NCBI GenBank assembly: GCA_018058095.1
Contig: JAGPCO010000059.1
Location: 1-43,691, forward strand
Direction: 5' to 3'
Source: Kofleriaceae bacterium
GTDB taxonomy: Bacteria > Myxococcota_A > Polyangia > Haliangiales > Haliangiaceae
DNA length: 43,691 bases
Shown here: piece after piece, positions 1 through 43,691 of the stretch
Layout: each line of letters opens with the position of its first letter
How positions within the stretch are numbered: the first letter of the stretch is position 1
Translations under genes and position numbers: made by a program
Notes under the pieces: generated by a model
Databases searched by the model: none
What the model was told of the DNA's origin: nothing
Seen by the model: only the letters and a program-made list of their open reading frames with translations

Positions 1-773
1 GCGGTCGCGTAGACCGTCCCGCCGAGCACGACCGGCGTGCCGTCGATGTCGACGAACCGATCCTGGTCCTCGCGCAGCGACGTGCTCCACGCCACCGACC
101 CGGTGTCGAGCCGGAGCGCGACCAGGGTGCCGTTGGCGAAGCCGGTGAAGGCCAGGTCGTCGGCCACCGCGAGGCCGGCGTGGCCACGCAGCGTGTACTC
201 CTCGGGCGTCTCGCCCTTGTACTTCCACTTGTAGGCGCCGGTCAGGGCATCGAGCGCGAACACCTGGTCGGCCTCGTTGCCGAACAGCACCAGGTTGCCG
301 GCCACTACCGGGGCCTGGCCGATCGGCCCCTGGCTGGCGTAGCGCCAGCGCTCCTCCCCGCTGAGGGCGTCGAGGCAGACCAGGATGCCATCGGCGGTGC
401 CGACGTACAGCAGGCCGCGCGCCACCGTCGGCGCCGCGTGGACCGCGCCGAGGCGCTTGCTCCAGCGCGGCTGGCCGTCGCTGGCGCGCAGCGCGACGAA
501 CTCGCCGCGGGCGCCGCCGAGGTAGATCGTGTCGGCCCAGACCGCCGCGGCCGCGAACTCCTGCGGGCGGACCTCCTGCCGGCGATCCGTGCTGACCCAC
601 TTCCAGCGGTAGGACAGGAGATCGAGGCCGAGTGGCTCGGGCCGCACCGCGGCCATCGAGTCGACGGCGACGCCAGCGCCGCCACCACAGGCCGCGCTGG
701 CCAGCAGCAACGCCCCGGCCAGCGCTCCGGCCGAGGCCCAGCGCCCCGCCGCCGTGCGACCACGCTCCGTCAA
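1..773 (-). CDS. bamB: BamB-like outer membrane assembly lipoprotein (partial, C-terminus beyond window)
   Basis: BamB is the beta-propeller lipoprotein of the BAM complex that folds outer membrane proteins. The reverse-strand reading frame gives a signal peptide ending in a lipobox (LLLASAAC, Cys at about residue 29), then repeated PQQ/WD-like blades with motifs such as LDALSGEERWRY, LDALTGAYKWKY and LRLDTGSVAWS. The start is a TTG whose last two bases are part of the TGA stop of the upstream yfgM-like gene (TTGA overlap), so the two are translationally coupled. About 257 residues are present; typical BamB has about 390, so the last third lies off the left edge. The pairing with a YfgM-like protein matches the yfgM-bamB order of gammaproteobacteria. 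A general PQQ-repeat lipoprotein without a BAM role cannot be excluded. Confidence 0.85.
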   Translation of the reverse strand, partial: MTERGRTAAGRWASAGALAGALLLASAACGGGAGVAVDSMAAVRPEPLGLDLLSYRWKWVSTDRRQEVRPQEFAAAAVWADTIYLGGARGEFVALRASDGQPRWSKRLGAVHAAPTVARGLLYVGTADGILVCLDALSGEERWRYASQGPIGQAPVVAGNLVLFGNEADQVFALDALTGAYKWKYKGETPEEYTLRGHAGLAVADDLAFTGFANGTLVALRLDTGSVAWSTSLREDQDRFVDIDGTPVVLGGTVYAT

Positions 774-1546
774 CGCGACGCCTCGAGCTGGGCCAGCCGG
801 GCCTCGATGGCCTCCTTGAGATCGGCCGGGCGATCGCCCAGCGCCTCGAGCGCCTGCTCGAACGAGGTGATGGCCTCGGCGGCGCGGCCGAGCCGCTGCA
901 GCACGCGCGCCTCGTGGTACAGGGCGTAGGCCCGCCGGGGTTGCCCCTCGGCCTTGCCGGCGGCGAACGACGCCAGCGCGGCGGTCAGCTGCTTCTCCTT
1001 CTCGGCCGCGTCGGTCGCGGCCTGGGCTCGCGCCTCGGCGACCAGGCCGAGGCCCTCGCGCGCCAGCGCCGCCTCCAGGCCGGTGCCGCGGGCGCCGGCC
1101 GAGAACACCCGCTCGGCGTCGTCGAGGCGGCCGGCGGTGAGCAGCTGGGTGCCGCGGTAGGCCGGGCCGGCCAGGTCGCCGACCCCGCGCCGGGCCAGGT
1201 CCTCGACGGTCGCGACCGCGCGCTCCTGGTGCGACGGGTAGGTCGGCTCGTCCGCGCCCGGGGTGCTGGCCGGGTCGATCGGACCGGCCGCCGGATCCGG
1301 CGGCTCGACCACGTTGCGGCGGCCGAGCTCGATGCTGGCGACCAGGCCGCGGGTCTTCTTGGTGCGGCCGCGCTCCTGCCACCAGCGCACGGTGAACACC
1401 ACCATGAGGATGGCGATGACCACCCCGACCGCCACCGCGATCTTCTTGATGTGCGGGACCAGGCGGTCGAGGATGCTCTCGCCGCCGATGTGCACCGGCG
1501 TGACCTGGATCCCGGGGGTCGCGTCGTCTGGGGTCTTCTTGGCCAC
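770..1546 (-). CDS. YfgM-like membrane-anchored TPR protein
   Basis: A 258-residue protein with one N-terminal membrane segment (IAVAVGVVIAILMVVFTV, about residues 35-52) followed by a periplasmic helical region of TPR-like repeats (AYALYHEARVLQRLGRAAEA near the end). This is the layout of YfgM (TPR_21 family), a periplasmic chaperone-network partner of the Sec translocon and BamB. I chose the GTG start at 1546 because a strong GGAGGAG ribosome site lies just upstream; a longer frame to 1621 has no such support. It leads bamB with a 4-nt overlap. A TTGACG-N18-TACATC promoter lies upstream. YfgM is usually about 206 residues; the extra length is Pro/Asp-rich linker after the membrane segment. 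Confidence 0.8.
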   Translation of the reverse strand: MAKKTPDDATPGIQVTPVHIGGESILDRLVPHIKKIAVAVGVVIAILMVVFTVRWWQERGRTKKTRGLVASIELGRRNVVEPPDPAAGPIDPASTPGADEPTYPSHQERAVATVEDLARRGVGDLAGPAYRGTQLLTAGRLDDAERVFSAGARGTGLEAALAREGLGLVAEARAQAATDAAEKEKQLTAALASFAAGKAEGQPRRAYALYHEARVLQRLGRAAEAITSFEQALEALGDRPADLKEAIEARLAQLEASR

Positions 1547-1591
1547 GATCACTCCTCCACGTCGGCGAGCAGTCCTCGGCGTCGGCGGGCG

Positions 1592-1621
1592 GATGTAGCA
1601 CCCGCCGGGCCGATCCGTCAA
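1592..1621 (-). promoter_or_regulatory. Predicted housekeeping promoter of yfgM-bamB
   Basis: On the reverse strand TTGACG (1621-1616), an 18-nt spacer and TACATC (1597-1592) form a sigma70-like promoter about 45 nt before the GTG start, leaving room for the GGAGGAG ribosome site. The same TTGACG-N18 arrangement occurs before the HARE-HTH gene at 17.2 kb. Confidence 0.5.
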
Positions 1622-1728
1622 TCCGACGAGGGACGAGCGCTTCGACCGCCGGCGCCCCGGATCGGTTGCCCCGGGCGGGTGATCCGTCCGGTGGTTGCCT
1701 TGGCCGCCGGATTGGGCGACGGTAGCGC

Positions 1729-2292
1729 GTGCTCCGCGCCCGGCCCTGCCTCCCGCCGCGCGGCCTGGTCGGCGGCGGGCTGGTCGTGCTGGCCGGGCTG
1801 CTGACCGGGGCCGTGCCGGCCCGCGCCGACGGCGAACGGGCCGCCTCGCTGGCCGCCGGCTGGGCCGCCTACGCGGTCCCCAACCCCGACGAGCCCGAGC
1901 AGGACCTGACCTCGCTGGCCGGGGCCGGCCTCGGCGCCGAGTTCGAGCTGGCGCTGGGTGAGGCGTTCTCCCTGCGGGCCGACCTGGCCGGCGCCGCCTT
2001 CTGGGGCGACGATGGCGCCTCCTACCTGGGCCTGGCCAGCGCCGGCGGCACCTACCGCTTCGACGTCCTGCGCTACGTCCCGTACGCCTTCGCCGGCGTC
2101 GGCGCGGTGGTCAGTGGCGGCGGCCCGCTCGACCTCGGCGTGTCGCCGGTCCTGGTCCTGGGCGGCGGGCTGGACGTCCTGACCCGGCGCGAGCGCTCGT
2201 GGGGCGTCGAGGGCCGGCTGGCCTCGTTCGCCGGCGACGTCACGGTGTTCACCGCCGGCGTGCGCCTGACCCACCGCTGGGGCTTCTTCTGA
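1729..2292 (+). CDS. Outer membrane beta-barrel family protein
   Basis: A 187-residue protein with a signal peptide (hydrophobic core VGGGLVVLAGLL, cleavage near ARA-D at residue 34) and alternating amphipathic strands with glycine and aromatic residues, ending in HRWGFF, a C-terminal Phe typical of proteins inserted by the BAM complex. This suggests an eight-strand porin-like barrel of unknown function. It lies on the strand opposite to its neighbours, between the yfgM-bamB pair and era-der, so it interrupts what may once have been a yfgM-bamB-der cluster. The GTG start is the only one upstream of the signal peptide; no clear ribosome site is visible. Confidence 0.7.
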   Translation: MLRARPCLPPRGLVGGGLVVLAGLLTGAVPARADGERAASLAAGWAAYAVPNPDEPEQDLTSLAGAGLGAEFELALGEAFSLRADLAGAAFWGDDGASYLGLASAGGTYRFDVLRYVPYAFAGVGAVVSGGGPLDLGVSPVLVLGGGLDVLTRRERSWGVEGRLASFAGDVTVFTAGVRLTHRWGFF

Positions 2293-2322
2293 GGCGCGGG
2301 CTCAGGCCGGCGCCGGCGGGGC

Positions 2323-3923
2323 TCAGCGCGGCGCCCGCTTCTTGCCTGGCTTGCGGACCTTCTTGCCCGGCTTGATCGCCGCCAGGGCCCGACCGCTCGC
2401 GGCCTTGCTCGGGCGGCGCTTGGCCCCCGGGCCCTTGCCGCCGGCCGGCGCCTCGCGCTCGCGCTCGTGCTCCTTGCCGCCGTGCTTGTCCTTGGCGAAC
2501 ACCCGCAGCGGCGTCCCCTTGAAGTCGTAGCGCTTGCGCAGCTGGTTGACGAGGAAGCGGCGGTAGGCCGGCGACAGCCCCTCGGGCTGGTTGACGAACA
2601 GCAGGAACGTCGGCGGCCGGATCGCGCCCTGGGTCAGGTAATGGATCCGGGTGGCGCGGCCGCGGTGGATCGGCGGCGGCGTGTGCTCGACCACCTCGGC
2701 GAAGAACCGGTTGAGGTGGGCGGTGGTGACGCGGCGGCGGTGATTCCGCGCCACCGCGACCACGGTGTCGAGCAGGCGATCGACGCCGTCGCCGCGCCGA
2801 GCCGACAGCCACACCACCGGCGCCCACGGCAGGAAGTGGAAGGTGTCCTCGATGGCCGCGCGCAGCTCCTCGCGCCGGGCCGGGGTCTTGATCAGGTCGA
2901 CCTTGTTGACCGCCAGCACCAGGCCGCGCCCGGCCTGCTCGATCATCCCGGCCAGGCGGGCTTCCTGCTCGGACGGGCCGAGCTCGCCGTCGAGCACCAG
3001 CACGACGATGTCGGCGCGCTCGAGCTGGCCGATGGCCATCGACACCGCGATCTTCTCGATGTCGAGGTCGACCTTGGCCTTGCGCCGGATGCCGGCGGTG
3101 TCGACCAGCGTGAAGTGGCGATCGCCGAGCTGGAACGGGGTGTCGACCGGGTCGGTCGTGGTGCCGGCCTCGTGGTGGACCAGCGACCGCTCCTCGCCGA
3201 GCAGGCGGTTGGTCAGCGACGACTTGCCGGCGTTGGGCCGACCGACGAACGCCACCCGCAGCGGCTCGGCCGCGGTCGCCACCGCCAGCGGCCGGCGCCG
3301 GCTGTCGAGCGTGGGTTCGGCCGCCTGGTCGCCGTCGCTGTCGTCCTCGATGGTGGCCGGCCCGGCCCCGGACCGCTCGTCGTCGGCCTCGTCGGCGTCA
3401 TCGTCCTCGGCGGCCACCGTGCGCGGCACCTGCAGGCGATCGACCACCGCCTGCAGCATGTCGTCGATGCCACGGCCGTGTGCGGCCGACACCGGCAGCG
3501 GGTCGCCCAGGCCGAGCCGGTACAGCTCGGGCAGGAGCGTGTCGTGGTTGGGGTGATCGAGCTTGTTGGCGACCAGGAACAGCGGCTTGCCGGTCGCGCG
3601 CAGGATCCGCGCCAGGTCCTGGTCGACCGCGGCCAGGCCGACGGTGGCGTCGACCACCAGCACCAGCGCGTCGGCCATGCCGATGGCGCGCATCGCGTTG
3701 TCGTGGATGCCGGCGCCGATGACGTCGCGCTGCGCGGCCGGATCGAGGCCACCGGTGTCGACCACCCGCAGGGCGTGACCGAAGTAGTCGACCTCACCGT
3801 AGCGCAGGTCGCGGGTCAGCCCGGGGGTGTCGTGCACCAGCGCCGGCCTGCCGCCGACGAGCTTGTTGAACAGGGTCGACTTGCCGACGTTGGGCCGGCC
3901 GACCAGGGCGATGAGCGGCGTGG

Positions 3924-3927
<4 letters not shown>
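2323..3927 (-). CDS. der: Ribosome biogenesis GTPase Der (EngA)
   Basis: Der is a tandem-GTPase needed for 50S ribosome assembly. The 534-residue product has two G domains: GRPNVGKST (10-18), DTGG (57-60) and NKLD (121-124) in the first; GRPNAGKSS (229-237), DTAG and NKVD in the second; then the KH-like C-terminal domain. Between the G domains is a long acidic linker (about residues 172-212, rich in Asp/Glu), and the protein ends in a Lys/Arg/Gly-rich tail of about 50 residues, as seen in other Der proteins but longer. The ATG start overlaps the TGA of era (ATGA), so translation is coupled. A longer frame upstream is read-through of the era region in another frame. Confidence 0.97.
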
Positions 3928-4931
<1,004 letters not shown>

Positions 4932-4938
4932 GCCGGCG

Positions 4939-4967
4939 CGTATAGCGCAACCACCCCGGCGGCGGAA
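4939..4967 (-). promoter_or_regulatory. Predicted leaderless promoter of era-der
   Basis: Reverse strand TTCCGC (4967-4962), 17-nt spacer, TATACG (4944-4939), then 7 nt to the ATG. Transcription would begin at or next to the start codon. The same TTCCGY-N17-TATrCs pattern precedes the HEAT-repeat gene at 24.1 kb. Confidence 0.5.
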
Positions 4968-5073
4968 GGTGCGAGACCACATGCCGGGCCCGGCGACGAC
5001 GGTGCCGCCTCGCCGGCCCCAACCAGAGGCCCAGGACGCGGAAGAAGCACCCTGCTAGACATTTCGGAGCTCG

Positions 5074-5143
5074 CAGCCTGCTGAAAACACGGAGCCCGTC
5101 CCGTCGGCAAATGCCGCCGGCACGGGTTTTTCAGCAGCCTGCT
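5074..5143. repeat. Short palindromic dispersed repeat, copy 1 (possible MITE or bidirectional terminator)
   Basis: CAGCCTGCTGAAAA (5074-5087) and the reverse complement of CAGGCTGCTGAAAAA near 5127-5141 form imperfect terminal inverted repeats. Inside, CCCGT (5096-5100) pairs with ACGGG (5122-5126) around CGGCA-AA-TGCCG, followed on the plus strand by TTTTT; T-rich sequence follows on the minus strand too, so the hairpin could end transcripts in both directions. Positions 5113-5143, read on the minus strand, match 33987-34017 at 30 of 31 bases. The repeat's GCTAGC supplies the TAG stop of the gene at 5142-5408. The rest of the 4932-5141 gap holds the era promoter and no gene. Confidence 0.75.
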
Positions 5144-5408
5144 AGCCCTGGGCCATCGCGGTCAGGCGATCGACCGCCAGCACCACCAGGGTCAGCCGGG
5201 TCGCCAGCAGCAGCAGCGCCAGCGTGGCCAGGGTCAGCGCGCCGGCCGCGAGCAGGCGCTGCCGCGCCGGCTGGCGGCGATCACGCCAGCCAGCCCAGGC
5301 CAGCCCGCCGGCGAAGATCGCCGCGCCCAGGCCCAGGTACAGCGCCACCCCGGGCAGGAACGCAGCCACCAGCGCGGACAGGCCGAGCACCGCCGCTGCC
5401 GTTGCCAT
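5142..5408 (-). CDS. Small membrane protein, unknown function
   Basis: An 88-residue, mostly hydrophobic protein with about three predicted membrane segments: AAAVLGLSALVAAFLPGVAL, LGLGAAIFAGGLAWAGW and LAAGALTLATLALLLLATRL, separated by a basic loop WRDRRQPARQR. This resembles small DUF4190-like envelope proteins, but I do not recognise the family with certainty. I chose the ATG at 5408 since a TAGGTT -10 box ends 7 nt before it; a frame to 5444 adds 12 unlikely residues. Its stop codon lies inside the short palindromic repeat, which may also terminate its transcript. Confidence 0.6.
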   Translation of the reverse strand: MATAAAVLGLSALVAAFLPGVALYLGLGAAIFAGGLAWAGWRDRRQPARQRLLAAGALTLATLALLLLATRLTLVVLAVDRLTAMAQG

Positions 5409-5415
5409 ACCTGGC

Positions 5416-5421
5416 AACCTA
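5416..5421 (-). promoter_or_regulatory. -10 box (TAGGTT) of small membrane protein gene
   Basis: TAGGTT on the reverse strand ends 7 nt before the ATG at 5408; no clear -35. Part of the leaderless pattern. Confidence 0.35.
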
Positions 5422-5513
5422 CGTGGCGGCCCCGGGCGCGGCAACTTCTCGGCGCCCGGGCGATCGCCGGTCCCTCCCCCGACCCGGCCGTCGGTGGCCG
5501 GCGCGGCCGGGCG

Positions 5514-7406
5514 CTACAGGACCTGCAGCAGGGCGAACCCGACCCCGGCCAGCGCCGCCAGGCCGATCAGCGCCAGGACCACCAGGCCACGGGCGCGGGC
5601 GCCGCGGTCGACGGTGGCCGCCAGCTCGCGCAGCTCCATGCCGCGCCGCTCGGACTGGCCGATGGTCAGATCGATCTCGTCGACCAGCTCGATCGGCCGG
5701 CCGAGCGGAGGACGGTCGAGCGTGAGGCGCTCGGCCAGCACGACCAGCGCCTTGTCGCGCGCCCGCTCGGCGTCGGACACCGCGCGTTCGAGCACCTTGC
5801 GACGGGCGGCGATGGCGGCGACGAACTCCTCGACCCGGACCTTGTCGTCGCGCTCGTCGCCCTGCAGCTCGTCGCGGCGGCGGCGGGCGTCGGCCTGTGC
5901 CGCCTCCAGCTCGGCCATCCGCGGCGAGATCCGATCGAACTGCTGGGCCAGCCCCGGCTCGTCACGCGCCACCGCCTGGCGGTCGGCCTTGAGCGACGCG
6001 ACCTCGGCCTGGATGCCGGCACGATCGGCCCGGTCGCCCTTGACCGACACCAGCTGCGCCTCGGTGGCCCGGATGTGCTGGTCGATCCGCGCCAGCTGGT
6101 CGCGCAGCTCGGCCGCGCGCCGGCGCACGCCCTGGGCCTCGCGCTCGAGCGGCTCCATCTTCTTGCCGAGCGAGAGCAGCTCGGCCTCGACGGCGGCGAG
6201 CTTGCCGGCCAGCGCCGACGCCCGCGCGCTGCGCTGCCGTTCGACCTGCTCGAGCTCGGCGCCGGCGCCGGCGACGTCCCCGGCCCGCCGGGCCCGATCC
6301 TCCTCGAGCCGCGCCAGCGCCTCGCGGGCCGGGCCGACCGCCGGGTGCTCGAGGCCGTCGCTGGCGATCGCGGCCCGGCCGAGCGCCAGCAGCCGCTGCT
6401 GGCGCTCGCGCCGCAGGCGGACCAGCTCGGCGTCGACCTTGGCCAGATCGCGCCGCGCCGTCTTGAGGCCGAACCAGGCGGTGAAGACGTAGCGGACGTC
6501 GCCGAGCAGGCCGCGTGTGCGCGGCAGGCTGGCCTCGGGGCGCAGCTGCAGCTTGCTCGCGCGCGGCACCGGGGTGGCCACCCCGTCCCGGCCGAGCAGG
6601 GTCGGATCGTCGCGCTCGAACGGCATGGTGTCGCCGCCGGCCGCCTCGATCTCGCCGATGGCGTCCTGCTGCGCCGTCGGGTCGGCCCGTTCGAGGCGGA
6701 CCGGCTCGGCCACCGTGCGCTGCTCGAGCTCGAAGCCGGAGCTCGACGGTCGCGCCGCCGGCTCCGGGTCCGGGTGTGGATCGTCGGCGCTGACCTCGAC
6801 CATGACCGGCGCGGGCGCCGGCGCGGGTGGTGGTGGCGGCACGGCGATCGTCGGCGCCGGTGGCGGCGACGCGGCGGCGGCCGGCAGCGGCGGCGCCACC
6901 AGCGAGGCCGCGCCCGGCGCCGCCATGAGCGCGGCCATCGGTGGAGGCGCCTTCACGGTGGCCGGGCTGTCGACGAAACCAGCGGCGCTGGCCGGCGGTG
7001 GCTGCGTGAGCGGCTTGCTGCGGGGTGGTGGCAGCGGCGGCGGCACCGAGCTCGGCTTGCTGCGGTCCGCGCCGGCGGCCGCGGTCGGGCCGCTCGGGCC
7101 GGGTCCGGCCACCACCGGCACACCCTGGGTGATTCGCGCCGTCGAACCCGGGGGCGGAGGCGGCATGGTTCGCGGCTTGCCGCGCGGCGGTGGTGGGGCG
7201 ATGGCGCGGGCTGCGGCGGAGGTCGCGAGTGGCGCCGACGGCGTCGGTGCCGGGGTGGGTGCCGGGGCTGGGGCCGGGGCGGGCGCCGCAGTGGCCGCGG
7301 CCGGTGCGGCCGGCCCCGCCGGCACGTCCCAGCCCGAGGCCAGGTCGGCGATCCGCCCCTTGGTCTCGTCGCTGACCCGACGCGCCGCGCGATCGTCCTC
7401 CGACAC
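5514..7406 (-). CDS. Tail-anchored coiled-coil protein with Pro/Ala-rich N-terminal half
   Basis: A 630-residue protein in three parts. Residues 1 to about 350 are Pro/Ala/Gly-rich and probably disordered, starting with SEDDRAARRVSDETKGRIADL. The next part (about 360-600) is a long Arg/Glu/Ala-rich coiled coil (e.g. LDAELVRLRRERQQRLLALGRAA, LEREAQGVRRRAAELRDQLARIDQ). The last 25 residues are one membrane segment (VVLALIGLAALAGVGFALLQVL), so it is likely tail-anchored with the coiled coil in the cytoplasm. Family not recognised. The GTG start at 7406 is preceded by TATCGT ending 7 nt upstream. It is divergent from the kinase/sigma54 activator gene, sharing a 142-nt intergenic region, so joint control is plausible. 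Confidence 0.75.
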   Translation of the reverse strand: MSEDDRAARRVSDETKGRIADLASGWDVPAGPAAPAAATAAPAPAPAPAPTPAPTPSAPLATSAAARAIAPPPPRGKPRTMPPPPPGSTARITQGVPVVAGPGPSGPTAAAGADRSKPSSVPPPLPPPRSKPLTQPPPASAAGFVDSPATVKAPPPMAALMAAPGAASLVAPPLPAAAASPPPAPTIAVPPPPPAPAPAPVMVEVSADDPHPDPEPAARPSSSGFELEQRTVAEPVRLERADPTAQQDAIGEIEAAGGDTMPFERDDPTLLGRDGVATPVPRASKLQLRPEASLPRTRGLLGDVRYVFTAWFGLKTARRDLAKVDAELVRLRRERQQRLLALGRAAIASDGLEHPAVGPAREALARLEEDRARRAGDVAGAGAELEQVERQRSARASALAGKLAAVEAELLSLGKKMEPLEREAQGVRRRAAELRDQLARIDQHIRATEAQLVSVKGDRADRAGIQAEVASLKADRQAVARDEPGLAQQFDRISPRMAELEAAQADARRRRDELQGDERDDKVRVEEFVAAIAARRKVLERAVSDAERARDKALVVLAERLTLDRPPLGRPIELVDEIDLTIGQSERRGMELRELAATVDRGARARGLVVLALIGLAALAGVGFALLQVL

Positions 7407-7413
7407 GGGCAAA

Positions 7414-7419
7414 ACGATA
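7414..7419 (-). promoter_or_regulatory. -10 box (TATCGT) of coiled-coil gene
   Basis: TATCGT on the reverse strand ends 7 nt before the GTG at 7406; no good -35 seen. Confidence 0.35.
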
Positions 7420-7518
7420 CCACCGAAGCCCGCGCCACCGCTCGGATCACCGCCAGCAGCCCCTCCGGACGAGGGCGTCAGGGTCCGGCGCGAGGCAACG
7501 TCAACTCGGTTGCACGGG

Positions 7519-7537
7519 ATGCCAAGTATGTTGGCAT
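7519..7537. promoter_or_regulatory. Palindromic candidate operator in divergent promoter region
   Basis: ATGCCAA-GTATG-TTGGCAT is a perfect 7-bp inverted repeat with a 5-nt centre. It overlaps the predicted -10 (CATACT, 7535-7540) of the kinase/activator gene and lies 110-130 nt from the start of the divergent coiled-coil gene. It is AT-rich relative to its surroundings. It could be a binding site for a dimeric regulator, possibly the Fis-type domain encoded next door. Confidence 0.5.
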
Positions 7538-7540
7538 ACT
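7535..7540 (+). promoter_or_regulatory. -10 box (CATACT) of kinase/sigma54-activator gene
   Basis: CATACT ends 8 nt before the ATG at 7549. TTGCAC at 7510-7515 could be a -35 but the spacer would be 19 nt. Confidence 0.35.
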
Positions 7541-7548
7541 CGAACCCG

Positions 7549-12492
<4,944 letters not shown>

Positions 12493-12535
12493 GCGGCCCA
12501 GGGCGGCGCCGACGAGCCGCCGGCGAGCGCGCGCC

Positions 12536-13456
12536 TCAGCGGCTGACCGCGGCGGCCGCATCGGGGCCGGGCCCGCGACGCCGCAGCCGCACCAGCGCCT
12601 CGGCCGCACGCGCCCGGGTGTCGGCCTCGGTGCCGCCGCTGGCCAGCAGCTCGAGGAACATCTCGGCGTCGTCGCCGCCGAGCACCGCCGCCGCCTCGAT
12701 CGCCGCCGCCAGCGCGGCCCGATCCGAGAAGTCGGCGGCGCCGGCGATGGCCGACATCGCCGCCGGGTCGCCCAGCGCCACCAGGTACTCGGTGGCGGCG
12801 GCCGCGACCCGGCCCGGGCCGCGCACCCGGGCCAGCGCGGCCGTCCAGGCGACCCGGCTGCGCCGGTCGGCCGCCAGCTCGAACGCCCACGCCGCCAGCT
12901 CGAGGTCGTCCCCGGCGGCGCGTGCGCCCAGCGCGGCGTCGTCGCCGAGCCACAGGGTCAGCTTGGCCGCCAGCTCCGTCGTCACTACCGAGGTCAAGGC
13001 GTCGGCCAGGGCGCGCGCCGGACCGAGCCACCCACCGGGGTCGGTCGCGCGCTCACCGGCGGCGCGGGCCCCGACCTGGCGGTCCTGGCCGACGACCCGG
13101 ACCTGCCCCTCCACCGTCATCAACACCCGCCCGGCGTCGGGGTCGACGTCGTAGCCAAGCTGCAGCACGACCCGGGCCGGGCTGGCGACGCCGCCGGCGC
13201 TCGACCCGGCCGTCACCCCGGGCGCCGCGAGCAGACCGTCCCGCACCGCCGCCTCGAGGCGCGCCGGGTCGAGCCCGGGCGGACCGGTCACGGCCAGCTC
13301 CACGGTGACGGCCAGGGCCGACGGGCCGGGGTGCGTGATCACGCCGGCAGCGTCCGCGCTCGGCGCCGCGCGGGCCGTCTCGGTCGCGGCCGGGCGATCG
13401 CGCCGGCAGCCGACCCCGAGCAGGGTCAACACCACCAGCCCCCACGCCGCCTTCAT
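12536..13456 (-). CDS. Lipoprotein with HEAT-like C-terminal helices, unknown function
   Basis: A 306-residue protein with a short lipoprotein signal (LVVLTLLGVGC, Cys at about residue 16). The middle is mostly beta-rich (ALAVTVELAVTGPPGLD, VVLQLGYDVDPDAGRVLMTVEGQVRV) and the last half is alpha-helical Ala-rich repeats resembling HEAT repeats (DDLELAAWAFELAADRR, AALAAAIEAAAVLGGDDAEMFLELL). Family not recognised. The ATG start overlaps the TGA of the upstream GNAT gene (ATGA). It is the last gene of a five-gene operon. The gap to the convergent kinase gene is 43 nt with no clear terminator. Confidence 0.7.
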   Translation of the reverse strand: MKAAWGLVVLTLLGVGCRRDRPAATETARAAPSADAAGVITHPGPSALAVTVELAVTGPPGLDPARLEAAVRDGLLAAPGVTAGSSAGGVASPARVVLQLGYDVDPDAGRVLMTVEGQVRVVGQDRQVGARAAGERATDPGGWLGPARALADALTSVVTTELAAKLTLWLGDDAALGARAAGDDLELAAWAFELAADRRSRVAWTAALARVRGPGRVAAAATEYLVALGDPAAMSAIAGAADFSDRAALAAAIEAAAVLGGDDAEMFLELLASGGTEADTRARAAEALVRLRRRGPGPDAAAAVSR

Positions 13457-13923
13457 ACGTCCTTGTAGTAGACCAGCAACGCGTCGCCCGGGCCGTAGAA
13501 GTCGCGCATGCGGGCGGCCAGCGGGTAGCCGAGCTTCTCGTACAGCCGACGGGCCGCGCCGTACCCCTCGGTCTCGCTGGTCTCGACCCGGATGTGGCCG
13601 CCACCCGCGCCCCGGACCGCGTCCTCCATCGCCGCCACCAGCGCGCCGGCCAGGCCGCGACCGCGCGCATCGACGCCGACCACGACCCAGTACAGGTCCC
13701 ACGTCGCCGCCGTCATCGGCGTGCGGCCGTAGCACAGGTACCCGAGCACGGCGGCGTCGTCGCCGTCGGCCGCGGCCACCAGCAGCAGGTAGTCGGTGCT
13801 GCCGGCCAGGGCGGCGTCGACCAGCTCGAGCGCGACCGCGACCTCGTCCGGCTTGAAGGTCTGGTCCGAGCCGATGACCGCGGCCAGCCCCGGGCGGTCA
13901 CCGGCGCGGCCGGCCCGGATCAT
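13453..13923 (-). CDS. GNAT-family N-acetyltransferase
   Basis: A 156-residue single-domain acetyltransferase that would transfer an acyl group from acyl-CoA to an amine. The acetyl-CoA loop is VVGVDARGRGLAGALVAAMED (Q/RxxGxA/G signature, RGRGLAGAL), and the C-terminal GYGAARRLYEKLGY is the usual helix and strand of GNAT proteins. Substrate unknown. Its ATG overlaps the TGA of the ATP-grasp gene (ATGA) and its own TGA overlaps the following lipoprotein start. The tight coupling to the Ddl-like ATP-grasp enzyme suggests both act on the same small amino acid or peptide product. Confidence 0.88.
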   Translation of the reverse strand: MIRAGRAGDRPGLAAVIGSDQTFKPDEVAVALELVDAALAGSTDYLLLVAAADGDDAAVLGYLCYGRTPMTAATWDLYWVVVGVDARGRGLAGALVAAMEDAVRGAGGGHIRVETSETEGYGAARRLYEKLGYPLAARMRDFYGPGDALLVYYKDV

Positions 13924-14951
13924 CGCCGGCCCCGACCGCGCCGCCACGCGCTGTCGGCGATGGCGCGGATGAAGCGCGGGTAGTCGAGCCCGGCCACCGC
14001 CGCCGCCCGCGCCGCGCCGGCGTCGGGCGAGATGTCGCAGTTGGGGTTGACGTCGATCACCAGGGGCTGGCCGCTGGCGTCGATGCGGACGTCGACCCGG
14101 CCGTAGTCGCGCAGGCCGAGCGCGGTCCAGGCCTGACGGGCGACCTGCTCGATGCGGGCCCGCAGCGCCGGGGTGGCGTCGCGCATCGGCACCGGCTTGG
14201 TGCCGACGTAGTCGACGTGGTGCTCGTCCCACTTGGCGGCGTAGCTGACGATGCGCGGGCGATCGGCGGGCATCGACGAGAAGTCGATCTCGTGCAGCGG
14301 CAAGATCTGCAGGTCGGCGCCGTTGCCGAGGATGCCGACGTTGACCTCTCGGCCCTCGACGTAGCGCTCGGCCAGCACCGGCTGCTTCCACTCGGCCATC
14401 ATGATCCGGGCCCGGCGCACCAGCGCCGCGTGATCGCGCACCAGGTTGTCGGCCTCGATGCCGACCGAGGCGTCCTCGTGCACCAGCTTGAGGAACCACG
14501 GGTAGTCGAGACGGGCCAGGGTCGGATCGTCGAGGTCGGCCTCGCCGGTGAGCAGGCGGGCCGGCGGGGTCGGCACGCCGCGCCCGCGCAGGATGTCCTT
14601 GGCCCGGTCCTTGTGCAGGCACGACCCGAGGGCGAGCGCGTCGCTGCCGGTGTACGGCAGGCCGAGCAGCTCGAACACCCCCGGCACCAGCGTCTCGTTG
14701 CGCGAGTCACCCGACAGCGACTCGCACAGGTTGAAGACCAGGTCGGGGCCGCGCCCGGCCATGGCCTGCGCGGTGGCGAACAGGTCCGTGCCGTGGATGC
14801 CGACCAGCTCGGTCGCGACGCCGGTCTGCGCCAGCGCGTCGGCGATGGCCATGGCCGAGGCAAGGACCGCGCTGACGTCGACCCCGGTGCCGGCGGTGAG
14901 CTCGGCGTCGTAGTCGGTGTTGTGGACGACGATCACGCGCGACAGCGACAT
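13920..14951 (-). CDS. D-Ala-D-Ala ligase-like ATP-grasp enzyme
   Basis: A 343-residue ATP-grasp ligase, related to but distinct from Ddl. Conserved elements: CESLSGDSRNE and PYTGSDALALGSCLHKD at the N-terminal domain, the loop HEDASVGIE where Ddl has a Ser-Ser-Val-Gly motif, ERYVEGREVNVGILG, and the metal-binding DVRIDASGQPLVIDVNPNCDIS. The family joins a carboxylate to an amine via an acyl phosphate. VNPNCDIS at the end replaces the EVNTVPGLT of the true Ddl at 17.5 kb, so the substrate probably differs. The ATG at 14951 is preferred over 14960 because AGG lies 9 nt upstream of it. It follows lipB by 10 nt and overlaps the GNAT gene. Confidence 0.85.
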   Translation of the reverse strand: MSLSRVIVVHNTDYDAELTAGTGVDVSAVLASAMAIADALAQTGVATELVGIHGTDLFATAQAMAGRGPDLVFNLCESLSGDSRNETLVPGVFELLGLPYTGSDALALGSCLHKDRAKDILRGRGVPTPPARLLTGEADLDDPTLARLDYPWFLKLVHEDASVGIEADNLVRDHAALVRRARIMMAEWKQPVLAERYVEGREVNVGILGNGADLQILPLHEIDFSSMPADRPRIVSYAAKWDEHHVDYVGTKPVPMRDATPALRARIEQVARQAWTALGLRDYGRVDVRIDASGQPLVIDVNPNCDISPDAGAARAAAVAGLDYPRFIRAIADSAWRRGRGRR

Positions 14952-14961
14952 CGCCGGCATC

Positions 14962-15621
14962 CTACACGAGGCGGGCGACCAGACCAGGCCCGAGCCGCGC
15001 CGCCAGCTCGGGTAACGGCGGCGGCGGCGGTGCGCCGCGCTCGGCCAGCGCGGCCGCGATCGAGGTGCCGGGCCGGCCCAGCCCGCACGGGTTGATCAGG
15101 CGCCACATCTCCTCCGGCGTCGCCACGTCGAGCGCGAAGCCGTGCACCACCACGCCGCGCCGCAGGTGCAGGCCACACGCGGCCAGCTTGCGATCGCCGC
15201 ACCACACCCCGGCCGGATCGCGACGGAACTCGACGCCGGGCAGGCCGAGCTCCGCACACAGCTCGGCGATGGCCGCGCCGACCGCCGCCAGCAGCGGCAC
15301 CACGCCGGCGCGGGCCCGGACCACCGGGTAGATCATCAGCTGACCCGGGCCGTGGTAGGTGACGTCGCCGCCACGCTCGGTCTGCGCCAGCGCGACCCCG
15401 CGCGCCGCCAGCGCCGCGGCGTCGACCAGCACGTGGTCCGGGCGGGCCGACCGCCCGAGCGTGATGATCGGCTCGTGCTCGCACAGCAGCACGGCCTGGG
15501 CCGCGTCGTCGCCGGCCAGGATGTGGTCGCGTCGGGCCTCCTGCTCGGCCAGCGCCGTGGCGTGCGCGATCCGCCCCAGCCAGCGCCAGGTCAGATCACG
15601 ACCGGGCCCGGCCGCGCTCAC
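14962..15621 (-). CDS. lipB: Octanoyltransferase LipB
   Basis: LipB moves octanoate from acyl carrier protein to lipoyl domains, the first step of lipoate synthesis. The 219-residue product has RGGDVTYHGPGQLMIYP, the catalytic Lys in DRKLAACG and the catalytic Cys in NPCGL, all in the usual order. Length is normal for the family. The GTG start overlaps the TGA of the preceding HARE-HTH gene (GTGA). No lipA is present nearby, unlike the lipB-lipA pairs of many bacteria. Confidence 0.95.
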   Translation of the reverse strand: MSAAGPGRDLTWRWLGRIAHATALAEQEARRDHILAGDDAAQAVLLCEHEPIITLGRSARPDHVLVDAAALAARGVALAQTERGGDVTYHGPGQLMIYPVVRARAGVVPLLAAVGAAIAELCAELGLPGVEFRRDPAGVWCGDRKLAACGLHLRRGVVVHGFALDVATPEEMWRLINPCGLGRPGTSIAAALAERGAPPPPPLPELAARLGPGLVARLV

Positions 15622-17249
15622 GCCCCGGCCAGCAGCTCGTCGAGCAGCTGCTCGTCGAGGTACCGCACCGGCGCCGCCGCGGTGACCACGCCGACGCCGG
15701 CCGCCATCATCGCCGCGACCAGGCCATCCCCGACCAGCGCGCTGATCGAGCGGCCGGGCCGCTCCAGCTCGCGCCGGGCCTCATCCGACAGCTCGCGCCC
15801 GGCCAGGAGCAGGCCCCACGCCAGGTCCTTGGCCTCGACGCCGACCCGCAGCTCACCCACGCCACGCCGCTCGACCGGGCTGTCGCCGCTGCGGGCCGAC
15901 ACCAGGATCGCCTTGTCGCCCCCGGCCGGCAGCGCGGTCGCGTAGCTGATGCCGTCGAGGCGCTTGACCCAGGTGATGTCGGCGAAGCCGGCCGCGACCA
16001 GGTAGGCGTGGGCCAGGCGCTCGAACCCGGCCTGGTTGGCGCGCGCCAGGCGGGCGCCGAGCGTCCGCGCCGTCGCCGCCGCCAGCCCGGCCAGCGCGTC
16101 GGCCAGGGTCGACTCGGCCGCCGCCGTCGGCGAGCTCATCACCGGCCCCGGCGCGAACAGGTCGCGGCCGCGGTAGACGATGCGCGGACGCAGGCCGCGG
16201 GCGCGGAAGATGCTCTCGTCGCCCAGCAGCGAGGCCTTGAGGTGCGGCCAGACCTGCTCGGGGTCGGCGTCGATGAGGCCGCGCTTGCGCATCATGCCGG
16301 CCAGCTGCTTGACCGGGACCGGCTGGGCGTTGCGGAGCTGCGCGAACAACGCGGCGGCGGCGTCGCCCAGCGGCGTGCCGATGCCGGTGCCGGTCGCCAC
16401 CACCACCCGCGGCTGCTCGGGCCGCGCCTCGACGCGGGCGCCGTCGCGGTGGTCGCGGCCGCCGCCGTGCTGCGGCTCGCGTCCGCCGCGCTGCGCCTCA
16501 CGGCCACCGCCGTCGGCGCGCGCCTCCGGCCGGCCACCGCCGTGCTGCGGCTCGCGTCCGCCGCCGCCGCCGCCGCCACCGGCCGGCGCCCCGGCCGGGC
16601 GCTCGCGGTCACGCCGATCGCGCCGCTCGTTGCGCTCGCGGTCGCGCCGCTCGCGCCGCTCGTTGCGCCGGTCCTCCCACTGCTTGTGGCGCTCCTGCCG
16701 GGCGTTGATCTCCGGCAGCATCTTGCGGTCCTCGTCCTGGGTCCGCTCGTCACGAAACTCGCGCAGGGCCGGCGCCGGCGCGGTCAACTCGTCGCCGTAC
16801 ACCTCGGCCAGCGCCCGCTCCTCCTCGGTCATGGCCGGCGCCGCCTCGGCGGGGGCGGCCGAGGCGGGGCCGGACTCGACCGGCGCGGCCTCGGCGGCGG
16901 CGCCTCGGGTCGGCCGGGCCTTGGCCGGAGCCGCCGCCTTGCCGGGCTTGGCCTTGGCGGCGGCCGGAGCCGCCTTGGCCTTGGCCGGAGCCGCCTTGGC
17001 CTTGGCCGGGGCTGGCTTGGCCTTGCCGTTCTTGCCGGCGGCGGCGGCGGCACGATACGCCTCGCCGACCTTCTCCACGCCGGCGCCGCTGGCGGCCAGC
17101 TTGTCGAGCCCGCGCGCCAGCGCCTTCTCCTGGGCCGGCGTGACCTTGCCGACCTGCTTGCTCGAGGTCGCGGCGGCGGTCAACTCGGCCAGGGTGAGCG
17201 CGCTCTTGCGGGCGGCGAGGATGGACAGGGCGGCGTCGAGCAGGGTCAT
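15618..17249 (-). CDS. HARE-HTH protein with H1-like Lys/Ala linker and degenerate Mrr-like endonuclease domain
   Basis: A 543-residue protein. Residues 1-70 (LLDAALSILAARKSALTLAELTAAA) look like a HARE-HTH winged helix, a domain linked to DNA or modified-base reading. Residues 72-115 are a histone H1-like AKAAPAK repeat tract. Residues 165-220 are very Arg/Glu/Asp-rich, followed by Gly/Arg repeats with REPQHGGGR twice. A second winged-helix-like stretch is at 290-365. The C-terminus (400-540) resembles Mrr-type restriction endonucleases (FERLAHAYLVAAGF, DGIS at 432-435) but the QxK catalytic Lys position reads SAR, so it is probably inactive. The ATG fits a TTGACG-N18-TATCCA promoter 8 nt upstream. 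It heads the lipB operon. Domain assignment is by pattern, not search. Confidence 0.7.
   Translation of the reverse strand: MTLLDAALSILAARKSALTLAELTAAATSSKQVGKVTPAQEKALARGLDKLAASGAGVEKVGEAYRAAAAAGKNGKAKPAPAKAKAAPAKAKAAPAAAKAKPGKAAAPAKARPTRGAAAEAAPVESGPASAAPAEAAPAMTEEERALAEVYGDELTAPAPALREFRDERTQDEDRKMLPEINARQERHKQWEDRRNERRERRDRERNERRDRRDRERPAGAPAGGGGGGGGREPQHGGGRPEARADGGGREAQRGGREPQHGGGRDHRDGARVEARPEQPRVVVATGTGIGTPLGDAAAALFAQLRNAQPVPVKQLAGMMRKRGLIDADPEQVWPHLKASLLGDESIFRARGLRPRIVYRGRDLFAPGPVMSSPTAAAESTLADALAGLAAATARTLGARLARANQAGFERLAHAYLVAAGFADITWVKRLDGISYATALPAGGDKAILVSARSGDSPVERRGVGELRVGVEAKDLAWGLLLAGRELSDEARRELERPGRSISALVGDGLVAAMMAAGVGVVTAAAPVRYLDEQLLDELLAGA
16462..16564. repeat. 28-nt direct repeat within HARE-HTH gene
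   Basis: Positions 16462-16489 and 16537-16564 carry the same 28 bases, offset by 75 nt (25 codons), so the reading frame is kept; they encode the repeated REPQHGGGR segments. Confidence 0.8.
16963..17010. repeat. 21-nt tandem repeat within HARE-HTH gene (KAKAAPA units)
   Basis: Two perfect 21-nt units (16963-16983, 16984-17004) and the start of a third encode the seven-residue Lys/Ala/Pro repeat of the H1-like linker. Confidence 0.8.
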
Positions 17250-17257
17250 GGGCCGCC

Positions 17258-17287
17258 TGGATACCGTTTGCCCGCCGACACCGTCAA
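17258..17287 (-). promoter_or_regulatory. Predicted leaderless promoter of HARE-lipB-ATP-grasp-GNAT-lipoprotein operon
   Basis: Reverse strand TTGACG (17287-17282), 18-nt spacer, TATCCA (17263-17258), 8 nt to the ATG at 17249. The rest of the 298-nt divergent gap up to ddl holds no gene I can support. Confidence 0.55.
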
Positions 17288-17547
17288 GCGATGGGGGCGG
17301 CGGGAGCACCCCACCGCCCTGATGGCCGATCGCGCCGAAAAGTGGCCTCGGGCCCAGCCCTGGCCGTAGCGTCGTCGCAGGTGGTGCGCTCCTCGTGTCC
17401 AGACGGCCACAGGCCCCGGCAACGGCGCGGGACCGCGCGGCGCGCCGCTGGCATCGCGGTTGCTCGTCCCCTCGAGCATACCCGGCACGACCTGACCCCG
17501 ACGCCCCGGGCGCCCTGCCCCGACGCGGCCACGGACCGCACCACACC

Positions 17548-18555
17548 ATGAAGCAACGCAAGATCGGTGTCCTGATGGGTGGCCTCAGCAGCGAGCGCGA
17601 GGTGTCGCTGCGCAGCGGCGAGGCCGTGCTGGCGGCCCTGCTCGACCGCGGCTACCACGCGGTCGCCGTCTACGTCGATCGCGACCTCGACATGGTGCTC
17701 CGGCAGGAGCGGATCGAGCTGGCGTTCATCGCCCTGCACGGGCGGCTGGGCGAGGACGGCTGCGTGCAGGGCCTGCTCGAGACCCTGGGCATCCCATACA
17801 CCGGATCTGACGTCCTGGCGTCGGCGCTGGCGATGAACAAGGCCAAGGCCAAGGAGCTGTTCCGGCTGCACAACGTGCCGACCCCGGCCTACTACGTGCT
17901 GGCCGCCGACGAGCCCGAACCGCTGGTGGTGCACGGCGACTTCGGCTTCCCGTGTGTGGTCAAGCCGGTCCGCGAGGGCAGCTCGGTCGGCGTCGAGATC
18001 TGCCGCGACGAGGCCGAGTTCGTCGGCGCGGTCGAACGAGCTGGCTGCTTCGATCACGAGCTGCTGGTCGAGCGCTTCTGCGCCGGCCAGGAGGTCTCGG
18101 TCGCGATCCTCGGCGACCGCGCCATCGGCGCGGTCGAGATCGCGCCCATCGGCGCCAAGGCCGGCTTCTACGACTACGGCGCCAAGTACACCCGTGGCGC
18201 CACCGAGTACTTCGTGCCGCCGCGCATGTCGCCCGAGCGCTACCGCGGCGTGCTGGCCCAGGCCCTGCGCGCGCACCGCGCCCTCGGCTGCGCCGGCGCG
18301 ACGCGGGTCGACCTCATCGTCAGCGACACCGGCAACGAGGTCATCCTCGAGGTCAACACCGTGCCCGGCCTGACCCAGACCAGCCTGCTGCCGAAGATCG
18401 CCCACGCCGCCGGCATCGCGTTCGACGAGCTGTGCGAGGTGATGCTGCTCGGCGCCGGCCTGGCCAGCCAGCGGCGCCGCGGCGAACGGCGCGACCAGCG
18501 GCGTTCGTTCCTCGGCGAGGAGCGCCGGGCCGCGCCTGCGCCGGACCACCACTGA
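17548..18555 (+). CDS. ddl: D-alanine--D-alanine ligase
   Basis: Ddl makes the D-Ala-D-Ala dipeptide for peptidoglycan precursors. The 335-residue product has the N-terminal GGLSSEREVSLRSGEAV, ALHGRLGEDGCVQGLLE, the ATP-grasp loop KPVREGSSVGVEI, and DLIVSDTGNEVILEVNTVPGLTQTSLLPK at the metal site. The last 25 residues are an unusual basic tail (RRRGERRDQRR). The ATG at 17548 is the first Met before the conserved GVLMGGLSSE; no good ribosome site or -10 box is evident near it. It is followed after 40 nt by a GT51 fusion gene, consistent with a peptidoglycan operon. Confidence 0.95.
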   Translation: MKQRKIGVLMGGLSSEREVSLRSGEAVLAALLDRGYHAVAVYVDRDLDMVLRQERIELAFIALHGRLGEDGCVQGLLETLGIPYTGSDVLASALAMNKAKAKELFRLHNVPTPAYYVLAADEPEPLVVHGDFGFPCVVKPVREGSSVGVEICRDEAEFVGAVERAGCFDHELLVERFCAGQEVSVAILGDRAIGAVEIAPIGAKAGFYDYGAKYTRGATEYFVPPRMSPERYRGVLAQALRAHRALGCAGATRVDLIVSDTGNEVILEVNTVPGLTQTSLLPKIAHAAGIAFDELCEVMLLGAGLASQRRRGERRDQRRSFLGEERRAAPAPDHH

Positions 18556-18595
18556 CCCACCCCGGCCCCGTCTCCCTCTCCGCCGTTCATCGCCG

Positions 18596-20632
18596 ATGGT
18601 CCGAACCCCTACCCTCCTGCTGCTGTCAGGCGCGGTCGCCGTCGCCGCCCCGGTGCTGGCCGCCCGCCTGGTGCAGCGCCGCGTCGATGAGCGCCTGGTC
18701 CCGGCCCTGACCGAGCTGACCGGCCAGCCGGTGCGGGTCGGCGGCGTCGACGTCGGCCTGACCGGGACGGTCCGCCTCGACGAGGTGGCCATCGGCACCC
18801 AGCTCACCGCCGCCTACGTCGAGGCCCGGGTCGCGCTGTCCTCGCTGCTGGCCGGGCGGTGGGGCGCCGACGAGATCGAGGTGGCGGCGCCGCGCCTGCG
18901 CGCCCGCCTGGGCCGGGACGGCCAGCTCGATCTCGCCACGTTGATCGAGCGGGTCGCCAGCCGCCGGGCCGGCCCGTCCGGGCCGCCGGCGCCGTCGAGC
19001 CGGCGCCTGCGCCGCATCGTCGTCAGCGGCGGCGACCTGGTGGTCAGCCTGCCCGACGGTGGTCAGCTGCGGGCGCGCGGCGTCGAGGTGCATCCGAGCC
19101 CGGGCGGAGCCCGGGTCGTGACCCGCGCCGTCGAGGTGCGCGCCCCGACCCGGCTCGGCCTGGCTCGGGCCCGCTGGCCGCGGGTCGCGGCCGACCTCCG
19201 CCTGCCGCACATCGGCATCGACCGCCTGCTCGCCGCCGATGGCGAGCTGGTGCTGGGCAGCGCCGACGCCAGCCTGCGCGCGTCGCGCCTGACCGTGATG
19301 GTCGACCGCGCCGGCCAGGTGGTGGGCCGGGCCGACGTCGACGACGGCGGGGTGCCGCGCCCGGTCACGGTGGTGGCGGTGCCACGCCAGCGCTCGCTCC
19401 ACGTCCGCGCCGACGACGTCCCGCTGGCGCTGGCGGCCCCGCTGCTGGCGGACCTGGTCGACCTGCGCGCCGCCCGCGCCACCGGCGCGCTGGCGCTGGT
19501 GGCGACCCGCACCGGCAGCGTGGTCGAGGGCGACCTGGCGATCAGCGCGCTGGCGCTGACCGCCCCCGGCGTCGCCGGCACCGCCATGCCCACCACCCGC
19601 TGGACCGGGCGCGTCGAGCTCGACCGCGACCGCCTGCGCCTGGCCGGGACCGCGGCCACCGGCGCCCTGGCGGTCGAGCTCGACGGCCGGATCGCCCGGC
19701 AGCCGCGACGCGGCGTCAGCGACCTGACGGTGACGGTGCGTCCGGTCGCCTGCCTGGACGCGCTCGACAGCGTGCCGGCCGCCGCGCGCGACCACCTCGA
19801 CGGCCTGACCGTGCAGGGCGAGCTGCGGGCGCGGGCCCAGGTCCGGATCGATCCGGCCGCGCCAGCGGGCGAGGCGGTCCGGCTCGACCTCGACGGCCCG
19901 AGCGGATGCCTGGTCCTGGCCGACGCCCCCGCGGCCGCGCCGGCCGCCCTGACCCGGGCCCACCAGCACGTCTTCCCCGACGGGCACCACCTCGACCTGG
20001 CCGACGGCAGCGGCCTGGCCCTGCTGCGCGGGTTGCCGGCCCACGTCGTCGGCGCCTTCGTCGCCGGTGAGGACGCTCGCTTCCGCACCCACCGCGGGTT
20101 CGACCTCAACCAGATCGCGCGCAGCCTGGAGATCAACCTGCGCGAGGGCCGGCTCCTGCGCGGCGGCTCGACCATCAGCCAGCAGCTGGTCAAGAACGAG
20201 TGGCTCGGCCGCCAGCGCACCTTCGCCCGCAAGCTGCAGGAGGTGATCCTGACCTGGCGGCTGGAGCAGGCGCTCGGCAAGGACGACATCCTCGGCCACT
20301 ACCTCGAGATCATCGAGCTCGGCCCCGGCGTGTGGGGGCTCGCCGCCGCCGCCGCCTACTGGTTCGGCAAGGCGGCGCGTGACCTCACCGCCGGTGAGGC
20401 GGCGTTCCTGGCCGCGCTGACGCCGGAGCCGGCGACGATGAGCCGCCGCCTGGCCATGGCCGGCGGGCTCGACCCGCGCAGCGCCGAGCGCCGGGCCATC
20501 ATCCTGCGCGGGATGAAGCGGGCCGGCGTGCTGAGCGAGGCCCAGCTGACCCGGGCCGTGCGCGAGCCGGTGTCGCTCCGGGCCGAGGCCCTGGCCCTGG
20601 CGGTGTCGGAGCCGGCGTCGCCCTCGCCCTGA
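18596..20632 (+). CDS. AsmA-like domain fused to GT51 peptidoglycan glycosyltransferase
   Basis: A 678-residue protein. It begins with a membrane anchor (residues 5-22), followed by about 430 residues of AsmA/DUF748-like beta-rich sequence (VRVGGVDVGLTGTVRLDEVAIG, VEARVALSSLLAGRWGADEIEV, VVSGGDLVVSLPDG). Residues 485-645 form a GT51 transglycosylase domain: EDARFRTHRG with catalytic Glu492, GGSTISQQLVKN from 523, RKLQEVILTWRLE, and AAYWFGKAARDLTAGEAAFLA. GT51 enzymes polymerise lipid II into glycan strands. There is no transpeptidase domain, so it resembles MtgA in enzymatic content but carries a large added periplasmic domain. It follows ddl. The ATG lies 40 nt after the ddl stop. Confidence 0.85.
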   Translation: MVRTPTLLLLSGAVAVAAPVLAARLVQRRVDERLVPALTELTGQPVRVGGVDVGLTGTVRLDEVAIGTQLTAAYVEARVALSSLLAGRWGADEIEVAAPRLRARLGRDGQLDLATLIERVASRRAGPSGPPAPSSRRLRRIVVSGGDLVVSLPDGGQLRARGVEVHPSPGGARVVTRAVEVRAPTRLGLARARWPRVAADLRLPHIGIDRLLAADGELVLGSADASLRASRLTVMVDRAGQVVGRADVDDGGVPRPVTVVAVPRQRSLHVRADDVPLALAAPLLADLVDLRAARATGALALVATRTGSVVEGDLAISALALTAPGVAGTAMPTTRWTGRVELDRDRLRLAGTAATGALAVELDGRIARQPRRGVSDLTVTVRPVACLDALDSVPAAARDHLDGLTVQGELRARAQVRIDPAAPAGEAVRLDLDGPSGCLVLADAPAAAPAALTRAHQHVFPDGHHLDLADGSGLALLRGLPAHVVGAFVAGEDARFRTHRGFDLNQIARSLEINLREGRLLRGGSTISQQLVKNEWLGRQRTFARKLQEVILTWRLEQALGKDDILGHYLEIIELGPGVWGLAAAAAYWFGKAARDLTAGEAAFLAALTPEPATMSRRLAMAGGLDPRSAERRAIILRGMKRAGVLSEAQLTRAVREPVSLRAEALALAVSEPASPSP

Positions 20633-20647
20633 CCGGGGCGGCGGGGG

Positions 20648-21397
<750 letters not shown>

Positions 21398-21467
21398 CGA
21401 CTTGCCCGCTCAGGGGAGCGGCGGCCCGCCAATGCGGCGGCGCGCCGTGGGCCGGTCGCGGCGCGCC

Positions 21468-24107
21468 TCAGGAGGCGATGATGTCGCTGTCGTCGACCTC
21501 GTCGACCCCATCGTCACCGGGCTCGTCGTCGGCGATGAGGTCCGACTCGTCGAGCAGCTCCATCGGCTCGGACGTGTCCATCGCCGCCAGCTCGGCCTGG
21601 GCCAGCTCCGGCTGATCACGCTCGAGCGCCTCGAAGAAGCGGCGCGAGAAGGCGCGGTTGACCGTGACCTCGCGCCCGGGCGAGCTGCCCCCGGCCGAGC
21701 GGCGGACCCGGACCTCGTCGCGCGCCGCCGACGACAGCAGCTCGAGCGCGTTGGCGGCGACCGGGGCCACCACGCTCGCCCCGGCCGCCATGGCCTCGAC
21801 CGCCGGGCGCCCGCCGCGCACGGCGACGTGGGCCATCGCCCACGCCACCCGCTCGCGTGCGCTGGCGGTGGCGCGGTCGCCCATCCGCCCGAGCTGGGTC
21901 GCCAGCGGCATGAGCGCGCTCGGCCCGACCTGGCCGACCGCCCGGGCGACCTCGCGCCAGATCTCGGTCGGCTCGCTCAGGAGGAGGTCGATGACCGCCT
22001 CGGTCCCGGCCTCGTTGCGCAGCATGGCCAGGGCCAGCGCGCAGCCGTGGCGCAGGTACGCCTTCGAGCTGGCCAGGCCCTCCATCAGCACCGGCGTCGC
22101 CGGCGCGCCGAAGCGGACCATCATGCCCAGGACCCGGACCGCCTCGGCCCGGCTCATCTTGCGCACCGCGGCCATGACCGGGCCGAGCGCGCGCGCGTCG
22201 GCCCGCTCGCACAGCGCGATGGCCGCGTCGAGGCGCTCGGTCCGGCCCTCGAGCCGGGCCAGCAGCTCCTCGATCGGGCGCGCCTTGGCCGCCTCGGCCG
22301 CACGCGCCGCGTCGGCGGTGGCCGGCCGCCCGGCGATCCGCTCGGGCCGCTCGATCGTGCCGGCCGCCGACGGCGCGTCGGCGCTGACCACCGGCCGCGT
22401 CCGCGCCGACGGGGCGTCGACCCCGAGCGCGCGCGCCTCCTCGCGCAGCTCGCCCAGGTTGTCGTCGGCGGCGTCGCCGTCGAGGTCGAACCACGCCTGG
22501 TCGCGCGCCGCCTCGAACCCGGCCAGCAGGCGGGTGATGAGGTCGCGGCGCGACCGCGCCATGCCCTCCGACACCGCGACCTGGGCCAGCTCGGGCCCGA
22601 GCCACAGCCCCATCTCGACCGCGCGCGCCACCACCTGCCGGCGCAGCGCGCGCCAGCGCACCAGCGGGTACCCGCGCACACACACCAGGTAGTCCTCGCG
22701 CATCGGCCTGGCGTAGCGCCGGGCGCACGCCAGGGCGCGGCGGACCTGGCTGGTGGTGTCGAGCTGGCTGAGCTTGTCGTCGCGGAACTCGCCGGCGTCG
22801 TCGTGACCGAGCCCGAGCACGTCGGCCCCCGGCGCGCGCAGGGCGGCGCGCGCCGCCGGCGCCGACGGCGGCGCCCCACCCTCGGCGTGCAACGTGCGCA
22901 GGTGGTCCTCGGCGGCGCGCAGCAGGTAGCTGACGTTGTCGGCCAGCGGCGCGGTCAGGCGGACCCGGCGCACGCATCCGGCCCCGACCACGAGGTCGAC
23001 GACCAGCACGAAGTCACGCGCCAGCGCGGCCAGCGCGGCCCGGTCCGGCTCGGCGGCGACGTCGAGGCCGAGCAGGACGCAGCTGGCCAGCTCGCCGACC
23101 CGGATGGCCGCCGGCGGGGCCAGGGCCAGCACGATCAGCGGGTAGCTGCCATGCCGCCACAACGTGAGGTGGACGTCGACCGCGCCGCGCACGAGCGGGC
23201 TGTCCGCGCCCGCGCCGAGCCGGTCGAGGCGCACCGCCAGCTGGACCACCCCCCCATCGATGGTGAAGGCCCAGTCGGCGTCCGCGGAGAGGCCGCGCCC
23301 GGGCGCGCCGGCGTCGATCGCGCGGTCGTCCCAGGTCGTGGTGACCGGGTCGGCCCCGGCCGGCAGCGTGATCATCGGGATCGAGACGCCGACCACGGTC
23401 GGCTCGGCCAGCGCGATCGGGTTGGTCACCTCCTCGAAGTCGGCGCTGACCGGCACCGCCGCGCCGCTCCGGCTGACCGCGGCGGGTTCGGCCGTGGCGG
23501 CCGCCGGCGCGACGGGCGCCGGCGCGACGGCCAGGGCGCGCTCGCGTCGCTCCAGCTCGGCGGCCCGGGCGTCGAGCATCCGGGCCCGCTCGTCGAGCTC
23601 ACCGGCCCGGCTCAGCCCGGCGCTGCGGGCGCGCTCGAGCTCGCGCCCCCACTCGGCCAGCTGCTGCGCCTCACCGGCGCGGCGGCGCGCGCGCTGCAGG
23701 CAGCGGTCGAGGTCGTCCGCCCCGAACGCGACCTCGACCTCGACGGCGTACCGCGGGATGGGCGCCGGATCGGCGGCCAGCGCCTGCAGGTGGGCGACGC
23801 GCACCTCGAGCTCGCGCTGGCGATCGGTCGCGGCCAGGACCAGCACCAGGAGGCCGGCGTCCGGGTCGTGATACAGGACCGGCGTCGTCACGGCGAGCAC
23901 GCGGCCGTCGGCCAGCGTGACCGTGTTGAGCTGACCGCGCCGCAGCGCCTCCCCCAGCTCCCGATCGGTCCGGGTGTTGACGGCGACCACCACCTCGACG
24001 GTGATGAGCGCGCCGTCGTGGTCGGTCACGTGCACGGGCTGGCGCCGGGTCTGACCGACGGCGCCCTGGTACGAGGCAGCTGGCTCCACAGGTGTCCCCC
24101 GAGACAT
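21468..24107 (-). CDS. Large HEAT-repeat protein, unknown function
   Basis: An 879-residue soluble protein. The N-terminus (HVTDHDGALITVEVVVAVNTRTDRELGEALRRG) and positions 60-170 are mixed alpha/beta; a coiled-coil stretch follows (ERARSAGLSRAGELDERARMLDARAAELERRERAL), then a beta-rich domain, then HEAT repeats at about 610-790 (LRHGCALALAMLRNEAGTEAVIDLLLSEPTEIWREVARAVGQVG). It ends in a strongly acidic tail. No signal peptide. Likely a scaffold. I chose the ATG at 24107 because TATGCC ends 6 nt upstream with TTCCGT 17 nt further; a frame to 24149 adds 14 residues. It is flanked by metallophosphoesterase and an unknown gene on the same strand. Confidence 0.72.
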   Translation of the reverse strand: MSRGTPVEPAASYQGAVGQTRRQPVHVTDHDGALITVEVVVAVNTRTDRELGEALRRGQLNTVTLADGRVLAVTTPVLYHDPDAGLLVLVLAATDRQRELEVRVAHLQALAADPAPIPRYAVEVEVAFGADDLDRCLQRARRRAGEAQQLAEWGRELERARSAGLSRAGELDERARMLDARAAELERRERALAVAPAPVAPAAATAEPAAVSRSGAAVPVSADFEEVTNPIALAEPTVVGVSIPMITLPAGADPVTTTWDDRAIDAGAPGRGLSADADWAFTIDGGVVQLAVRLDRLGAGADSPLVRGAVDVHLTLWRHGSYPLIVLALAPPAAIRVGELASCVLLGLDVAAEPDRAALAALARDFVLVVDLVVGAGCVRRVRLTAPLADNVSYLLRAAEDHLRTLHAEGGAPPSAPAARAALRAPGADVLGLGHDDAGEFRDDKLSQLDTTSQVRRALACARRYARPMREDYLVCVRGYPLVRWRALRRQVVARAVEMGLWLGPELAQVAVSEGMARSRRDLITRLLAGFEAARDQAWFDLDGDAADDNLGELREEARALGVDAPSARTRPVVSADAPSAAGTIERPERIAGRPATADAARAAEAAKARPIEELLARLEGRTERLDAAIALCERADARALGPVMAAVRKMSRAEAVRVLGMMVRFGAPATPVLMEGLASSKAYLRHGCALALAMLRNEAGTEAVIDLLLSEPTEIWREVARAVGQVGPSALMPLATQLGRMGDRATASARERVAWAMAHVAVRGGRPAVEAMAAGASVVAPVAANALELLSSAARDEVRVRRSAGGSSPGREVTVNRAFSRRFFEALERDQPELAQAELAAMDTSEPMELLDESDLIADDEPGDDGVDEVDDSDIIAS

Positions 24108-24113
24108 CGGCCA

Positions 24114-24142
24114 GGCATACCCCGGCTCGGGCGGGGACGGAA
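24114..24142 (-). promoter_or_regulatory. Predicted leaderless promoter of HEAT-repeat gene
   Basis: Reverse strand TTCCGT (24142-24137), 17-nt spacer, TATGCC (24119-24114), 6 nt to ATG at 24107. Closely matches the era promoter. Confidence 0.45.
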
Positions 24143-24191
24143 AGGCCATCCCGCCGCTTCGTGCGCCGGCCGCGGTCCGGCCGCGTGGACC

Positions 24192-24842
24192 CTAGTTGAC
24201 GCGGGGCTCGTCGCCGTCGTCGCCGGGTTCGTCGTCGGGCTCACGCTCGGGCTCGTCGGGGCCGGCGCCGTCGTCCCCGTCATCCACGCCCGGCACCTGC
24301 TCGCCCAGCAGCTGGGCCGCGACCGCGACCAGCACCTCGTGCACGTGCTCGACCGTGTCGAGCCGCCCGCACAGCGAGTAGTACTCCTGGGCCGTCACCT
24401 CGCCCATCCGCGCCAGCGCCTGCTGCAGGTGCGGCTTCATGCGCGACGGCGCGTCGAGCTCGCTGTCGGCCTCGGCCAGATCGCGCTGCATGATGGCCGC
24501 CAGCACGAACCCGGCCGGCGAGAAGTTCACGCCGGTCGGCAGCACCAGCCGCCAGTCGGACGCGCCCTGGTCGGCCGCCTCCCAGCGCCCGCCCAGCCGG
24601 CGCCGCACCACCTCGCCGAAGTACGCGCCAGCGGTGTGCGCGACCAGCTCGATCGCGGCCGGCTCGTCCTTGGGGATGCTGTGCAGGTAGTGGTCGAGCA
24701 CGGGCAACGTGTCGCTGTCGAACTCGAGCGTCAGGCCGAGCGCACGCGCCACGTACTCGACCGCGCGCGCCGCGTACTCGGCCACCGCGGCCGGCGCGGG
24801 CTCGGGCGCGGCGCTGATGCTGGTGGACCCGGACGCGGACAT
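24192..24842 (-). CDS. Conserved hypothetical protein with acidic tail
   Basis: A 216-residue cytoplasmic protein. After a Ser/Ala-rich start it is mostly alpha-helical: AARAVEYVARALGLTLEFDSDTLPVLDHYLHSI, then IELVAHTAGAYFGEVVRRRLGGRW, a pattern like the DUF3806 group (helix, GAYFGEV, GGRW), then VLPTGVNFSPAGFVLAAIMQRDL. It ends in an Asp/Glu/Pro tail (about 35 residues). Function unknown. The ATG at 24842 sits 7 nt after CACATT with TTGACC 17 nt upstream. A frame to 24902 adds 20 residues with no support. Confidence 0.65.
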   Translation of the reverse strand: MSASGSTSISAAPEPAPAAVAEYAARAVEYVARALGLTLEFDSDTLPVLDHYLHSIPKDEPAAIELVAHTAGAYFGEVVRRRLGGRWEAADQGASDWRLVLPTGVNFSPAGFVLAAIMQRDLAEADSELDAPSRMKPHLQQALARMGEVTAQEYYSLCGRLDTVEHVHEVLVAVAAQLLGEQVPGVDDGDDGAGPDEPEREPDDEPGDDGDEPRVN

Positions 24843-24849
24843 GGGCGCC

Positions 24850-24878
24850 AATGTGGGCCGGAATGCCGACCTGGTCAA
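24850..24878 (-). promoter_or_regulatory. Predicted leaderless promoter (TTGACC-N17-CACATT)
   Basis: Reverse strand TTGACC (24878-24873) and CACATT (24855-24850) with a 17-nt spacer; the ATG at 24842 follows after 7 nt. Confidence 0.5.
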
Positions 24879-24924
24879 GCCGGGCGCCGGCACCGGGCGC
24901 ACCCCGCCGGCGGCGCGGCCTCGA

Positions 24925-25899
24925 TCACGGCGCGGCCGCCAGCAGCTGCACCACCCGCACCGAGCCGTGCCGGGTCCGCACCTCGAGGGTGGCCGGGGCG
25001 GCGCCGGCCCACGCCACCTCGTGCGCGCCGGCGCTGACGGTCGCCCCCGGCAGATCGACGCCCTTACCGTGGGCGCGCACGCGCAGCCCGCCCGACGCCG
25101 CCAGCCGCACGTCGATCGAGCCCGACACCGACCGCACCCGCAGGCGAGCGCCGGGCAGCGCCTCGCCCTCGATCCGGATGTCGCCGTCGGTGGTGGTCAG
25201 CTCGAGCGCGCGGACCTGGACCCGCCGGGCCTCGATCGGCCCGCGATGCAGGGTCGCGGCCAGGCGGTCGGCCCGGATGTGATCGAGCGCGACCAGGCCG
25301 ACCAGGGCCGAGGCGTCGATGGCGCCGAACACCTCGGTGAAGCGGAGCGGCGCCTCGAGGGCGCGGGCGATGACCGGGCCCGACACGTTGCGCACCTCGA
25401 TCGCGCCGGTGCCGGCGTCGAGCTCGCCGCCTGCGTCCATGTTGGTCAGCACCAGGGTGCCGCGGTCGATGCGGGCGTCGATCCGGGCGGATCGCGGCGC
25501 CCGCACCACCAGGTCGATGCGGGCGCTGCCCCGGCGCAGCGGCGGGTCCTCGGGCCCGGCGTCGATGCTGGTCAGGAGCCGCATCGTGCCGTCGCCGGCC
25601 GGGATCAGCGACACGCGCAGGCGATCGAGGGTGGCCTCGTCAGGCGCGCGCTTGACCGCCGAGATGCTCAGGCCGGGGCCATCGTGGCCCTCGACCCGGA
25701 CGTCGCCGTGGGCGTTCTCGATCACCACGGCGCGGATCGCCTGCCCCGACGGCGCCACCTCGACCCGGCTGCGCTCGCTCACCGCCGGCGCCGGCGGCGC
25801 GGGCGGGCGACGCCGATCGGCCGGCTGCGCCGCCGCCGCCCCGGCCACGCCCAGCACGAGCAGACTGGCCAGCGCGCGCGCGCCCGCCCGGCCGGTCAC
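24925..25899 (-). CDS. Secreted DUF4097-like beta-strand repeat protein
   Basis: A 324-residue protein with a Sec signal peptide (ASLLVLGVAGAAAAQ). The mature part is a run of short strand repeats of the DUF4097/DUF2807 kind: VVIENAHGDVRVEGHDG, IDARIDRGTLVLTNMDAGGELDAGTGAIEVRNVSG, LTTTDGDIRIEGEALPG, LRVRSVSGSIDVRLAASGG, LEVRTRHGSVRVVQ. These form right-handed beta-helix-like solenoids of unknown role. Its GTG start overlaps the TGA of the anti-sigma factor (GTGA), so it is the third gene of a sigma/anti-sigma operon, which suggests it senses or carries an envelope signal. Confidence 0.82.
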   Translation of the reverse strand: MTGRAGARALASLLVLGVAGAAAAQPADRRRPPAPPAPAVSERSRVEVAPSGQAIRAVVIENAHGDVRVEGHDGPGLSISAVKRAPDEATLDRLRVSLIPAGDGTMRLLTSIDAGPEDPPLRRGSARIDLVVRAPRSARIDARIDRGTLVLTNMDAGGELDAGTGAIEVRNVSGPVIARALEAPLRFTEVFGAIDASALVGLVALDHIRADRLAATLHRGPIEARRVQVRALELTTTDGDIRIEGEALPGARLRVRSVSGSIDVRLAASGGLRVRAHGKGVDLPGATVSAGAHEVAWAGAAPATLEVRTRHGSVRVVQLLAAAP

Positions 25900-26606
25900 G
25901 GCGTCACCTCGGCCACCGCCGGCGCCAGCGCGGCGTCCTGCAGGAAGCTGATCACCGCCTGGTAGGCCCGGGCCCGGGCCCGGCCCGGGCTGGCCGCGGC
26001 GGCGGCCTGGCGCAGGGCGGCCAGGTCCCGCTCGAACTGGCTGGCCGGCCCGGCTGGCCAGCTGGCGCGATCGTCGGCCAGCAGCGTCAGCAGCTCGTCG
26101 ACCACGGCGCGGTAGCGGGCCTCGGCGTCGTCGCTCAGCTCACCACCCATCACCACCTCGGGCAGGCCGGGTCCCGGCGCCGGCCCGGGTTGACCGGCCG
26201 CGTCCTGGTCCACCGGCGCCGTGGCGCCGGCGACCGGCATCGACGTGGCCGGCTCCGTCGCGTGGTGGCGCGACCACGCCAGCAGCCCGAGCGCGACCGC
26301 GGTCGTCGCCAGCGCCGCCGGCACCACGTGCCGCCGCGCCGCCTGCCACCACAACCACCAGCGCCCGCGCGCGGCGTCGGCGTGCTCGCGCTGGGCCAGC
26401 TCGGCCTGGATCCCGGCCCACAAGGCGGCCGGCGGCTCGGGCCGGTCGAGCTCGGCCAGCCCGGCCACCACCGCGCGCTCACGCGCCAGCTCGTCGGCGC
26501 AGGCGGCGCAGGTGCGCAGGTGCCCGCGCACCGCCGAGGCGGCGCCGTCGGCCAGCTCGCCGTCGACGAGCGCGCTCAGGCGGGCCCGGGTGTCGGCGCA
26601 GGTCAC
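25896..26606 (-). CDS. Zinc-finger (zf-HC2/ZAS) membrane anti-sigma factor
   Basis: A 236-residue protein. The N-terminus has the anti-sigma zinc motif: Cys in VTCADTRARLSALVDGEL and HLRTCAACADEL (H-x3-C-x2-C). One membrane segment follows (VVPAALATTAVALGLLAW, about residues 95-112), and the rest is an outside Ala/Pro-rich helical domain. It would hold the ECF sigma factor encoded just upstream until a signal is sensed. The GTG start is inside the TGA of the sigma gene (GTGA overlap); the downstream gene also overlaps by GTGA. Confidence 0.9.
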   Translation of the reverse strand: MTCADTRARLSALVDGELADGAASAVRGHLRTCAACADELARERAVVAGLAELDRPEPPAALWAGIQAELAQREHADAARGRWWLWWQAARRHVVPAALATTAVALGLLAWSRHHATEPATSMPVAGATAPVDQDAAGQPGPAPGPGLPEVVMGGELSDDAEARYRAVVDELLTLLADDRASWPAGPASQFERDLAALRQAAAAASPGRARARAYQAVISFLQDAALAPAVAEVTP

Positions 26607-27280
26607 GCCCGCTCCTTCCGCTCGCGCCCGAGCTCGCCCAGCAGCTCGCGCATCTTGCCCCGGGCCTTGTGCAGCTGCGACTTGCAGGTGCCGACCCGGC
26701 AGTCGAGGATGGCGGCGCACTCCTCGTGCGACAGGCCCTCGACGTCGTGCAGGACGAGGATGGCGCGGTACCCGGCCGGCAGCGCGGCCAGCGCGGCCTC
26801 GACCCGCTGGGCCAGCGCCAGATCGCGCGGCCCGCGCTCGACCGCGGGCAGATCGGCCAGGACCTCGTCGCCGACCTCGCGCCGGCGGCCGCGCTTGGCC
26901 ACGTGCGACAGCGCCGTGTTGACCGCGAGGCGATAGACCCAGGTCGACAGCGCGCTGTCGCCGCGGAAGCCGCCCAGCCCGCGGTAGATCCGCACGAACG
27001 CGTCCTGGGTCGCCTCGTCGGCGTCGCTGGCCCCGACGATGCGGAACACCAGGCCGAACACCCGCCGGCGGTACTGGTGATAGAGCGCCTCGAGGGCCCG
27101 CGCGTCGCCGCGACGGCAGGCGGCGACCAGCTCGGCGTCGTCACGCACGATCAGGCGGGCCGGGACATCGAGGCGATCGAGGGGTTCAGCGCGGACCTGG
27201 GACACGGGCTCCTCATGAGTGGCGGACGGGGGCGAGTCGGCGCTTGGACCACGCCCCGGTCGCGTCGGTTGCCCGGGCAT
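26603..27280 (-). CDS. ECF-family RNA polymerase sigma factor
   Basis: A 225-residue sigma70-family protein with regions 2 and 4 only. Region 2: LVAACRRGDARALEALYHQYRRRVFGLVFRIVG, DADEATQDAFVRIYRGLGGFRGDSALSTWVYRLAVNTALSHVAKR. Region 4: AALAALPAGYRAILVLHDVEGLSHEECAAILDCRVGTCKSQLHKARGKMRELL. The N-terminal 40 residues are Pro-rich. The ATG at 27280 has TAAGAG ending 7 nt upstream; a GTG at the internal VSQVRAEPLD is an alternative. It heads a sigma/anti-sigma/DUF4097 operon and is divergent from a PfkB-like gene. Confidence 0.92.
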   Translation of the reverse strand: MPGQPTRPGRGPSADSPPSATHEEPVSQVRAEPLDRLDVPARLIVRDDAELVAACRRGDARALEALYHQYRRRVFGLVFRIVGASDADEATQDAFVRIYRGLGGFRGDSALSTWVYRLAVNTALSHVAKRGRRREVGDEVLADLPAVERGPRDLALAQRVEAALAALPAGYRAILVLHDVEGLSHEECAAILDCRVGTCKSQLHKARGKMRELLGELGRERKERA

Positions 27281-27287
27281 GGCCGGT

Positions 27288-27293
27288 CTCTTA
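27288..27293 (-). promoter_or_regulatory. -10 box (TAAGAG) of sigma factor operon
   Basis: TAAGAG on the reverse strand ends 7 nt before the ATG. No convincing -35. No certain ECF-type autoregulatory promoter was found. Confidence 0.3.
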
Positions 27294-27430
27294 CCACTGC
27301 CCTGCCTGGTGTGGTGGTGGATCGCGCCCGCTGGCCGCCCGTGCGGTTTCCAGCAGTAGGTTTGGCGTGCTCAGCCTTTCTCTGACCGCAACTGCTCGAA
27401 TTCGCCCCGGGATCTCCGGATGCGCCGTGT

Positions 27431-27436
27431 TACCGT
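27431..27436 (+). promoter_or_regulatory. Possible -10 box (TACCGT) of PfkB-like gene
   Basis: TACCGT ends 10 nt before the ATG at 27447. If used, the ATG at 27420 is not the start. Confidence 0.3.
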
Positions 27437-27446
27437 GCGGCGTCGG

Positions 27447-28343
27447 ATGGTTGCTGACCGGCCGTTAGTCCTCGGGGTTGGGCGCCTTGGAGTATCCATC
27501 TCCGGGTTGCTCCCCAATTTGCCGATCGACGAGCAGCCCACCCCGCTGGCGGCCTGGACCACGACCCCCAGCCCCGGGGTGGCGGTCGCGGTGCGGGCGG
27601 CGGTCACCCTCGGCTGCCGTGGCCGGCTGGCCGGATCGGCCGGCGCCGACGCCTGCGGCCGCGAGGCACGATCCGCGATCCAGGCCGCCGGGATCGACGT
27701 CGAGCACGTCCGCCCGGACGGCGTCTCACCCCAGGAGATCGACCTCATCGCCGCCGACGGCCGCCGCGCCTTGCGGTTCGCCGGCGACGCCGGCCCACCC
27801 CAGCTCGACGCCGAGCCGATCCTGCGCGGGGTCCGCGCCGTCCTGCTCGATGGCACCGCGCCGACCCAGGCCATCCTCGTCGCCGAGCGCGCCCGCGCCA
27901 GCCGCATCCCGGTGATCACCCAGGCCAGCGACGTGTGCGAGGGGCTGGGCGACCTGATCGCGCTGTCCGACGTGCTGATCGTGTCCGAGCGCGCGGTGTC
28001 CGAGCTGGCCCCGCGTGGGGAGCTGGTCGATGCCCTGGCCGAGCTGGTGGCGATGGGCGCGCGAGCGGTGGTCATCACCCGCGGCGACGTCGGGGTGATC
28101 GGCCGCCACGCCGGCCAGGTCGTCGAGTGCCCGGCCTTCCCGGTCGAGCCGCTCGACGCCGCCGGGGCCGGCGCGGTCTTCCACGGCGCGTTCGCGGCCG
28201 CCCTGCTGTCGGCCCTGCCGTTCGCGCAGTGCCTCGAGCTGGGCGCCGCCGCCGCCGCCCTGTCGTGTCGTGCCCTCGGCGCGTGGGAGGGTGTGCCAGC
28301 GCGCGACGTCGTGCTGGCGCTGGCCAGGACCCGTCGCGCCTGA
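27447..28343 (+). CDS. PfkB-like sugar kinase family protein lacking the usual catalytic Asp
   Basis: A 298-residue protein of the ribokinase/PfkB fold: [14 protein letters not shown] at the start, [38 protein letters not shown], and the PfkB signature 2 region [18 protein letters not shown] from residue 237. In active family members this reads D-T-x-G-A-G-D, the last Asp being the catalytic base; here it is Ala243. It may be an inactive, binding-only or diverged member. I chose the ATG at 27447 from the -10 box and because the fold starts right after it; an in-frame ATG at 27420 adds nine residues. It is divergent from the ECF sigma gene. Confidence 0.8.
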
Positions 28344-28408
28344 TCACCCTCGCGCGGGACCGGAGCGATCCCGGCGTGGCGCCGCCGCGCCCCCCGCGCG
28401 AGCCAGGG

Positions 28409-28414
28409 TAGAGT
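28409..28414 (+). promoter_or_regulatory. -10 box (TAGAGT) of sulfatase-like gene
   Basis: TAGAGT ends 9 nt before the ATG at 28424; the GGGTAGAG there could instead be read as a weak ribosome site. Confidence 0.3.
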
Positions 28415-28423
28415 GCCGCCGCC

Positions 28424-30685
28424 ATGACCGCGGCGCCCACCCCGTATCGCTCCTCGCTCCGCCGCGGCGTCGGCGCCGGCCTCACCGCCGGCCTGACCTT
28501 GGCCGTGCTCGATCTCGCGCAGGGCGCGGCCGGCGCGTTGCTGGTGGTGCTCGGCCTGTGGCTGGCCGCCGGGCTGGTCGTCGGCCTCGGGCTGGGCGTG
28601 CTCGCCGGCGCCGCCGGCGCGACCTGGGGCGCCGACGCCCTGGCCCGGGCCCGGGCCAGGCTCGTCGCCGAGCCGGCGCTCGACCGCGCCGTCGCCGGCG
28701 CGCTGCTGGCCGGGGCCGCCCTGGTCGGGGTGTTCATCGTCGCCGTCAGCCGGCTCGCGGTGCCGATGCTGTCGGTGCAGCGGCAGGCGGTCGGCGCGCT
28801 CTTGCTCGGCGTGCTGCTGGTCGGCGTCCTGGTGATGCTGGCGCTGGTCGGGCTGATCGTCTTCCGCGCGACCCGGCGCCTGGCCGCCCTGATCCCGGTG
28901 CTCGGCCCGTGGCCGCGGACCTGGCTGCTGGCCATCGCCGCCGGGCTCGGCCTGCCCGCGCTCGGCCTGCTGTTCGTGTTCACCCGGCTCGACTGGCGCG
29001 TGCTCGGGCTGGGCTCCCTGCTCACCCTGGCCGCGCTCCCCGTGCTGGCCACGGTGTTCATGCGCCTGGCCGGTGGGCGCGCCGGGGCCGGGCTGGCCCG
29101 CCTGACCCACCAGACCCGCACCGGCCTGGTCGGCGCCGGCGCCCTGGCCGCGGTGGTGCTGCCGACCGTGGCCCTGCGCGGGCAGCCCAGCCGCGCGGTG
29201 CAGATCGCCGCGACCGATCACTCCCTCATCGGCGCCCGCGTCATCCCGCGCCTGCGCGTGCTGTTCGACGGCGACGGCGACGGCTACTCCAACTTCTTCG
29301 GGGTGGCCGACTGCGACGACGGCAACCGCGCGGTCAACCCGGGCGCGGACGAGATCCCAGGCAACGGCATCGACGACAACTGCGAGGGCGGCGATCGCGC
29401 GGTACGCGCCGGCACCGATCCCGCGCCGGCGCCGGTCGACGCCGCCCCGGCGACCCGGGCCATCGCGTTCGACGGCAACGTGCTGTTCGTGATGATCGAC
29501 ACCCTGCGCGCCGACCGGCTCGGCGTGGCCGGCTACCAGCGCGCCGGCAAGTCGCTGACGCCGACCCTCGACGCGCTGGCGGCGCGCTCGACCTACTTCA
29601 CCCGCGCCTACGCGCAGGCGCCCAACACCCCGCGCTCGCTGCCGACCCTGCTGGGGGGGCGCTACCCGTCGCAGATCGCCGTCGACACCAGCCTCAACAA
29701 GAACTACCCGACGGTGACCGAGGACAACGTCCTGCTGTTCGAGGTGCTCGGCCCGGCCGGGCTGCACACCGTCGGCGTGACCAGCCACTTCTACTTCTGT
29801 GACGAGGAGCGCCAGCCCGGCCTGTGTGCTGGCTTCAAGAAGCCCAAGCGCTCCAACATCGCCCAGGGCGCCGCGGTCTGGGACAACAGCGGCGTGGTCG
29901 ACGTCGAGCCGTCGAACAAGGACATCTCGGCCCCGCGCCTGGTCGAGCGGGCGACCCGCACCCTCGAGGAGCTGGCCGGCAAGAAGCAGCGCTTCGCCAT
30001 GTTCCTGCACCTGGCCGAACCGCACTCGAGCTACATGGAGCACGCCGAGTTCCCGCTGCCCGGCGGGGCCGGCCTGGCCGAGAAGTACGACTACGAGATC
30101 GCGTTCGTCGACCGCCGCCTCGGCGAGCTGCTGGCCGGGCTCGATCGGCTCGGCCTGACCGGCTCGACCATGGTGGTCGTGGTGGCCGATCACGGCGAGG
30201 CGTTCGGCGATCACACCTTCGCCGGGCAGAAGATGTTCTTCCACGGCCAGACCCTGTACGAGGAGCTCATCCGCGTGCCCCTGCTGATCCACGTCCCGGG
30301 CGTGGCGCCGGGCCGCTTCGACGGCGTGGTGCAGACCGTGGACGTGTCGCCGACGATCGTCGACGTGCTCGGCCTGCCCCGGCCGCCGAGCTGGACCGGG
30401 CGCAGCCTGGTCCCGGCCCTGCTCGGGCGCGAGCTGGCGCCGGCCCCGGCCTACGCCGAGCTGCTTCCGTCGCCGTCGTGGGATCACAAGGCGCGCGCGA
30501 TGATCTCGGCCGCCGGCGCGTGGAAGCTGTTCTATCGCATCAGCGATCGCCGCTACGAGCTGTACGACCTCGCGGCCGACCCGACCGAGCAGAAGGACCT
30601 GTTCGAGGCGCGACCGGAGGTGGCCGGGCCGATGAGCAAGCAGCTGGTCGAGTGGATGGAGACCGAGCTGAGCGGGGCGCCGTGA
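28424..30685 (+). CDS. Membrane-anchored sulfatase-like hydrolase/transferase with MopE metal-binding motif
   Basis: A 753-residue protein. Residues 15-260 hold about six membrane segments. Residues 282-315 carry a MopE-type motif ([31 protein letters not shown]). A sulfatase/alkaline phosphatase domain follows from 352: [16 protein letters not shown] with metal ligand Asp359, the nucleophile position as Thr402 (PNTPRSL) where true sulfatases have Cys or Ser, [14 protein letters not shown] and [16 protein letters not shown]. Thr at this site is typical of phosphoethanolamine or phosphoglycerol transferases, so an envelope phospho-transfer role is possible. The catalytic part would be periplasmic. 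Its TGA overlaps the GTG of the Nudix gene. Confidence 0.83.
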
Positions 30686-31143
30686 GCTCGACCACCCCGC
30701 CCGGCGGCTACCGCAACCCGGTGCCGACCGTCGACATCCTGATCGAGCTCGACCAGGCCCCCGGCACGCTGGTGTTCATCGCCCGCCGCAACGAGCCGCG
30801 CGGCTGGGCCCTCCCGGGCGGCTTCGTCGACGCAGGCGAGGACGTGGCCAGCGCCGCCGTCCGCGAGGCCAAGGAGGAGACCGGGCTCGACGTCGAGCTG
30901 CACGAGCAGTTCCACGTGTACTCCGACCCGCGCCGCGACCCGCGGAAGCACACCCTGAGCGTGGTCTTCATCGCCCGCGCCAGCGGCGAGCCGGTCGCGG
31001 CCGACGACGCCGGCGCGGTCGCGGTGTGCCGGTTCGACGACCTGGCCGCGCTGGGCGGCCCGCTGGTGTTCGACCACGCCACCATCGTCGCCGACTACCT
31101 GCACTACCGCCGGACCGGGCAGCGCCCTCCCCCGCGCCGCTAG
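30682..31143 (+). CDS. Nudix hydrolase
   Basis: A 153-residue protein with a complete Nudix box: GGFVDAGED then REAKEETGL (G-x5-E-x7-REUxEE-x-GU), which binds Mg and cleaves nucleoside diphosphate-linked compounds. The N-terminus ([34 protein letters not shown]) is like ADP-ribose or 8-oxo-dGTP type enzymes; substrate not predictable. The GTG start overlaps the TGA of the sulfatase-like gene (GTGA). Its TAG stop falls in CGCTAG, shortly before the RAYT repeat region. Confidence 0.93.
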
Positions 31144-31289
31144 TCCCTTGGAAACGTGATCGTTGGCAAAACTCACGACGGTTTTCGCCCACGAGATCGA
31201 TCGCTTGCGTGACACGCCGACGCCGAGGAACCCCGGATCCAGGGGACTAGGAGTCCGACTCCGTAACGACTCCGGATCGCCCCGGGGTC

Positions 31290-31373
31290 GGCCTTCGGCC
31301 TCGCGCTGTGGACAGGCGCCGGCGAAGCCGGGCGTGAGGGCACTCGAGCAGCGGCGACGGCGCCTGCCCACAG
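31290..31373. repeat. REP-like hairpin cluster, first block
   Basis: GGCC-TTC-GGCC (31290-31300), then a long inverted repeat whose 15-nt arms are 31306-31320 and 31359-31373 (one mismatch, CTGTGG...CCACAG), enclosing CCGGC-GAA-GCCGG (31319-31331). Confidence 0.7.
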
Positions 31374-31405
31374 CGGTCCCCCCGGGGCTGTCGTGGCTCC
31401 CCAAC

Positions 31406-31466
31406 CGGATTCTTTCGAATCCGTCCCTGACCCAGAGGCCACCCGGCGAAGCCGGGTGTCTGGGTC
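31406..31466. repeat. REP-like hairpin cluster, second block
   Basis: CGGATTC-TTTC-GAATCCG (31406-31423), then GACCCAGA (31429-31436) pairing with TCTGGGTC (31459-31466) around the inner hairpin ACCCGGC-GAA-GCCGGGT (31441-31457). The inner hairpin recurs with compensating changes at 32358-32374. Confidence 0.8.
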
Positions 31467-31518
31467 ACGGCCCAGGGTGGAATCACCCCTCAGGGAACCC
31501 CACCCAGGCCCGGGCGGA

Positions 31519-31591
31519 CTGCTGTGGGCAGGCGCTGCCCCGCTCCACGCCTGTCAGCACCCGTGCCACGCCGTGCGCGTGTCCACAGCAG
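31519..31591. repeat. REP-like inverted repeat, third block
   Basis: CTGCTGTGG (31519-31527) and CCACAGCAG (31583-31591) are perfect inverted copies; CTGTGGGCAGGCGC at 31522-31535 also matches the arm of the first block. Confidence 0.6.
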
Positions 31592-31676
31592 GAGGCTTCA
31601 GCCGACGCCCGGGCCGGTCCACGCCGCACACCCCCGGCGGCGTCTGCACCCCCCGTCGTCATTCCGCCGAAACCCC

Positions 31677-31705
31677 TTGTCATCATCGTCGCGACATTAT
31701 ATACG
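31677..31705 (+). promoter_or_regulatory. Predicted leaderless promoter of RAYT gene
   Basis: TTGTCA (31677-31682), 17-nt spacer, TATACG (31700-31705), 6 nt to the ATG. It lies in an AT-rich patch (31670-31712) that stands out from the GC-rich surroundings. Confidence 0.55.
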
Positions 31706-31711
31706 CCCTAA

Positions 31712-32530
31712 ATGTCTTCGCCCGCCGCCCGCCCCCGCAGCGACCGTCGCCGCCGCGCCGTGCCGGCCGGGGCCCAGGTCAGCTTCGACGACCTCGTGCG
31801 CGGCATCACCACGCCACCGCGACGTCCGCGGCGGCGCCGGCGCGGCCGGCCGCCCATGCAGCACCGCAACTCGGTCAAGCGCTGCCGGAGACCTCGCTTC
31901 GCGAGGACCACCGTCCACCACGTCAGCCTGCGCACCGTCGAAAGCCTGCCCAGGCTGCGCACCCGCGCCGGCCTCGAGGTGCTCGAGCGCGCCCTCACCG
32001 GCGCGCGGGACCACACGCGCGTCAGCGGCTTTCGCGTCTTGCACTACGCCCTCGAGGGCAACCACCTCCACCTCATCGTCGAGGCCGACGACGACACCGG
32101 GCTGTCGCGCGGCATGAAGGGCCTGGCGATCCGCCTGGCTCGCGGCTGGAACAAGGCCTTCGCCCGGCGCGGCCGCGTCTTCGCCGACCGCTACCACGCC
32201 CGCCCAGTCACCTCACCGACGCAGATGCGCAACACGCTGCGCTACGTCCTGTTCAACCACGTGAGTCATTCCATCCGGGATTGGCGAGCCAATCCCGGCC
32301 AGCTCCGTCAGCGCCTGCGCTTCTTCGAGCCCGACCGGTGGTCGTCGGGACGATGGCACCCGACGAAGTCGGGTGTCTGGGTCATCGACGGGTCGCCGCC
32401 TCCCGCGGGCTCCCCGTTGAGCGCTCCGAAGACCTGGCTCGCCCGCGAGGGCTGGCTCCGCGCTGGCGGGCCGATCGACCCGGCCGAGCTGCTGGACCGA
32501 CGGCCGCCACGGCCTCCACGCGCGCGATGA
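31712..32530 (+). CDS. REP-associated tyrosine transposase (IS200-like Y1 transposase family)
   Basis: A 272-residue HUH single-strand transposase. The HUH motif is NHLHLIVE with His118 and His120, and the catalytic Tyr is likely Tyr178 in TLRYVLFNH, the usual spacing for TnpA_REP. The N-terminal 50 residues are basic and Arg-rich (a frequent RAYT feature), and a long Pro/Trp-rich tail follows the catalytic core. RAYTs act on REP hairpins; the hairpins upstream and within the gene match that. No TnpB is present and the gene is single in the window. The start is the ATG 6 nt after the -10 box. Codon use is like its neighbours. Confidence 0.92.
   Translation: MSSPAARPRSDRRRRAVPAGAQVSFDDLVRGITTPPRRPRRRRRGRPPMQHRNSVKRCRRPRFARTTVHHVSLRTVESLPRLRTRAGLEVLERALTGARDHTRVSGFRVLHYALEGNHLHLIVEADDDTGLSRGMKGLAIRLARGWNKAFARRGRVFADRYHARPVTSPTQMRNTLRYVLFNHVSHSIRDWRANPGQLRQRLRFFEPDRWSSGRWHPTKSGVWVIDGSPPPAGSPLSAPKTWLAREGWLRAGGPIDPAELLDRRPPRPPRAR
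31892..31906. repeat. Hairpin CCTCGC-TTC-GCGAGG inside RAYT gene
   Basis: Perfect 6-bp arms with a TTC loop inside the coding sequence. Confidence 0.5.
32275..32298. repeat. Perfect 11-bp-arm palindrome inside RAYT gene
   Basis: Arms CCGGGATTGGC (32275-32285) and GCCAATCCCGG (32288-32298) with a 2-nt GA centre, in the coding sequence after the catalytic Tyr codon. Confidence 0.8.
32358..32383. repeat. REP hairpin copy inside RAYT gene
   Basis: ACCCGAC-GAA-GTCGGGT (32358-32374) followed by GTCTGGGTC, matching the intergenic copy at 31441-31466 with paired base changes in the stem. Confidence 0.75.
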
Positions 32531-32599
32531 CGGTGCCCCGCCTCGACGAGGCCTGAGCGAGTCCGGCTTTCGCGGCGCCCAGAATACGGGGTCGGACTC

Positions 32600-32932
32600 C
32601 TAGCGCAGCACGCCGTCGAGCGCAGCGCACTTCGACCGCCCGGCCCGCTTGAGGGCGGGCCCGAGCAGCGCGGCGCGCTCGCTCGGCGCGGCCCGGACCA
32701 GGTCGGCCATCAGGCGCGCGGCCTCCGCCGTCTTGATCTTGGCGGCGATCTCTTTCAGCGCCATCACCTGCTGCATGCGTGGATCGAGGCCGGCCTGGCC
32801 CGTCCCGGCGTTGCAGATCATCGCCAGGTCGGCCGCGAACGGATCGGGCTTGGTACAGGCGGGGGCGGCGACCAGGGTCAGCACCAGCGAGGCCGCCAGC
32901 AGGACACGAGCGAGGGCGGAGGAGGTGCACAT
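32600..32932 (-). CDS. Small exported protein or lipoprotein, unknown function
   Basis: A 110-residue protein with a signal peptide (LLAASLVLTLVAAPAC; Cys at 26, weak lipobox). The mature part is helical with three Cys in all (PAC, ICNA, KCAALD) and MQQVMALKEIAAKIKTAEAARLMADLVRAA. Family not recognised. I chose the ATG at 32932 since it gives a normal 25-residue signal; a TTG at 32971 overlapping the AMMECR1 TGA (TTGA) is an alternative. Its TAG stop lies within the right inverted end of the RAYT unit, so insertion at or near the stop may have replaced the native 3' end. Confidence 0.6.
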   Translation of the reverse strand: MCTSSALARVLLAASLVLTLVAAPACTKPDPFAADLAMICNAGTGQAGLDPRMQQVMALKEIAAKIKTAEAARLMADLVRAAPSERAALLGPALKRAGRSKCAALDGVLR

Positions 32933-32967
32933 GGTCGCGACCGCATAGCCGATCGCGCGCCACGCGG

Positions 32968-33552
32968 TCAACGCGACGGGGCCGCCGCCGCCAGCGCCGC
33001 TTCGGAGAAGACCTGGGCGGTGAACGCGGTGACCCGGACGTCGCGATCACGCCAGGCCCCGGCCGGCAGCCCGGCCTTGTGGCAGGTCGCGTCGAGGAAC
33101 GCGACGGCGTCCCAGCCGGCCTCGGGCGCGACCTGCGGCAGCAGCAGGCCACGCCGGCCGCGCCCCTCCACCACCAGGCCGTCACGGCCGATCTCGACCT
33201 CGTCGGCCCCGGTGATGGGCCGGGCCTGGCCGAGCACCGAGATCTCGAGGCCGAGGTCGGCCAGCTCGTCGGCGACCACCGGCGGGAAGCGCGGGTCGGC
33301 GGTGGCGGCGGAGATGGCCATGGCCTGCACCGCCGCGAACAGCGGCTCGGCGGCGACCGTCGTGCCGATGCAGCCGCGCAGCGCCTCGCCACGGCGGAGG
33401 GTGACGAACACCGCGGCCGGCGCCAGCAGCGACTCGCGGTGCGGTCGCCCCGGCGGCGTGCGCCCGGTCCGCAGGTGCTCGCGCAGGGTGGCGCGGGCGA
33501 TCCGCAGCAGCTCGCGCTGCTCGGCTGGCTCGAGGACGTGCGCGTACTCCAT
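32968..33552 (-). CDS. amrA: AmmeMemoRadiSam system protein A (AMMECR1-like)
   Basis: A 194-residue AMMECR1-domain protein: LGCIGT-like core LRGCIGTTVAAEPLFAAVQAMAISAATADPRFPPV, then LGLEISVLGQARPIT and GRGRRGLLLPQVAPEAGWDAVAFLDATCHKAGLP. The domain is usually found with a Memo-like protein (AmrB) and a radical SAM protein; neither is in the window, so either they lie elsewhere or this is a stand-alone copy. The precise reaction of the system is not known. The ATG start at 33552 precedes EYAHVLEPAEQRELLRIAR; longer frames upstream are antisense shadow of the divergent gene. It may share expression with the following small exported protein gene. Confidence 0.92.
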   Translation of the reverse strand: MEYAHVLEPAEQRELLRIARATLREHLRTGRTPPGRPHRESLLAPAAVFVTLRRGEALRGCIGTTVAAEPLFAAVQAMAISAATADPRFPPVVADELADLGLEISVLGQARPITGADEVEIGRDGLVVEGRGRRGLLLPQVAPEAGWDAVAFLDATCHKAGLPAGAWRDRDVRVTAFTAQVFSEAALAAAAPSR

Positions 33553-33573
33553 GGTGCGATCGACATCGTCGGC

Positions 33574-33579
33574 TATCCT
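33574..33579 (+). promoter_or_regulatory. -10 box (TATCCT) of divergent unknown gene
   Basis: TATCCT ends 7 nt before the ATG at 33587. The gap between the divergent AMMECR1 and this gene is 34 nt, so the two promoters must overlap. Confidence 0.4.
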
Positions 33580-33586
33580 GCCGCCC

Positions 33587-33979
33587 ATGTCGACCTCGCT
33601 GCAGCCGACCATCGACCCCGAGCGCCGCACCATGGTCTCGGTCCGGGTGACCGACGACCCGTGGCCGACGATCCTCGACTGGGCGCGCCGGACCGGGTTC
33701 GCGCCGCGCGGCACCGGTGAGGGTGGCGCGCGCCGGTTCCAGAAGGGCACCGGGCTGATGGTGGCGCCGATGATGTGCGAGATCGCGGTCGAGGCCGGCG
33801 TGTGCACCATCGCCGCCTGGGTCCGCGGCACCCTGCTGGCGCGGATCCTGTCGCTGTTCATCCTGCCGGCCGAGATGCACATCCGGTCGGGCGGGATCCG
33901 GGCGGTGGCGCCGCGCCGCATCGCCCGCGGCGCGGTCAACCAGCTGCTGGCCAGCCTGGGCGCGCCGCCCATCGGCTGA
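33587..33979 (+). CDS. Conserved hypothetical protein
   Basis: A 130-residue protein that I do not recognise by name. It contains DDPWPTILDWARRTGFAPR, RRFQKGTGLMVAPMMCEIAVEAGVCTIAAWVRGTLLARILSLFILPAEMHI and ends RRIARGAVNQLLASLGAP. The central part may form a beta sheet with an amphipathic helix or weak membrane association (LLARILSLFILPAEM). It resembles small proteins seen in Gram-positive and actinobacterial genomes with the sequence TGL-APMM, but this is only an impression. The longer frame to 33020 is the shadow of AMMECR1. The short palindromic repeat (copy 2) begins 8 nt after its stop. Confidence 0.6.
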   Translation: MSTSLQPTIDPERRTMVSVRVTDDPWPTILDWARRTGFAPRGTGEGGARRFQKGTGLMVAPMMCEIAVEAGVCTIAAWVRGTLLARILSLFILPAEMHIRSGGIRAVAPRRIARGAVNQLLASLGAPPIG

Positions 33980-33986
33980 GGAGGCC

Positions 33987-34046
33987 AAGCAGGCTGCTGA
34001 ACAACCCGTGCCGGCGGCTAGCAGGCAGCTTCTTCAGCAGCCTGCT
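33987..34046. repeat. Short palindromic dispersed repeat, copy 2
   Basis: Perfect 14-bp terminal inverted repeats AGCAGGCTGCTGAA (33987-34000) and TTCAGCAGCCTGCT (34033-34046) enclose a 32-nt centre. Positions 33987-34017 match copy 1 (5113-5143, minus strand) at 30 of 31 bases. It lies between convergent genes and its GCTAGC again provides the TAG stop of the minus-strand gene ending at 34045. Such a hairpin could also act as a terminator, but the T tract of copy 1 is replaced here by TTCTTC. Confidence 0.8.
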
Positions 34047-36147
34047 AGCGCAGCGCCAGCCGCCGCAGCGCCACCACCGCGGCGCGGGCCAGGTCGGGAT
34101 CACGATCGACGGCGATCGCCGCCAGCTCGTTCCAGGCCCGCTGGTGGCGCGGATCGTCGGGTGCGGTGGCGGCGATGATGGCGGCGCGGACCTGGTGGTC
34201 GCGCGGGTTCCATCGCGCGGCCACCACCAGCCCGGCCAGCGCCACCGCCGGCGGGCTGGTCGCCGCCAGGGCCGCGGTCGGATCGGTCGGATCGCCGGGC
34301 ACCACCGCGTCGCGACGCCAGCCCAGGCGCTGGCGCGCCAGCTCGTCCGCCAGCTCGGCCCGGCCGAGCACGCGGGCGGCGGCGATCGCCACGTCGTGCG
34401 CCGCGCCCTGGTCGTCGGGTCCGGCCAGTTCGAGCGCCTGGCGCGCCACCGCCAGCGCGTCGACCGCCAGGTCGCTGGCCAGGAGCGTGTGCGCCCCGCG
34501 CAGCAGCACCACGGCTGGATCGCCGCTGGCGGCGGCGGCGGCGGTGAGGTGGAGCAGCGCGGCCGGGGCGTCGCCGGCCCGGGCGCACGCCAGCGCCAGC
34601 TCGGCCAGCGCAGCCGGCTCGGGGCTGGCGTCGACGGCGGCCTGCCATCGGGCCCGGGTCCGGGCGCGGTCACCGAGCGCGTCGAACAGCCAGGCCACGG
34701 CGGCCGAGGCCGCGCCGAGGTCGACCTGCCCGGCCACGAACTCGTCGGCCAGCCGATCCGCCAGCGCCGGGTCGCGCTGGTAGCCCACGGCCATCGCCGT
34801 CAGGCTGTCGGTGCTGGCGCCGGCGCCGGCGCGGGCGGCCGCGAAGGTGGCGGCGATGCGGGCGAACTCGGTCGGCGCGGCCATGGCGCCGCCGTCGAAC
34901 CGCGCGACCAGCGCGGCGGCCACCGCCGTCGCCTCGAGGCCGCGCCACGCCTGCTCGACGTCGCGCCGGGTCCGGCCGGCCATGGCCGCCTCGGTCGCCA
35001 GCACCAGGCGGTACACCAGGCGCCCGGGCGCGCGCCGCAGCGCGCTGGCCAGCGCGCGGTCTGCCTGCTCGCGCCGACCGGCGGCGCGCAGCAGCGGCGA
35101 GCGCAGGGCCGGATCGATCGCCTCGAGGTCGTCGAGCACGGCCGGGAGGTCGATCCGCGCCGCCAGCTCGCCGTGCCACGACGGCAGCTCGCCGCGCAGG
35201 AAGGCGCGCATCGCCACCAGCACCCAGGCCTCGGCCTGGGCCACGTCGCGCGCCGGCGGCCAGGCCCGCGCCGACCGCACCAGGTCGGCCTCCCAGCCGG
35301 GGCCATCGAGCGCGCTGTCCTCGGCGGCCGCGACCACGGTGCAGCCGGGGCTGCCGTCGCTGCCGACGAACGGGCATGGCTCGGTCGCCGCCAGCTCGGG
35401 CTCGGCCCGCCACCAGCGCCGGGCCCGGGCCCAGCGATCGGCGCCGAGCCCGCCGCGGCCGCCGCGCGCCGCCCACGCCTCGAGCGCGAGGTAGGCCGCC
35501 CGCCGGGCCTGCCGGTCCCACAGCCAGGCCCCCAGGGCGGCGACGTCGTCGAGCCCGGCCTGGGCCGCGGCCCCGCGCACCGCCGGATCGGTCGCCGCGA
35601 TCGGATCCTGCGCCGCCAGCTCGCGCAGGCGGCGCTGGCCACGCGCGCGCTGGCCCGGATCGGCGTGCCGCAGCTCGCTCAGCGCCCGCGCCAGGACCGC
35701 GCCGCGCCGCAGCTCCGGGCTGGGCTCGACGCCGAGGCGGCTGGCCCGGTCGACGTCGTCGAGCGCGCTGGCGGCCAGCCGCGCGGCCCGGATCGTGCTG
35801 CGGGCGAGCAGCAGCGTGCCCAGGCGGCGGCGGTCGGTCGCCTGCAGGCCGTCGCCGAGCGGCGCGCCGGCCGCGGCCAGGACCTCGAGGTGAGCCAGCG
35901 CCGCGCCAGGGTGACCGAGCTCGAGCTCGAGCGCGATCAGCGCCCGGCGGGACGTGGCGTCGGACGGACGGCTGGCCAGCCGCAACCGCAGCTGGTCACG
36001 CGCACCGCTCGCCCCGTGTGCGCGCACCAGCGTCGCCGGCGTCGGCGCCGCCCCGCCACACCCGGCGCCGAGCAGCAGCAGCGTCAACGCCAGCGCCCGG
36101 CGCGCCCGCGGCGGCGCGCGCCGGGCCTGGATCGACCGGGACCTCAC
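34045..36147 (-). CDS. Large TPR-like lipoprotein, unknown function
   Basis: A 700-residue lipoprotein: a basic n-region, hydrophobic core ALALTLLLLGAGC with lipobox Cys at about 29, then nearly all helical Ala/Leu/Arg repeats like TPR/Sel1 (LRLRLASRPSDATSRRALIALELELGHPGAALAHLEVLAAAGAPLG; AALAELALACARAGDAPAALLHLTAAAA). Probably a periplasmic scaffold. No catalytic motif seen. The GTG start overlaps the TGA of the protease-like gene (GTGA). It is the last gene of the coaBC-udg operon and ends with a TAG at the palindromic repeat. Confidence 0.75.
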   Translation of the reverse strand: MRSRSIQARRAPPRARRALALTLLLLGAGCGGAAPTPATLVRAHGASGARDQLRLRLASRPSDATSRRALIALELELGHPGAALAHLEVLAAAGAPLGDGLQATDRRRLGTLLLARSTIRAARLAASALDDVDRASRLGVEPSPELRRGAVLARALSELRHADPGQRARGQRRLRELAAQDPIAATDPAVRGAAAQAGLDDVAALGAWLWDRQARRAAYLALEAWAARGGRGGLGADRWARARRWWRAEPELAATEPCPFVGSDGSPGCTVVAAAEDSALDGPGWEADLVRSARAWPPARDVAQAEAWVLVAMRAFLRGELPSWHGELAARIDLPAVLDDLEAIDPALRSPLLRAAGRREQADRALASALRRAPGRLVYRLVLATEAAMAGRTRRDVEQAWRGLEATAVAAALVARFDGGAMAAPTEFARIAATFAAARAGAGASTDSLTAMAVGYQRDPALADRLADEFVAGQVDLGAASAAVAWLFDALGDRARTRARWQAAVDASPEPAALAELALACARAGDAPAALLHLTAAAAASGDPAVVLLRGAHTLLASDLAVDALAVARQALELAGPDDQGAAHDVAIAAARVLGRAELADELARQRLGWRRDAVVPGDPTDPTAALAATSPPAVALAGLVVAARWNPRDHQVRAAIIAATAPDDPRHQRAWNELAAIAVDRDPDLARAAVVALRRLALR

Positions 36148-37217
36148 CGGTTCACTGTCGCTGGTCGTGGCGGCGTGCGCAAGGCGGCCCAGGCCGCGGC
36201 GCGCACCTCTGCCTCGTGGTAGGCCGCCTGCGCGCCGCCCTCGAACCACAGCGCCCACGGCGGCGCGCGGGACGCCAGCGCCGGCGGCGGGCCGGGCCGA
36301 GCCCCGGCGTACAGCGCCGCCTCGAACCCGACGAGCTGGGCCGCGAGGGCCCGGCGCCGGCGCGGCCGCGTCATCGCCAGCGCGGCCAGCGCCTCCGGAT
36401 CGGGTGTGGCCAGCACCGTCGACAGGGCCGGGTCGGCCAGCCGATCGCTCCACCACATCGCCATCGCCTCGTCGTCGGTCCGATCACACCCGGGGCTGGT
36501 CATCGCCGCCCAGGCGTGACCGAGCTCGTGCAGCACCGTGGCCCAGCGCCCCGGCGTGCCCGCGCGGGCCCCGTTGCTGGCGGCGAGCACCACGATCGGC
36601 CCCGCTGGGCACGGATAACACCGGCTCGGCCGCGCGCTCGAGCTCCACCAGACCCGCGGCGGCGGGAGCCCGGCGGCCAGCGCCTGCCACGCCGCCAGGA
36701 CCCGGGGCGTGGTCGGCTCGGCCAGCCCGGCCGCGCGCCAGCCCTCCGGCGCCGGCGGCAGCGCCGTCACACCGTCCTGGTCACCCTGGGGCGCCGCAGC
36801 AGCGCTGCCGTCGAGCTCGTGGACCAGGTCGAGAAACCCGCGCTCACCGGCGCGGATCGCCGCCGCGGTCCGCGCGGCGGCGAGCGCGGTCAACCCGTCC
36901 CAGCTCGGCGTGGCACGGACCAGCGCCGCCACCGCCGGGTCCTGATCGATCCACGCCCGCGCCGCCTGCGCCGCCAGGTCGCGCCCGCGCTGCGCCAGGG
37001 CGCGTGCCTCCGGCGAGTCCGCGCGCAACCGGGACGCGGCGCGTGCCGTGCGCCAGGTCGACACCGTCAGCAGGCTGGATGGCGGCGGCGGCGGCGGCCG
37101 GTCGTCGGCGTGGGCCCGCGCGGCCGCCTCGAGGTGCTGGCCCAGCTCGCGCGGCACCACGCCGTCGATCCGGGTCAGCGCCAGGTCGAGGGCCCAGGGA
37201 TCGGCGTCCAACGTCAC
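36144..37217 (-). CDS. Putative gluzincin-type metalloprotease domain protein
   Basis: A 357-residue protein. A zinc motif [10 protein letters not shown] is followed by [10 protein letters not shown] with Glu about 19 residues on, as in the M3/gluzincin peptidases (HExxH...E). Before it is an Ala-rich helical region ([27 protein letters not shown]) and a Pro/Trp segment ([36 protein letters not shown]). No signal peptide at the GTG start, so probably cytoplasmic. The GTG start overlaps the udg TGA (GTGA), and its own TGA overlaps the next gene. The pairing with the TPR lipoprotein may be functional. Could be inactive or a non-peptidase relative. Confidence 0.65.
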
Positions 37218-37974
37218 GACGGCGGAGGGCGCAGGCCGAGCCGCTCGAGCTCGGCCATCACCAGCTGCAGGTCGCTCCAGGCGTCGCGCTTGCGCTCGGG
37301 GGTGCGCAGCAGGAACGCGGGGTGGAAGGTCGGCATCACCGCGATCCCGCGCACGGTGTGAAAGCGGCCGCGCAAGGCGCTGATCGGCGCGTCGGTGCCG
37401 AGCAGGGTGTTCGCGGCCGGGCGGCCGAGGGCGACGATGATCCGCGGCGCCAGCGCCTCGAGCTGGGCCCACAGGAACGGCTGGCACGCCGCGACCTCGT
37501 CGGCCTCGGGGCTGCGGTTGCCGGGCGGCCGGCACTTGAGGACGTTGCCGATGTACACCGCCTCGCGGCGCCAGCCCATCGCCCCGATCATCTTGGTCAG
37601 GAGCTGCCCGGCGGCGCCGACGAACGGCTCGCCGGTCCGATCCTCGTCGGCGCCCGGCGCCTCGCCGATGAACACCAGCGGGGCGTCCTCGGCGCCGACG
37701 CCGAACACGATCTGGGTCCGGGTCTGGTGCAGCTTGCAGCGCTGGCACTCGCCGAGTTCGGCCCGCACCCCGGCCAGGCGGCGCCGCCCGACCGGCGAGC
37801 CCAGGTCCTCGGTCTCAGCCTCGTCGGCGCCGGCCGGCGCCGGCGCGCTCGCGGCCGGGCGCGGGCTCGCGGCGGCCGGACTCGCCCACGCCCCGGCGGC
37901 GCGGTGATGGGCCAGCCGCTGCCGCAGCGCGCCGACCAGGCTCGCCAGCTCGTGCACCTCGTCGCCGCCGTCGC

Positions 37975-37978
<4 letters not shown>
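37214..37978 (-). CDS. Family 4 uracil-DNA glycosylase (4Fe-4S)
   Basis: A 254-residue enzyme that removes uracil from DNA. The family motifs are [25 protein letters not shown] (uracil pocket and catalytic region), [25 protein letters not shown] and TFHPAFLL. Four Cys for a 4Fe-4S cluster are in CQRCKLH and in KCRPP...ACQPF. The N-terminal 60 residues are Ala/Pro-rich and variable. GTG start within the TGA of coaBC (GTGA). This is the thermophile/actinobacterial and myxobacterial type of UDG, distinct from Ung. Confidence 0.95.
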
Positions 37979-39342
<1,364 letters not shown>

Positions 39343-39348
39343 GGCGAC

Positions 39349-39354
39349 ACTCTA
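39349..39354 (-). promoter_or_regulatory. -10 box (TAGAGT) of coaBC operon
   Basis: TAGAGT on the reverse strand ends 6 nt before the ATG at 39342; no convincing -35. Same box as for the sulfatase-like gene. Confidence 0.4.
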
Positions 39355-39441
39355 TGCCAGGTGCAGGCGCCAGGTCTGGCTCGGGCCGGGCCGGCGCCAT
39401 CCTGGCCGCCGGGGCGGGCGGATGGTGCCACCTGGGCCGGC

Positions 39442-39470
39442 TTGACAGCGCGGCCCGGTCGTGGCAGAAA
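39442..39470 (+). promoter_or_regulatory. Promoter of outer membrane protein gene (perfect -35 TTGACA)
   Basis: TTGACA (39442-39447), 17-nt spacer, CAGAAA (39465-39470). The -35 is perfect and the -10 weak. A short leader with GGA about 10 nt before ATG 39492 would fit. The next gene in the operon is the heme lipoprotein. Confidence 0.5.
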
Positions 39471-39491
39471 ATGAAAACGGATTTCAAACTC

Positions 39492-40253
39492 ATGAAGCAC
39501 CCCGCCCTGTCCCTGCTCCTGGCCAGCGCCGCGTTCACCGCGGCGACCGGACCGGCCCTGGCCGACCGTCGCGCCTTCACCTTCACCTACGAGTACGTCA
39601 CGCAGCCCGAGGGCAACCTCGAGCTCGAGTACTACAACACCCAGGCCCGCAGCCGTTTCGGCGATGGCGGCGTCAGCTCGATGTCGCAGCAGCTCGAGAT
39701 CGAGTACGGCATCACCGACCACACCGACGTCTCGCTGTATCAGGTGGTCGAGCAGGAGGGCGCGGGCGGCCTGCGCTACGCCGAGACCAAGCTGCGGGCG
39801 CGCCACCGCTTCGCCGAGCGCGGCGAGCTGCCGGTCGACACGCTGCTCTACCTCGAGCTGGTCAAGGCGTTCGGGACGTCGGCCTACGAGCTCGAGCCCA
39901 AGCTCATCCTCGGCAAGGACGTCGGCCAGGCCACGCTGGCCCTCAACCTCATCCCGGCCATCGAGCTGGTGGCCGAGCGCGCGCCCGGCGGGGACGAGGA
40001 GCTCGAGCTCGAGTTCGAGCCGGGGTTCGCCGCTGGCGTGACCTACGAGGTCTCGCCCAAGGTGAAGGTCGGCGCCGAGGTGTGGGGCAAGCTGGAGCAC
40101 CCGTTCGACGACGCCGAGCTCGTGACCTCGGCCGGGCCGGCCGTGTCGTGGGCGCCGTCGACCAAGCTGTGGGTCACCGGCACCGCCGGGGTCGGGCTGA
40201 CCGAGGCGGCCGATGACCTGGTCGTTCGCTTCATCCTGGCGCTCGGCCTGTGA
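39492..40253 (+). CDS. Outer membrane beta-barrel protein (DUF6662-like or similar)
   Basis: A 253-residue protein with a signal peptide (LSLLLASAAFTAATGPALA-D) and a mature domain of alternating strands: FTFTYEYVTQPEGNLELEYYNTQ, QQLEIEYGITDHTDVSLYQVV, ETKLRARHRFAERGELPVDTLLYLELVKAF, and a final LVVRFILALGL. The TEYG-ITDH pattern is common in transporter-like or phenol-type barrel families. Start at 39492 rather than 39471 since the promoter ends at 39470 and GGA lies 10 nt before it. Its TGA overlaps the ATG of the heme lipoprotein (TGATG). Confidence 0.75.
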   Translation: MKHPALSLLLASAAFTAATGPALADRRAFTFTYEYVTQPEGNLELEYYNTQARSRFGDGGVSSMSQQLEIEYGITDHTDVSLYQVVEQEGAGGLRYAETKLRARHRFAERGELPVDTLLYLELVKAFGTSAYELEPKLILGKDVGQATLALNLIPAIELVAERAPGGDEELELEFEPGFAAGVTYEVSPKVKVGAEVWGKLEHPFDDAELVTSAGPAVSWAPSTKLWVTGTAGVGLTEAADDLVVRFILALGL

Positions 40254-40558
40254 TGCGGACCGCGCTGCTGCTGGGCCTGGTGCTGGGCGGCTGTGGTGGC
40301 GGCCCGCCGCCGCCGGTCACCCCTGTCCACGCCAGCTGGGCCGCGACCCAGTGGGCCGGCGTGACCCTGGCCGACCTCGAGGAGGGCCGCCGGCTGTACC
40401 GCGCCAAGTGCTCGGGTTGCCACCTGCCGGTCGCGCCGGCCGACGTCACCCGGGCCGCCTGGCCCGGCCACGTCGCCGAGATGCGTGAACGGGCTCACCT
40501 CGAGCCGACCCAGGTCACGCTGATCGAGCGCTACCTGGTCACCCTGGCCGAGCGCTGA
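40253..40558 (+). CDS. Small c-type heme lipoprotein
   Basis: A 101-residue lipoprotein. Signal with lipobox LGGC (Cys about residue 14), then LEEGRRLYRAKCSGCHLPVAPADVTRAAWPGHVAEMRERAHL with one CxxCH heme site and possible Met ligand in VAEMRER. It looks like a tiny cytochrome c domain anchored in the membrane. It is translationally joined to the barrel protein gene (TGATG), so the pair may form an electron- or substrate-related envelope unit. A GTG at 40250 is an alternative start. Confidence 0.82.
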   Translation: MRTALLLGLVLGGCGGGPPPPVTPVHASWAATQWAGVTLADLEEGRRLYRAKCSGCHLPVAPADVTRAAWPGHVAEMRERAHLEPTQVTLIERYLVTLAER

Positions 40559-40566
40559 CGCCCCGC

Positions 40567-40582
40567 CCAGCGCTAGCGCTGG
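40567..40582. repeat. 16-bp perfect palindrome at infA stop
   Basis: CCAGCGCTAGCGCTGG is a perfect palindrome between convergent genes and includes the infA TAG stop (40573-40575). Possible bidirectional terminator stem, no U tract. Confidence 0.45.
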
Positions 40583-40791
40583 CGGTAGACGATGAAGCCG
40601 CGGGTCGGATCGTACGGCGAGACGGCGACGGTGACGCGGTCACCGAGGACGACGCGGATGCGGTGACGGCGCACCTTGCCCGCCAGCTTGGCGAGCACCT
40701 CGTGACCGTTCTCCAGCTTGACGCGGAAGTTCCCGCCCTTGGCGATGAGGACGACCTCACCCTCGAGATGGACTAGCTCTTCTTTACTCAC
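40573..40791 (-). CDS. infA: Translation initiation factor IF-1
   Basis: A 72-residue S1/OB-fold protein: SKEELVHLEGEVVLIAKGGNFRVKLENGHEVLAKLAGKVRRHRIRVVLGDRVTVAVSPYDPTRGFIVYRQR. The core HRIRVVLGDRVTV and the ending TRGFIVYR match IF-1 (usual TRGRITYR). IF-1 blocks the A site during initiation. The GTG start has GAGGAA just upstream, so unlike most first genes here it has a ribosome site. It stands alone, not in a ribosomal protein operon as in many bacteria. Confidence 0.95.
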   Translation of the reverse strand: MSKEELVHLEGEVVLIAKGGNFRVKLENGHEVLAKLAGKVRRHRIRVVLGDRVTVAVSPYDPTRGFIVYRQR

Positions 40792-41022
40792 GTTCCTCGT
40801 TCCTGAGGGGGGCAGCAGGCGCCCCGCGCGCGACTGGATAACACCAAAGCCCCCCCGGGGGAATGGCGCCGGCGCCCAGAGATCGACCGCGCGGAGCCCA
40901 GCCGCGGCCGGCGCTCCCCGGCCCGGCCCGGCCCGGACCGGCCGCGGTGGCGGCGCCGACGAGCGGCCGGCACGGCGCGCGAAAGCGCGGCGCGATCACC
41001 CTGCCGTCGCTGGGCGGCGGTG

Positions 41023-41028
41023 TAGGCT
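41023..41028 (+). promoter_or_regulatory. -10 box (TAGGCT) of phosphorylase-like gene
   Basis: TAGGCT (within TGTAGGCT) ends 6 nt before the GTG at 41035. The rest of the 243-nt gap to infA shows no gene. Confidence 0.35.
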
Positions 41029-41034
41029 GGCGCC

Positions 41035-42719
41035 GTGGATCGAGAGGCACCACGCGCGATCTCCGACGAGATCGACCTGTACATCCGGACCTACTACTCG
41101 CTGCTGCGGTCGAGCGGCGACGTACGCGTGCGCGCCTTCGAGGAGGCGCACCTGTCGTCGCGCTCGAGCCTGCACCTGGGCGCCGAGAGCGCCGACCCCG
41201 ACGTCGCCGCGTTCGCGTACAGCGCGGCCCGCCTGCCCGACTGCATGCCGTCGGTGCGCCGGCTGGTGCTGGGGCAGAGCCTGCGCCAGTTCGCCGCCGC
41301 CGGCATGCCGGTCGACAAATGGCAGGTCGTGCGCACTCGCGGCCGGCGCCGGCCACTGCGCTGGGATGGAGCCGGCACGCTGGCGGTGTTCATCGCCTCG
41401 GCGTCGGACATCGACGATCTGGTGCCCATCGTCACCGCCTACCAGCTGGAGTGGAACAAGGTCCGGGCCCGGCTGGTCAGCGCGCACCTGACCGGGCCGT
41501 TCGAGGAGCTGGCCCTGGCCCGCGCGCTCGGCCTCGAGACCGACGCCGTGCGCACCCTGCGCGCCGCGCTGGGTGCGTCGTGGCAGGACGCCCTGGCCGC
41601 CATCGCCCGGACCGAGTGTGATCTCTCCATCCGCCTGCTCGACGGCTCGTTCCGCGAGTACCAGCGGCTGGCCCAGCGCTGGTGGCAGGCCATCGGCCGG
41701 GCCATGCCGGGGCTCGACCAGCGCCCGGTCTACTTCGTGTCGTCCAACAGCCACTCGCTGGCCAACCTGCTCGGCGGGTACGCGCTGGCCCACCGCGAGC
41801 AGATCGTCGCCTTCCTGCGCGACGCCAACCCGGAAGACCTGGCGACCCGCTTCGACGAGGCCGAGGCCGCGGGCGACCACGAGACCGTACACGCCATCCT
41901 GTACTACGCGCTGCGCGCCTTCCTGCACGCGCCCGGCCACGGCGAGCGGCTGGCCCAGGTCCAGGCCTTCGACGCCGCCGGCGGCCTGCGCACGCTGGCC
42001 AGCCCCGGCCGCATCGACGTCGACGTGCAGATCATCGACCTGGCCCAGCTCGACCCGGCCCGGATCGATCCGCGCTGCCGGGTCCCGGGCATGGAGGCGC
42101 TGGCCGGCTCGAACGCGGTCATCGTCAACATCGACTACCCGCTCGGCATGGCGGCCTACCACCACCTCATCGCGGTGTCGCTGGGCGCCGACGAGCTGCG
42201 CGGCGTGTACATCATGGGCAAGGCCGCCACCCTCAACGGCCGCGTCGGCGACGTCATGATCTCCAAGGTCGTTCACGACGAGCACTCGACCAACACGTAT
42301 CTGTTCCGCAACGCGCTGACCGCGGCCGACGTGCAGGCGACGATGCGGTTTGGCACCGTGCTCGACAACCAGAAGGCGCTGACCGTGCGCTCGGCGTTCC
42401 TGCAGAACCGGCGCTACATGGACGTGTTCTACCGCGAGGGCTACACGGTGATGGAGATGGAGGCCGGGCCGTACCTGGCCGCGGTGTACGAGAGCGTGGC
42501 GCCGCAGCGGCACCCGATGGACGAGATCGTCAACCTGACCGAGCAGGTCCCGTTCGACCTCGGCATCATCCACTACGCGTCGGACACCCCGTACTCGCGC
42601 CGGCAGAGCCTCCTGTCGAAGAGCCTGTCGTACTTCGGCGTCGAGAGCACGTACAGCTGCGCCATCACCATCGCCCGTCGCATCTTCAGCCGCGAGATCG
42701 CGCGCCTGCAGGGGACGCC

Positions 42720-42723
<4 letters not shown>
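41035..42723 (+). CDS. Nucleoside-phosphorylase-like domain protein (DUF6909-like), unknown function
   Basis: A 562-residue protein. The N-terminal 330 residues are helical and unfamiliar ([68 protein letters not shown]). The C-terminal part resembles the nucleoside phosphorylase fold: [33 protein letters not shown], and [17 protein letters not shown] with the Glu-Met-Glu signature used for ribose binding. It may act on a nucleoside or nucleotide-like compound. I think it corresponds to DUF6909 but cannot verify. It is followed, with GTGA overlap, by an FAD oxidoreductase gene, so the two are likely functional partners. Confidence 0.7.

Positions 42724-43691
<968 letters not shown>

Follow-up and report, generated by a model that had tools for sequence, protein, structure and literature searches.

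A protein of Kofleriaceae joining an AsmA-like domain to a GT51 glycosyltransferase, and its relatives in the phylum

The window, a stretch of 43,691 bp of DNA from a Kofleriaceae bacterium, hosts a gene encoding a protein in which an AsmA-like part of about 430 residues is found between a membrane helix and a GT51 glycosyltransferase domain. The product is most likely an inner-membrane-anchored lipid II polymerase provided with a lipid-groove arm. Both halves of the protein are known. Their combination, the breadth of its distribution and its linkage to ddl genes appear undescribed: no description of the fusion was found in the open-access literature, and Pfam or InterPro may well list the architecture.

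Architecture of the fusion protein

The features of the gene are listed in Table 1. The GT51 part is sharply defined. The Transgly model (PF00912) matches residues 477-640 with an E value of 2.4e-46 and 157.9 bits, over the Pfam cut-off of 27, and the GT51 motifs are found as EDARFRTHRGFD (including E492), GGSTISQQ, RKLQE (including E549) and YLEIIELGPGVWG. E492 and E549 are invariant among orthologues, motifs 1-3 are kept throughout the type A alignment, and the catalytic residues do not vary in 20 type A proteins and 13 members of the second group of fusions described below. At positions 20306-20308 the window protein features Glu571, where nearly all orthologues carry the Asn of motif 4 (YLN). 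One relative (L075) gave no match to the motif-2 pattern. The GT51 part of the AlphaFold2 (AF2) model resembles the Aquifex aeolicus GT51 structure 3nb6, both in Foldseek (E 2.6e-12) and in VIA-align (Z 21.5 over 183 residues, rmsd 2.3). Pfam identifies Transgly and DUF748 only; the transpeptidase domain PF00905 is absent, and the protein ends 38 residues past the Transgly match. GT51 family members carrying these motifs are lipid II polymerases that act on the outer face of the inner membrane. Judged by its motifs, a polymerase activity of the fusion protein is well supported, and what is known of the family suggests that lipid II would be the substrate.

Table 1. Features of the fusion gene, its upstream neighbour and its paralogue (window positions, except for the last line)
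Feature	Position	Strand	Basis
ddl, D-alanine--D-alanine ligase	17548..18555	+	PF07478, E 4e-49
AsmA-like/GT51 fusion gene	18596..20632	+	ORF of 678 aa from ATG through stop codon, single continuous frame; orthologues
Long N-terminal helix, residues 4-42	18605..18721	+	AF2 helix; hydropathy (most hydrophobic 19-residue window at residues 8-26, membrane segment)
AsmA-like beta-sheet domain, residues 43-471	18722..20008	+	DUF748; AF2 models; Foldseek match to LPD-3
Junction segment, residues 372-475	19709..20020	+	Alignment A3; phylum search; GT51 directly behind
Cys386 codon	19751..19753	+	Invariant in both paralogous groups
Cys438 codon	19907..19909	+	Invariant in both paralogous groups
GT51 glycosyltransferase domain, residues 472-668	20009..20599	+	PF00912; Foldseek 3nb6; VIA-align
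Glu492, motif-1 catalytic glutamate (E of ED-x2-F-x2-H-x-G)	20069..20071	+	Invariant
Glu549, motif-3 glutamate (RKxxE)	20240..20242	+	Invariant
Second AsmA-like/GT51 fusion, same genome	G000:C20:23263-25290 (L060:7165-9354)	-	29 % identity to window protein

The N-terminal domain resembles AsmA-like proteins at profile level. In the window protein DUF748 matches residues 12-148 (E 2.3e-10; 39.7 bits, under the curated Pfam cut-off of 50). When the N-domains of 20 orthologues were searched alone, 18 matched DUF748 at E <= 0.01, two matched YhdP and two AsmA. DUF748 has been related to TamB and AsmA through profile comparison (PMC4494059), and PF05359 proteins are counted as AsmA-like (PMC10900882). 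In the second group DUF748 is found in 13 of the 14 rows of the alignment, and members match AsmA, YhdP or YdbH-like models; one of them (L068) passes the YdbH-like cut-off (29 vs 26.3). A distant relative, L119, passes the DUF748 cut-off (51.5 vs 50). In hhalign comparisons with 24 E. coli proteins and 15 shuffles, the second-group N-domain profile ranked AsmA first and YhdP second, both aligned N-terminus to N-terminus. The type A N-domain profile compared with E. coli AsmA, YhdP and TamB gave nothing above controls, and nothing meaningful was obtained with an N-domain profile against PDB sequences (best E 0.28).

The structure of the full protein was predicted by AF2 from the 20-sequence alignment (pLDDT 86.8, pTM 0.73). 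The model consists of a helix at residues 4-42, about 28 strands between residues 50 and 468, and the helical GT51 domain from residue 472. Modelled alone, the N-domain is almost all-beta (pLDDT 85.5). An N-terminal helix followed by a long beta-groove is the layout of the AsmA-like clan, and the groove-type match is to LPD-3, a bridge-like lipid transfer protein and the only PDB structure retrieved by Foldseek under E 0.001 with the N-domain alone (E 2.9e-6, probability 1.00; the TM-score is low, 0.23, and identity is 8 %). LptD, apoB-100 and TamAB follow with weaker scores, mixed with porins. Lipid carriers are similarly intermixed with porins and OspA in the VIA-align rows, so that only LPD-3 stands out; no TamB, YhdP or AsmA structure is at the top of the fold search, and TamAB, with a Z of 7.1, is surrounded by unrelated entries, an outcome that speaks neither for nor against the assignment. 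Hydrophobic and polar residues alternate along the strands more than in shuffled sequences (z 5), a property required of a lipid groove but common to many beta-sheets too.

The earlier note on this DNA had assigned the N-terminal part by pattern to the AsmA-like proteins, and had described it as preceding a GT51 core with intact motifs. Pfam, the orthologue profiles, the AF2 model and the fold match all bear out this architecture. The note would have abandoned it had the N-terminal part not matched an AsmA-like beta-groove, or had the catalytic glutamate been lost in orthologues. Neither occurred: the AF2 model, DUF748 in 18 of the 20 orthologues and the LPD-3 match agree on the groove, and all motifs are present with both active-site glutamates invariant.

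By their place in the tree, the fusion GT51s resemble MtgA more than they do the PBPs. In the GT51 tree the fusion domains are set apart from those of class A PBPs (support 100/99), and the second group makes one branch (100/96). E. coli MtgA, which does not fall with class A PBPs either, has a long branch and is placed next to the fusions or among them. Once it is included, only 28 % of bootstrap trees have a branch that separates all fusions from the other sequences; a tree constrained to keep the fusions together, in line with a single origin, is not rejected (p-AU 0.49). MtgA is likewise a membrane-anchored GT51 lacking a transpeptidase, but the E. coli protein is 242 aa long and has no AsmA-like domain, and the window protein scores 145 bits with the MtgA equivalog model TIGR02070, under the cut-off of 182.65. 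With the class A PBPs (PBP1a/1b/1c) the fusion shares the GT51 fold and motifs, but PF00905 is missing, and the additional part is an AsmA-like domain of about 430 residues at the N-terminus. With members of the AsmA-like clan (DUF748, AsmA, YhdP, YdbH, TamB) it shares the N-terminal inner-membrane helix and the long amphipathic beta-sheet, but it has a glycosyltransferase at the C-terminal end of the groove, and none is described for the clan in the papers cited here. Among the fold matches of the N-domain only LPD-3/BLTP1 is significant, but it is eukaryotic and far longer; the likeness is one of form, and no homology is claimed.

Distribution and paralogous groups

A short-peptide search of contigs had retrieved two loci only, and whole genomes were consequently searched. 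The protein search of 56 related genomes gave long matches, mostly at 34-47 % identity; such orthologues occur in the majority of genomes in the genus and the family, and extend to further families of the order. Invariant in the 20-sequence alignment are the catalytic GT51 residues, C386, C438, G67, R210 and G297. The two cysteines are possibly a disulfide pair.

The fusions fall into two paralogous groups, and the window genome has both. Its second fusion (Table 1) features DUF748 (E 1.5e-11) and GT51. The genome, 7.57 Mb in size, hosts seven GT51 genes, the two fusions and five others.

Relatives were searched throughout the phylum with a profile (A3) of the junction, a stretch of 100 residues between groove and GT51 in which two Cys and one Gly are invariant. 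Of the 283 genomes sampled in the phylum 157 gave a match, as did 58 of the 62 in the class (as counted from the search table). GT51 is located directly behind the junction segment in nearly every gene read, in proteins of up to 1146 aa. Such a spread across the phylum denotes an old, phylum-wide architecture, and not a one-off fusion. In apparently complete proteins the junction segment starts anywhere from about residue 326 to residue 788, which corresponds to an approximately two-fold range in the length preceding GT51. Among the long relatives are L079:515-3574 (1019 aa) and L113:2925-6365 (1146 aa), in which the part ahead of GT51 reaches up to roughly double the length; L113 additionally matches the GETHR pentapeptide repeat model. 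The profile found no match in 249 genomes of another phylum, reached through L039, a group for which there was no positive control, so that this negative carries little weight. In plasmids, tblastn matched GT51 regions only, and nowhere was most of the query covered.

Genomic surroundings

The fusion gene lies directly behind ddl, as the earlier note had reported; both are on the same strand, the gap is 40 bp, and the two genes are likely part of the same transcription unit. The adjacency is conserved. In 19 of the 23 window-type loci checked ddl immediately precedes the fusion gene in the same orientation, which makes co-expression with peptidoglycan precursor synthesis likely, and in some, such as L051 and L040 (9039/9039), it touches or overlaps the fusion gene; in the other four (L056, L057, L074, L078) ddl is not adjacent. 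That the pairing is kept from family to family speaks for a role in peptidoglycan synthesis.

Genes of the second group have different, conserved surroundings, which include an ECF sigma factor gene, a DUF4129-like gene, and a divergent pair encoding a 996-aa unknown protein and a peptidase MA/TPR protein. At four second-group loci, all from other families, another GT51 gene is located within a few kb. The three of these that were scanned encode GT51 and transpeptidase domains, as class A PBPs do.

Other genes of the window deserve mention. A metallophosphoesterase gene (20648-21397, minus strand) is convergent with the fusion gene and up to 84 % identical in relatives, far above its neighbours. 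A second, divergent ATP-grasp gene similar to D-Ala-D-Ala ligases (13920-14951, minus strand) keeps its position across the family; the copies of relatives are about 29 % identical to ddl, and an LplA/LipB-like gene adjoins. The ORF at 15618-17249 (minus strand), found beside ddl across the family, encodes a protein with an Mrr-type restriction endonuclease domain at its C-terminus and a charged middle part of low complexity. The ORF at 7528-12492 (plus strand) encodes a protein of 1654 aa with Ser/Thr kinase, TPR and GAF domains, a sigma-54 activator AAA domain and a Fis-type HTH.

Proposed function and alternatives

In the preferred reading the N-terminal helix would anchor the protein in the inner membrane, and the GT51 domain would string lipid II into glycan strands, leaving cross-linking to other enzymes. 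The AsmA-like groove, placed between anchor and enzyme, would hold lipid tails, either of phospholipid or of the undecaprenyl of substrate or product, and set where or when the polymerase works at the membrane; strand synthesis would thereby be tied to the state of envelope lipids. That the protein is an anchored GT51 lipid II polymerase whose groove binds lipid tails, places or regulates the enzyme and links synthesis to envelope lipids is given about an even chance. For AsmA-like proteins of E. coli and P. aeruginosa a role as phospholipid bridges has been proposed (PMC8593681, PMC8912898, PMC10900882). A lipid in the groove of the fusion protein is an inference, and so is the coupling of glycan polymerisation to lipid or outer-membrane transport that the earlier note had suggested. 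This does not imply that the groove reaches all the way to the outer membrane, because groove length varies about two-fold and the GT51 domain must reach lipid II in the inner membrane; that a domain of about 28 strands spans the periplasm cannot be assumed.

The AsmA-like domain might work without any lipid, as a rigid periplasmic arm spacing the polymerase or docking partner proteins, in the way extra domains of PBP1b and PBP1a dock outer-membrane activators. A variable domain length joined to a fixed junction and GT51 suits a spacer or docking arm, and the invariant cysteines adjoin the enzyme and are not spread along the groove. The fold and profile matches, however, are to lipid-groove proteins and to no known docking domains, and amphipathic strands extend over most of the domain; this explanation is possible, and clearly the less probable of the two. 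It is improbable that GT51 polymerises a lipid-linked glycan moved along the groove off the inner membrane, or makes a glycan other than peptidoglycan. AsmA-type grooves are thought to lead off the inner membrane, and GT51 is found at the C-terminal end of this one, but the ddl linkage and the class A PBP genes close to second-group fusions point to peptidoglycan, and the GT51 motifs are canonical.

An inactive GT51 domain, the protein being a scaffold, is very improbable. The replacement by Glu of the nearly invariant motif-4 Asn571 in the window protein and the motif-2 pattern undetected in L075 would fit with it, but a scaffold would be expected to lose the catalytic glutamates and motifs 1-3, which the type A alignment retains. 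An assembly or gene-model artefact fusing two separate genes has a practically negligible probability. No point in its support was found, and the frame is unbroken in the window and in some 20 orthologues from separate genomes, and also across classes; conservation of the fusion already refutes it.

How diderm bacteria match peptidoglycan growth to the supply of outer-membrane lipids is an open question. In P. aeruginosa, overproduction of AsmA-like proteins lowers the activity of the CtpA protease system, and CtpA controls cell-wall endopeptidases (PMC12569750). This effect is a precedent for a link between lipid flow and wall synthesis, though there the link is indirect and regulatory. Returning to the anchored polymerase with a lipid-binding groove, it is tentatively suggested that the fusions are a new polymerase family in which lipid transport by an AsmA-like groove is built in, coordinating glycan synthesis and lipid flow throughout the phylum. 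A conserved covalent fusion of groove and polymerase would make the link testable, by biochemistry on a single protein and by mutants of culturable myxobacteria. The growth of the cell wall and the handling of membrane lipids may be physically linked in myxobacteria and related bacteria.
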